Positions 1 through 64,000 of a stretch of DNA of 64,000 bases are shown here, in pieces (within the stretch, counting starts at the first letter, position 1; each line of letters begins with the position of its first letter). The position numbers and the translations under genes were made by a program. Below the pieces are notes generated by a model that had not been told where the DNA came from, searched no databases, and was given only the letters and a program-made list of their open reading frames with translations. This stretch comes from Isoetes taiwanensis (taxonomy: Eukaryota; Streptophyta; Lycopodiopsida; Isoetales; Isoetaceae). Location of the stretch: positions 9,651,712 to 9,715,711 of the forward strand of contig JAJEKV010000011.1 in the NCBI GenBank assembly GCA_021234155.1. Reading direction: 5' to 3'.

Positions 1-841
1 GGATCAGTATGTAAAACTGATAGTAAGGTCTCGCTTGCACATTTGTTTGAGACTGCATCCTTGAAAAATCTGCCATCTCTCTTTTGCTATCCTAATATAA
101 CTGTTTATTAACATGGTATCAGAGCCAGCGATGGCTTAGGAGGATCTAGAGAAATTCGTGGCTGCTGTAGAGCAGCCCAAAAGAACCTGGGACCTGCCAT
201 GGAGGAGCCGTTGAAGATGAAGGTTGAAGATGAAGATAGAGGGCTGCCAGAGAGAATCGCATGATTGAAGGTAATAGCTCATTATTTTCTTCATTTCAAA
301 TCCATATATAGCAAACCAGGATGCCTGCATGCATTCTGGAATAAGATGGGTCGAGATTTGCTTCATCTCTGTAAAAGAAGATGGGAAAGATATGCTCAAA
401 ATGGAGCACAAAGAACCCATAAACCATATATACAGAGTAGAGAAGCAAATTCAGAATTTAAATGCTTCTGTTATGCATTTCCTGTCATTACTGTTTCTCC
501 CTAGAAATCCTGGTTCTTATGAATCAGAAGAAGCTCTGGAAGATTGGGCTTGTTGCTCAGGAAAATAAGCCTGGAGCAAACACAATGCAGTTCAGAAGGA
601 ATTGCAGATTAAGGGGGAGCAGATTGAAGACTCCTTAGACTCTTGATCCGATGCTGATCAAGGGGGAGTGTTGAAGAAAGGATGATCAAGCATCCTGGAT
701 CAATGACGTGGATCTGCCAGCAGGGCAATCCACATGAATCGACACATATCTTTTCAGTTTTGTTGATGTATATATATGTGAGCCACGGCTGGGGCTTTTC
801 CAGCTAGATCAATCCATTCCCTCCATTTCAGTAATTTAACA
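1..841 (+). mobile_element. Truncated Ty1/copia-like LTR retrotransposon remnant
   Basis: A primer-binding-site match TGGTATCAGAGC (initiator Met-tRNA type, usual for copia) lies at 114-125, just after a sequence ending in TTAACA, so bases 1-113 would be the 3' part of a 5' LTR cut by the window edge. A purine tract AAGGGGGAG at 660-668 is followed by TGTTGA, the likely start of a 3' LTR running to about 841 (ending AATTTAACA). The roughly 545-bp interior is far too short for a full element. A stretch near 380-480 faintly resembles the copia Gag UBN2 region but is not open. The two LTR pieces barely overlap, so their identity cannot be tested here. It could also be two unrelated remnants. Confidence 0.4.
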
Positions 842-1290
842 CACAGAATGCAAGAAGTTGATGCGTGCATAAATGGCTGACGTCTTTTTGTGGCAAGTGG
901 CAAGGTTGCATAAGGGTGCAAATTGCTGTTGCATTTCAGAACAGTAGATTAAAATATAGTGTTCATGGAATAGTGTTTATCTATATTCAGTAGACAAGAG
1001 TTATATTGTTATAGCTCTAATTGTGTCCATTAGGAATTAGGCATAATGCCTATTTTACTTGGACCTCTCAATGGCTTTTCAGTAGGAGTGTTGTAAAATG
1101 GTTAGATATTTTTGTATCTGTATACCAAGGAAAGGTTTGTTATATGATAACATAGATGCCGTATACCAGGAAAGGATGGTACCATCTAGGACTTAACGGT
1201 TCTTGTATGGCCAGATAAGACAGCGGCGGGATTGACCAATGCTGATGTTTGTGCTAGTATAGACTAGTTCAAGCCGGTTTTTTTTTTTTT
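842..1290. other. Intergenic stretch without recognisable gene
   Basis: No reading frame, RNA gene or repeat that I can support. It ends in a T-rich run near 1279-1290 bordering the next element. Confidence 0.4.
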
Positions 1291-3287
1291 AATTTATTTA
1301 TACGGCGGGAATACACGCAAATATACGGTCGGGCGCCGACAACATTATACGCGCTCCTACCGTGACTGTAGATCGAGAAAAAGCAAGCGGCGCCCGAGTT
1401 GACTTTCGGGGCCCCTCCTTGACTCCTTTCCGCTTGTTGATGATCCTCCTAGGGTTTTTGGGTATGCCCGATCCATTGGAATCACTTTCGCCTTCATCTG
1501 AACTACCTACAAAAAGTTATAGCCCCTCCAAACTTGGGTCCTCCGGTTGCCCTAAGCCTCTTAAAACTTACAATCTACTACATCAACCTAGCACAAAACC
1601 AAACATCAAAGAGTCAAACAATCACACTAGTTTAAACTTCCACCTAACTACCGAACTAACGAGTTAGAGTTTGGTCAGTGCTATGATTTCGAGCAATCGA
1701 AATCACGGCTCTGATACCACTGTGACGCTCCCTGAATATATACGACACCCGGCCGTATACATACGGGGAATTTCCCCTCCCATGGCGACCAACTCGCCAT
1801 GAGCAGGGCCCTCCGTCTATCCTGGGCCATCTATAGAAAGATGCCCGAGTGAAGTACACAGAGGGGTCATTCGGCCCATGCCTTCAATGGGACTCCTAAG
1901 TCGCGGAAGCATGAATACAAGGTTAGCACACAGCGTAAATATATATATAAATAACCACCACGAAGGGTGGCACATCCATCCAAGTACCAACGACAAAGAA
2001 TATGCATCTACTCCTAGGGAAAACACCCCATACCCCAGGTTCTACCCCGGCTCAGACTCCTGTGAGGATGGACTGATGGCTCGACCTCCAGGGATCAGCA
2101 GACAGAGGTATAACCTGGCGTTGGCTGGCATAGAACAGTGGCTAGGGTTGTCCATTCCATCCGCCCCTCCTGTGCACACTTTGCAGATGGGTCGATTCAC
2201 GCTATGGCTTCGCTATAGCCTTCCGGAGATGCAGACTCAAGGCATCACCCTTCGAGCTTGCTCCAGGGTTCATGAAGCCTTAGTCCGATGAGGCAGGTCA
2301 AGGAAGTGTCCCCTTCCAGGATCGCAGTGGTTCCATGGGTGAGCTAGAGAATACGTGCCGCATCAGCGACCCCCGCATCCGTACCCGACTTACTCACCCT
2401 AAATCTACTCAAAGTGTATGGTGCCCCATACGGGTCACACCTCTACACCCAGGGAGTGTCAGACCCATACCCGGCCCTCTATGTGACCGACTATCAGGCC
2501 TAGCCCACTGTAGGAGTCTCAAGAGCCTTTTATGTTCATGCAAGACCCCACCCCCACTTCACCACTGCGTCCCTTCTTTGGTGCTAAGCCATTCCATAGC
2601 GTCTACGACCCGGTGGTCTCTTGTACACAGGCCGCAACTAATGGGAAATACAGGGATCAACCTAGGAGCATACTACTAACATGGCTCAGAGGTCTCTACC
2701 CCCTTTAATTCCCCCATTTCCAGAGTAATACTATGCAAAGAACTATCAATCCATCCTTTAAGAGCAAGACCAGAATCAGAAACAAAGAGAACTCACCTTT
2801 GCAATCAAGGGTTAGTTCCTACAGGTAAAGCACAGAGAAAGCAGAAGAGATGAACACAACAGGTGCCCAACAGGGGCGCTACTCTAAAAATATCAAGCTA
2901 CACTAACCACCCACCTGAGTTCCTGCTGGATCCGTTGTCATTTGGTGCTTCCATCTTCCCTGGACTTGGCGCTCAGCTCTGGACACACAGGTAAAGGCGC
3001 TTAGCAAGGTGGGCGCTCAGCTGCTGCTCCTCTTGATCGATTGTGGGAGTCAATCAGGGCTAGGGGTCAAGTTGATGACCCAAATTGGAACTTCCCATGC
3101 TGGCCAATCGAGTTAGGCCAGGTGGTGCTCCTCTAAATAGCCAATTAGTCCAATTCAAATAATTGGATAATTATCCTTTAATGGTTAATTTAGCATAGCT
3201 AAATTAATCCCATGGTGGCGTACCTTTACTGGTGACGTGTCAGTATATTATTTATACGTATCCCGTATAAATACTTGGAACGTCACA
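1291..3287 (-). mobile_element. 5' part of a minus-strand LTR retrotransposon (LTR 1721-3287)
   Basis: On the minus strand a 1,567-bp LTR runs from 3287 to 1721, opening TGTGACGTTCC and closing GCGTCACA. The adjacent bases 1708-1719 give TGGTATCAGAGC on the minus strand, a Met-tRNA primer site one base beyond the LTR. About 400 bp of leader continues left to roughly 1291 with no coding capacity. The LTR termini and primer site match two other LTRs in this window (11801-13391 and 38019-39515), although the LTR bodies are not obviously alike. The rest of the element and its 3' LTR are missing. The LTR contains open frames without recognisable products. Confidence 0.7.
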
Positions 3288-5325
3288 ACATGAAGGGCTT
3301 GAAGGGCGCATGTAGTGCAGTTTCCCCGCCGGCAACACTCTTATCATAATTTTTGATCCAGAGCTCTGTTTGAGATGATTTTTATTGCGTTGGAAAGCTC
3401 TCTCCGAGATCTTTTTGATAATGTATGATATGGATATGTTTGGTTAAGTTATCTATGCTAGAACAGCAATTTTTCGGCCGTGTTTGTAGGCTTTCACATC
3501 CTACCAGCTGATTAATACAGGATTGCGCTATTGGATATTGTTTTATGGCTCATTCCGAATGAAGCTTGCAAAAAATTACCATGCATTTTTAGATTTTGAG
3601 GCAGTTATTAAGCAAATTCCAATGCTTCTAGATCCTTATGCTAACAAGCATAAAAGTTTCCCACTTTGGTTTCTCACCACAAGAATCCATGGAGGTCAAA
3701 GGCTGCTGTTAAATTCCAGTTGAAAAATGTTTGTGTATGGGTGTTGCAAACTTTATGACTTTCAGAATAATGGGATCAATCTGCTCTATCTTTATGGTAA
3801 CTTTTACTTATGTTCTATTTGTTTTATTGTGATCAAATTCAAAAGCTACAGGTGATGAAAGCCTCAAATGAATTCTAGTTTTTTTTCTGGTTTGAATTCT
3901 AAAATTTTTGTCACACTGGGGGGGTGACGTCCCTAAGGCCCCGAAGGGGTCAAAAATTTTTTTTGCAACACAAACCATTAACATCCAACATATAAAAATT
4001 AAATCCCCCAACACATAACAACCAACACATAACAACCATTGACATTAACAACCAACACATAACTACCATTGACATTAATTAACACAACCATTGGGTCCAA
4101 CACATTTAAATTAAAATCCCCCTTAAACCCCCTTTGGTTTGGGTGCATATTCACACGGGGGTGACTCCGGGCAACGAGAGCTGTTGGATAGGCATATTCA
4201 CTCCTTATTCCTTAATCTACACCGTACGTAAAGTTCCTCGTTTGTGGGGTATGCAAGTACAAAATTTTCTATACTGTATAACAAGATTCGCAAAATACTA
4301 TAAGATTTCAAGCGGAATACTATATGGTGTTGATTTCGTACATGCAAAATACAATTATAATGGAGAATGGAGATTCAGGAAAAGGATGAAAGAGTGGACC
4401 TGGTGTTTAAGTAGGAAGAAAACATTAGGACATACATAAAAAAAAAATATGGAAGAAGAAATCATGCATACATACACGATATGGACATCTAAGCATGTAG
4501 GCTTTAATCCTACACTTACCTCTTGCATAGCATTAATTTCTATTGCCAAGAAAAGGGATAATCTATAGGTATCATTGCTCTGTCTCGAATGATAAATAAT
4601 AACATGTATCAAAAGCTAAACGTTGAAATAAACTTGTTGGACAACGGTTTAGGGTTTAAGGCACTTATGGCATTTGCATATTAGCCACTTGTTGCTTTGG
4701 AATCATTTTTGCTTTCTTCTCATGTTGGATGTCAGGCATTTGTCATAGACAGTAACAAAACAAAGACTGTATAGTTTCTTACTATCTCTAGGGATTTCAG
4801 TAGATATAATGTCTCAAAAGGCCTTTTATGGATTTATTATAACATAACAGTCAATTGCTAGAATATATTACAGTACATAATTACATTCACCACTTATAAG
4901 CACAACAGTCAATGGAGGGAGGTGAAACCCATGATTGGCAGAATAGATCTATTATAAAAGCGTCCATCCAAATAGTAAGAATCATTATCGCCTGCATATA
5001 GACTAAAAGAAAACCTAGTATACATGAAGAAATTTGAAATCCAAATACGCTACTTGACATTATATAAGTGATCAGGTTGATACCATGTTCGCGCCGTGGA
5101 CATACAAAATCTTTCATATACATCAAGCAAATGAAGGGAATTGAAATCAAAACCTCCAGCAAGACCAAGGCAAGCAATTTTCATTCTACTCAAAATCAAC
5201 ACTCATGGCACTGCAAGATTCAAGCGAGATGTGTGCTGCTGCTTTTTCATCACAATGCGCCTCCTTAGTACATGCAATGACAAAAATTTAATAACAATGA
5301 CAAAAATTAATAAGCACTTCGAATC
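3288..5325. other. Intergenic stretch without recognisable gene
   Basis: Several short open frames occur on both strands but none has a recognisable domain or splice context. The stretch includes an A/C-rich tandem array, listed separately. Confidence 0.35.
3967..4090. repeat. A/C-rich tandem repeat (CAACACATAACAACCATTGACATTAA type)
   Basis: Units built from AACACATAACAACC and ATTGACATTAA recur several times head to tail with small changes. It looks like a short minisatellite with no coding sense. Confidence 0.6.
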
Positions 5326-6122
5326 ACTATCAAGGTATCACGTTGGAGGTTCTTCAAGGCAGGAGGAGTTTCCCCCTCTTCCCTCAAACAAGCCTGAGAT
5401 ACCTTTTTCTTCAACCACACCGCATATCTCGACCTCTACACCTTGGAGGTCTTCTGACACAGTGGCAAGGGTTACAGGTGTCCGCTTCTCTGAGTGGCTA
5501 TGTAAAGGTGTGGCATCTCCAACCACCTCATTTTGTGTCTCATAGGCCATTGCCACCATGGTGGACAATAATAAGAAAGAAGTTGCATCTTATCTTCAGC
5601 AGTTGCAGGCCAAGCAGGACTCCATGGATGTTTGTTACCACCAGCTGAAATTTTTTATGAGGTTCAGGAGTGCAGGTCAACCTTTGAGCGTTTTGGGGCC
5701 CCTGTGGTGCAAATCAGTCATGAGACTCACCATCGTCATATGGAGCAATTAGTTGCATGCTCTGTTGTTTGTTACTTTACTGGCCCCTTCTTGGATCCGC
5801 TGGCGGGGATCTTGGTTATCTGGGCATCTACACAAATTAGGGCTTCCTGCGTATCAATCCATCAAGCTCGTGGCCAAAGATCAACGTTTGGGAGATGGAA
5901 TTGCACGTGTTTATGGATCGAACAGGATTGAAGCTGGGGAACCAGTTGAATTTGCTGGCGGTGCGAAAGGAACGGTTTCGAATCCACCAAAAAGGACAAA
6001 ATGGGTGACAGATCGGTTATAAGTACCCCAGAGAGCATACTAGGCGGACTGGGCACCCGTAATGTGAGGAACTCTGCTGAGGAAAGGGCCGTAGATGGCA
6101 ATGCGCTACTCCCCGCAATGCG

Positions 6123-6548
6123 GTGGGTAGCATCGTGATGTTTAAGTCTCCTGAGCCGGTGGCTCAGCTCATAGAACGAGGTGTTGATCCTCTGTGGAAA
6201 CATTTTTTGTTGTATCAACAGTATGTTCCTAGCTCTTTTCCAGGTAAGCCAAATGCCTTACGTGCCCCATTATGGGTTGCTATTGAAGATTTTCCTCCAG
6301 AGTTTCAGAATGCTGAGTTCATTTCTGCCATTGCTAGTGAGATTGGGCTTTACCTGCGATATGCTATAACCAATGGCATTACTAAGATTTGTGTAGCACG
6401 CCCCATTCATCGTGATCTGCCTCAGACAATTGTTGTTCAAAGTGGACCTATGTTTTTTCCTTTCAAGCTACGATTGTTAAATGGCCCAGAGCTAGCTTTC
6501 ATGTTTCCTGAGGCCCCTATATTTGCTCAGTATCATAAGTCTTATTAG
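6123..6548 (+). pseudogene. DUF4283-like region of an L1-type ORF1
   Basis: The 141-residue frame has the pattern of plant DUF4283 nucleic-acid-binding domains: a segment like LWVAIEDFPPEFQNAEFISA, then IASEIG, then an arginine-bearing strand (KICVARPI) about 25 residues on. Family members sit at the N-terminus of L1 ORF1 proteins or host zinc-knuckle proteins. A methionine at 5558 begins an upstream open segment and frames 5632-5931 and 5753-6022 lie between, so at least two frameshifts separate the start from this domain. I see no CCHC knuckle. The frame ends at 6546-6548. It is decayed and unlikely to make protein. Confidence 0.5.
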
Positions 6549-6605
6549 CAGGCTCCTCCATTTGCCTCTGCCACAAATCCTACTCCTAGCTCTGCTCCTT
6601 CTTCA

Positions 6606-7019
6606 ATGGATATCTCTCCTCCTCCTGTGACTTCCTCTACATCTATTCCAAATTTCTTTGGTCCCATGTCTCTGCTTCTGGATCAACAGAGGCAAAGGTT
6701 GGATGAAATTCAGAGGTCGCAAGAGCAAGTTGAAGAGGTTTGTGGGCAGTACATGGACATTGATCGTCGTGGTGCCCACCCTCCACCTAAACATCCACCT
6801 GCTCTTCATCAACCTCGAAAGTTAGCTAAGGGTTGTAACACCTCTGCATCCCAGCTCTCCTCACCTTCTGTTGCATGTGGTCGCTTTGCTCCACTCCAGT
6901 GGGCTGACTTGGTTGAAGATAATATTGTTTTGTCAAAGGCCCAAGTTACATCTTCAAACTCTCCTGAGATTCCAGTAGTCACATTGGATTTGACGTTGTT
7001 ACAGGTTCAATGTGGTTAG
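6606..7019 (+). pseudogene. Proline/serine-rich C-terminal frame of the ORF1-only retroposon
   Basis: A 137-codon open frame lies 58 bp after the DUF4283-like frame. It begins MDISPPPVTS, has a short glutamine/arginine-rich helix (LDQQRQRLDEIQRSQEQ, residues ~28-44) and then a low-complexity stretch rich in Pro, His and Ser. I recognise no domain. Its position just before the non-coding 3' end and poly(A) tract fits the tail of the same ORF1 after a stop or frameshift. It ends about 160 bp before the poly(A). Confidence 0.4.
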
Positions 7020-7204
7020 CCTCTTAAGCAGAGCCTTCTCTTCTTTTACTTATCTAGTATGGAGTAAGCACATGGTGTCGCAGGCTCGTGTTCCAGCAGC
7101 ACCCTCTTGTGCTTATACAACTAGATGAGAAATATTCATTTTGTACTTATTCTTGCTGATTAATGTTCGTCCTTCAAAAAAAAAAAAAACTATCAAGGTA
7201 TCAC

Positions 7205-8068
7205 CTATGAAAGCATATATATTTGTCTCTTTATAAGTGGTAATACCCTGCTGGTACGCATATATCTCCTCTATATTATTATATTTTTCTTCAGTCTACT
7301 GTTTTGTTTTGAGTTTCATCATTGAAGGTTTTAACCTGTTTTATTTGAAATTTAACGAATTTTATGGTTCCTATGCAAATTTTTGTGGGTTTTTGTAAAC
7401 GCAGGCGTTGGGGACTTCTTGCTCTGACAAATGGCAAGTGCATACCCTCGGGCTTTCTCATTCAACTACCTAAAGCTATTCCAGAGAAATGGTAGACTTC
7501 TTGCTCTGACAAATGGCAAGTGCATACCCTCGGGCTTCTCATTCAACTACCTAAAGCCATTCCAGAGAAATGGTAGAGTAGATATGCTGAATTGGTATTT
7601 TTTGCTTCTTGTTCTGCTACTTTCTACTTCTTTGAGTGGTCCAGTTCGGATAGAATTGCATGTGCCATGATTTGGGCATAAAACATTGACATGATTTTCA
7701 TGAAAAAAAATGTCATGATCAAGGGAATGTTTTGTAATATGAGGGAAATTTAGGAAAATTAGGCATATATCTAAGAGTGGTTCCAATGCTAAGCCTCTCT
7801 ACTGACACAGCTATAGGGCTCATAATCTTTGGGTAAGTTGCTCTTAAGCTCTTTTATACTACTCTTTGCCTGTCATATGGACATATCAATCAGTCTACCT
7901 TTGCTCTAATTGGTCAGTATCTCTTGCCTTCAGTGGCAAGTATCTATGATCCCTCTTGTAATTGCAAGCTTACACGATGCATCCCATAAGAATAGAGAAG
8001 AATGACTTCCAGGCTGAAAATGAGAAAGAACTAAAATTTATGTGAATAAGAAAAAAAGAGATTACCAG
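7205..8068. other. Intergenic stretch with an internal tandem duplication
   Basis: Apart from the 82-bp duplication listed separately, nothing recognisable is seen. A T-rich low-GC composition dominates. Confidence 0.35.
7413..7575. repeat. 82-bp tandem duplication
   Basis: The segment starting GACTTCTTGCTCTGACAAAT at 7413 repeats at 7495 with two small differences (a lost T and one T/C change). The near identity implies a recent event. It lies in a short open frame (7431-7670) with no recognised product. Confidence 0.85.
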
Positions 8069-8549
8069 TGATATGGTTCACAACAATGAACCATATCTTT
8101 TATCTCTTCTAAAAAGAATATCAGACTTCTTCAAACAAATCATAATCTCACAACCTGTAAAATGTACAGGTTTGCTACACAATCCACAAAATAAACCGTT
8201 AGCAATGACAAAATGATCTAAGTATGAAATAAGACGACAAATAATCACAGGTCCAATAAACATAGCATACAAGTTACACCAATAACTCAGATTGGTCAAG
8301 CTCTTAGTTCACCAAAACTAAAGCTAGATCAAGATGCATTAACTAGTATTTGGTAGTTCACTGCCCAATAGGATCACTCGGTGCTAAGAACTGGCAAAAT
8401 TATGGCAAGGCTTGTTGGCAGTTGCAAAGCAACAAGCAAGGGCGGTCTACATGATTCCGGTCACATGGTCAAGGGGATATTAGAATTAGAGTTCAAGCTA
8501 AAATAGTTTGTACAAAAAGTGGTCGTCTAATAATAACTATTTATGCCCA
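8069..8549 (-). repeat. 3' LTR of the outer non-autonomous element
   Basis: This copy matches 22701-23179 almost throughout, including the common GGTTCACAACAATGAAC block near its start. On the minus strand it is preceded by the purine-rich ATAAAAGGAAC, a plausible polypurine tract. Confidence 0.75.
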
Positions 8550-9295
8550 TAGTTCCTTTTATAGTTTAATAGTACATCTACCTTTTCCTTTCAAACCAAT
8601 TTTGGCTTTAGTTCCTAATTTTGGCTTTAGTTCCTTTTATATTTATCTTTGACCTTTAAACTTAAGGGATACTATCTTGGCTCCACTATATTTAAACTCT
8701 AAAACTTTAACCATTCTTGGCTCCAAGACATTATTTAACCATAACCATTATAAGGTTTCCTTGCCATTTATTTGCCTTGCGTTGCCCATAATTTGCCATT
8801 CTTACACATCCATGTGTGTCCACCAAAACTAACGCCTAAGACCCCCCCTCCCCCTCCCCTACCCCAAAGCTACTATATTCATAACAATTCTTCCCTTCTT
8901 GGAAGCAATTGACCTCAGTTGTAAACCACAAATTAAGCACCAACTCAATTTGTACATGAGCACGAACTCAATCCATTTTAAGGGCCAATGGTTAGGATTA
9001 CGATCTCACAAATACCACCAACTATTTATGACAATCACAACAGTTGTGGCTAAAGATTAAGATAAAGATCCAGGCAAGATTTGATTATTCTTTTGAGATA
9101 TGTTAGCAAAGCTTAAGATCTACTAGATAAAATTTAAGGTTTAAGATAAAGGCAAGAGTAAGAAAAGTTCAAGGTTTTCGTTGAAGCACCGACTCCAACC
9201 AGTAGCACCAACTACAACACAAAACTCTAGACACCAATCTAGAATTTCAATGTCATCCATTAACATCAAGACTTATGGAACCAACCATTGTGCGA

Positions 9296-11724
9296 TGTTG
9301 CCTGGCTATAGCAGGCAACATGTACAAGGCTCCTGAGCAATATCACAGGCAAACAACTTGAAGACCAAGAGTACTGAGACCAAAAAACTTGAAGACAAAG
9401 ATGCTGATGAAGAACCCAAAGGATGACTTTAAGTCAAGACACAAGTTCACAACTCAAACTCCAAGGATTGAATGCATTTTCTAGCTCTGAAGGCACTTAT
9501 GAGGTTTGGAAGACCCCTGTGAAGATGGCAAGCTATGATATGGTATTTATCCTTCTCATATTGTGAAGATTCTCTATTTGCCTTTTATACCATCATACCA
9601 TCATCCTTATCCCATTTTTTCACCCTCATTGCCTTTTCACATCCTATACCATCATGTATTTTATGTATAACCATTTGTTTCATAGTTGACCTACCATGAC
9701 CTAGGGCACATTTCCCAAGGAAGTTGTCAGATCTAAAAGTTGCCTAGCATCAAACTCTATATCACCATTCTCATCTCATGCCTTGCCATTCCATTGTCAC
9801 ACACTTCATACCAAGTAGCTAAAGCAAAACATATGTGCTAAGCACAAAAAATACAAAAAATACAAAAAACACAAAGATGCCTAGTCACCATCTCCAAGTG
9901 ACATGGCATGATGACTAGATGTACATGTCATCACCTCCAAAGCTACTTTGGTCCACTCATCATTTGCTACCTTCATGTCTCATTCACCATGTTGCCACCT
10001 AAGCACCAAATTTCCACATCATCACATCACTCCACATCATCAAATGATGACTAGGCGAGTTTTAACCAAACTCAAAAAATTGGTCAACCAAATGATCAAA
10101 TTACCTTGGGAAGTGAACCTACTAGCCTTGTTTACCCTAGTTGACCTATTTCTATCCTTCCACTACCCTTGAAAGTATGCCACCTGGCACAAAAAATCTC
10201 AAAAAAAGACCCTATATAGACCTTCAAATTTCATTTCTTGGGAACCGTGCCCCATGCCAAAAAATGCAAAAATTTTCCTATTCTACCCCCCCATCTATCT
10301 ACCCTCTTATCCTCTGCCAAGTGGCGTCCCCCCTGGCATGCCAAGTCGAAACACGAGCCGAGCTTGGCGTGGGAGGAGACCACGTAATCAGGAGAAAGGA
10401 AAATAGCTCCCTATTTATACCTTGTCCCACTTTTTGATCTGTGCCTGTGGGATATATCATGCCGAACCCTAAAATTTGAATTTTCCAAGAAACCACCTTT
10501 CTGTTGAGCCAAACGGGGTGATCATGGCATCTGTTGGCCGGTTTTGTCCTACTCCACTGAAAGAACAACCCAATTAAACCAAAACCGTGGCATTGATTGC
10601 GAATTTGCCAAGATCTGACCGTAGACAGGGGACTTTAAAAAAGGGGGTTTGTTCCACTGAATTTTTTCGAGGGCCATAAGCGGATTTGAAGACCAGGAAC
10701 GTGAAGTCGCGGACGCCTACGAGCTTTTGCGTAAGATCCTCCCCGCTCGAAATCAAAAATCTGAGGCATATGTAATGAGATATCCTTGAATTTTTTGAAA
10801 CTTGAAGTTTATTTTGATTGAGTTGTTCTTGAATGATCCAAATGGGCATTCTTGAATAACTGTGGTTGTGAATTTGCTATTTTGACTTAATGAAAACCGG
10901 AATTTGGGAGAAGAGTGTGTGAAAGTATGATTGAACTCATTTTGCTATGCTTTGTCATTTGCACTTGAGCAAAAGGGAATTGAGCAGAGTATAACTAGTG
11001 CTTGTGTAAGTCATAAAAAAAAAAAAAATTAGAAATGTCCTGCAGAGCATACGTCCTTTAAGAAAAACTAAAAAAAAAATAGATCTTCTTCTTTAAATCA
11101 CCTGTTAGTTTGAAGGCATCTCTAGTATCCAGGCAACCATCAGAGGTATCAGTAGTGAGTATTGAGAGCAAAAAAAAAACGAGAGAAAGGGAATTAACAA
11201 TTAGAGTGTAAGAACTGTTACAGGCATTGCCATTGAAACTCGGGCAATGCATGTTACAGTAAGAATTTAGGCTTTGTTTGAACCAAGTGAGCACATGCAC
11301 GTGACCTACAGGAGCATACCTAGGTGTGGGAATTTGTTTTATCACAAAAAGATCATTGCTCAAAGATTTGGCGTAATCGAGCTCATTGCCTAGGCCATTG
11401 ACCAAAAATTGACCCAAATCGAAAGTTGATTTGTGAGAAATCTGTAAACACTTAGCTTGTAGGCTTTTCACAGCAGTTTCCTGGTGTTGGCTAGTACACT
11501 TTGGTAAAGAATTCAAGTGCTTTTGAAATACATGCATGGTTTGGTGAATGTTTGAATGCTGCTAGCTTCTTTTGCTTTAGGGATTCTAGTGGATTTGGTA
11601 TTTCCTTGCAAAGTCAGAGATGTTTTGCAGTACAGATTGATCACCTCAAGTGATCTGGAGGTCCTGACCATCAAAACACCTTTGTAAGGCCCCAGTTGGA
11701 GACCATCCAGGATAATCTCCAACA
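9296..11724 (+). repeat. 5' LTR of the Tat-like element
   Basis: Direct repeat of 19389-21944 with termini TGTTG and CAACA. A TATA-like TATTTATA at 10412-10419 lies in a GC-richer context and probably marks the U3/R promoter. Relative to the 3' LTR it lacks about 150 bp after position 10165 (3' LTR bases ~20251-20401). Confidence 0.9.
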
Positions 11725-11727
11725 TTT

Positions 11728-11745
11728 TGGAGGTCCTACCGAGAT
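11728..11745 (+). promoter_or_regulatory. Primer-binding site, probably tRNA-Gln type
   Basis: The 18-mer TGGAGGTCCTACCGAGAT starts three bases after the 5' LTR. Its complement ends in GGACCUCCA, which matches the 3' end of plant tRNA-Gln as I recall it. This differs from the Met-tRNA site used by the other LTR elements here. Confidence 0.65.
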
Positions 11746-11800
11746 ATCCCTCCTGGAAATCAAGAACTCACCTGGAAGTAGGAAAAAAGAAACATGCCTC

Positions 11801-13391
11801 TGTGACGTTCCAGCATAATATACGCCCCAATACGTATATTATACTGCCACGTCACACGTACATGTCACAAGTGACATGTACTTGAGAGTAGGACAACGTT
11901 GCACCTAGGAGCTAAAGGTTGCACCTAGGGGGCAACCTTGGATGTTGGGTATGTAATTAAACATACACAACAAAAGGTTCCTTGTTCATCCATTTCCAAA
12001 TGGCTTAAAGCCATTTGCCCATGTGGATGCCCTAACCTAGATAGGGTCTATATAAGGGCTAAAACCCTAGACCCTAGCTCTCCTTTCACTTTGCCAATTA
12101 GGGTTTTCTAGAGCTTCCTTTCCTCCTTCGCAATTAGGGCTTTCCCAGGCCAATTCGCCAAGGTAAGGCTCGAAATCGCATTGCCAGTTCTCGAAAAGTC
12201 GGATTTGCACAACAAAGTTGCCGAAGTAGCACCGCCTTCGCAAGATCAGAGCATGGACGCCCCGAGGATCGAGCAAGCCAAGGAGCAGTATCTAGTTGTT
12301 CTCACAGTGCAAAACCGTCTTCAGCGCGGGGCAATATGCCGGTTTAGTATGTTAGATCATCTCGAAGCCTTGTAGATCCCTAGATCCGAGACTCTAACGA
12401 ATGAACCTAACATTGGATGTTAAGTAGATAGATTGATATGATTCTCTATCTCTGCTCGCCGATATTGCATGTATTTCACTGCGGATCTCCTTGTTGTGGG
12501 AAGGGGGTAGAGACCTAAAGGTCGTGGTAGAAGATGCTCCTAGCATAGCACCTTAGTTCCCACATAATTGCGCCCCGTGGTACGTGAGCCCACCCGGGCC
12601 GTGGTGAAGGGGCAAGGCCGGTTGATAAGGAGGAACTTGTCTCATCAAGGACCCACCCCTCCGGGTAGTAAAGCCTATCTGGGGTCTTTGGCCGGCTAGG
12701 CTTAATGGCTTGTCACCTGCGTGGGCAAGGCATGAGCTCGACACTGTGGGGTGGTGGACATGACCTTCCAAAGGAGTTCAAGTCGAATAAGGGCAAAGGG
12801 GCCCTCTAGCCGCCAAGGGATGAGCATGGATACCTCCGAGGAGAGGCAGCTCTCTTCCCCGCCTCATCGGGTTGGGGAGATGCAACCCGCCAGTAGTAGC
12901 CCCTCCGCTATTCACCCGGCGCAGCTACGGCCAAGTCCCAACACTTTTCAGCCTACTCGCAAAGTGTGCACCTGGAGGGGCGGATGGAGTGGACTACCCT
13001 AAGCCATGTTCTATGCCAGCCAAATCCATTGCCATGAATTCATGCCCCGCAATGAACTCGAGAGGCCTAGCCGCCGGGCCATCCCCTTGAGTCCGAGCCC
13101 CGGTAGGATCTTTCCTTTGTATTATTGTTATGAAGGTATTGCCGACTCTGTGATGTTGCTATTGTTATGGTGATTGTGTTGTATATTATTAGTTGTGCTC
13201 ACGTTTGTTTGTTACGCTTCCGCAGATAGGTCGATCCGATGGAAGACGGATGAATGACACATCCACTCTTCCCTTGCTGGCTCTGCCCCCATGGGAGTGG
13301 AGTCGTGGATGGCCCCCCCGCCCGCACCGCTGGGGGGAATGCTCCTCCTTCAATAATGATGCGGCAACGATAAGGAGTAGGGGACGCCACA
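11801..13391 (+). mobile_element. Solo LTR nested in the Tat-like element (GCCTC duplication)
   Basis: A 1,591-bp sequence begins TGTGACGTTCC and ends GACGCCACA, flanked exactly by GCCTC at 11796-11800 and 13392-13396. There is no primer site or interior after it, so it is a solo LTR left by LTR-LTR recombination after insertion. It is clearly homologous over long stretches to the 38019-39515 LTR, for example in the GTTACGCTTCCGCAG and GAGTAGGGGACG blocks. A TATA box (TATATAAGG) lies at 12050-12058, and a short ATGGACGCC-starting frame at 12253 also exists in the other copy at 38402. Confidence 0.9.
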
Positions 13392-13449
13392 GCCTCCAAG
13401 TAGGAGAAGTGAGCAGACCTCAAGCTCCGAACCTATCGATCCCATTGGA

Positions 13450-14490
13450 ATGCCCAGTTCAAGCAATGTGCCTCCTAATTTGACTCTGCCTCCTATTTTT
13501 GAACTGAACCTACCAATTACTCCTCCTATTTTTGAGCCCAGCATGAATGCCAATCAATTCTTGAAGACATTTGAAGACTATTACAAAGATTATGGTAATA
13601 AAAAGGTTGTAAGTTCTCCTCAATTTGTGAAGTGTATGAAATCTAGTGAACCCAAGCGTGGTGTGAACATGTTACTACTGTTATGGGTACTAATACTTAT
13701 GAGAGTCTTGTAGAACAGTTCTTGAGCAGTTTGAAGGTCACAAGACCACAAGAGCTGGCCAATGAGCTTCAAACTTTCTCGATTCAAGTGGAGAGAGCAT
13801 CAATCAATATGTTGAAAGATTCAAAGGCCTACCTTAGAAAATGCCAAAAGAGTCATATCCCCACTCCATCCCTCTTCTTTGTAGCTGCTTTTATCAAAGG
13901 TCTAGCTCCTAGGCCAAGAATTCACAAGAAAATGCTTAGGATCCAAAACCAAGAAGGTTTTGATTCTATACATAAAGCCTTTGCCAAAGCTACCTCTATA
14001 TCTCAAGAGAATTATCTTTCCTACTCCGACACTTGCCATCCACATGTTTCAGATCCTTTCTATCCTGATTATGAACAAGAGCCCGTGTATGTTGTGAAGG
14101 AAAAGAGGAAAGCCAAGGTTGAGGAAGAAGCTCAATCCAATGAATCAAAAGTCGATGGCCAAGATGATCGAACTATAGCAGAGTTGACTAAGCAACTCAT
14201 GGAGATGAAAAATAACATAAAAACTTATCCACCATGCATTCATTGCACCAAGAATACTCACCCTAGTGACATTTGTTATTACAGGGCTTGCTTGAAGTGT
14301 GGGAAAAAGGTCATTATGGAAAGGTTTGCCCAAAGGTGCAAGTTCCTAAGGAGATTGGCCATTATGAGGATAGGTGCTTGGTGAAGGAGTATTTGGAGAA
14401 ACAAGAACAAGGCAAAAAGGTCGAGACTAGTGCATCCGTGAGATTCTTGGAAGAAGAAGCATTCCAGAAGCAAATCATGGCAAGATAAAA
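13450..14490 (+). pseudogene. Gag of the Tat-like element, frameshifted
   Basis: The first frame starts MPSSSNVPPN (13450), and a frameshift near 13680 leads to a 233-codon frame containing the retrotransposon Gag helical region (FLSSLK...ELANELQTFSIQVERAS) and a charged linker. A cysteine-rich zinc-knuckle-like segment follows (CIHCTKNTHPSDICYY, then CLKCGKK at ~14290), with its remainder (GHYGKVCPK) in another frame. Gag would package the RNA in virus-like particles. Start choice is by position only. Base composition matches the rest of the element. Confidence 0.7.
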
Positions 14491-14765
14491 ACTAGAGCTA
14501 TGGTCGAGAACAAGAAGGATGCAAACTCGTGTCAAGTGCCAAGAGAAGGAAATTCAAAAAGAAGATCAAGCTTATCGGTAATAGCTCCTCCCCTCACCGA
14601 AAGATTTCGTAAAAAAGACAAAGATTTGGATGACTTTGAACATATTCTTAAGAATTCTAAGGTAACTTTGGATTTATTGACTCTGTTGAGGATTGCTCCT
14701 AGCTATAGGCGAAAAGTGATCAACTCTAGTAATGTAGAAACAAAGGTCTTTTTGCTTCTGAAATT

Positions 14766-15150
14766 GTGCCGACTCGTGAAGAGGAAGACCCCGTGCCTTT
14801 ACATGTTCAAAGAAAAATTGGTACTCATCAACTTCCTAGAGTTTTGTTAGATGGTGGTTCTTCTTTGAATGTGATGCCTCAAAGATATAATGCAAAAATG
14901 TGGATTGAAGATCACAAAACCTTCACCAATGGTGTTGAGATCATTTTCTAATGCTAAAATCATGCATTTAGGTGTTGTTACAAAACCAAAGGAAACCGAG
15001 GGGATTGTGGTTCAAGCTAGTTTTTGTAGTTGCTTTCGAGTTTGGCAACAAAGACTACCGACATCTATGACTTGTTACTTGGCGAGATGGATGTCTACAG
15101 CTGATGCCGACACTGTATGGTCAAAAGGAGAGTGTACCATATCTGATGGA
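14766..15150 (+). pseudogene. Retropepsin-like protease region of the Tat-like element
   Basis: The segment RVLLDGGSSLNVMP (~14835) is the Ty3/gypsy protease active site, with DGG instead of the commoner DSG/DTG. It is followed in another frame by the flap-to-C-terminal part ending in an ARWMSTADAD...TVWSKGECTI pattern, typical of this lineage. At least one frameshift (~14940) separates the halves. The protease would cut the Gag-Pol polyprotein. Confidence 0.65.
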
Positions 15151-15334
15151 GTTAAAAGGACAACTCTCTACAACAAATCAGGGAGTACTAATATCTGTAG
15201 TTTTTTGGAAGAAGAAATGCTTGAACAAAGCACCATGGGATTCTACAAACTACCTCTAGCCATGGATCTCCTGGATGAGTTGGTACCCTCTTACTCTTCT
15301 AACTCGAGAGATCACAAAAATTCAGGTGTCATCC

Positions 15335-15710
15335 GGGTTTGATGGTGGAATATCTGTTAAGCTAGGGGTGGCATCTTCTTCTGCTATAATCAAAGATTGT
15401 GCTAACAGATTGCTTTCAAAGGTTGGCAGGATACATGTTGGTATAACCTCCAATATGGCTGAGTACAGAGCCCTTTTGGCTGGCTTGCAAGAAGCTATTT
15501 CATTAGGACTGACTGAAGTAACCATTTATGGTGACTCTCAACTAATATGCAGGCAGGTCAATGGTGAGTATCAAGCCAAGAACCAAGAAATGCTATTGCT
15601 TTGAAGAGGAAGCTTTGAGCTGGTTGAGCAAATTTAACAAATGGAGTTTGAATTACATACCAAGGGATGAAAATTGTGAAGCGTATGCCCTATGCGTAAG
15701 TGTCTTTAGC
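15335..15710 (+). pseudogene. Archaeal-type RNase H domain placed before the reverse transcriptase
   Basis: The frame shows the hallmarks of the archaeal-like RNase H found in Tat retrotransposons: DGGISVK (first Asp), NMAEYRALLAGLQEA (catalytic Glu) and IYGDSQLICRQVNGEY (second Asp), then a broken NYIPRDEN segment near 15655. In Tat elements described so far this domain follows RT-RNase H, between it and integrase. Here it sits between protease and RT, about 150 bp before the RT leader frame at 15749. The open frame stops at 15602-15604 and is frameshifted after that. Confidence 0.75.
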
Positions 15711-15748
15711 TAGATTACCTTGCTGAAGGAGCTATCAAAGAAGAAGAG

Positions 15749-16840
15749 TTGGAACATGAAGAGATTGCACAACTACATCCCATTCTGGTAATAGATGCTC
15801 AACAAGAGAAAGAGTTAAAAGAACTGACTATTACCAAGAATGATGAGATTAGAACTCTGTTTCTAGGAGATATGTTTAAAACTCAGAAAGAAGCATCATT
15901 ACAAGAATTCTTTGAAGAATGGAAAGATGTATTTGCATGGGATTACACAGAGTTGGTAGGTGTAAAGACCGAGATATGTGAATTTGAAATAAAGATGAAA
16001 GAAGGAACCAAACCCGTCATGCAAAACCGAAAAAGATAAATAGATCCTTGCTAACTTTGATCAGAGAGGAATTATTAAAGATGAAAGAAGCTGAAGTTAT
16101 CACCGAGATAACCAACCCCTGAATGGTCAGTCATGCATAGTACCGTTGAAAAAAAAGAACAAAACTATAATATGCATAGATTATAGAGACCTTAATAAGG
16201 CTACTATAAAAAGATCAAGTATCCACTTCCCTTTCTAGAAGAGGTGCTTCATGCAACTGCCGGTAAAGAGATTTATTCATTTCTAGATGGATTTTCGTGT
16301 TTTAATCAGATTAAAATCAAGGAAGCGTACTCAAGCTAAGACCTCCTTCATAACCCCTTGGGGAACCTTTGCCATGCAAAAAATGCCCTTTGGATTGATG
16401 AATGCATCCGCTACATTCCAAAGGGCTATGGATAAAATCTTTCAAAGCATGCCTCTTGATAAATTTAGGGTGTTTCTTGATGACCTTTGCCTAGGAACAC
16501 TGATAGAGCAACACATGAAACTTCTGACTATGATTATGAGTCTGTGCAGAGAAAGTGGTGTATGATTAAATCCAAAGAAGTGTATCTTTCTATGTTCAAA
16601 AGGTGAACCGTTAGGACATGAAGTATCTGCTCAAGGAATCAAAGTCTCAGAGGGTAAGATGGAAGCACTCAAGAGAGTAGTGCCACCTAAAACTCTGAGG
16701 CAAGTTAAGAGCTTTATGGGACTGACTAGTTTTTTAAGAATCTATGTACCTAATTTCTCACATATTATGGGTCCTATAGCAAATCTGACAAGAGTAGGCA
16801 AGTACAAAGAAAACATGAGAGCAAACATATGGAAGTAAAT
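15749..16840 (+). pseudogene. Reverse transcriptase of the Tat-like element, decayed
   Basis: An N-terminal frame (15749-16039) resembles the RT connector with FEEWKDVFAWDYTE. A second frame (16287-16565) has TPWGTFAMQKMPFGLMNASA (RT motif region) and FRVFLDDLCL, a damaged form of the YxDD active-site box with the Tyr replaced by Leu. A third unlabelled stretch to about 16840 shows the thumb region (LNPKKCIFLCSKGEPLGHEV). Stops and frameshifts separate all three. Order and motifs are those of Ty3/gypsy. Confidence 0.75.
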
Positions 16841-16851
16841 TGACACCGTGA

Positions 16852-17300
16852 GTGCCAGTCGCTTTTGAGTTATTCATCACTCGAATTTCTCAATCCGAAG
16901 CTTTAAAACCACCTGATCATAGCCTTCCTTTTAAAGCTTATATAAGTATCACTAACAAGGTCACGTTGGCATTTCTCTATCAAGCAGATCATGGCATAAT
17001 AGCCTTTACAAGCAAGATATGGTCGAATACGAAATGAGATATGCTAGATTGGAAAAAAGTGCCGCAGAATAATGTGGTTCCTACAAAGACTTGGACATAT
17101 TGTCCAACACAATGAGGTAAAGGTGCTCATGCACCAAAAATCCCTTCCATTATTATTTCAAAAAAAGTCAAAGCAAAGCCAAATTATGCGGGGCCTCGCA
17201 AAAATTCAAGATTATAATCTTAGTGTCAAAACAACAAAACCATTAAGAGCCCTAGTGATTATCTTACGTAGAGAGCTTTTGAATTTGAGGATTTTGAAGG
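16852..17300 (+). pseudogene. Ty3/gypsy RNase H remnant
   Basis: Fragments such as PFKAYISITNKVTLAFLYQ and FTSKIWSNTK match the layout of the gypsy RNase H after RT (connection strand, then the SRKL-type block), but the catalytic Asp and Glu are not recognisable. Several stops occur. This would be the second, degenerate RNase H of a dual-RNase-H element. Confidence 0.45.
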
Positions 17301-17301
17301 A

Positions 17302-18240
17302 TTGCAGGACATGGAAACACCTCAGGAGACTGGAGATTCTACCAACCTTGTTTTGTCTAGCAAGATGAATGAGGATTGGCAGTTTGACCTTATTGAATTT
17401 CTGCAGAATGGAGAGCTGCCTAAAAACATGGATACTAAGCAAACCAGAAGATTTAGAGCTAAAGCTAAAACATTCAAGATGGTAGGAGATGTGTTGTGCA
17501 AGATTGATTATAATGGAGTGCTGTTGAGATGTGTCAACAGATCCGTCGAGCTGATTGTGGAAGCATGTCATGAAGGCATTTGTGGTGGGCATTTTGCACC
17601 AAACCACCGCAAAAGAAGATCATCGTGTCAGGCTACTTCGGCCAAGTTTGTTCAAAGATTGTTATGAGACAATCAAAAGATGCCATAAATGTCAAATTCA
17701 TGGTAGAAGAATCCTTCAACCCGCCTCTTCATCGGGTATTGTATCTCCCCGGTCCTTTTCAAATTTGGGGATTGGATTTTATAGGGCCTATATTTCCTAA
17801 TCTCAAGGTAGGCATGAATACATCCTAGTTGCTACGATTATTTTACTAAATGGGTGGAAGCAACTCCACTTAAACAGCAAATGCTCGACAACTGCAAGAT
17901 TTTTACATGAGCACATATGCACCAGGTTTGGCATTCCTTTCAAAATTGTATCTGATAGGGGAACACAGTTCATAAATGATGTCATTAGTAATTTACTGAA
18001 AGCATTAAAGGTCAAACATGTGAAAAGTTCTCGCCTATTATCCCTCAAGGCAATGGGCAAGCCAATCAACAAACAAAGTGTTGAAGAGCATCCTAAAAGA
18101 ACAAATAAGTTCATAAAAAGATTGGCATGTTAAACCGCATGATGCATTGTGGGCATATAGGACCATCAGAAAAATGCTACTAACCATACACCTTTTAGCC
18201 TTGTCTATGGTATTGAAGTGTGGTCCCAGCTTGAACCGAA
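17302..18240 (+). pseudogene. Integrase zinc-binding and core region, decayed
   Basis: The first frame ends with an HHCC-type zinc-binding start (EACHEGICGGHFAPNH). The adjacent frame has GPFQIWGLDFIGPIFPN (first catalytic Asp). A stop-ridden stretch (17830-18230) contains IVSDRGTQF-like coding in pieces (second Asp). The wording WGLDFIGP is typical of Tat/Athila integrases. Integrase would join the cDNA ends to the host DNA. It is not functional here. Confidence 0.7.
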
Positions 18241-18648
18241 TTGCCATCACTCAAAGTTGGCAATGAAGATCCGAGATGCAAAATAGAGGATGCTTACAAA
18301 GACAAAAATGAGAAGTTGCCGATGCTTGAAGAAGAGAGGCTGGAAGCTGAGAATGTGAACCTGAGGAAAAAAGCTAAGGATGTAGCAGCTTTCAAAGCTG
18401 CACACAAGTTACAAGGAAGTTTCAAAGTAAATGAATTGGTGCTCAAGTGGAATAAAGCAAAGGAAGATTCAGCAGGTAAATTTGATAGCCTATGGGAAGG
18501 CCCTTTCAAGATCCATGCAATTGCAGGTACGAATTCTTATCTTTTGCAAGAAATTGGTACAGGGAGATTGCTAGCTAATCCTATAAACACATTGCACTTG
18601 AAAAGGTATTGGGAACAAAGATGTCCCGCTTTGATCTTATTTGAGTAA
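18241..18648 (+). pseudogene. Integrase C-terminal domain
   Basis: A 135-codon frame without internal stop carries the GPY/F-like module: FDSLWEGPFKIHAIAGTNSY followed by NTLHLKRYW at the end. The upstream half is a lysine/glutamate-rich helix. It ends in a stop at 18646. It is the best-preserved frame of this copy and marks the end of Pol. There is no chromodomain, again fitting Tat/Athila rather than chromoviruses. Confidence 0.7.
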
Positions 18649-19388
18649 ACATGTTGTAGTGCTTTTAATTAGGAACTATATGATAATTCTCAAAGAATAG
18701 TTGTCGAGTCTTTGTTAGTATTTCAAGTTTAAAATGATAAAAGACATAAAAAGGAGAAAAGAAAGAAAATCAAACAAAACATAGAGTTCTAAGTAAAGTA
18801 GGTTTTGTTATTTAACAGTTTGCACTTTCAGAGAGAAGATGGTTGCTGACTGAAGGCCATATTTCAAACAAATGCTGCTTCAGGCTGAGCAAGAACTTAT
18901 TTTGTTGATGCTAACATTTTGCACCACTTGCCAGATCCATCAGACTGATCAAACTCATCAGGATGTGACTTAGCCTGCATATACATGAGACTTGTATTCT
19001 TTTTCAAATGCAGATTCCTATCAAGCAAAATATGCATCCATGGAGAAAAGTCATTTGCGTAAGATACTAACAGTTTTTTAAGTGTCATTCCAGGCTCATT
19101 TGTTTTCCTTCCATGTCCATCTGATCACTATAGCCTGGAACATATGACCATTGCTTCCAAATCTTCTCAAGCTGCTACCAAAAGTTGCCTCTCATAGTCA
19201 CTCACCTAAAGGCAACTCAGAGAGACAAGTTCAAACAAAACAAGAACACTGCTGCTGATCATGTCAATTATTCCAACAGTTTCTGAAGACCACCTGTCAG
19301 TCTGTGTATTCATATTCATAGTCAAATTTTCTAACTGAATATCACAGGCTGAGGGGACCAGCCACATCCTTTCCTTTGTTTAGCATCA
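18649..19388 (+). other. Non-coding 3' region between Pol and 3' LTR
   Basis: 740 bp without coding capacity, ending at the 3' LTR. No additional ORF is visible. Confidence 0.5.
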
Positions 19389-21944
19389 TGTTGCCTGACT
19401 ATAGCAGGCAACATGTACAAGGCTCCTGAGCAATATCACAGGCAAACAACTTGAAGACCAAGAGTACTGAGACCAAAAAACTTGAAGACAAAGATGCTGA
19501 TGAAGAACCCAAAGGATGACTTTAAGTCAAGACACAAGTTCACAACTCAAACTCCAAGGATTGAATGCATTTTCTAGCTCTGAAGGCACTTATGAGGTTT
19601 GGAAGACCCCTGTGAAGATGGCAAGCTATGATATGGTATTTATCCTTCTCATATTGTGAAGATTCTCTATTTGCCTTTTGTACCATCATACCATCATCCT
19701 TATCCCATTTTTCCACCCTCATTGCCTTTTCACATCCTATACCATCATGTATTTTATGTATAACCATTTGTTTCATAGTTGACCTACCATGACCTAGGGC
19801 ACATTTTCCAAGGAAGTTGTCAGATCTAAAAGTTGCCTAGCATCAAACTCTATATCACCATTCTCATCTCATGCCTTGCCATTCCATTGTCACACACTTC
19901 ATACCAAGTAGCTAAAGCAAAACATATGTGCTAAGCATAAAAAATACAAAAAACACAAAGATGCCTAGTCACCATCTCCAAGTGACATGGCATGATGACT
20001 AGATGTACATGTCATCACCTCCAAAGTTACTTTGGTCCACTCATCATTTGCTACCTTCATGTCTCATTCACCATGTTGCCACCTAAGCACCAAATTTCCA
20101 CATCATCACATCACTCCACATCATCAAATGATGACTAGGCGAGTTTTAACCAAACTCAAAAAATTGGTCAACCAAATGATCAAATTACCTTGGGAAGTGA
20201 ACCTACTAGCCTTGTTTACCCTAGTTGACCTATTTCTATCCTTCCACTACATTTTCACCTATTGCCACCTCATCATCAATTGGGGCAAAATACCTTGTTT
20301 GACCAACACATATCACATTGACCTTGCCCAGTCATTCATCTTTTTAACAAAAAAATCAAAATATTATTTTTCCAAAATTTGTCCTTGCCATCTTGAAGCT
20401 CCCTTGAAAGTATGCCACCTGGCACAAAAAATCTCAAAAAAAGACCCTATATAGACCTTCAAATTTCATTTCTTGGGAACCGTGCCCCATGCCAAAAAAT
20501 GCAAAAATTTTCCTATTCTACCCCCCATCTATCTACCCTCTTATCCTCGCCAAGTGGCCCCCCGCATGCCAAGTCGAAACACGAGCCGAAGCTTGGCGTG
20601 GGAGGAGACCACGTCGAGAAAGGAAAATAGCTCCCTATTTATACCTTGTCCCACTTTTTGATCTCAGGCTCGTGGGATATATCATGCCGAACCCTAAAAT
20701 TTGAATTTTCCAAGAAACCACCTTTCTGTTGAGCCAAACGGGGTGATCATGGCATCTGTTGGCCGGTTTTGTCCTACTCCACTGAAAGAACAACCCAATT
20801 AAACCAAAACCGTGGCATTGATTGCGAATTTGCCAAGATCTGACCGTAGACAGGGGACTTTAAAAAAGGGGGTTTGTTCCACTGAATTTTTTCGAGGGCC
20901 ATAAGCGGATTTGAAGACCAGGAACGTGAAGTCGTGACGTCTACAGAGCTTGCAGAAGATCCTCCTGCTTCGGAAATCAAAATCTGAGGCATATGTAATG
21001 AGATATCCTTGAATTTTTTGAAACTTGAAGTTTATTTTGATTGAGTTGTTCTTGAATGATCCAGTCGGGCATTCTTGAATAATCTGTGTTGTGAATTTGC
21101 TATTTTGACTTAATGAAAATCGGAATTTGGGAGAAGAGTGTGTGAAAGTATGATTGAACTCATTTTGCTATGCTTTGTCATTTGCACTTGAGCAAAAGGG
21201 AATTGAGCAGAGTATAACTAGTGCTTGTGTAAGTCATAAAAAAAAAAAAAAATAGAAATGTCCTGCAGAGCATACGTCCTTTAAGAAAAACTAAAAAAAA
21301 ATAGATCTTCTTCTTTAAATCACCTGTTAGTTTGAAGGCATCTCTAGTATCCAGGCAACCATCAGAGGTATCAGTAGTGAGTATTGAGAGCAAAAAAAAA
21401 CGAGAGAAAGGGAATTGACAATTAGAGTGTAAGAACTGTTACAGGCATTGCCATTGAAACTCGGGCAATGCATGTTACAGTAAGAATTTAGGCTTTGTTT
21501 GAACCAAGTGAGCACATGCACGTGACCTACAGGAGCATACCTAGGTGTGGGAATTTGTTTTATCACAAAAAGATCATTGCTCAGCATTTGGCAGAATCGA
21601 GCTCGCTGTCTAGGCCATTGACCAAAAATTGACCCAGTCAGGAAGTTGATTTGTGAGAAATCTGTAAACACTTAGCTTGTAGGCTTTTCACAGCAGTTTC
21701 CTGGTGTTGGCTAGTACACTTTGGTAAAGAATTCAAGTGCTTTTGAAATACATGCATAGTTTGGTGAATGTTTGAATGCTGCTAGCTTCTTTTGCTTTAG
21801 GGATTCTAGTGGATTTGGTATTTCCTTGCAAAGTCAGAGATGTTTTGCAGTACAGATTGATCACCTCAAGTGATCTGGAGGTCCTGACCATCAAAACACC
21901 TTTGTAAGGCCCCAGTTGGAGACCATCCAGGATAATCTCCAACA
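19389..21944 (+). repeat. 3' LTR of the Tat-like element
   Basis: Direct repeat of 9296-11724. TATA-like TATTTATA at 20636-20643. It keeps the ~150-bp segment missing from the 5' LTR. A short purine tract (GAGGGGAC) lies about 30 bp upstream rather than directly against the LTR, so the polypurine tract is uncertain. Confidence 0.9.
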
Positions 21945-22685
21945 TGCGACTATTAATGGCATAATCATTCATTAGAAGGAAGCAACACACTCATATAATG
22001 GATTTACAATCTCTCTAAAGGCACGAATCCTTTAAAATCTTTTAATAGATTTTGAAGTCACCTCTACTTTTAAACTACAATTTCTCACATACATATATTC
22101 ATTATTAGACGTCTTATTAAAACAATGGGCCGTACTTTACATTGTTTAGAATTCGTTTAGTTTGAAATAGTTCAAGGTTTGTCAAGGATAGAGAGTTCAG
22201 ATAAAGATTGATCCGTCCACCATAGATACACCCTCTGTAGATGCAAGAAAAGTTTCAACGGAGATCCATCCTAGCCAAGGAGATGGATTGTCAGTTCTGG
22301 TTAGGCTTGATTGGAGGGAGATCCATTTTGGCAAACAAAATGGATTGATCAGGAAGATTAGGCTCAATTCCCTCTGCTTATTCCACGTCACCAATCACCT
22401 GCACCTATGTGTTTCCTGCAACAAACAATTTCGTTGTACCAATATCCAAAGATTGATTACTCTGGATAGAATCGGATTGGAAAGAATGATCCAAGGAGTT
22501 AAAATGTCAAATTTATAGAAAGAAGATCATTTAGATTCTCAGGAGGAGAATTCTATTCCAGTTTGCAATCACTAGCAACAACTAGATGACTTACAAACAT
22601 CAAGAATAGCCAGAATAAGATCCTCTATTCCTGTTTGCAATCTACAGCAAGACCCAAAAGTCTTTGCAAACTTTAGGAATAGCTT

Positions 22686-22698
22686 GGCTCTGATACCA
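22686..22698 (-). promoter_or_regulatory. Primer-binding site (Met-tRNA type) of the outer element
   Basis: The minus strand reads TGGTATCAGAGCC, two bases inside the 5' LTR (22701-23179). It fixes the element's orientation. Confidence 0.75.
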
Positions 22699-22700
22699 AT

Positions 22701-23179
22701 TGACATGGTTCACAACAATGAACTATATCTTTTATCTCTTCTAAACAGAATACCAGACTTCTTTAGACAAATCATAATCTAATAACCTGTAAACCATCTA
22801 GGTTTGCTACACAATCCACAGAATAAACCGTTAATGACAAAATGATCTAAGTATGAAATAAGAAGACAAATAAGCACATGTCCAATAAACATAGCAGTTA
22901 CACCAATAACTCAGATTGGTCAAGCTCTTAGTTCACCAAAACTAAAGCTAGATCCAGATGCATTAACCAGTCTTTGGTAGTTCACTGCCCAACCGGGTCA
23001 CTCGGTGCTAAGAACTGGCAGAATTATGACAAGGCTTGCTGGCAATGGCAAAGCAACAAGCAAGGGCGGTCTATCAAAACATGATTTCGGTCACATGGTC
23101 AAGAGGATATTAGAATTAGAATTAGAGCTAAAGTAGTTTGTACAAAAAGTAATCGTCTAGTAATAACTATTCATGCCCA
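22701..23179 (-). repeat. 5' LTR of the outer non-autonomous element
   Basis: Direct repeat of 8069-8549. On the minus strand it begins TGGGCATGAATAG and ends CATGTCA next to the primer site. Confidence 0.75.
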
Positions 23180-25450
23180 TCGTCTAATTTGTTTTGGGTC
23201 CGAATTATGAGACCTGATGCACTATATGATCAACAGCTTCATTCACCTTTCTTCTTACACCTTTTGCACATATCCAGCATCACAGGATTGACCTCCCTTG
23301 GCAATCTGCTTGGTTTTTGACCTGATATGATTCTTCTGTAGAGTCTAATGCGCTTGCTTCCAACCTACCCTCTTCCATACCTTTCTCACCCAAAATAATG
23401 AATTCAGCCACTGTAAAAATGAAGATCAAAGAGGGGCTTCTTGATTCTTGAGGTTCATTTGATTTGGAAACAGATTGAATCGGTTGGGAGGAGAATTCGA
23501 GGGAGTCCAAAATCGAGGGTGATTCCAATTTCAAATTCATGCACGAATTTTGTTAGTTTCTATACTTAAATATGGAATCTTTCACGTTGGTTGCCAACAT
23601 TAAATGTCATGTAAAACCTATTTTCCCCCCTTAATTACACTAACCTAGTGTAACCTATTATTACATTATACAAGACAAGAAATATGAGACACCCTTTCGT
23701 GCAAGTACCTATTAAATGGCATCCAAGATGAGTCCTCCTTGCTTCAACCGAGGAATCCAAATGGGGTCTCAAGAGATGGAGCAATGAACGCAAAATAAAA
23801 AATCTCAAAGAGTAGAAATTGCAAATATAGGGAAGAAGAACCTCCTTTGCGAAAACATAAAAAAATTAGGTTGTCATCGCATATAATAAATGACGAGTAA
23901 CAAGAGAAGGAGCAGTTAAGCTGAGGATTTGGTAGAAACCAAAGAGCTTATGCCAAGTAGAAATGAGCGACTTCGATGGGTAAAAAAGGCCAGAGAAATT
24001 TATAACCACCCTCCCCAGTTGAAGGCATTTGCATCAAATCCAATAATAACAGAAGGGTCATCGTGTTGAGCAATGGAGCAAAAATTCAAAGCTGACTGAT
24101 TCTCAAAGAAGGATTTGCATTGGTCAATTTTTCCCTCTAGACGAGTTTCTCACCAGGATGTCCTCATCAATACATATTGCATTGTGCAATCTAAAAGGTT
24201 TGCACAAAACTTGGCTTCACTGCAGTTTCAGTAGTCTTTATCTAGAATTGTGGCTGGTTTGTCCATGCAAACGCGTCATTAACTTCGAATAAGGGTCTAG
24301 CGAGCCCATCAGGGCGAGGCATGCCTGAACCCTACGAAAGGGCCTATCCCTGTGACGATTTACCAATGAAAGTGCGAATAAGGAAATGTAATGGAGGCTT
24401 GCGAGTGACGTGGTATGATCTCATGTTGCATTCATCATGCTAACATTTCAGGATTTAAGATCGTGCTAACATTTCAGGATTTAAGAAGGGCCAGAATCAA
24501 ACAAAATTTCATATGCCCGCCCCTTTTTTGAGTTAATCATTAGGAAGAAGGGCAGCTAAAGTCATTCAATTCAATTCAATTCAATTCTTTCCACATGCAC
24601 AAATTTTTGCTTTTGGGTAATGGTTGGTAGGTATATGTGGTGGAGTAAAATCATGCTACGTGGAGACACCAGATGGAGATATCAAGATTAGGAAAGATGC
24701 CCTTTCCAGCAAACCCCGTTTGTCGACAAAACTGCACGACGGTTGCGGCCGTCAAACTGCCACCTGTTCTTCAATTTGACGGCTTTATGGTATTGCAAGG
24801 CCCGTCATTTTTACCCCTGGTTCGTGGTCGCCATAGCCGCCTCCGCTCTCGAGCTCCCGACTTGATAGGTAAACCCGCACCTGCGCTTATTTTCTTTGTT
24901 GTTTAGAAACTTTTTGAAAAGCTCAGTTATTTTTCCCTTTTCCTTATCCGAGATATTAGGTTTCTGCCATGTTGCTTCTGATTTGCCGTTCTGTATGTCA
25001 TATCATGAATACGTTGTTCTGCCTCTTATCTCAGTGTTTTGCTCCTCTGGATATTGTAAAAGACTCGCTAGTATGTTATTGCATTCTTTCTTTTGCCCGT
25101 CAGAAGCCGTATTAAGGCTCGTTGGACTTTCTTTTGTGTTATAGATTAAGCAGGACGAAGGTAATCTATGTTCCCATGTCTCAAGTGCAATAAATTACCT
25201 ATAAATGAACCAATATCTACAATCATATTAGGCACGGCAGAATTTTGAAGACAAGCATGGATGGCCATAGTTACAAGTTGTAGCAAACAATGGTTTTGAT
25301 TGGCTTTTTTAAATCATCGTCTTGCCATTGTCTCTAATTTACAGCCTACTGTAATGCATTATGGGTATAGGTGAAGAGGAGAAGTTGATTGGATGAGCTG
25401 TTGCTGAACGTTGGGGATTTATTGATTGGAAGCAACAACCTACAGTTTGA
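23180..25450. other. Upstream region of the zinc-knuckle gene; no other gene seen
   Basis: There is no supported coding sequence. A (TTCAA)n microsatellite lies at 24565-24587, and a 25-bp duplication (CTAACATTTCAGGATTTAAGA type) at about 24438-24490. The CpG-richer stretch near 24670-24870, ending TTGATAG|GTAAAC, could be a non-coding first exon with a splice donor. An acceptor-like GGGTATAG at 25365-25372 lies 78 bp before the ATG. This leader model is inference. Confidence 0.35.
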
Positions 25451-27142
25451 ATGTCTGTCGCATTAGATACCCAAGCAAAACTCGGAATGAGTCTGGACGA
25501 TCTTGCACACAGAGGACGTCGTGTGCAGAGCGGCATAGTTAGCAAGCGAACATCAAGACGGCCTGCTCCATATAGGTCTTCTCGTGATAGGAATGGGCGT
25601 CCCTCCAGGTGATGATCTTTGGCTATATCAGACTGCACACGCGCATGCTCTCTCATGTTCAGCGTAGGAAGGGAATAGGTGTAAAGCACAATTAAGTGAA
25701 GGAGGGAGTTCTTTGGGGTGGCACAGGAAGGGTGGGGAGGAAATGCATGTGGATTATCATTTTTATTAAAGACCTAAAGGATGATGATGTTTAGGGAAGT
25801 TTATTGGATGCTATTTGGGTGGAAGCTTTTAATGATGTGGTGTGTGGATTGTACTAATTTGAAGCTCTTGGTTGAGAATATTGATAAGGGTAGGAGTCTT
25901 TGGAGTGGTGATTGGTTGTACAAGTCCCTATTTTTGCACTAGTTATTATCTTCTTAGTTTGACTATTGATAGTGTTTGCACATCTGCCTATACGCTCTTT
26001 AAAGCAATCTACCATATTGCTAAATTTGGTATGCTCTGAAAACTCGTAGAGGCATGGAGAAGGGGGAGATAAGCATAGGAATGGGGATTGGTTGCTATTG
26101 ATGGAGGGAAGTGAAGGGTGGGTGTCTTAAACTTTATGATGGCATTCTCTGAAGTTTTTATTAGTGACTGGTGAAATGTTGGGGAAGAACCTTCTCCAGA
26201 GCAATTTTCTTGCGTGTTAAACATTTGTTGTTCTCCATTTCATCTTGTTACCGTATTCTGTTGGTGAAGTGCAATTGGCAGAGTATGCAGAGGTCAGTGG
26301 TCAAAGCTCTTGGTTTAATATCTGAATCATAGATAGGAGTGGTGATTCTTTCAAGTGCCGAACCATAACATTTCATGTGATATGGAGAAACAGCATCAAA
26401 TGAAGGGCTCAGAGGTGTTCGTTACTCTCATGAATTTGCAATTTACAGGCCTCTTGTAGAGCTATGCAATAACTGCAGGCGGACGGGACATTTTGCTCGG
26501 GACTGTACAAACGAAGCTGTATGCAATAATTGTGGAGTTTCAGGGTAATTTTTCTGTATGATTCATTATGCATCTTCCAATGAGTTCTTAATGAAGTCAC
26601 TAAATCTCTTTGGTTTTGTGGACAGCCACCTTGCTGCAGATTGCCCTACTGAACCGTTATGCCGTAATTGTAAGAAGCCTGGTCATATTGCTAGTGAATG
26701 TCGCAATGAACCTGTTTGTAACATCTGCAGCAAGCCTGGACACCTTGCAAAAGGGTGTCCTGTACAGGAGACTGGGCTTCCAAAGTCTCTCCTTTGTAAT
26801 AATTGCTATCGACCAGGCCATATCTCTGTAGATTGCCCTAATGAAAAGGCATGTAATAACTGCCGGCAATCAGGACATCTTGCACGGGATTGTATAAATA
26901 GTCCAATCTGTAACAGTTGCAGCCAACCTGGCCACATTGCTCGTGACTGCCCTCACGGTAATGGTGTGCCTAGATCATTCAACTCTTACAATGATGTATA
27001 CTGTCGAAACTGCAAACAACCTGGTCATGTCAGCAGAGAATGCAGGCAAGTTGTGGTGTGCAATGTCTGTGGTGGCAGGGGTCACATTGCTGTTGAGTGC
27101 CCATCGGATCCAGTGGTAGTTCGTGGCCTTCGGCGTCGATAG
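25451..27142 (+). CDS. CCHC zinc-knuckle protein, three coding exons (host gene)
   Basis: Proposed exons are 25451-25608, 26449-26544 and 26626-27142, joined at consensus GT...AG sites in matching phase, giving 256 residues. The protein has seven well-spaced CxxCxxxGHxxxxC knuckles plus a start and end typical of plant nucleic-acid-binding zinc-knuckle proteins (Arabidopsis At1g75560 and At3g43590 types, CNBP/GIS2-like), which bind single-stranded RNA or DNA. The N-terminal exon is preceded directly by an in-frame TGA, which supports the ATG. It contains GMSLDDLAHRGRR (residues ~12-24), resembling the UAP56-binding motif of mRNA export adaptors, then a basic RRPAPYRSSRDRNG stretch. All knuckle Cys and His residues are intact and the reading frame is clean, unlike everything around it. 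The exon-1 assignment is less sure than exons 2 and 3. Confidence 0.8.
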
Positions 27143-27620
27143 TCTTTGGAGCTTCATGGATAATGATATAGATGGTGTTTTTACAGTTTCAGAAGCCTGG
27201 ACCTGACTTATGACTTATTTGGAGCTTTTTGTTTCATATCTATTCCTTTTTTCTTTGAGTATATAAGGAGTAACGATTAATTTGCTGTTGTGACTTCCAA
27301 TGAGATGTAAGGATTAATGGGGTGTTGTGACTTCCAATGAGATCTCATCTTCCAGAAAGCTGGATATTTGGACTGCCATCATTCTTCTATTGCCAAACAA
27401 TGTTGATTCAGTCTAATGATACTACACTGATCTTGATTAGTTCAGCCGTATGCGTAGATGATTATGTTCTTTAGCATTTTGGCCAACAATATTATTAATG
27501 CTGTAGCTTGGTTATACGTTGAGAAATCGTTTACTTCTTTTCGCATGTCCATGTTTTCTAAAGTTGTGTGGTCTGTAATTGGAACTACTGTTAGGGCAGC
27601 TTCTTATGTGCCAGGCTAGG
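27143..27620. other. 3' flank of the zinc-knuckle gene
   Basis: Probable 3' UTR and downstream DNA. A repeated phrase TTGTGACTTCCAATGAGAT occurs at about 27288 and 27326. No gene. Confidence 0.4.
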
Positions 27621-27809
27621 TTTTTTTTTGGGAAATTTACCAGAATACCCTTAATTTTTCTGATATTTCCCAGAATACCCTTTATATTTTCAAAATTCCC
27701 TTCTTCTTCTTGGGACCCAAGGGCATTTTGAGAATTTTGAAAATATGAAGGTTATTTAGGGAAATATCAGAAAAATTAAGGGTATTCTGGTAAATTTCCC
27801 TTTTTTTTT
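27621..27809. mobile_element. Foldback MITE-like element
   Basis: The arm beginning GGGAAATTTACCAGAATACC at 27630 is mirrored by its reverse complement ending at 27800, with imperfect pairing over about 75 bp per arm. T runs flank both outer ends (27621-27629 and 27801-27809), possibly a target duplication. It carries no ORF. Confidence 0.75.
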
Positions 27810-28343
27810 ATATATGGGCCTGGTTCCTATTGTCGCCTCACCTTGAGAACCTCCTAAGTTTCTGACCTGAAAACCTCCTAAGTTTCTGACCTGAAATGAA
27901 AGTATTCCGCAGGGCTTTTTTGCTCCGGTTTTGGACTTTGCAAGGTATATCCAGCTATGACCCTTACCTGAGATTTCTAAGCCACCATGGATGTTTTGGA
28001 CGGCCACTTATCTGATCCTTGTATTTTGGTAGGAAACCACGCTTAAATCTCATCCCTTATCTGGTCCTTGTATCTGGACGGAAGTGACCGGCAATAAGGA
28101 ACAAGATGAACTGATGTTCTCCGGTTATAAAGAGGTCAAAATCCTGAGTCGCTCCATTGTTGTTAGGGCTGTTTCCCATCAGGGAAAAACTTGGAGGTTT
28201 TTCGAAGGTCAGGTCAGGGACGTTGGAAGGTCAGGTCAGGGACGTTGGATGTTCTCTCGTGAATACCTAAAGTGAAGATACCAAGGTTTGCGGCCTTGAA
28301 TTCAAGAATTGAGGAACTATTTTTGGAGGTCAGTTTTGTGCTA

Positions 28344-28472
28344 GGTAACTCGCCGGATTGAGGGGTTTTCGGCTGGTAAACCGGCAGGCGGCGCTGCCGT
28401 GAGCGGCGTTAGCCGAGCGGCGCCACGCCTGCTGGTTTACTGGCCGGAAACCCCGAAATCCGGCGGGCTACC
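28344..28472. repeat. GC-rich inverted repeat (foldback, ~129 bp)
   Basis: GGTAACTCGCCGGATTGAGG at 28344 pairs with the block ending CGGCGGGCTACC at 28472. The arms are about 55 bp with mismatches, around a CGGCG-rich centre. Confidence 0.65.
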
Positions 28473-28475
28473 AAA

Positions 28476-29148
28476 CGTAAACTGGCAAATGGGGGAAATT
28501 CCGACCTTGTTTTTCGGGCGTATTCTTGCAAGCAGAGAGAGATTCTTGCAAACACGTGTATTTCATTTTGTGTTTCATGCTAACAGCTTGTTTCATTTCA
28601 TTTCATGCTAACAACGTGTTCCATTTCATTTCTTGCATTTCATTTCTTGTTTCTGGTTGCCCAGAAGCTAACAGCTTGCAAATGCCTTATCGGCTGCATT
28701 GCTCCACTCTAGAAACAGATGAATCCGCCCTAGAATACGAATCCGCCCTAGAATCCGCCCTGGAAGCAAAACAGAAGAATCCGCCCTAGCTGTGCTTCTT
28801 GAAGGCCGCTGCTGCTTCTTCAGGGCTTCTGCTGCTTCTACAAAAGAAGGCCGCTGCTGCTTCTTGCAACAAAGAAAGGCCGCTGCTGCTTCTTGCAACA
28901 AAGAAGGCCGCTGCTGCTTCAGCCGCCGCTACTGCTTCTTGCAACAAAGAAAGGCGACGAAACTTTGCGACAAGGAAACTCTGAGGCGACGACGAAACTC
29001 TGAGGCGATGAAGATCTGCAACAACAGATATGAAACTCTGAGGTGAAACTCTGCAACAAGGATAACAAAACTGCGGCTGAAACCAAGCGGCGTATAATAA
29101 ACATTTGGGGAATATTCGAGGAATTTCCCCCAAATGACGGTTTACGAG
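28476..29148. mobile_element. Possible non-autonomous TIR element containing GCTGCTGCTTCTT repeats
   Basis: CGTAAACTGGCAAATGGGGG at 28476 recurs inverted with two to four changes at 29120-29148. Inside lie tandem repeats: GAATCCGCCCTAGAATACG-type units at 28723-28790, and ~33-bp units with GCCGCTGCTGCTTCTTGCAA at 28801-28950. No matching target duplication was found, so the mobile nature is uncertain. Confidence 0.45.
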
Positions 29149-32100
29149 CCTGCTTTTGTTTTCTTGCGGGACTTGGTCCTTGTAGCTTCTTGTAGGTCTG
29201 ATGTTTGCTACATACCAAGAATGGCGGATGAGGTTTGACGTCTATGATGTCTATGAGAACGGATCAAATCTGGGCTCCTACTAGACATCATCAAAACCTT
29301 AAGAAAATTTTAGGTTTCAACCCTCATGGGAAGCCACCAACCCTAGCAAGAAAACCTTGAGGCTTTTGTGCTCATGGGAAACTACCTTCTTATATTGCCA
29401 TTGGTTCTAGTTATGTATTAAACTTAACCTGCAAAAACTCTGTATGCCACTCAAATGGATAGAGGTTGTTTTTATTGCGCATACTATACGCTATCCATGC
29501 AAACTATCACAGGATAGCAAACTATCACATCGTCTCTAAAATATGACCGAAACTTACAATTAGATTGGACTTAATATCCACGTCACATTGCAAATTATCT
29601 AGAGGCACGCCTTATCTTAATATATATAAGGCAGTGCCCATTTCTGTTTGATGCTAATATTTTTTACCGGAAAAAACCTGAGAGAGACACGTGTCTTTAA
29701 AAAAGAGTAAATGACAACTAAAAAAAACTAGCGGTAATACAGGGTTGGGGTGAAGGTTAGGGCAGAGATAGAGTAGTTACTTTGGCAAAGCTTATTTTGA
29801 CATGATTGTCTTGTGGAGTTTGTGCATTAAGTCATGAACTGAAAGTTGCAAACTATACATATAGAGGCGCGACAAAGAAAGGGTGTGAATTTCAGTGGTA
29901 TGTGATGGGGTTGTACGATGGCATTGAGAAGGTATTGTGAATTTGAATGCTATGTGATAGGGCTATGTGATGACATTATTGATCTATGTTACAAAAGATT
30001 TTCACAACTGACGCATACAATTGATTGTGGCGGTTTGTACGTATATGCAGTTTTTCGTGTTGGGTGGTTTTTGTAGTTGTTGGGGTGATTTTGAGACGAG
30101 CATCAAGGCACGAACTGAAAGGTGCTTAGGTGCAAACTACAAATAGAGATGCGCGATAGCGAAAGAGTGTGCAATACCATTCACTTGATGTTACTAAAGA
30201 TTACCACAATTGACGAGTACACTGAACTGCAAGGTTATGGCGGTGATGGTTGCCATACAATGTGCCTTAGTGACTCGTAGAGGTGTTTTTTCGACCCATA
30301 TTCGCACGTATACATAAGAGTTAGGGAGGTTTTTGGCCACTACGTGGGGTAGATTTTGTATTTTGTATGGAAGGGGTTGAATTTGCCTTTCAAAAAATCA
30401 TATACAGAGGTGTTTTTTTTCACCCTCTGCACGCACATGGCATACCCCATTTGTATAAGTGCATCCCGGGGTTTGAGTTCTTTCTCACGTAGTTGTAGAG
30501 GAATGGATTGAATACGCAGGATGGTGGGTTATCCTCGTGCATACTTGGCCATTTCTCTTTATCCACTTTGGGTCTTTGTGGATGGTTGGCTTGCCATAGT
30601 ATGCACACATGTACATGTTGGCTTAAATTGTTTGGCAATCCCTTTCCCATTGTGTCGCGTATTGTGTTACACTTGACCAATCGTAAGTTGCTGGTAGCAA
30701 TCGCCTTTGCCTTCATTGTTGGGTCCTCTGTCTTGCTGCCTATCTTCTTTGGTGCATTGGTTGGCGTTCCATGATCGGATGCCTGGAAGAGATTCAATGT
30801 GGGTGTTCCATGAGCAGGCGTGTTTTGTATCATGCTGGCAGCTATATTGCAGTGTGGCAATTGTGTACTAGATTAATTCATTATTATATTACATAATACA
30901 TATTTTGTATTGAACAATAAGAGTATTGTTTTCTTAATAGCATTGCAGGGAACGTCAAACGTTTGATTGAGGTCCTACTTGTATTTGGGTCACGTGCTTT
31001 ACAACTTTGTATCAAGCATGCACTCGAATGTTGTAGTCCAAAGTCGTTAAAATCTTTTTGACAGCTTGAATTTATTTGTCTGTGGACATACATGAAAATA
31101 GAGGAGTTACGATTTTGCATCACGTTTAAGAGCTATTTGTGAAGCCAAATGAGAGCACCATTATTACCATTCTCTGCGCCTGTATTAGCTCATTTAATCT
31201 CGGGGTTGGGAGCTTGGAGCTAGATGGATTGAATGCTAAGGACTAAATGCTTTGTCCCTTTTTTTTGTTCCAATGATTATGCAAAAGAGGTTGGGTTTTC
31301 AAAATGCACTCTAATGTTGTCATGCTATAATAAAATAGTTCTAGGAAGGAGTTTATTTAAGATGCAACGGTTGACATATTTAAAGACATCCTTTAAGACT
31401 TAAGCAACAATTTACATGCTCAAAAGAAACATGGAAATGCATTGTTCAATCTTTGTTTATTGTACTCAATCAGTCTTAAGGTTCTAGAAATACTTTAAGG
31501 GAAATATTGTATGAATGAACACATTGCAATATTTGAATTTTTATGTGCAATTGTGAAGTTGTATTGCTTGATGAAAAAGCAAAGCCAGACAGAGTAACAT
31601 TTACATTTACGAATATGTTGGGTGGCAGGTCGAGCGAGATAGAATTATATTTACAAGTGCTTTCGGAGAATGCATTTCATCAAATTTTAATATGAAAGTG
31701 ATAAATATTAACCAACAAATATTTTGTTAGTTATCGAGGTGGAATAGAATTGGCAGTCAGCTACTAGTAGGGTGCAATCTTCTCCAGATTATCCAAGTCA
31801 CTTCCAGCACTACAAAACAGAGAAGAGCTTTTTTGACATTTTCAAAACTATTGTAGCATTGCTAGCCAATAGCTTTCTTAGCCTAACTACAGTAGCACAA
31901 CATTGTTCTCATTTTACTGAAATGCACGAAATCATGGTATGATTATAGAAATGTCATAATATAAAACTGCTTTGCTATATGCCTGGTTGCTTGTACTTAA
32001 TGCATAAAATGTAGCTATCTGTTTTGTCGAAGAATAATAAGGCATGGGCTTATAGATTGTGATCTGTTTGGAGTTCTATCTAGATCTGTACATTAATTAG

Positions 32101-32988
32101 AAAATACTGTGGTATGCTGATGTTTACAACAAGTTTGTATATTTTTAACATGGGCTCTATCTAGAAATTGAATAGCAAATTCATAGCCACTGAGAGATAA
32201 GTTCACGATATTATCAAAACTATGATCTGATGCTTCTAACCCAGTTTGTTGAAGTGATTAAAGCTACTGGAATAAACTGTTTGGTAGCGATTTAATGGGC
32301 TAAACCTTCTTGCATGTAACATGCATATTTGCTCTTGCAAAGTTAAAGGAGTCTTAGCCACTTGGGGATCTTTTTTGGGTTTCTTATCCATAGCCTTCGT
32401 TGCGGTTTTAGCTATGTTGTTTTTGGGAAGTAAGTCTACAGTAAATTAGTCATGGCATATTGTGAAAGGAACAAGTGTATTGCATGGTTAGAAAAATCTT
32501 AGTCAACCATTATTTTTAAGGCATATGAATCAGTGAAATATTATATCAGGGCCTATATTGATCTAAGGTTTAAAGAAAAAAAGCAAGATCAGTTTATATT
32601 GGTCAAAGGTTTAAAGAAGGAAAGCGAGATAGTGGATAGCGGTGCCATTGAAAGGGAACTCGGTCGAATCACCGGATCCCAGCTGATTAAAAACAAAATA
32701 GCATGTGCCGACTAACTTAGGATAAATCTTGAAGTGATCTGATAGGTTTCGATGCAGAGCCGAAGACGATTTGATGAAATATAAGGCTGCTTGAGCTATC
32801 GAGGTAAATGTGCTACAATGAATTTTTTTAATATGAACCATGGTTCATTCTACATGAATAGATTTTATTTGTGATAGTCATTGCTTCAATATGATTGTAG
32901 TTATACTGCTCTAGAATGACAAGTGCATTGTTGTTAAAGGATTGACTAGTAAAACTTGAGTGCTCTATTGTAATAATTTTTCTTCAAG
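29149..32988. other. Intergenic stretch without recognisable gene
   Basis: 3.8 kb of AT-rich DNA. A weak duplicate pair occurs at about 29830-29895 and 30100-30175 (GAACTGAAAG...GCAAACTA...TAGAG). Open frames, including a 146-codon one at 30420-30860 minus, lack recognisable domains. The right end may include the 5' LTR of the following copia element, whose start I cannot locate. Confidence 0.35.
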
Positions 32989-33022
32989 TGATATCAGAGC
33001 AGGGATTATAGCAAGCAGATTA

Positions 33023-33990
33023 GGAGTATCATTGCTAAATACAGTTGATGTATTTGAAGGGGAGTCTGGATTCCAGGTGTGGAAAGAAAAAGTAAAAGAA
33101 GTTCTGGAAATCGAAGGCTTGTGGAGCTATGTATCTGATGAAGAAGCAGAAAGCAGAATAACAGTCACCATTGCTTCAGCAGGGAGTTCCAATAATGCTG
33201 GTGGAAGAGGGACCAGTCCAATTCGAAGCAATGAAGAGGTGGTTTCCCAAGTGAGAGATGATGCAAGTGCAACCAAACTGATTGAGGCAAGAAGTATTAT
33301 AACAAGTAAGCTTAGTTCATCAATTTTACTGAAAATTAGAAAGCTTACTCCAAAGGAAATATGGAGGTACATGTTAGACTTATGAGACTAAAAGCTCATC
33401 TCAGTTGGATGTTCTAGACAGGGAACTTAGGAGGCTCAAGTATCATAATAAGGATAACTTAACCAAGTTTTTTCGGAAATTTGATAACATCATTGCACAC
33501 TTGGAGGAAGCAGGAATGATTATGACATCAGACTTTCAAGTTCTTTAAATGTGCAGAGCCTTCTCTAATTATGAATATTTGTCAACCCTTGTTAGAAATG
33601 TGGCAAAGGACAGAGATAAGGTAGAGCGTATGATACGCGCGGAACTTGAGCAAAAGAAGGTGATAGGTAATGAAGAGGAGCAGACTGAAGTCCTATTTGC
33701 TGGACAAAAATGAGGAGAAGGATTTAACAAAGATAAGTTAGGTCCATGTTTCAATTGTATTTCTTATGGACATCTCAAAGTAGACTGTCCTAAGTTAGGA
33801 AAGAAAGTAAAATGTTTTAATTCTAAGGGATATGGGCACATTGTTGCAAACTGCCCCAGTCCTAAGAACAGAGTCAGAAATGGAGACGACAGAGGAGGAG
33901 TTAACCGAGGTGGAAACAATAGAGGACGGGGAAGATCTGGACGAGGAAGAGGTTGTCAGAGATTAAACTCAGTAAATATTGCAGGAGAAG
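33023..33990 (+). pseudogene. Copia Gag with two zinc knuckles, frameshifted
   Basis: The first frame shows the DUF4219/UBN2-like start (FEGESGFQVWKEKVKEVLEI). After a frameshift near 33390 the coding sense continues (LDRELRRLKYHNKDNLTKFF) and, past further stops, reaches two knuckles: CFNCISYGHLKVDCP (~33755) and CFNSKGYGHIVANCP (~33814). The second has Ser in place of its second Cys. A Gly/Arg-rich stretch follows (NRGRGRSGRGRG). This Gag would bind element RNA. Confidence 0.7.
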
Positions 33991-34059
33991 TTTCAACTGA
34001 AGTTGAAGGTGATACAGATGAACAAGCAGAGGTAAATGTCTCAAAAACCTTGTCTATTC

Positions 34060-34329
34060 CTAAAGGTGAACGAAAGAATCATTGTTCTTTATTTGTGCTA
34101 GATAGTGGAGCTGAGAGATCAGTGATTAAATCATCTAATAAGCTTAAAGAGCAGTCAACAAAGAATTCCAGATTCATTCAATTAAGAAATGGAGAATTAT
34201 AAAAGGTGGAAGAAGCTGAAACTCTGGAGCTGTTTGATCTAAACGGTGAACCAGTAAATCTTAGAAATGTGTTGTGTGTCCTATCCATTGTTAGAAATCT
34301 CATTTCTATTGCACAATCAGTAGATCTTG
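34060..34329 (+). pseudogene. Copia protease region, cut by a TRIM insertion
   Basis: The active-site block FVLDSGAERSVI lies near 34098, with LRNVLCVLSIVRNLISIAQS downstream, typical of copia protease C-termini. The frame has one stop at about 34199. The insertion at 34330 splits the region between protease and the GAG-pre-integrase domain. Confidence 0.65.
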
Positions 34330-34779
34330 TGTAACGTTCCATGCCCTTAACCAACTGGGCAAAACCGTCTAGACATTTATGAGTAGTTGCTTCTACCCAT
34401 TTATGCCAGTGTCGGGAACGCCCCACAGGCACATTCAAGGTTCGAGTTCGAATACTCGAGCTGTCTACCATGGGCCCGTTACAGTCTCTCCCACTAGAAC
34501 TATGCTCGTCCTCGAGCATCCAAGGCTATACCATGTCTATGTCATACCATGTCATATATAATGATTACCAAGTCTTTGCAAATTACCCATGCATATAGGC
34601 ACCCATGGAGACTCGAACTCGAGACCTGCTCTATAATACCAATTGTGACGTTCCTAACCGACATGCCCTTAACCAACTGGGCAAAACTGTCTAGACATTT
34701 ATGAGTAGTCGCTTCTACCCATTTATGCCAGTGTCTCAGGAACGCCCATACTCGAGCGGTCTGCCATGGGCCCGTTACA
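34330..34779 (-). mobile_element. TRIM-like element with tRNA-like A and B boxes, TCTTG duplication
   Basis: The 450-bp insert is flanked by TCTTG at 34325-34329 and 34780-34784. It has terminal direct repeats at 34330-34483 (154 bp) and 34644-34779 (136 bp), with TGTAACG/TGTGACG starts and CGTTACA ends. On the minus strand a primer site TGGTATTATAGAGC (34641-34628) lies two bases from one repeat, and a purine tract GTGGGAGAGAC borders the other, so it is a terminal-repeat retrotransposon in miniature. It also carries, on the minus strand, a Pol III-like A box (TGCCCAGTTGGTTAAGGGC, 34683-34665) and about 40 bp later a B box (GAGTTCGAGTC inside 34626-34607). No coding capacity. Confidence 0.8.
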
Positions 34780-34894
34780 TCTTGTCTATAAAGTTTTGTT
34801 TTGGCAAACTACAATGTAAAATCTTTCTTAATGGAGAGGAAGTTTTTGGCAAAGCGTATTGGCAATCTTTTTGGATTTGAAAATAAATGTGTTG

Positions 34895-35163
34895 ATTCAG
34901 TAAATGCTATAACTGTACCTACCATAAGAATGTGGCATGAGAGGTTAGGTCACACGCATTTGAATAACATTGAATATTTGATAAAGAAGGGACTACTTTC
35001 TGCTGACACTAAAACAGAAAAACAGTTTTTATGCAAGGGTTGCATATTGGGAAAACAGTGCAGACTTCCATTCCCTAAAAATGCTAAAAGAGCAGAACAT
35101 GTGTTGGATTTGATTCACAGTGATTTATGCGCCATTAAATGTTACACTACAACCACATTATAA
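34895..35163 (+). pseudogene. Copia GAG-pre-integrase domain
   Basis: The frame has TIRMWHERLGHTHLNNIEYL, then CKGCILGKQCRLPFP and LDLIHSDLCA, i.e. the HHCC zinc module of copia integrase and the first aspartate region of the core. It ends at a stop at 35161. No downstream core is found. Confidence 0.75.
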
Positions 35164-35800
35164 GCTTGTTGGGTTGAGTTATACCTTCATGTTGTGATGC
35201 CAAAGCTTTTTTGCAGGATCATATATCAAAGGCTAATAGGTTCATTAGCGAGGACATCATATCCAAGGTTGATTATGTGATCTAATCGAATATGTGATGG
35301 TTTTTGTGGTCCTGCAAGTGGCAGACATTCCTCCCTGTGCATAGTCTAAACAATACAAATGATTCCAGGTAGAGTAGGTTTTCCTTCAACTTTGCGACAA
35401 CATCTTAGAACTCTGTTCAAGAAAGAATGCTTTGCTAATGAGAAATAAAAGCTTCCTTACATATTGAAACACTTGCAGCTTGCATTGTCCTAACGTAGAT
35501 TAGATGCTGACTATACGTTTGTACACTATATCAATCTGCATTGAAGCGCAATGAAGAACATTTTTCAAATAGTGACAGCATTTCAAAGTCATTCCTACAA
35601 TATTGGCGATATGAACTAATTGATACGTAGCAGTGGAAAATATAAATTGGATCTTATGGCAATGATGACCATGATTATTGTTCAAATTTACATGAAATGA
35701 TTCTCTATATGCTAGAAATAAATTTGGACTGATCATACACATACATATCTTCAATGATGTCCTAATGTCCTATAGTGGTATTAGAATGTTGCAGTTGTGC
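35164..35800. other. Intergenic stretch without recognisable gene
   Basis: AT-rich. No feature that I can support before the microsatellite. Confidence 0.35.

Positions 35801-35867
<67 letters not shown>
35801..35867. repeat. (ATAG)n microsatellite, about 17 units
   Basis: A perfect tetranucleotide run. It is read as TATC on the minus strand, where it could be the 3' tail of the retroposon fragment. Confidence 0.95.
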
Positions 35868-35868
<1 letters not shown>

Positions 35869-36038
35869 GTTTTTTATCGTCCACGAGAACCCTATCGGGT
35901 TATGGGACCAGAACAAAGAAAGTGGGCATGAGCCCCCTATAGAGCAAAAAGGCCTAAGCCTAAACAAAGCACAGCATGGAGACAAAGCCCCGTAACAAAA
36001 CATGAAAGAAATAACAAAAAGAACTAACTAATAAGGCA

Positions 36039-36434
36039 CTATGCATATCCCAGCCAAGGGCTCTCAGACCAATGGTCGCGAATGATAGCCGTGCCCCCTC
36101 TGTACACTGCCCATTTGTTCTGCATCTGAGCCTCTCGAACTTTGCACAACTCCCCCCGTCGCCTAGTTAACTGTACAAGGAAGAGATCCTCCTGAACAGA
36201 GAATCTAGTATTCTTCAAATGGCTGCCGTGCTGGAGCACATAGAATCTGTCCTGAGAGGTGCTGAAGTGTACGACTATATGACAAGGTCGTTCCAGTCTC
36301 TGGGCCCCAATTCGCTGGGCTGTGGCAATACTAGGTTGCTGAATGTGCATGATATCAGTGAAAAAATTAGTTGGAATTACTATAGAATCCTTTGTTCGCT
36401 TTTTGCCTTTTTGAATGGCGTCACCATTATCCAC
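36039..36434 (-). pseudogene. L1 ORF1p-like RRM and C-terminal domain
   Basis: The 131-residue frame has the layout of L1 ORF1p (transposase_22): NFFTDIMHI, then ATAQRIGAQRLERPCHIVVH at the RRM strand, an SQDRFYVLQHGSHLKNT helix, SVQEDL, and a basic RRRGELCKVREAQ helix ending in AIIRDHW. Coding sense continues upstream to about 36560 with one stop. ORF1p binds L1 RNA as a trimer. I see no coiled coil in this fragment. Confidence 0.55.
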
Positions 36435-36561
36435 TCCCTTTGATACATTAACTTTCCAATCCTCAAGTCTTCTAGAATATCAAATAAGAGTTCTAGTTCT
36501 AGAAATGGGGTAGGGCAGACAAAAGTTACCAATCTTAATTCTATCTCCACATTGCAAGCCG

Positions 36562-37173
36562 ATGATAGGTATATTCGGCTTATCTCCCACAGTAACAGAG
36601 ATTTCTCCTCTATTACTCATTCACAAAAGAATTCTTGATGCTGCTCAGGAGAAGTCTTTTGATGCTTTTGATGCTGCTATGGCGAAGACTTGTGATGCGG
36701 CCCGTGGAGGTAATGCTGTTGTTGGAGCAACGGGGAAGGATAATGCTTCTGAGATGACTGAGCCTTTCCATGGTTCTAGTCATAATAATGGGCACTTCAT
36801 TTGGGTATCTACTCATCTTCGTTTAGCTCGATTGCCAGAATGGGACTATCGATTTGCATCACAGAAAGGTTTGATTTGTTCCTTACAGGATTTAGTGCAA
36901 AAACAAGCTAACGCATTATTAGACCTCACAAAGCAAATGGCAGTCCTCCAAGAAAAGTCTGTCGCTGGCATGACATTGCTGGCAATGAGAACGCTCTTCA
37001 TAAAAAAGATATGGCTGATTTGCAAAGGAAGATGGATGCTAATGTGGCACAAAATTCTATACTGGTATGTGCTCCCATTACTAGAAATAGACGGTTGGAA
37101 TTCTGGCATAGAATACTTGATGGCTAAGATTCGTTGTCGCAAACGACGGCCTGAATTTACTGGCCAAACCTGA
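36562..37173 (+). pseudogene. Unidentified ORF with coiled-coil potential
   Basis: The 203-codon frame is not recognised. Residues 1-110 are mixed in composition. SLQDLVQKQANALLDLTKQM (~residue 107) has a heptad-like pattern. After about 36965 the better coding sense is in another frame (ADLQRKMDANVAQNSIL). That change and the helix suggest a decayed ORF1-like protein, but this is weak. It lies back to back with the minus-strand ORF1 fragment. Confidence 0.3.
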
Positions 37174-38018
37174 AATTGGTTAGGCCTGGCCCGACGGATT
37201 GAGACGAACAGAGCCTGTGGAGGACAGGCGATGGATCTCGGAAGCCAATTTTGTTTTGCTCCAGAATCCGCCAAACTAGTGTACTATTATCTTGACCTTA
37301 GTTCGGGAAATTTCGAGGAACCCTCGTAACCTACTGTGTAAATCTGAAAATTCACACTATAGTTTAGAAATAGCAGAAAGCAGTTTTTCTTGTTACTTCC
37401 AGTGGGAATGGAGTGCGAGTATGTAACTGGTATGCTGGGCTAGATGCAACAGGAATTGTGCCAACTGTGCTTAAAAAGTTTCCCGAACCAAGATCTTGAC
37501 CCATAAAAAATTAGTAGACTTGGTTCTTAAAATCGTTCGAGGTAATCAATTGCATAAATCTGTATTGATGAGTGTAGTTTCAATACAAGTCTCCTATTCC
37601 AATCCACTCTTAATGACTTGGGACATGAGTAAGCTATCCATGTGAAAGCACTTCCAGACCTCGAGGAACGTTGCTTTCTTTATGCATATACTAAAAAAAC
37701 TCGAATTGCTTTCTTGGCATAACCATTCTCGGCATGAGTTGAGACAAAGAAGTTTTATCCCGGAAGAAACTTCTTCGCATCTAGGGGAGGGTGCCCTTCT
37801 TTCACCCACTCCCCTTCAATGGCCCACTTTTTACCCCTTAACAGCCCACTTTTTACTCTTTGATAGCTCACTTTTGCCCTTTAATAGCCCACCTTTGCCC
37901 TTTAATAGCCCATTTTAAGAACTATAAAAGATTGAGCAAATGTACGGTCTATTGATGGGCACTTGTGGTCCAATGAAGGTCAATTGTGTGTATTTAGTGG
38001 TCCATTGGAGGGGTTTTG
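37174..38018. other. Intergenic stretch with short tandem repeats
   Basis: No gene. An array of about 21-bp units (TAGCCCACTTTTGCCCTTTAA type, four to five copies) lies at 37818-37915. Confidence 0.5.
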
Positions 38019-39515
38019 TGTGACGTTCCAGTACGATATACGGTCTCAAGACGTATACCGTACTGCACCGTCACGCGTACACGCCACTCCAATCGACGTG
38101 TACGCCGACGTGTAACCAAGCAAGGGCGCCCTAGGGGGCAACTTGCAAGGGTGCGCACACTTAGCAATGTGCGCACTTTAAACCTTTAACCTATTAAAGG
38201 CAGACCAAGGGTCATGGAAACCCTAAACCTAACTGAGAGCCTATGTAAGGTAACCAAACCCTAATCCTTCCCTTTTCGTCCACGAACCTTCCGAGCTCCA
38301 GTTCGCGCGCCTGAGGAGTCAAATCCAACTCCCAAGATCTGCCCGTGCGCCCTAGCTCGTCAGATTCTCCTTCCGACCGCATCCCCAAGCAGAACAGCGA
38401 CATGGACGCCTTCGGATCAAGAGGAGCGAACCAGGGATCAGGTATTTAGTCGATTTAATAGCCTAAACCTTATTCCAGCCATCGAACCAATAAATAGAGC
38501 CTATTAAATTACCCTTAGTAGCCAAGCAGATCCCCAGATTGACCCTAACTAAAGAACCTAACTCTATGAGATAGATTAGTTCTTATTCTTTAGTTCTATG
38601 ATGATGTGATGGACGGATGAATTCTGTGGACTCATTGTATTGGGAAGGGGGGTAGAGACTTAAAGCTTAGTAGTTGATGCTCCTAGCTAGTCCCTCTTAG
38701 TGCATTACTAGATTTCGCCTCAGGTACAAGAACCACACCCGGGTTGTGGGTGAAGGGGCGACCGCTTACAAGGAGGTTCGGTGTTCGACTCTTGAACGAT
38801 CCCTCCGGTGTGTAAGGCCTCACCGGGATCATTGTGGACTAGGGTCTAATGGCTTGCCACCGAAAAGGGGCAAGGCATGGGCTCGACACCCGTGGGGAGT
38901 GATGCGTCACTCTCCATTGGGTTCAAGTCGAATAAGGGCGGTGGCCCTCTAGTCACCTTGAGTCAAGCACGTAGATCTCTCGAGGGAGATCCCTACCGCC
39001 CCATCTGAACCGGGAGATGCAACCCGGGAGTAGCCCCTCCGCTATGCATTCGGGCGGCTGATCAGTCCCAACACTTTTCAGCCCTACTGCGCAAAGTGTG
39101 CAATGGAGGGGCGGATGGAGTGGACAACCCTATGCCATGTTCTCATGCCGCCCAAATCCATTGTCATGAATCATGCTCAATGAACTCGAGACTCAAGCTT
39201 GTCAGTCATTCCCTTGAGTCTGAGCCTTGGGTAGATTTCCACTTGTATCGTGCTGATCTTTGTCTATGCAGATGTTGATGTACCACCCTTCGAGGTGGAT
39301 ATGTGATGATTATGTGTACTGACATGTATGTTTACGCTTCCGCAGCTAGGTAGGCCCTGAGGGAGACGGGTAAAATGACCCTTCATTCTTCCCAATCGAA
39401 ACCCGAGACGATTCTGATGATATGTGGAGGGCCCCCAGACGCATGGAGCTGGTATGGGGGATGAACTCCTGTTTGTATACGGTGAGTGCACCGTATACGA
39501 GTAGGGGACGTCACA
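38019..39515 (+). repeat. 5' LTR of the large gypsy element
   Basis: Begins TGTGACGTTCC and ends GGGGACGTCACA, followed by G and then the primer site. It is homologous along much of its length to the solo LTR at 11801-13391. The inner TATACGGT...ACCGTATAC-like motifs near both ends give inverted-repeat character (38037-38065, 39477-39498). Confidence 0.85.
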
Positions 39516-39516
39516 G

Positions 39517-39528
39517 TGGTATCAGAGC
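39517..39528 (+). promoter_or_regulatory. Primer-binding site (Met-tRNA type)
   Basis: TGGTATCAGAGC, one base after the LTR end. Confidence 0.85.
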
Positions 39529-39720
39529 AATGTTCTTGGAGACCAAGAACAAAGCATTGGCCATGCTCCCAGTAGTACTAACTTGATAGGATCTTCAAAC
39601 CTCGAAAAATGGGAAATTTTTTTTCTCATTTTTGTTATTATATGCTAAGCTAGTAATAGTAAGTGAATTAGAATATAAAAAGACTAAAATTAGTGAGCCA
39701 AAACCTTCAAAAGTAGGATG

Positions 39721-40000
39721 GTCTCACACGTCGCGCTAGGAGCAATAATGAAAAGTTCATTTTTGAGCTGGGCGCAACGTGTGAGACATTGAGCCAAAAA
39801 CACTTTGAAAAGTGATGAATTTCAGAAAAGTAACATGGTAATTCGAATTTCAAGCTAAAAACTAGCTAGATTAGTATGTTACATTCCTAAAAACATGCTT
39901 AGAAAGTATAAAATTTAGCATCAAAATTCACCATGTCTCACACGTCGCGCCAGGAGCAAAAATGAAACTTCATTATTCGTCTGGGCGCAACGTATGAGAC
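39721..40000. repeat. Two ~67-bp hairpin repeats upstream of the H3-like ORF
   Basis: Copies at 39721-39787 and 39935-40000 start GTCTCACACGTCGCGC and end GGGCGCAACGTGTGAGAC (second copy GTATGAGAC). The ends pair over about 18 bp, and an inner ATGAA...TTCAT pair extends the stem. They are spaced 214 bp apart. Confidence 0.85.
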
Positions 40001-40196
40001 CATGAGGTTAGAAATGTCTAAATTTAGCCATGTAGTAAGATAATAAGTGTCTTGGCTCACCCAAAAGAGTAGTTTGAAATTTGACCTAATGTAGACCTAG
40101 GACCCCCCCCATTTCTACGTTCTTCCTTAGAAAAATCGCTCCCCCTTGCTAAGGCGATTTTTGGGCGCCCGACGTCGGATTGACGAGCTGTCAAAC

Positions 40197-41450
40197 ATGG
40201 CCCCGACGAAACAAACTGCTAGAGTTCCTCCAGGTGATACAACTCCCAGCGCCATACTCCAAGAGATGCTTCGGGAGCGCCTTTTTCACCAAAGAGGCCA
40301 TCCTTCATCGGGTAAAGGGACATCGTCCGAGGAGCATCCCGACAATACCACCAACCAAGGAGGGGATGAGACCGAAGTTGAGGAGGATGCACACCCGTCG
40401 CGGACGTAAGTCCTCGACAATGAGGAACCGTGACGCGTGATGCACTAGGTTTTGAAGAAATAGAGGAGGAAAGGAAGAAGAAGGAGGAACAAGATCGGGT
40501 GGTCAAGATCGGGAAGAACAGAGAGCCGACACTGATCCAAATTAAGAGGAGGAACTAGCGGCGGATAAAGAAGCACGGCTTAAAAGAACGCCACCGAGAA
40601 AGGAAGAGAGAAGAGAAGAAAAGGAAGAGGGACTAAGAGGAAGCCAAAGCAGCCAGAGGAGCCGAGGAGTGAAGAAGGGAAAGTTCGTGGAGGGAGGCCA
40701 AAGAAAACTCAAGAAGGCCCCATGCTCCAAGGTCATCATCCAAGAGCTGCTCGAGACCAGCCCCCACCCTCCTGATGACTCCTGGAGGATGAGGACTTTA
40801 ATCCCTTCAACAAAGAGGCGGGATCTTCAAGGACCCTACCAACGAGCAGACAAACCCGACGACCCGAACAGCCCGAGTAGGCACAGAGCCCCCACCATAC
40901 CCGCGTGGGACGTAACAACAAAGCGCCAGCCCGCCCGAGGCGATGTGATAGACCCCGCCAAGGTCTATCGAAGAAACTAAGGGGAGCACAACGCCTTCAT
41001 GGCGAAGTGGGAGGCGTACAACACATACTATCAGGAGAACAGAGATGCGGGCCGTCAAGGTGGAGTACCCCCAAGAAGACGCCAAGCCACCCCCGAAAGC
41101 CCAAGCCTCCTAGACCACCGGCAAAAAGAGAACCGCGCGAATCGGAGAGCGAGAGGAAAGCCCCGAGAGAGATCGGGCATTTTCGTAGAAACCGGGTTTT
41201 GATCCCCGCGCACCGCTTAGCCCGACTAGTCCGAGAGGTAATCCAAGAATACAACACGGAGATGAGGGTGACGGATGAGATGTTGCTTTGGCAATCGCAA
41301 GAAGCAACAGAACAAAAAACTAGTGCAGCATTTTGAAGATTCGGCCGGCCGCACGGTCCATGCAAAGAGAGTGACACTAATGAAGCCCGGGACATGCATC
41401 TTGCTAGCTACATCAAGGGAGAGCGGCCAATCGTAAAATTTTGTAAATAA
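40197..41450 (+). pseudogene. Histone H3-like ORF inside an LTR retrotransposon, decayed
   Basis: The ATG at 40197 opens MAPTKQTAR..PG, identical to the histone H3 tail start at eight of nine positions. The frame ends after 70 residues (40407). The same phase resumes as an open frame before 40905-41336 and ends in an H3-like fold: REI (41166), LIPA (41199; this is the CENH3 wording), RLVRE (41223), then TEMR, QEATE (41298) and, after a one-base shift at a T run (41331), FED, HAKRVTLM (41359-41382) and, after another shift, DMHLASYIKGERP (41391-41430), stop at 41448. Order and spacing match H3 helices alpha-N to alpha-3 with one-residue gaps. About 250 codons of basic, Pro-rich sequence with a GGRPKK AT-hook-like motif (~40686) separate tail and fold and contain several stops. 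Residues unlike H3 are many, so it is a diverged relative. A chance match is very unlikely. Functionality today is unlikely. Confidence 0.8.
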
Positions 41451-41580
41451 TAGAAAATTTTTGTTAATATAAAGAGTTTTTGACAAAGTAACATGTGCAA
41501 TCTTGCTTAATTGAGTTAAGTTACTGAGTTCTAGCTTTTGTTTTAGTTAAAACTGACCTTTTGAACAAAATTGAGAGGAT

Positions 41581-41848
41581 GTCTCACACGCCGCCGCCAG
41601 AGCGCGAAAGTGAAAAGTTCATTTTTGTCCGGGTGCAACGTGTGAGACCATGCCCCAAAAGTGCCCAAAACAGCTCCAAATCGACCAAATAAGGGGTCAA
41701 TTCTGCCTAACTCGATGAGTCTAGCAGAATTAGACCCTTACATCACCAAAATTAGACAAGTTTAACCCATTTGGAGTCAATGTCTCACACGTCGTGCCAG
41801 GAGCAAAAATGAAACTTTCATTATTGGTCTGGACGCAACGTGTGAGAC
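41581..41848. repeat. Two ~67-bp hairpin repeats downstream of the H3-like ORF
   Basis: Copies at 41581-41648 (GTCTCACACGCCGCCGCC...GTGCAACGTGTGAGAC) and 41782-41848 mirror the pair at 39721-40000, spaced 201 bp. Flanking bases between copies are weakly alike too, so each pair may be part of a ~200-bp repeat unit. Confidence 0.8.
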
Positions 41849-42161
41849 CTCTCAGCAAATTCTCCACCATGCCATATCCAAATGACCTCTAGTTTGTTGC
41901 AATAGGTTCATTAGCTAATCTTAGCATGCTCAAACCCCAAAAGTATTCTTCAAATCCTCATTTGAACCTCCTAATAGGTCAGAATTGCCCAACCCCAATA
42001 AATTTCTAAGTCATCCAAAAATTAGGGTTTTTTCCTTGTCTATAAATAGGCCTCCATTTCCCACTTGACACCCTACAAGTCTGCTCTTGACCCTTTAGGC
42101 GATTTTCCAGCTCCCATAGGCGCTCCTGCATCTGTTTGCTAGTCACACCTTCCCCAGAGCA

Positions 42162-42771
42162 ATGGCAACTGCTGACTTCAAGCGATGGTGCGAAGCGGAT
42201 GCACATGCGGTAGAGACCAATGTCAACAACATCTTCCAGCTTTTCCAGAAAGAGATTGATGTCCAAGCAACCTTGCATGCAACGCCAGCATATAGGCGAG
42301 TCTTAGCTGAGTTCCAAGCTAGGGTAGGTCAGTCCCTAGTGCAGCTTCCCCCTTGCACGGGCTATTTTATTCCCCGCCCATCCCTACAAGCAGCCTTGGG
42401 TGATGTTCCGGACATTGCCAAGTGACCAACAAGGACAGAGGTTGCCAGACTATATGGTCCTGACAGTTGACAGGACCAAGTACTTTTCCTACACCGCCGC
42501 CTTGGCCATATTCCTTTCCCACCGTGCTGAAAACCCAATGGGGGAAACCTCTATTCCTCCCATGGAGGTGGACCCCATAGCATCCTCGGCAGCCAGAACC
42601 GGATGCTTTTTGCAAGCACCAAATGAGCGAGGGAAGGAAGAATGTAAGAAGAGGAATCGGCCGAGGAAGAGTATAACGGAGCTCGACCCGGAAGAAGAAT
42701 GGCGGCAAGCGAAGAGGAGCTACACAACCGGCGAAGCGCCGGACCCTCCCGAGTCACTCCCTAAGATTGCA
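42162..42771 (+). pseudogene. Unrecognised ORF of the gypsy element, cut by the chromovirus insertion
   Basis: An 87-codon frame starting MATADFKRWCEADAHAVE, helical and charged, overlaps a second frame (42400 on) continuing to PPESLPKIAD at the insertion boundary. The second part has RSYTTGEAPDPPES and a basic run GKEECKKRNRPRK. I recognise no domain. A frameshift near 42410 probably joins the two. Position between leader and Gag suggests an extra upstream ORF, as known in Ogre-type elements, but homology to those was not seen. Confidence 0.4.
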
Positions 42772-42960
42772 GACACTTGGCGTGGCACGCTATCTCACCA
42801 CCCAACCCACGAGCCCCTCGGCTATGACCACAAATGCCCCGTGAGCTCTCCCGAGCTACTATATAGCATGCACCCCTTTGGTCCATCTTTTGGACCAAAG
42901 CCCTCTTTGGACCCAAAACCCATCTTTGGACTCCACGCCCTTAGCATATAGCATTCCCCC
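42768..42960 (-). repeat. 3' LTR of the nested chromovirus
   Basis: Matches the right-hand copy through GGCACGCTATCTCACCACCC, the TACTATATAGCATGCA block (TATA-like TATATAG) and the end CATATAGCATTCCCCC. A purine run AAGAGGGGGG on the minus strand precedes it. Confidence 0.75.
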
Positions 42961-43066
42961 CTCTTGACATTGCAAAAGTCCTCTCTGGCACAAAGGGTAT
43001 CTAAATACCTTTAGCCATCCGAGCATAATCCTTCCTTGGCCCTCGCTTAGGCGGCTAGTAGAAGCA

Positions 43067-43642
43067 TTAGCGGACTTCCTCTTGTCCCTCTTCCGTTGCT
43101 TTCCGATCTTTATATTCTCTAAGAATATCCGGATAAGCTTCTAAAACATTGCCACGCACCCATGAAGCGTCCTCCAAAGGTTTGTGAGCGAACTTAACCA
43201 AATATTGTCTTGAACCACTAGTGGATTTATCCGCCAAAATTGTTTCCGGCTCTAGAACTTCGGAATCATCAATCAATTCTGGCTCAGTTAACCTCCCAAG
43301 TTGAGGTAACTCCTTACCATGATAAGCCTTTAGGAATGAAACATTCACTACATCATGCATTTTCCAACCTTGAGGCAATCTTAATTGATATGCATTCTCA
43401 TTGACCACTTTAATAACTTGAAATGGTCCATGGAAACGGGGTGCCAACTTAAGATCCTTCTTGCGCGCATCTTTCTTAAAGTGGCCTTTATGGATCCTCA
43501 TCCATACCCAATCTCCTTCCTTAAAAACTATTGGTTGCCGCAACTTAGATGATTTATTTGCAAAAGATGCTTGAGCATCTCGTATACGAGCTTGAAGCAA
43601 GTCTATGAGATCCTTATGCTCAATAACCAAATCATCGGCCAA
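43067..43642 (-). pseudogene. Integrase C-terminal part with chromodomain
   Basis: The 191-residue frame contains the integrase GPY/F region (KLAPRFHGPFQVIKVVNENAYQL written here in parts: FHGPFQVIKV, AYQLRLP) and a C-terminal chromodomain: EPETILADKSTSGSRQYLVK, then PLEDASWV and PDILREYKDR. The aromatic cage is partly kept (Y, W). Chromodomains are thought to guide insertion into heterochromatin. The open frame is intact over all of it. The N-terminal methionine is arbitrary, since coding continues from the integrase core. Confidence 0.8.
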
Positions 43643-44337
43643 TGAACATCTTCACACACTCGAAAGAGTGGCTCCCGCACAGGCTGACCATAGACCGCCT
43701 GAAAAGGAGTCATCTTTATGGTAGACTGATAGGTATTATTATACACAAATTCAGCAATAGGCAAATACTCTTCCCAATGACCTTGATGTTCATTGACAAA
43801 CCCCTTAAGATGGAACAAATAACTTTATTGACCACCTCGGATTGTCCATCGGGCCTGGTGAAAAGCAGTGGAGAACCTCAACTCTGTCCCCAATTGCATA
43901 AATAATGCCTTCCAGAATTTACTAGTAAACTTTGTATCACGATCGGATACAATAATCTTTGACAAACCATGTAGCCTAAATATCTCTTTGATAAAGAGCG
44001 TAGCCGCACTATAAGCCGTCAACTTATCCGAACAAGGAATAAAATGAGCGTGCTTAGTTAAACAATCAACAATTGTCCAAATGACAGTGTTCTTGCGAGA
44101 ACTGGAAGGAAGACCAACAATAAAATCCATAGTGATCTGTTCCCACTTTGCCTCCGGAATAGGCAAGGATAAAGGAACACCATGAGGTTTCTTGTTCGCT
44201 TTCTTTATCCGTTGACAAGTAACACAATGCGAATATGAACCAAAACATCTCTCCGTAATCCAAAGCCAAATAAAGTATGGTTCAAGCTTTGCCAAAGTTG
44301 CCCCCCACGCCCAGATGACCCCGTGGAGGTGCATCAT
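43642..44337 (-). pseudogene. Integrase core of the nested chromovirus
   Basis: One frame (44337-43825) has CVTCQRIKKANKKPHG (zinc module end), WEQITMDFIVGLP (first Asp) and IVSDRDTKFTSKFW (second Asp). The next (43818-43603) carries the part with the catalytic Glu region (GHWEEYLPIAEFVYNNTYQS) and TPFQAVYGQ. A frameshift near 43830 separates them. DDE order and distances fit Ty3/gypsy. Confidence 0.8.
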
Positions 44338-44586
44338 GGACTTCTTTAAGAATAAGTGATCGAAAATTCAACAATGCATAGCTTTGGACCTTTATACAAG
44401 AACCCATTAACGATCTTATATCCATATGCATTGCCATTTTGAGCTAACAACCAAATATCCTTATAATCGTGGGTCGGTGGCATACAATGGCTTCATTTCC
44501 TCCAAATGGTTGGATTGTGCTATAGAAAGAGAACAAACCGCATAGCGTCTACTTAAAGCATCGCCTACAACATTCTCTTTACCGAT

Positions 44587-45407
44587 TTATAATCCACTCG
44601 AGAAATCATATTGCCGCATAAAAGCAACCCATTTCAACTGCCTTTCCGATAATGTTTTCTCAGAAACAATGTGCCTAATGCTTTGGTGGTCGGTCAAAAT
44701 ATGAACTGCTGACCCTATAAGATAGTGTCGCCACACTTTCAAAGCATGAATGATGACCGAAAAATTCCTTATCATAAACACTATATCTACTTTTCCGTGT
44801 CGAAAAACTTTTCGACTTTCATAAGCAATAGGATGACCATCCTGCATCAAAACAGCCCCAAAGCCACACCACTTGCATCAACACATAACAAGAAAGGTAG
44901 ACCAAACTTTGGCAAACGCAGAAACGGGAGGATTAACCATGGCATCCTTTAAAACTTGGAAAGCAAACGATGATTAAGATTCCATTGGAAAGGAACATCT
45001 TTTGGTAGCAACAAATATAAATCTGAAGCTAAACGAGCAAAATTGTACAAACTTCCTATAATAACTGCATAAGCCCAAAAGGAACGCAATGCAGCAACTG
45101 AAGTAGGTACAGGCCAATCCACAATTGCTTGTACCTTACTGGGATCAACTTTAAGACCCTCAACAAAAACAATATGACCCAAATATTCAATTTCCGATTG
45201 GAAAAATATACTTTTCTTAGGATTAAGAGTAATAGACTCACCCTTAACCGACCGGAAAACCTCTCGCAAAATGCAAGTAATGATCTTCCCGGACTTACTA
45301 AAAACTAATATGTCATCAAAGAACACGACAACATAAACACCATGCACATCTTCAAATATTAGCCCCATTAGCCTCAAGAAAAGAAGTTTTGCGATTTGTA
45401 AGTCCAA
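44587..45407 (-). pseudogene. RT palm/thumb and RNase H, frameshifted
   Basis: The 45407-44949 frame has [13 protein letters not shown] (active site FxDD, with Phe in place of the usual Tyr, as often in this family) and LGHIVFVEGLKVDPSKVQAI. The 44850-44587 frame has YESRKV, TDHQSIRHI and RQLKWVAFMRQYDF, i.e. RNase H. A small frameshift lies between. The match to other chromoviruses is clear. Confidence 0.75.
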
Positions 45408-45515
45408 ATGGCATGACTAAAACTCATAATGTCCAAAGGTTGTCCTAAACGCAGTCTTGTGAACATCTTCAAAGCGCAACCTTAAGTTGCCAATACCGAC
45501 TTAAGATCAAGGCGG

Positions 45516-46453
45516 CTAAAAACTCGTGGCACCTTGGAGTTGATCAAACAAATCATCCGCCCTTGGTATAGGAAACCGATTCTTTATGGTTATCTTATTC
45601 AAAGCGCGATAATCTATACACATGCGCCAGGAATTATCTTTTTTCTTAACCAACAAGACAGGAGCACCAAAAGGTGAAGAACTATGGCGGATCAATCCAG
45701 CTTGAAGCAACTCATCAAGCTGGCGCCTAATCTCAACTTGTTGGCCATGCATTCTCCGATAAGGAGCTTGATTAGGAGGTTCTTTCCCAGGAAGAAGATC
45801 AATCCTGTGGTCCTCCAAACGTTGGGGTGGCAAAGTTTGTGGAATTTCATTTGAAAAGACATCATCAAAATAATGCAAAAAGACTGTTTGACGCTCATTT
45901 AATGGGGATACTTCTAACTTAGAACGCAAAACCACCAAATACACAAAATGAGTTTTCATTGCCAAACGTTTAAACTGAAGTCCTTTCTTTAAAACTCGTG
46001 CGGCGAAAGATCGAACAGTTTCCATGTTTTGTTGGGTCAACTTATTCCATTCCGCGATAAGATCGCGCTCCCAATTATGACCCAAAAAACGATTTTTGAT
46101 TTGCTTTTCAAATTCCGCAAAGGTAACAATAGGTTGATCGACTGGCTGGTTCTTCTGGATATCGAGCCACCAGTCCTTTGCAACCCCATCCAGATGACGC
46201 TCAGCAAAATATAACTGAGTGTCCTCGTCATCCTTAGTCTTAGCAAAATATGAATTCAAATCCCGAAGCCACGCGAATAAGTCATCCGCATCACTAGTGG
46301 CAGCGGAATACTTTTTGAATTCAATTTTGACATTGGCACCCGTTTTGATGCCACTACGTGGACGCTTCCGGACAGCTTTTGCTGCAATTCGCCCCCGGCG
46401 GCCATGAGAGAATCCAATTCTTGCAGCTCATGGTTCGAGCCTCGGCGGTACAA
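45516..46453 (-). pseudogene. Gag fused in frame to RT; protease deleted
   Basis: The frame starting at 46259 ([10 protein letters not shown]) has Gag residues ([28 protein letters not shown]) to about residue 95. It then passes directly into the pre-RT linker ([20 protein letters not shown]) and RT ([40 protein letters not shown]) with no zinc knuckle or protease between. Upstream coding sense to 46453 ([18 protein letters not shown]) belongs to the Gag start after a frameshift. The 248-codon fusion is open. It is a deletion derivative, since normal chromoviruses have about 250 codons of knuckle and protease there. Confidence 0.75.
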
Positions 46454-46571
46454 AGTTTTTCTCTCATGAGCGAATTATCATGCTCTAACTCAAAAAAGTT
46501 TTCCTTGAGCTCTTCATCTTCCAAGTTAACATTGGCGGGGAACCGCCATCAAACTTGTTGCTCGATACCAC

Positions 46572-46768
46572 TAAAACACACACTTGACGGTGGCACGCTA
46601 TCTCACCACCCAACCACGAGCCCTCAGCTATGACACAGCTGCCCCAGAGCTCTTCCCCGAGCTACTATATAGCATGCACGCCCCTTTGGTCCATCTTTGG
46701 ACCAAAGCCCTCTTTGGACCCAAAACCCATCTTTGGACTCCACGTCCTTAGCATATAGCATTCCCCCA
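46572..46768 (-). repeat. 5' LTR of the nested chromovirus
   Basis: Homologue of 42768-42960. Its minus-strand start is TGGGGGAATGCTATATGC. The primer site lies directly inside. Confidence 0.75.
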
Positions 46769-46796
46769 CTAGGGCTAGGCATCACAAGCCTAGCCC

Positions 46797-47484
46797 CCAT
46801 CATCATTGACGCTGAGGAGTACCTACTCCCGCCGATATCCGCTCCCCAAATGCGGGGAGGGAGTTTCGCTTGACGAAGTTGTTGCACCAACGGCGGCAAA
46901 GAACTGCACTTTGACGACTTCATCGTCCGGGGAGTCTCAGACTTCCCGCTTCAAGTGAGAGAAGCCGACACCTATACACGGGAGTCGACTTCGGACATCC
47001 AGGCCTACAGCAACATAAGGCAAATAATGGAAGATCGAGAACTGCCATCTGAGGAGGAGTTCTATGCCATCCAAGAACGGATGGGGATCCGTGCCAAGAC
47101 CACGAGCATCTTGATGTCGAGCTCCTCGACACCACCTCGCACAAGAGGAGCAGGAATCGACGTCAGGCGAGTTTCAACGACAATTAGAGACTACCAAGAA
47201 ATCAACAGGTAGAGGTGATGAATACTGCGGAAGGCATAGATCGAGAGGCCAGCGGTGGAGAGTCATCGACCCAACACACAATGACAATTCGTTGAGGTAC
47301 TACCTTCCCCTTTCTGGCCGATGGTAGAATAGCGGTACTACACCGCAAATTCAGTCCCCGGGGCGAAGAAGGAGTGTTTATGCTCATTGCACTCTCTGGC
47401 TTTGGCATGCATGCTCGAATAGCTGCAAACGTCGACTATGCTGTCTTAGTCAAGAGAGCAATGACACTTGACATCTTGACTTAG
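46797..47484 (+). pseudogene. Unrecognised ORFs between the insertion and Gag of the gypsy element
   Basis: One frame (46955-47212, with upstream sense from 46897: HFDDFIVRGVSDFPLQVREA) is charged and helical (YSNIRQIMEDRELPSEEEFY). A second stretch (47296-47484) reads FLADGRIAVLHRKFSPRGEE and LALVKRAMTLDI-like segments. No domain is recognised. They are probably the continuation of the ORF at 42162-42771, interrupted by the chromovirus. Stops at 47210 and 47275 break them. Confidence 0.35.
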
Positions 47485-47815
47485 CGTGCCCCTACCGAAT
47501 CGGCCAGGGAAGATTGGCGAATAACGCCTACACCTCCGGCCATGAGTAGAGGAATTGGTGACAAAATTTACGGTGGGGGACGTCAACCAATGTCCTTAGG
47601 AACTTGGGACGCTCGGTAGGAACGGCCCAAGTCAAGAAATTTCTAGAGGATAACCCATCCTACCAGCGATTTCAAGAGTAGTTAATATCTTGATCCCGGA
47701 GGACTTGTATCTAAAAATATTATGTAATAAAAACATTTTGTGCCAATATTTAAAAACTTTGTTGATTGTATTTGGTTCCAAATATTTCGGCAAATATATG
47801 AATACAATAAAGTAA

Positions 47816-48674
47816 ATGAATCTAACCGTAAGGCCATGGCCAACTGTGTATGCAGATAGGGAACAAAGAACAGTCGAACAAAACAGGAGGCTCAACAGAG
47901 ACGAAGTGACATCTGATAGGCAACCCATCCCAAGGAACCTGTTCGAAGCATATGGTCCCATGACCCCAGACGAGGAGATGTCGCAAATGCGAACGGAACT
48001 GGACCAGATAAAGGCTCTACTGGCGGCACAAGCATCATCCGGGCCGCATACGACACCTCGAAAGTCGGGGAAGGATAAGAAGAGGAGTAAGAGAAGGAGG
48101 TCCCCTAGTACAGAAACCTCCGACTTAAGCTCGGTCTCGGACTCTGAGTCCGAGAAGGAGGCTGAACAAGTGCTTCGGACCGTGGACGCGACGTATGACG
48201 ATAAGGCCTTAGACTACCAGAAGAAGGTAGACTCAGCATTGGGCAATGTGCAGACAGAAGGACGATAAGGCCTTAGACTACCAGAAGAAGGTAGACTCAG
48301 CATTGGGCAATGTATGGAAGGCCCGAAAGCTTCAACAGTTCTCAGGCGAGAACAGATCAGGCTTGGAAGCAGAGGCATGGCTTGACGAGATGAGCGAGTA
48401 TGGCAACACTTACGGGATGAAAGACAAGGACAAAGGCAGGGTGGCAACAGCCAACTTGAAGGGAGCCGCACGCATCTGGTGGAAGGGTTATGCCAAGGCC
48501 AAGGCCTTCAAGCGCCATTACGTTCCACGGGAACATAAGTCCAACATGATGCAGCAGTTTTATAGGTTGCAGCAAGGGTACAAAACAAAGGCGTATACAA
48601 TCGAGGAGTTCATGAGACTAAGGTCGATATGTGCCGGGTTGAGTGAAAAGCACGCAGCGGGAGAGCTACATTGA
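47816..48674 (+). pseudogene. Gag of the large gypsy element, split by a 64-bp duplication
   Basis: The first frame (47816-48268) has a helical start, SQMRTELDQIKALLAAQ and a Ser/Lys-rich stretch (KKRSKRRRSPSTETSD). The second (48246-48674) carries the Gag core: SGLEAEAWLDEMSEYGNTYG, NLKGAARIWWKGYA and EFMRLRSICAGLS. The frames are separated by a 64-bp tandem duplication that shifts the frame by one. Removing it would join them. No zinc knuckle is clear between 48675 and 49130, which is stop-rich. Confidence 0.75.
48197..48324. repeat. 64-bp tandem duplication in gag
   Basis: GACGATAAGGCCTTAGACTA starts at 48197 and again at 48261. The copies differ mainly at the junction. It causes a one-base shift of the Gag frame. 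Confidence 0.9.
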
Positions 48675-49262
48675 AGAACCGAACGAAGAGATCCGTAAGC
48701 GCGGGCAATAGACCCCAAGACGGCATCCGGGCGTAATCCAAAGCAATCGCCTTGCAAGGATCGGGCCCTTAACGGGCAGCATGCAAATAGCCGCATTACC
48801 GTGATAGAGGCAAAGCAACAGGGAGTTATAGCCCTAGGGTAGCCAGCCCAAGTCCAGCAAAATCCCCATATAGTGGCAACCATGGGAGACAGCAGGAAAG
48901 GAAGCAGGTGTCCTTCAAGGACAAGCAGGAGGGGTCGAACTACTCAAAAGCAGTGCGATCTTTCTTACAAGCAATGCCCAAAGAGAAGAGACAGGAGTGT
49001 ATAGAGAAGCAGCTTTTGCTTCCGATGCTTCCAACCGTGCCACGTAATCCGCTTAACCGCCCTTCGGCCATGAGCGCCATGAGTTGGGTGAATGGGACAC
49101 TGTCTCGACGATGACGGGCGAGGCAAAGACACGACTACATTCAGGGTGAGTGTCACATTTTCGCCGCCATAGATACAGAACAAGCAGAGAACCAATATAA
49201 GGTAATTTCCACAGTAGGGAAGGCCAAGGCCAAGAAGTAGCCACAACTTTGCATCTCCAAGA

Positions 49263-50868
49263 ATGGTTGAGATGTTGAAGTTGAAACCATTGAAGTCCAA
49301 GCCGAGACCTGTAATCTTGGCAAGTGGAGCAATAAGACATACGGCAGGGAAGAGGATCAATTTCGACATTGACTTGCCGGGAATTAATATCCCGATGGGG
49401 GCAGAAGTAATGGGCATCGGCAAGTACGACTTGATAATAGGAATGGAGTACCTTGGACCAGCAGGGGCCATCATTGACTGTGAAAAGTGGAAGGTGACCC
49501 TCACAACGACCGACGGCAAAGTTATTGAGATCACAGGTAAAGAAGTTGCTCCCATCATGCAGTGCATGTCTATTAAGAAGCAACTCAAGTCAATCAAGAG
49601 CGAGCAGGTAGCATACATCTTCAAACTTGAGATTGAAGAACCCGAGTCGGAGGGAAGCAAGGAAGACAAAGTGCTCAGCAAGTTGCCCAAGCAAATAGCC
49701 AACTTGATCACAGAGTTCCACGATCTCTTCCCAGATGAGATCGAGCAACTTCCTCCTTACAGGGGAGTCGAGTGCGAGATAGCACTCGAACCAGGAACCA
49801 AACCGACGAGCAAGGCTCCGTATAGAATGACGACGCAGGAACTGACGGAGCTAAAGAAGCAATTACAGGAATTTCTCGACCTAGGCTTCATTAGACCTAG
49901 CGTCTCACCATTTGGGGCACCCATTCTCTTTGTTAAGAAGAAGGATGGCAGCTTGAGGATGTGCATAGATTACAAACAACTGAATAAGCACACCATCAAG
50001 AACAAGTACGCACTCCCCCGATCGGACGACTTGATGGATCAGCTCCAAGGGGCAAAGGTCTTCTCCAAGATCGACCTAAGGTCAGGTTACCACCAGATTT
50101 AGGATAAAGGAAGAAGACATCCACAAAACGGCCTTCAGGACCAGGTATGGGCATTACGAGTTCACGGTAATGCCATTTGGGCTATCAAACGCCCCAGCTA
50201 CGTTCATGAGACTCATGAACGACATCTTCAGAGAATTCTTGGACACCTTCGTGATAGTGTTCTTCGACGACATTCTAGTGTATAGCAGATCCATTGAAGA
50301 ACATGCACAACACGTAAGAAAGGTGCTCGAGAAGTTGAAGAGGCATCAGTTGTATGCCAAGTTGTCGAAGTGCCACTTCGCAACAGAGAAGGTGGAATAC
50401 CTCGGTCATGTGATTTCAGCAGAAGGAATCTCGACGGATCCCGCCAAGATTGAAGCAGTGATCCAATGGCCAACACCAAAGAACGTCCACGAGGTCAGAA
50501 GTTTCCTCGGCCTAGCAGGGTATTACAGGAAGTTCGTGAAGAACTTCGCAAAGATAGCAGCCCCACTAACAGACTTGACGAAGGCGGAAAAGATGAAAAA
50601 TTGGGCAGACCATTGGCTTAAGAAAGCCCAAGCAGGATTTAAATTGTTGAAAGAAGCTCTAACAACCGCCCCCGTCTTGACCCTGCCAGACCTAGAGAAG
50701 GACAAACTAGTGGCGACAGACGCAAGTAAGATAGCCACAGGTGCAGTGCTCATGCAAGAAGAGCGGGTAATAGCGTATGACTCCAGGAAGATGAACGATG
50801 CCGAGACACGCTACCCGACGCACGATCAGGAATTACTTGCAGTTGTCAGAGCGTTAAGAATCTGAAGG
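49263..50868 (+). pseudogene. Protease and reverse transcriptase of the large gypsy element
   Basis: The first frame (49263-50102) has a protease part ([20 protein letters not shown]; the expected catalytic DSG reads ASG at ~49320) and RT start ([40 protein letters not shown]). A frameshift at 50100 leads to 50170-50865 with [26 protein letters not shown] (active site) and [20 protein letters not shown], ending in RNase H ([29 protein letters not shown]). Protein-level preservation is good apart from the shift. RT subtype looks like chromoviruses. Confidence 0.8.
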
Positions 50869-51485
50869 CACTACCTCTTAGGAAGGAAGTTCTAATTGGA
50901 CACGGATCACCAGAGCCTCCAATATGTATTCACGCAACCACACCTTAACCTGAGGCAACGAAGGTGGATGGAGTTTCTCGAAGAAACAAGGTTGCAAATT
51001 AAATAGGAGTGTTGCAGCACTCCCGTTTAAAGATTCCCTCTAAAAAAAATACCATGCTCTTAAAATTGACCTTTTTTGGATAAACTTGAGAATTTCAAAA
51101 GGTTCAGTTTTTCTTCCCCTCATTTTGGCCCCTCATTAAGTGACAAGTTTGTTTATTGCAAGGAAACAACCTTGAAAATGGCAAAATATAGACATGAATA
51201 CATAATCTCTGAAAGTGAGATATCAAAAACATCAAAATAGAGAATAAAAAATAATAATTATTTCTTAAAAAAATTCCAGTACATCAATTTGGCACCCCCA
51301 AAATTTGGTGCATATTGAACAATACGCTCGTCCGACGCTGCAACTAGATATCTGTCTCAAGTCTCCATGTTTAGTTGTTCTATCAAACATGTTTGACGTT
51401 CTATTGGCTGAATAAAAAACAAGAAAATAATCAAGTAATTAAATGAACATTAGGACACATAAAACAAAAAAATGTAAAGACAAAA

Positions 51486-51715
51486 GTATTCTGGAATACA
51501 CTTTTGCTTTTTAAAAAACAAACATGTATTCCAGAATACACTTTGAATTTTCAGAGAAAGCAAAAGTGTATTCCGGAATACACTTTTGCTTTCTTGAGAA
51601 AACAAATGTGTATTCTGGAATACACCTTTGCTCTCTAAGAAATCAAACAAGTATTCTGGAACAACGTATATTCCGGAACGTGCATCCTAAGAAATCAAAC
51701 GTGTATTCCAGAACG
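51486..51715. repeat. ~41-bp tandem array with TTCnnGAA palindromes
   Basis: GTATTCYRGAATAC 14-mers occur at 51486, 51526, 51568 and 51610, and degraded at 51651 onward, at steps of 40-42 bp. The one at 51568 is the centre of a perfect 38-bp palindrome (51556-51593). Four more copies lie at 54693-54725 and 54908-54990. Each contains the TTCnnGAA core of heat-shock elements. Confidence 0.85.
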
Positions 51716-52606
51716 TGCACAGTTGTTGTGTTTTTCACATTCCATTTGCTTCTTCTCTGTAAAAATGGAAGGCAAATCCATGCCATAGCTTCACTGCCAA
51801 AGCCAGCATAGCCAGCATACTCAAAGAGAGTCTTGCCTTTAAAGTCTGCTATATTTGCACAACATACTCACAATCTATAAACAGTCGGATAACACCTCCA
51901 CCATAATTCCATAGCTGTGCAAATCAATTATGTAACTCAAGTGCCCATATAATGCATATTCCGGTGCAACCAGCAAAATCTCATGGGAATCTTTTAAGGA
52001 AAACTTCAAAGCTAGTTGGAACAATGCAACTGGCGCTTTAGTTCAAAGCAGAAAGAAGAGGATATCAGAGGCTTAAAAATGTAATGGGCTTTGCTGTAAC
52101 CCGTGGAATTGTGCTAGCTGTTTGCATCGAATATCACAGGATTTAGACATGCATTGAAGCAGGACTATAACCCTGGATCCATTTTGAGCTCCATGATGAG
52201 AATTTTTCGAGTTGGCAGGATGATCATATCCCCCATGTTTCTTCTCCCCCATGTTTCTTCACAGAGGCATCAAAAGCATCTGCCAAGAGGGACTGTCAGT
52301 TGTAACACTCATTAGCCCATATGTTCGTTAGCCCACGCGTCTAAGATGCCAGAGAAAATGCTTACTTACAGTACTTATAACACATAGCAATTAGAAGTTT
52401 AAGTTAATTAGCAAAGCATTGATGGCTAAAATTCTAGTATCTAATGGAACAGTATATTTTGTTGTCTACTTAAATACATGACTTTAAATAACATTGGCCA
52501 AAATATACTACAATATCATGATCAAAGTTCAGCAGAAAACATGCTTGATTGCTTGACATGAGAAAAGTCACGTATTTGGCATGTGATTTGTGTAGCTGTA
52601 CAATAC

Positions 52607-54440
52607 CATCTTTTGAACTGAAAATGTTCCACGTTTATCCTGCGCTAATACTAGGCCTTTATTCTCGCAAAAGGAATGGACTAGAGCAGTAAAAATGGGC
52701 TCGCCATTGGCAATTTCTCCTATGTTAGCTGCTGCATATTCAAGCATTCTTTGCAACAGATCATTTCCAGATCCTACAGAAAGAAGATAAAATCAGGAGC
52801 TAAGGAAGTATGGTTACTATGCATGGTTGAGATCACCAGATTGTGCAATTGTTGGGGTGGAAGCATCACGCCTGGATTTGTGGTGGAAGCATCAATCTTT
52901 AAGTATAAGTCACCTGCACTTTCCTTGTCCAGTATGCTTATGATATCTGCACGAGTACTCCAAAACTTGTCTAATTGTTGCCACATATTGATTCTCCCAA
53001 TCTGGAGCCTATTAACTTAGCTGGTTGAGCTCTAAATCTAATATGAAGCTAAATCTTGCCAAGTCCTATCTCGTTTAGAATTCCTAGAGCTCCTGAGCCG
53101 TAATTGACACCCTTGAAAATGGCCTTCTTTTTGTACATGGTGCAAGGAATGGAGGTGCAAAAGGAACATCTGACCTGCAACAAACAAATGCCATCATCAG
53201 GGTTGGAATAAACTGCCACGAATTATATCAGGTTTGGTCCTTCCATTGCTGAATCTTCCAGGGGAATCCATGCATGCTTCTCTTAAGCGTACAAGCAGTA
53301 GCTCAAAGGTTCCAGAGAAATCTATTTATGCTTCTCTTAAGCGTACAAGCAGTAGCATGTTTAGTTCTGTCTAATATCAAAATTAAATAATGTGTGCATT
53401 TCTACAAGAGATTGCACTGTTAGGATTTAGTAAGTGCAATGGGATATTTGAACAAGCTGAAGCTCATCGACATGAAATTCCCGACTAACATCTCTGCTTA
53501 TTCTGTCATAGTTAGCTTCAACCGATGCTGCAACCTAAAACTTAAACAGTAAGAAATCTTGCAGAAAGCAATAACTGAGCATCGCTGCTTCCAGACAGCT
53601 TCTAAGAGACCAGAAAACTTCCAAGAGATCTAAAAGCTTCTACGAGACTAAATTGCATCATGGCAATGAAAAACAAGTGATACCGCATTGAAGATTGCCC
53701 AACAAGTCCTCTAAATCCTGAGCATCTAAAAGGAATTCCACTCTTGGCATACACAGCACATTCTTAAGGGTGTTTTGGGCAACCAAAAAAAGGATATGGT
53801 ATGGCAATGTAGGGAAATTTTATCGAAATATTGAGGCAGTTTGCAAAGATATTGAGGCATTCAGAATTTTCCTAAATATAATGATTCGAATTTGCTACCT
53901 TAAAGCACTAAAAGAATGATTACGTTCCACTATGTGCATGATACAAATGAGTTTCTTTACTTACAATTGCAACAACGTGCATAGTTGAGTACTTCACTAC
54001 TTCACTAATGTCTGGTTGGCCACTTGGGATGAGGCGGCAAAGGCCTTTAAGACATGGAGAAAGCACAGTGTTGTGGACACAGGTACTGCATAGAATCATT
54101 CTGACTGTAATTAGAGTTACTCCTTGGAGGATATGAGCTTGGATACATGGCCACGTGAGACTCGAAACTGCCTAGATTGTTTCCTGCAAAATGAAAAAAT
54201 CAGGAGTGTAGGAACTGCCCGGATTGCAAAATGGCAATTTTTACATACCTGAATCCAATGGTGCAGATGCCCGATGCCCAAAATCAACGCTCTCAATTAA
54301 GCTACCAGATGGATACCCAGAATTAACTAAACCAAAGCCAAATCTTGGGGGATAAGCATCTGGGAGAAGACCCGCAGAAGATCTCATATATGATGTGCAT
54401 GCAATTGGTAAAACTGATGCATAATTGTCTAAGCTGCTGC
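52607..54440 (-). pseudogene. Exon-like fragments of a PUF (Pumilio)-like gene carried by the insertion
   Basis: Four blocks bounded by splice-like sites read in the minus direction: 54440-54249 (acceptor TTTTCACAG, donor GTATGTAA), 54183-54087 (acceptor CATTTTGCAG), about 53010-52838, and 52773-52607 (acceptor TTTCTGTAG, donor GTATTG). The last reads DLLQRMLEYAAANIG ... LAQDKRGTFSVQKM, resembling a PUF repeat (xxGTRSVQKM). The first two give Ser/Pro/Tyr-rich sequence as found N-terminal of plant Pumilio proteins. Only a small part of a gene is present, so it is a captured fragment. The PUF identification rests on one short repeat. Confidence 0.4.
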
Positions 54441-55984
54441 CTGTGAAAAGCATTACAGAAATCAGCTTCTTGCAACACTTCCCAAGAGCTGCAACAGCAG
54501 AATCACCCAATGATGGACCTGTTCGTCCAACCCTAGATGGACCTGCTCGACCCTAGACGATGTAGCCAGCGATGGGTTAACATGTCGCCAAAACCAATGC
54601 AAAACCCATCCCACGACAGAAATCATAGGCGCTAAGTCTCCAAAGAAAGATCGCCCAGCAAAACGAAAACTCCAGGTCTCTCTGAAAACCAAAACGTATT
54701 CCGGAATACAAAGTGTATTCCAGAATAAGTTTTCCACTATTATTTAGAACCAAGATCCAGTATCCCTGGTCCAAAAGAAAAAAGAAAAGGAATCCTTTTA
54801 TCATTTAAAGCCATAATCCTGTATCCCCACAAAACAAGCAAAAAAATCGCAAGGTCATTGTTTTAATTTGAAAATGCCAAAAACCTTTGCCTCTTCAAGA
54901 ACAGGATATGTATTCCAGAATACAAAAATAGTTTCATATTTTTTTTTCCTTTCGCTATTCTGGAATAGCAAGTGTATTCCAGAATACAAAAAGGATTTCA
55001 CGTGTTCGAACACAATATCCCTTTTTTGCTACTATATTCTGCTCTTCAAACAAGAGAAATTTGCTAATTTCTAAGACGCATGGAAAACTGGATTTTGGCC
55101 CTTTTAAATCAAAGAACTCTCATCACTTCTGTCATTCTCTCATCACTTCTCATACTTTTGCACAAAATTGAGTATTTTATAAATACTGTAAATTTTGCAT
55201 TTGAATATCAGATTTTATCTTCAATTTTTTAATATACCACAATTTTAGTTACTACTTCATTTTTATTTTAGGTTAAAAGTTATGTTCTCTTAAGATAGGA
55301 GTTCTTTCAAAAAACATACTTAGGAAAAATTCTAGTTGATTGGAAAAGTGTCACTTTGACATAGTCAGTTCTCTATTCGTAGAAAAAGATGGGCTATTTT
55401 GGGGGGGTCAAAATACATTTTTATGTCATCTTTTTCTTTTTAACCTCAATTTAGCCCCTTTTTTGGGAAAAAAATAGAATATTTGAGGAATATTCCTTTT
55501 GCTCTTGTTTAGATGATTTGCTCCCGTTTAATATGCAATCTTGTTAAGAGTATGACTTTGATATAGTCTACAAGCCCGGGAAGCTTAATGTGGTAGCAGA
55601 TGCACTTTCAAGGCATCCGCTGACAACTAGAGTGCATTGCAATGCAATTTCGATGCTCTCCAGCGAATTCGGGAAGAAGATTGAAGAAACGTTGCCAACG
55701 GATGTGGACTTCAAAGAAGTATGGGCAAGCTTGTGCAAGGAAGCGAGAACAGATAAGGAGAGGGAAACCTTCAAAAATTTTAAGAAGGAAGGTAAAAGTC
55801 GTATTTAATTAAAGTGGGACAAATCTTGAATTTTGGGACTCGGACTGAAAATGGGACTCACACACCATAAAAGAAATTTCTGAATTGATTGCTTGAATAG
55901 AATTACACATGACACACATAGAATTGGGTTACTTGTTTTCCTCATAAATTTTACAAACCACTAGTTGAGAAAGTTTTCAAACTT

Positions 55985-58900
55985 CTCAATATTATGTACC
56001 CTCATACAATGATATAGCATGGAGGTTGCTCATGGCCTTGTCCATCTCCCTTCTTGGGATCTTGTGTGTGTTGTCCTTTGCAATGTGAGAACTTGGATAT
56101 GACCATACCACACACTCCACCAATTCCCTCCTTTGAGGGTCAGCATGATTTGCCCTCCACTTCTTCTCCCAGCAGTCAGTGTATTGCTCCTTCAAGTTGC
56201 CCTTCTTGTGTCTCCCAATGGGCTCCCAATATTGAATTTGGAATCCAGGACGCAACTCCTCTCCATCGAGGCATAGTGGTGGTTACATCGAGAGAGTGCC
56301 ACCCCTAACCATATTGGACAGTCCCTCATCATCGCCTTACTAGCACAAAGTATCCTTCCTTGATGTCCTCAAAGGGATCCCACTCAGGAAGATCAAACCA
56401 CTTCGGCTTTGAGGCCTTACTTCCCACAAACCACTTGGAACCCTTGTTGGGACCCAAGTGAGCATTCTTAGACGTGCTTGCACCTTGAGAACCCTCCCAT
56501 CTTGACTCGGCAAGAACCCGCCTCTTAGCTCCCTCCCACATGGTCTGCTCGGGTTTCTAAGCATGTCACAACTTTCTCCCAGTACTTGATTAGGGAGTCC
56601 ATTTGATTTTTCTTAAGAGTGGAGGTGTGCTTTCCATTTCGAACATCATCCCAGTGCATTATGTAATCCTTGATGCCCTTCACTAGTTGGCTAGAGTCTT
56701 TGACTGTCTTGAAGGGAGGTAGTGGTTTTGGGTGCCCTTTAGGAATGAGAACTTCACCAAATAAAGACCCTTTGCCACAACTCGATACCTTGTACAGGCA
56801 TCCACAACTTGTCACCTGGTCTCCACTTATATTGCATGATTGGTATTCCATCCCTAACCCAAAACTTGAACTGAAGTGGCTTTGTGTGTCCTGTCAACTG
56901 GTCCTTACCATCTAGCAAGTATCCTTCTACAAATGATTTCCAATCTGCAACCTCATCCATCAAGAAAGCCATTGGGTTGGGGTCAATGCAGCTCTCAAAC
57001 ACATCCATTAGTTCAGGGAGAGTGGTCACGTTTTCTCTCTTGAGCTTGGTGGAGAAAGTTCCAAAGAATCCATCTATATCATCATGCGTATGCCCAACCA
57101 TCACGAATCCCACTTTCACAACTTTGAATACTCCCACTTCATCCCAAGAATATGACATTGCCCCAAACATCCATCTATTCTTGTTTTCTTTCCAACAGGT
57201 TGTCCAACTGAACACATAGCTCCTCGGCGGTGATTTCTCAAGTAAGGGGAAATCATCCCAAGTCCTCCTTGATTCACTAGACACCTTGGATGTGAGCTTT
57301 TTATCGCCTTTGGTAACAAAGCGGTTGATAATCCATCAAAGCCTCAAAATGGGTCTTTGAAGGGGAATACCTCCTCCCTTCTATCGATCCTTTCTCTAGT
57401 GTTCTCGGGCACTTGAAAATAGAGCTCACATGGAAGTTTGGATCATCTCTCCATAGATCAAGCACAAAATGACCATATGTTCCAGTTCCATGACCATGTG
57501 TTAATACACCCGGACTTACTTTCATCCGAAAAGCGTTTTGACAACGCTTTGGGTAAAGGATCTAGCTTTGGCAAGAAAGTCTTGTGTTGGTCCATCTTAT
57601 CATGAATTATACACAAAAATTTGTCCTACAGCATCTCGAAAAATGTTCTCCACTTTGCCAATACAAATTTGTCTACATGATATTTGGTCCCTTTGGTGAT
57701 CTACAAATTGCTCCCTAATTGCCATTCTTTCTTTTTCTATTGCAGTTGATGCAAGTGTATCCTTGAGTTGAATGCAAGTGTTGCACTTTGAGAATGGCAT
57801 GTGTTGTAGGACACTCACGTCTGAGAAGTGAGTGCTCCATAACTTGCTGAAATGTGATTGAGAAAGAGGCCTACCTCCAGTAGTTTCTAGGATGGAGTTG
57901 ACCTCCTTAAGGCACTCCTTTTGGATATAGTGTTGTGGCAACACTCTTTGCACCACTCGCACACCGTGCTCGTTCACCTTCGACTTGTGGGGCATAGATT
58001 GAGACATGTATCTCACAAAGCTCTCGAAGACTGCAATGGCCTTTAGAGTATTTGCTCTTCCATATAATTGAAGTGCATATTAAAGCAATGCTGCACGAAT
58101 AAGGTATCATGTTTGCGGTCATCTGATATATAATAATGTGTTTCTTTTACTACTTCACCATTCTTAGCCACATGATAAGTAATGTGGACAAGAATGGTCA
58201 CCTGCACGCTTGTCCAGTATTGAGATTGCACCTGCGTTCTCTCTTTTAATGTGTAATTTTCCGCAAAATCTACCACTGACACTATGACATCTGAAGGGAG
58301 ATTATCGAGCATTTCACGAAACTGTTTATCTTGCCATTTGTATTTGAAATTGTGGAGGGGAAATTTTTCCAACCTGTCTTTGAGTTTGCTTATTAGCACT
58401 GCTGGTGTGGTCTCTTTGTATTGGTGTTTCAAAACTTTCTTAGGCTCTCCACGTTTATCCACACCTCCATGTTCATAGTCGATGTACTCCCATTTCACAA
58501 CCTCCTCACTCTCTAATTCCTTGGGGCAGATTTCAAACTTCTTTATCCCACACTCACTACAAGTAGCGTCAAGACAATCCTTACTATAGAATTCATCAAT
58601 CTCACCCTTCTGGCAAACTATACATTTCCAAAGATCACTGATGTCTGTAAAAATCTTGCACTCACAAGTACATGACTTTGAGTGCTTCTTCCCAATTTAG
58701 TTAAACCATCCATCCAGAAACATTTGTAACCTGACATGATGTATGCAACAACAAGTGTTATACTCTGCTAGCTTCACTACAAACCACGGCTTCAAATTTT
58801 GAAAAGCTGAAGCTCCAACTTTGACATTTGGATGTTTTGCTTTGAAAGCTTTATAGAGTTGCATCTAAGAACAAAACAATAATTGATTATCAATCTCAAA

Positions 58901-60305
58901 CCCCAAACCGCAAACATGAACCTCAAACTATAATAATGAAATTCCAAACCACAAAATAAAACAATATCCATTAGAAACCTTAAAATCACAATCTAACCTA
59001 AAACCACAATCCATCAAACCATAATCTAGACCCACAATGTAATCCACAACCACAATCACAAGAAAAATTGAAACCAAAAACCACATTCCAATCCAAAACC
59101 ACAATCTAATCAAAACCATAATCTAGAACCACAATGTAATCTACAACCACAACCAAGTTTAAACCACAATGCAACGAATCACAATATGACTTGAACCACA
59201 GTTTAATCTAACCACAATGTAATCCAAAACCACAATCTATTCCAACCATAATGCAATCTATCTTGGATCTAAAACTATAATATACTATCTACAATACACA
59301 ATCTATAATGCATTCTGGAGGATCTGGAGAAAACTGTGATCAAATCAAGCTTGAAAGAGTAGATAGATAATAGAGTAGTAACTAACTTGGCTTTGCTCTA
59401 AGTAATGTGTAGCATGCTCTTCTCTGATATTTCTTTCAAGTCTCCTAGATTTCACATCCTTTGTGTTTGGAGAGACCCTAGTATTAGAAATCCAAAAATC
59501 CTGTACAAGAGCAATGACAGAATCAGAAATGGAATCACATCTTCTTCCCCTTCTATAGTACACCCATTTTCCTGAATTGCAATTTATCTCAAATTTGTCT
59601 CTCTTTGCAGAGGTCAAATTTCTTGGATGAACATCAAGAACTTTTCCCATTTTTCTGTAGCTGCTTTTCTGTTCATTGCCTATTGCCATTGCTAAACAAG
59701 ATTTTTTAGCAGCCATACAATCTAGACTAGTTGATTGCTTCATGATATGGATTGAATCTCTGATATTATCTATTATGGTTGTTTTTGCTTCCAGATTCTT
59801 CAAGAGATCCCCAACTATCTCTTCCATAGCTTTATGTTCTAGTACATCAATCAATATTTCTCGTTTAATCTGGAGATTCATTGTTTTTGTTTGCCTCAAG
59901 AATGAATTGATGGTGTTTAACACTACTCTCCTTTTTGTTGCACCACTTTTATCCAACCCATCTTGACCTCCAATCTTCACCAATGCCTCATTAGCTTCTT
60001 TTTTTGTCTTTTTTCTGTCTTTGTTTCTTCGTGACGTTCTTGCTCTGTATCTCTCTTTTTTTCTCTTCTTGATATTCTTTATAGTATTGTCCACAATACT
60101 AGGATCATGACCGATTGATATATCATCCGTGCATTCTCAAGATTGACACTAGAAATAGTTGCATGTTCTAAACCACAATCTAAAACTTCCCAGTTTGAAT
60201 TTCTTTCAACAATGATCTCAAACTCACTCTAACAAATGGATCTTCATTCTGGATGTTCTGGATTTCTTCATCTGCCATATCTAAGAATACATCTTTCTCC
60301 TCCAT
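55985..60305 (-). pseudogene. Transposase-like gene with DUF7869-type segment
   Basis: From an ATG at ~60305 (MEEKDVFLDMADEEI) the coding sense continues in blocks: 60094-59390 (basic start, then DFWISNTRVSPNTKDV), 58866-58720 (PNVKVGASAFQNLKPWFVVK, TCCCIHHV), 58690-58043 (Cys-rich, VVDFAENYTLK), 58016-57595, 57590-57310 (GVLTHGHGTGTYGH), 57284-56754 (VGFVMVGHTHDDIDGFFGTF) and to ~55985. HTHDDIDGFF is the core of DUF7869, found in transposase-like proteins of plants and animals. Cys-rich parts suggest metal binding. A few stops and frameshifts (58700, 58020, 57590) make it a recent pseudogene. A 58880-59290 repeat array lies in a probable intron. Confidence 0.6.
58880..59290. repeat. A/C-rich minisatellite (AACCACAATCTAATC type)
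   Basis: Variants of AAACCACAATCTAATCCA and AACCACAATGTAATC repeat for about 400 bp. It separates coding blocks of the transposase-like gene and probably lies in an intron. Confidence 0.7.
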
Positions 60306-60594
60306 TTTTCAGAAATGTGCTTCACTGCTTAGACTTACCAAAATAATCTTGAGCAAAAGAATGAGGAACAAACTCCCTCTACGTTTCCACCGTTTGAGCA
60401 TTTGAAAAAATTCCCTCCAGCATTAATGAAGTGGTTGGTTATTATTAGAATTACTCATCGGTTACTGGAAAAGCATCAACGTAATCAATGTTATACAAAT
60501 TCTCAAACCACAAATGCATTTCTTAAACCACAAATACAAGCTATACTTTTAAGCTATTTGGGGGGGGGACATGGGGGACACCAAAACTGATCCA

Positions 60595-61459
60595 CTATAG
60601 CGTGAATCCACCCGTGAGTGCATTACCATGTTGGAACAAACTGTGCCCTTTTCTAACCTGCTCCCAGTATCTGTAAAATGAAGACTTGCTCACCCCAAGA
60701 ATCCATCTCAATGCTCTCATACATACCTTCATGCCCCTCAATTGATATAGTAGCCGTCCTGTGTTTTCATCATAGCTGGAATTCCTACACAAGGAGTAAA
60801 TGAAATTAATCCTATCTTTTTGAAGCTGTCCAATGTATTGGGACCTTATCTGCACGAGGTCATCCACATTGTACTGCACTGTGCAATCTAGGTTGCAACA
60901 CTCTTGTCCCCTAATTGCCTCCAGGTTTTCTTTGGTTGGTGCCATACTTTCCATCCTTTCTAAATATTTGTCACTTCTAGGCCTCTTGGGCACCCTTGGC
61001 TGCCTTTTATGAAAGACATAGCGTCTCTTCCTTGTGATCAAAGGATGCTCATCGACCACCAAATCTTCCACATGGCCTTGGGTGGGCCTTGGGGTGTGTA
61101 GTTCAGTAGGGCATTCTAGAGTATCACCATTCTTGTGTGTAATATATCTAATTGGCCATCTCAACTGAGCTTGGGACTCCAGCAGCCCTGAGCACACAAT
61201 GCAATCACTAGAGCTTCCCTGGGACATGATTGTATCAACTTCGATAAGAAGCTTCACAATGCCAACTCCAAGATGTTCATCTCCCAGCCTCTCATCATTC
61301 ACACTATCAAATGGATCAACTGCAGTTATTATGCCCTCTGCAAATACCGTCTGGTTGCAAGGGTGCAACAAAAGGCAAGCCATCTTCCTCCATTGGAGCC
61401 TAGGGCAATGGCCTCTGCTGGACTTCCCTGGCTCCATTTTACTCATCTCAAGTGCCCCC
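60595..61459 (-). pseudogene. Second transposase-like gene, 5' coding part
   Basis: After an acceptor-like TTTTTCATTCAG (ending at 61460) the frame reads GALEMSKMEPGKSSRGHCPR and runs without stop to 60595. Visible parts: QWRKMACLLLHP, an acidic stretch, an NLS-like KRRYVFHKRQPRVPKRPR, and a C-terminal module with ECCNLDCTVQYNVDDLVQIR, SSYDENTGRLLYQL and RWILGVSKSSFYRYWEQVRK, a helix-turn-helix-like pattern shared with N-terminal parts of large transposase-like proteins in plants and animals. Downstream is the neighbouring gene in the same orientation. A donor after GNALTGG and the remaining exons were not found, so the copy may be truncated. Molecular function unknown. Confidence 0.5.
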
Positions 61460-61494
61460 TGAATGAAAAAGCTCACATTAAAACCATATAGCCC

Positions 61495-61735
61495 CAAACA
61501 CCACAAATATGACCATATGAACCATATAAAACCATACAAACATATTAAATATAACCATATTAAATCATACAACCATATTAACTAAAATCATATAACCATA
61601 TTAAAGCATACAACCATACTCATTCTAAACCATATGTAAACATTGTAACCATATATAACCATTGAAACTATTCAACCATTGAAACCATATTAAATACATA
61701 AGATAACATATATAAACATATAACCTAACCTTTCA
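61495..61735. repeat. AACCATATTAAA-type tandem array
   Basis: ACCATATAAACC- and ACCATATTAAAT-like units repeat over about 240 bp, upstream (minus sense) of the second transposase-like gene, probably in its 5' intron. Confidence 0.7.
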
Positions 61736-61744
61736 TATCTTGTC

Positions 61745-62320
61745 ATGGCCACGTGGCGCCTCTTCAGAGGCTGAAAGCGTGGCCATGTCAGCAATCCGCA
61801 CTGCCACGTCATGAAGGGCATGGCCCACACGTGACAGAAGTTTATTATTGCACTTTTACGAGGTTCGAGGGTGCAGCCAGAATTAACTGCACCCTCTTCC
61901 TCTCCCCACCATTCTTCCTCCCCGTTTTCTCGATCACTCTTCGAGCTCTGTGTTTTTCCTTAAAGCGCCGCTTTTCCGATCAAAGGATCGATCGAACCGA
62001 AGCGATTCCAAGGCCATCTTATGACAAAGCAGCAATTGGTCGACCGGATCGGGGCGCTTCCAAATGCCCGAAGTTCTCGCGCAGATTGATTGTTCGAGCG
62101 GGCGTTACCGCCTGAGAAGAAAGTGAGGCCCTTTTTAGTGCTGCTTTTTAGTTTTCTGTAAGTCCGTTAGTGCATTTTTACTTATATTCTGTTGTTAGAG
62201 GCTCTTATTAATCCCGGATACAATTTACAGCCCGACAAATCCTTATTCACGCTTTGCGAACGACTATACCCACATGGAAGCGAACACGGAAGCCTCCTCC
62301 TCATCCAGCAAATCTTCCAG
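61745..62320 (+). promoter_or_regulatory. Possible promoter, leader and first exon
   Basis: CCACGTGG (61749-61756), GCCACGTC (61802-61809) and ACACGTGAC (61827-61835) form a G-box cluster. CpG-rich leader follows, then an ATG at 62274 (MEANTEASSSSSKSS) ending at a good donor CCAG|GTATGT (62320/62321). An acceptor at 62498 would put a stop after three more codons, so the real gene is broken or lies elsewhere. The cluster could equally serve the divergent transposase-like gene. Confidence 0.3.
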
Positions 62321-62750
62321 GTATGTTTTTGTAATATCATACCCTTTTTAATCTCATTTCTCTCATCTTTGTTCTCCATTTGTTCTCTGTTTTTCTCATT
62401 AATCTCACTAATCTCTCTGTTATCTGTTTTGCCTTTGTATTGTTTTCTGTTTTTGTTATCTTTTTCTTGCTTGTGGTTGAATTGAATACATTGTACAGGC
62501 ACAAATAGTGGTTAGAGTAGTAGCAAGCAACTGAGATAGAAATCATCGAGACCGGGTGTTAGGAAGTAAGATATTGCGCATTAACATAACATAACTAGGA
62601 ATGTCTTTCTCCCAAAAAGAACTAAGAATAGGAATTGCTTCACGTAATCTCCATTTCTAACTCACAAAGAAATCCATCTAGCAGAGACATGCGTAAGGGA
62701 GTGGCGAAGTTGAGAATACTTTCAGCTTGCCAACAAATCCAGAAGTACAG
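62321..62750. other. T-rich stretch, no gene
   Basis: Pyrimidine-rich sequence like an intron (62321-62498), then unremarkable DNA. Confidence 0.35.
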
Positions 62751-62755
62751 TTTTC

Positions 62756-64000
62756 TTCTCGACTTCAGCGAAGTCGAGAACTTCGACTCACGAGGCGAAG
62801 AGGGAGTGTACACTCGGACTCGTTGGCGGTTGAGGGATTATCGACTCGCGCGATTCGATTGCACAGCTACCCAATGTCTTCACATTATTTAGAAGCCTCC
62901 TCAGTACTTCTCGACTCGTGAGTCGAGAATGTGATACCCTACCAATGGCCCCTTTGTGTAAGTTTAGTGCCTCCACCCACCCGAGCCACTCTCCTTCAAC
63001 CATGCTCATCGAATATTGCAAAGAGGACCGTCTCCGACCGGGTGGAGGCCTCGGCGCTAACCACGAGGTGTTGGCCGCCGCCGACCCGAGAAAACGCAGG
63101 CTCTAGTGCACTCTAGAGCTGGCCTGGCAGACAGCCTTTAACCACTCTCCTTCTATCTTCCTCTGACATTGCGAAGGGAAGTGGTTTTCCCTTGTCTGCG
63201 GGCCAACTCTTAGCAACCCTCGTATTGTGGTCGCAGTGGCCTCTACCCAATCAAAGACCGTCTCCTTCGAACCATCTTCGTCGAATATTGCGAAGGGGAT
63301 GGGCTCTGATTGGGTGGAGGCCTCGGCGACTAACCACGAGGTGCTGGCCGCTTTCGACTTCGTGAGTCGAAAAACGGCATTTAGTGCACTCTAGAGCTGG
63401 CTGCCAGACGATCTTAACAACTCTCCTTCTATCTTCCTGGACATTGCGAAGGGAAGTTGTTTTGACCGGCTGCGGGCCAACTCTTAGCAACCCACAGGGA
63501 AACCACAGAGCTTGCTGTATGCATTCTCGGCTCGCGAGTCGGGGAATGCCTTACCCAACCGGCACTCCATGTGTACCATCCGGAGTTCTCGATGGCTAAG
63601 GCATTCTCGACTTGCGAGTCGAGAATGTAGACAACCAACAGACGCATTCTCGACTTCGCTAGCTGATGAGAATCCTCTAGCCCAATTCTCACATTATTGG
63701 TGTGTCGCATGGCCTCTACCCAAATGAGCCACTCTCCTTCCCCCATCTTAGGCGAATATCGGCGGGAGGGGCTCTGACTGGGTGGAGGCCTCTCAACTAA
63801 CCACATGGAAACCATAGAGCTTGCTGTCTGCATTCTCGCCTCGCGAGTCGGGAATGCCTTAACCAACCGGCACTCCGTGTGTACTAACCGAGTTACGATG
63901 GTTTAAGGCATTCTCGACTTTGCGGTCGAAAATATAGACAGCGACCAACGATCGCATTCTCGACTTCGCAAGTCGAAATCCCTTAGCCAACCAATTCTCC
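62756..64000. repeat. Palindrome-bearing tandem repeat region
   Basis: Palindromes of the TTCTCGACT...AGTCGAGAA type occur at 62756-62780, 62908-62929, 63353-63372, 63521-63549, 63601-63627, 63642, 63830-63857, 63908 and 63953. Longer blocks also repeat: CTCCTTC..TCTTCCTC.GACATTGCGAAGGG, GCGGGCCAACTCTTAGCAAC (63200 and 63473) and GGTGGAGGCCTCGG (63043, 63316, 63781), spaced about 274 and 465 bp. ORFs here are chance. Confidence 0.75.

Follow-up and report, generated by a model that had tools for sequence, protein, structure and literature searches.

The forward-strand stretch at 40197-41446 of the window, by which we mean the whole 64-kb stretch of DNA that was analysed, is almost certainly the decayed remnant of an open reading frame, ORF-A, belonging to a Ty3/gypsy LTR retrotransposon of the chromodomain type, whose intact copies encode a variant of histone H3 made up of an H3-tail stretch, a long N-terminal extension and a complete H3 fold. 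The copy in the window is a decayed relic, whereas the family as a whole, here called family 1, is not decayed. Judged from its sequence, the ORF-A product is an H3-fold variant and not canonical H3. Domain capture by LTR retrotransposons is in itself known; what is unusual is that a core histone has been captured here and that it is strongly constrained.

The element in the window and its histone relic

The recognised parts of the element lie on the plus strand in the order LTR, primer-binding site (PBS), two hairpins, ORF-A relic, two hairpins, ORF-B, and relics of Gag and protease-RT. The 5' LTR (TG...CA; 38019-39515) aligns with the LTRs of other copies; it matched the 5' LTR of copy L026 inside a 4838-bp alignment at 80% identity and the 3' LTR in L030 at 87.8% over 1518 bp. 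The PBS motif TGGTATCAGAGC (39517-39528), which we take to be of the initiator tRNA-Met type, abuts the LTR end, as it did in all nine copies inspected. Upstream of ORF-A lie an inverted repeat of about 68 nt (39720-39788) and a second hairpin of the same ~68-nt class (39934-40001), and downstream lie two more (41580-41649 and 41781-41849), each of which repeats in other copies. The second extra ORF, ORF-B (MATADF...), survives in two parts (42162-42760 and 46769-47678) on either side of a nested Ty3/gypsy element in the opposite orientation (42761-46768, minus strand), with direct repeats at 42770-42960 and 46577-46767 that are 91% identical; the LTRs of this nested element are just ~190 bp long. 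The Gag-protease-RT relic (48300-50391) belongs to the same element as ORF-A. Similarity to the element continues to 50984, where a second insertion (50985-55547) splits pol, and restarts at 55548 in a final piece (55548-55785) recognised by its similarity to a family copy. Neither the integrase-chromodomain part nor a 3' LTR of this element found a match within the 64-kb window.

The H3 words reported in the initial annotation were all present at the places given for them, with MAPTKQTAR in the N-terminal tail stretch (40197-40223) and REI..LIPA..RLVRE..QEA, FED..HAKRVTLM and D.HLA..I.GER in the fold, which runs from alphaN to the C-terminus (41166-41429). The fold had also been described as lying in a single reading phase, and this was true of REI...QEA and D.HLA..I.GER but not of FED..HAKRVTLM, which is one frame over, so that the fold of this copy is split over two frames. 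The ORF-A frame of the window contains several stops, and 37 frame-changing gaps separate it from L011, the closest (89.5%) of the four copies compared. When all six frames of the window were scanned against H3 (2700 frames of at least 15 aa), the two top ranks (E 0.00073 and E 0.048) went to H3 pieces of this relic, which adjoin each other in H3 order. With the Pfam Histone profile, the first test that had been suggested, the first window piece remained below the cut-off of 26.4 bits (18.6 bits, E 0.0022), while the intact copies were strongly significant. A chance peptide likeness was excluded by the six-frame ranking, by the matching of all 150 genomic places that were scored and by the Pfam Histone matches of the copies. 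The reading as an isolated host H3 pseudogene dropped into an LTR element was rejected because ORF-A recurs at the same position in other copies.

Elsewhere in the window, an LTR fragment at 12469-13123 was 74% identical to the family-1 LTR on the same strand. A weak RT match lies at 16146-16550, with no H3 fold detectable there, and together they may represent a more distant relative of family 1.

Genomic copies, a second family and selection

The assembly from which the window was taken (1,658,258,908 bases; 1.66 Gb) was searched with a 59-aa piece of the family-1 fold, which gave 2947 first-look, unscored candidates, of which 150 were scored. The fold was found in other copies, a check that the initial annotation had proposed: all 150 matches were significant (E 7.1e-11 or better), one being the window itself and the rest sharing 62-77% identity. 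According to the transcribed list of these matches, 44 of the 150 lay in frames of at least 300 aa (up to 507 aa), and 40 of those 44 were free of stops inside the match. Twenty copies of 10 kb (L009-L028), selected for long frames, were fetched for further analysis.

An LTR was found upstream in the same orientation in 18 of these 20 copies, the exceptions being L011, where no LTR was found, and L019, where it is inverted. This distribution, the flanking hairpins and the purifying selection described below bear out the original proposal that an H3-variant ORF is part of an LTR element and sits between PBS and Gag. The LTR, ORF-A, ORF-B region, Gag and protease/RT followed in order within 10 kb in half of the copies (L010, L012, L014, L015, L016, L018, L022, L026, L027 and L028, the last with just 101 bp of LTR); the other ten were interrupted, cut short or rearranged, and in L017 and L023 neither Gag nor pol was seen within the 10-kb pieces. 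Two copies were extended downstream. L012 enters a nested element (L029), and L026 yields integrase, chromodomain and 3' LTR (L030), giving a copy of ~12.8 kb with a 5-bp target-site duplication (TSD), GGGAT, identified by eye. The two LTRs of this copy differ at 18 of 1488 positions (K2P 0.0122), a divergence that corresponds roughly to 0.5-0.9 Myr at plant rates. Paired TG...CA LTRs with a TSD were thus found in the single copy tested, and the window copy has a 5' LTR only. Pfam matches in L012 appeared in the order Gag (Retrotrans_gag, 3.8e-14), protease (RVP_2, 1.2e-9) and RT (RVT_1, 6.8e-33), with weak matches to the CCHC zinc knuckle in Gag (0.022 and 0.13), and downstream of RT in L030, the one copy covering this part, rve (8.6e-11), H2C2 (1.1e-19) and Chromo (6.1e-10) were found. 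Compared by eye with HP1, the chromodomain seems to lack most of the aromatic-cage residues. Instead of the terminal inverted repeats and 8-bp TSD of a hAT-type DNA transposon, the element has LTRs, a 5-bp TSD and RT.

The hairpins flanking the frame, which had been pointed out from the window alone, proved to be a recurrent feature under our distance rule, with two upstream and two downstream of ORF-A in 13 of the 20 copies and fewer in the others; L028 falls short because one of its hairpins lies outside the rule. In an alignment of 66 distinct hairpins, 96% of cells form pairs; of the 15 pairs predicted, 7 show changes on both sides. Both figures were obtained without a shuffle control, and the structure to which they refer was derived from the very alignment that was scored. 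This suggests that an RNA or DNA fold is maintained at these sites, possibly one that acts in the RNA during translation, packaging or splicing. ORF-B encodes ~450 aa before Gag (L022:5157-6524), is under purifying selection (omega 0.19) and had no match in Pfam or PDB.

For 14 of 28 family-1 loci the N-terminus was in frame with the fold, with ORF-A lengths of 405-467 aa. These 14 N-termini were MARTKQTARKP (6), MARTKQTARVP (5), MARTKQTTRVP (1), MARTKQTVRKP (1) and KARTKQTTRVP (1), so that 11 of the 14 in-frame tails outside the window begin with MARTKQTAR. A complete H3 fold accompanied the in-frame tail in 11 of these 14 copies, under a rule (complete in one frame) that left out 6 of the 28 loci. 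Pfam Histone matched four intact family-1 ORFs at 1.2e-23 to 2.3e-27, and the solved chains closest to one of these ORFs were H3.1 and H3.3. Tail and fold are separated by an extension of ~320-380 aa, which had been characterised as basic and AT-hook-like but is in fact of mixed charge (K+R 21%, D+E 21%). In the tail, position 9 is K in seven and V in seven of the 14 sequences and position 10 is P in all of them. The motif KAARKSAP was found in none of 25 ORFs of both families (14 of family 1 and 11 of family 2), and family 1, rather than carrying the canonical tail ARTKQTARKS and the K27 region, retains residues 1-8 or 1-9 only. In the fold, loop 1 has the length of that of H3, without the longer CENH3-type loop. 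Counted over folds of equal length (18 of 22 in family 1), the residues C110, H113, R116, D123 and L126, which we take to be H3-H3' or H3-H4 contacts, were kept in 17-18 of 18 family-1 and 19 of 19 family-2 folds, R63 was P in 18 of 18 family-1 folds, and R129 was mostly substituted in that family, with H the commonest replacement (8 of 18).

The second family was discovered by accident downstream of L012, with its near-canonical H3 fold at L029:2794-3135. This one element has the order H3 ORF, ORF-B relative (24% identical to family-1 ORF-B), Gag and protease-RT. Its Gag is 66% identical to that of family 1 over 98 aa and its protease 49% over 130 aa; on sequence comparison families 1 and 2 are one element lineage, in which at least two families carry an H3-type ORF. 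A search with the family-2 fold gave 7852 first-look, unscored candidates, and all of the 150 that were scored were significant. Eleven ORFs were complete under our own rule (409-420 aa), starting with MAITKS (7), MANTKS (3) or MANIKS (1), and the fold opens with KPHR[F/Y][R/K]PGTVALREI. Pfam Histone matched two family-2 ORFs at 2.5e-41 and 1.3e-40. H3 residues 1-36 are missing from all 11 ORFs read, save for a possible echo in MA.TK. The N-terminal halves of ORF-A could not be aligned between the two families, and the N-terminal part of family 2 gave nothing convincing against PDB (best E 0.54).

Selection was estimated as omega by the Nei-Gojobori method over copies, with saturated, very close or short pairs excluded. 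The initial annotation had named dN/dS below 1 across copies as support for a domesticated cargo, and the median omega of the family-1 H3 fold was indeed 0.062 (134 of 190 possible pairs). The corresponding medians were 0.036 for RT (36 of 36 pairs), 0.092 for Gag (89 of 105), 0.115 for protease (45 of 55), 0.187 for ORF-B (136 of 136) and 0.238 for the H3 extension (162 of 190), and no pair reached 1 in any element part. The family-1 H3 fold is therefore under strong purifying selection, about as strict as that on Gag and RT. In 152 of 153 pairs, from 18 of the 20 copies, pN of the fold was lower than the divergence of the non-coding spacer just after ORF-A. Against expectation, synonymous divergence of the fold exceeded that of the spacer (0.62 and 0.24 in L009-L028); one idea is decay of methylated CpG at GC-rich third positions. 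Median dS between family-1 copies was ~1 in a run from which L002 was left out, its motif not being found, and in which omega was usable in 246 of 351 pairs; we conclude from this divergence that ORF-A has been retained for a long time. The family-2 fold gave an omega of 0.033 (159 of 171 pairs; 19 of 23 loci) in a sample of good matches that is more biased than that of family 1. All these values apply to well-kept copies, since L009-L028 were picked for long frames and the family-2 loci came from top-scoring matches.

Possible roles of the element-borne histone

Much of the silencing of transposons operates through marks that histone H3 carries. An element with an H3 of its own, its tail altered or missing, that is kept like the element's own enzymes would directly attack, or exploit, H3-based silencing. 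We tentatively favour, with slightly more doubt than confidence, a mechanism in which the ORF-A protein, made from element RNA, goes into nucleosomes with host H4 instead of host H3 and hinders silencing based on H3K9 and H3K27. The directly observed parts from which it starts are the ORF, its position, its fold homology, its retention and its selection. The protein would be translated from element RNA, imported to the nucleus, paired with host H4 and incorporated into nucleosomes; the element would profit most if these lay on its own DNA, either new cDNA or an integrated copy. Host H3 would there be replaced by a variant whose tail differs at, or is missing, the usual silencing sites, and the resulting chromatin would resist H3K9/K27-based silencing, such that the element stays expressible. 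Given the kept interface residues and the strong constraint on the fold, the simplest function would be to pair with H4 and become part of nucleosomes. The region containing K9, S10 and K27 is changed or dropped in both families, which would point to an escape from tail-based silencing. Counted against a place in nucleosomes are the proline at R63 and the frequent replacement of R129 in family 1, and the extension of 321-378 aa could hinder ordinary packing; the unexpected excess of synonymous over spacer divergence also counts against the mechanism. A self-reading loop through methylated H3K9 is unsupported because the chromodomain seems to be without most of its aromatic-cage residues.

The idea put forward with the initial annotation, that the H3 variant marks chromatin or steers integration, is plausible. 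In its integration-targeting form, the H3 fold would give the pre-integration complex a hold on H4, histone chaperones or nucleosomes and so direct insertion into chosen chromatin, which might be replicating chromatin or, in the case of the CENH3-like family 1, that of the centromere. The grouping of the family-1 fold with plant CENH3, the presence of an integrase chromodomain (one copy) and the alteration in both families of the stretch at H3 86-90, which we take to determine chaperone choice, are consistent with this. However, ORF-A is separate from the integrase, and family-1 places appear by eye to be spread along large contigs (e.g. nine at 3.5 to 49.5 Mb on C907), and we consider targeting unlikely to be the main role.

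Less probable again is that the histone serves to condense element cDNA, or to shield it, in the particle or en route to the nucleus. ORF-A adjoins the structural genes, the constraint on its fold is about that of Gag and RT, and its extension is rich in charged residues, all of which would suit such a packaging role. H3 on its own does not wrap DNA, however, an H4 partner was found in none of the element parts read, with the proviso that ORF-B has no known fold, and Gag already has a zinc knuckle of its own (a weak Pfam match).

A tail lacking the other sites and mimicking the H3K4 region would fit a reader decoy equally well, in which the N-terminus, being exactly ARTKQTAR, would draw off H3K4 readers, writers or chaperones of the host and the fold would do no more than stabilise the protein. 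ARTKQT is identical to H3 in 14 of 14 in-frame tails, which were themselves located by that motif, and the extension, taken in its entirety, changes quickly (omega 0.24). We nevertheless regard the decoy as very improbable: no part of family-1 ORF-A is as constrained as the fold, and family 2, with MAITKS, MANTKS or MANIKS in place of ARTKQTAR, has a stricter fold still (omega 0.033 in its biased sample). That ORF-A has no function and is an H3 pseudogene, once captured and since propagated in copies of which many, including that of the window, have decayed, is scarcely credible given omega values of 0.06 and 0.03 with no pair at 1 or above, the presence of the fold in two divergent families, and the persistence of 85-87 of 99 residues (six folds compared) in spite of saturated synonymous sites to host H3.

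Relation to known systems and origin of the folds

In our searches of the open-licence PMC literature we found no retroelement-borne core histone, and viral contig and plasmid collections yielded no relatives. A review from 2026 on how plant transposons capture genes does not use the word histone in its accessible text (PMC13317346). Chromoviruses are chromodomain-bearing plant Ty3/gypsy LTR retrotransposons, and a survey found those with a chromodomain cage in non-seed plants only (PMC6317226). The seeming lack of most of the cage in our element thus speaks neither for a reading of H3K9 methylation nor for a non-seed host. Our element resembles chromoviruses in having LTRs, a primer site of the Met type, a zinc-knuckle Gag, the order protease, RT and integrase, and, from one copy, a C-terminal chromodomain and a 5-bp TSD, but differs in that two extra ORFs precede Gag, of which the first encodes an H3 variant and lies between pairs of hairpins (PMC6317226).

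Capture of other host domains is illustrated by the Gypsy elements of Phalaenopsis, which carry a 2-ODD RNA demethylase; the same screen of extra domains in LTR elements of 121 flowering-plant genomes detected fifteen, PMD and G-patch among them, and the nine of these fifteen that are named in the portion available do not include a histone (PMC9289625). In both cases a host domain has been fixed as an additional ORF and kept through rounds of replication, but the protein captured here is a core histone (PMC9289625). Capture of H3 coding sequence and its amplification with a transposon are shared with the hAT DNA transposons of Dothideomycetes, which, in the sections of the paper available, account for 784 H3-like copies in P. 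fijiensis, where the amplified copies are RIP-inactivated, and for putatively functional ones in P. tritici-repentis (PMC6710886). Unlike those fungal copies (PMC6710886), the H3 described here is encoded by a retrotransposon, carries a long extension and is strongly constrained. Parasitic elements that encode core histones also include large DNA viruses (PMC9145170) and a bracovirus, whose H4 joins host nucleosomes and alters expression via an extra tail (PMC5423620), both as described in the portions consulted; unlike that H4, the histone here is H3 and is carried by a retroelement (PMC5423620). The accessible text of the viral-histone review contains no word beginning with retrotranspos- or retrovir- (PMC9145170).

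The wordings LLIP, HFQ, R.T.E.L, VTLM and DM of the family-1 fold, and the long variable N-terminal region, are as in plant CENH3. The CENH3 hint of the initial annotation held in part: the fold grouped with two CENH3 sequences (96/90), although other placements were not rejected at 0.05 with all rows, and loop 1 is of H3 length; unlike plant CENH3, family 1 has no loop-1 insertion, begins with the ARTKQTAR of H3 and is element-encoded. The tree comprised host H3, both families and reference histones including rice and Arabidopsis CENH3, and it placed family 1 with the CENH3 pair and family 2 with H3 (84/47). Constraining the two families to form one group gave p-AU values of 0.06 with all rows and 0.19 before host H3 was included, neither of them rejected at 0.05, and a borderline 0.049 when two fast rows were left out. 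For family 1 forced to the H3 side, joined to H3 or joined to host H3, p-AU was 0.09, 0.11 and 0.18, and none of these three placements is rejected.

The origin of the folds thus leans slightly, on present comparisons, to two captures. We find it somewhat probable that family 1 derived from a CENH3 gene and family 2 from a canonical or H3.3-like H3 gene, as opposed to one capture followed by divergence. The tree, the low p-AU of the joined families (0.06, or 0.049 without the fast rows) and the failure of their N-terminal parts to align favour separate events. On the other side, the joint-family and H3-side placements of family 1 are unrejected with all rows and involve long branches, both families belong to the same element lineage, the start MA-x-TK occurs in 13 of 14 family-1 and 10 of 11 family-2 N-termini, and family 1 has its loop-1 length, E77 and L90 in common with host H3. 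In the host, which is probably a non-flowering plant, the one H3 gene read has Y41, E77 and L90 and differs at all three positions from flowering-plant H3.1. Among the element folds, E77 and L90 occur in 18 of 18 of family 1, L90 in 19 of 19 of family 2, and E77 and Y41 in some of the latter. The six family-2 folds compared with host H3 had 85-87 of 99 residues alike, with synonymous sites saturated (pS 0.83-0.93).

That the lineage took in two host variants, one CENH3-like and one H3.3-like, as extra genes with which it builds its own nucleosomes, and that element-borne H3 genes far outnumber those of the host, is as a whole doubtful. If true, element and host would compete over chromatin composition. 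The element H3s would also serve as natural experiments on the residues needed for deposition, silencing and centromere identity. With canonical H3 as the query, 9022 first-look candidates were obtained, and the best 150 were scored. They comprised 15 whole-protein matches at 96-98%, which are likely the host H3 genes (one was read), and 135 partial matches at 86% or less. All 13 of the partial matches that were read were element-borne, with the family-2 extension or its remnants replacing the H3 tail, and for these 13 stretches that extension sequence excluded host H3 genes as the source. Most H3-like frames scored in this genome therefore appear to be element-borne, which is a warning for annotation.
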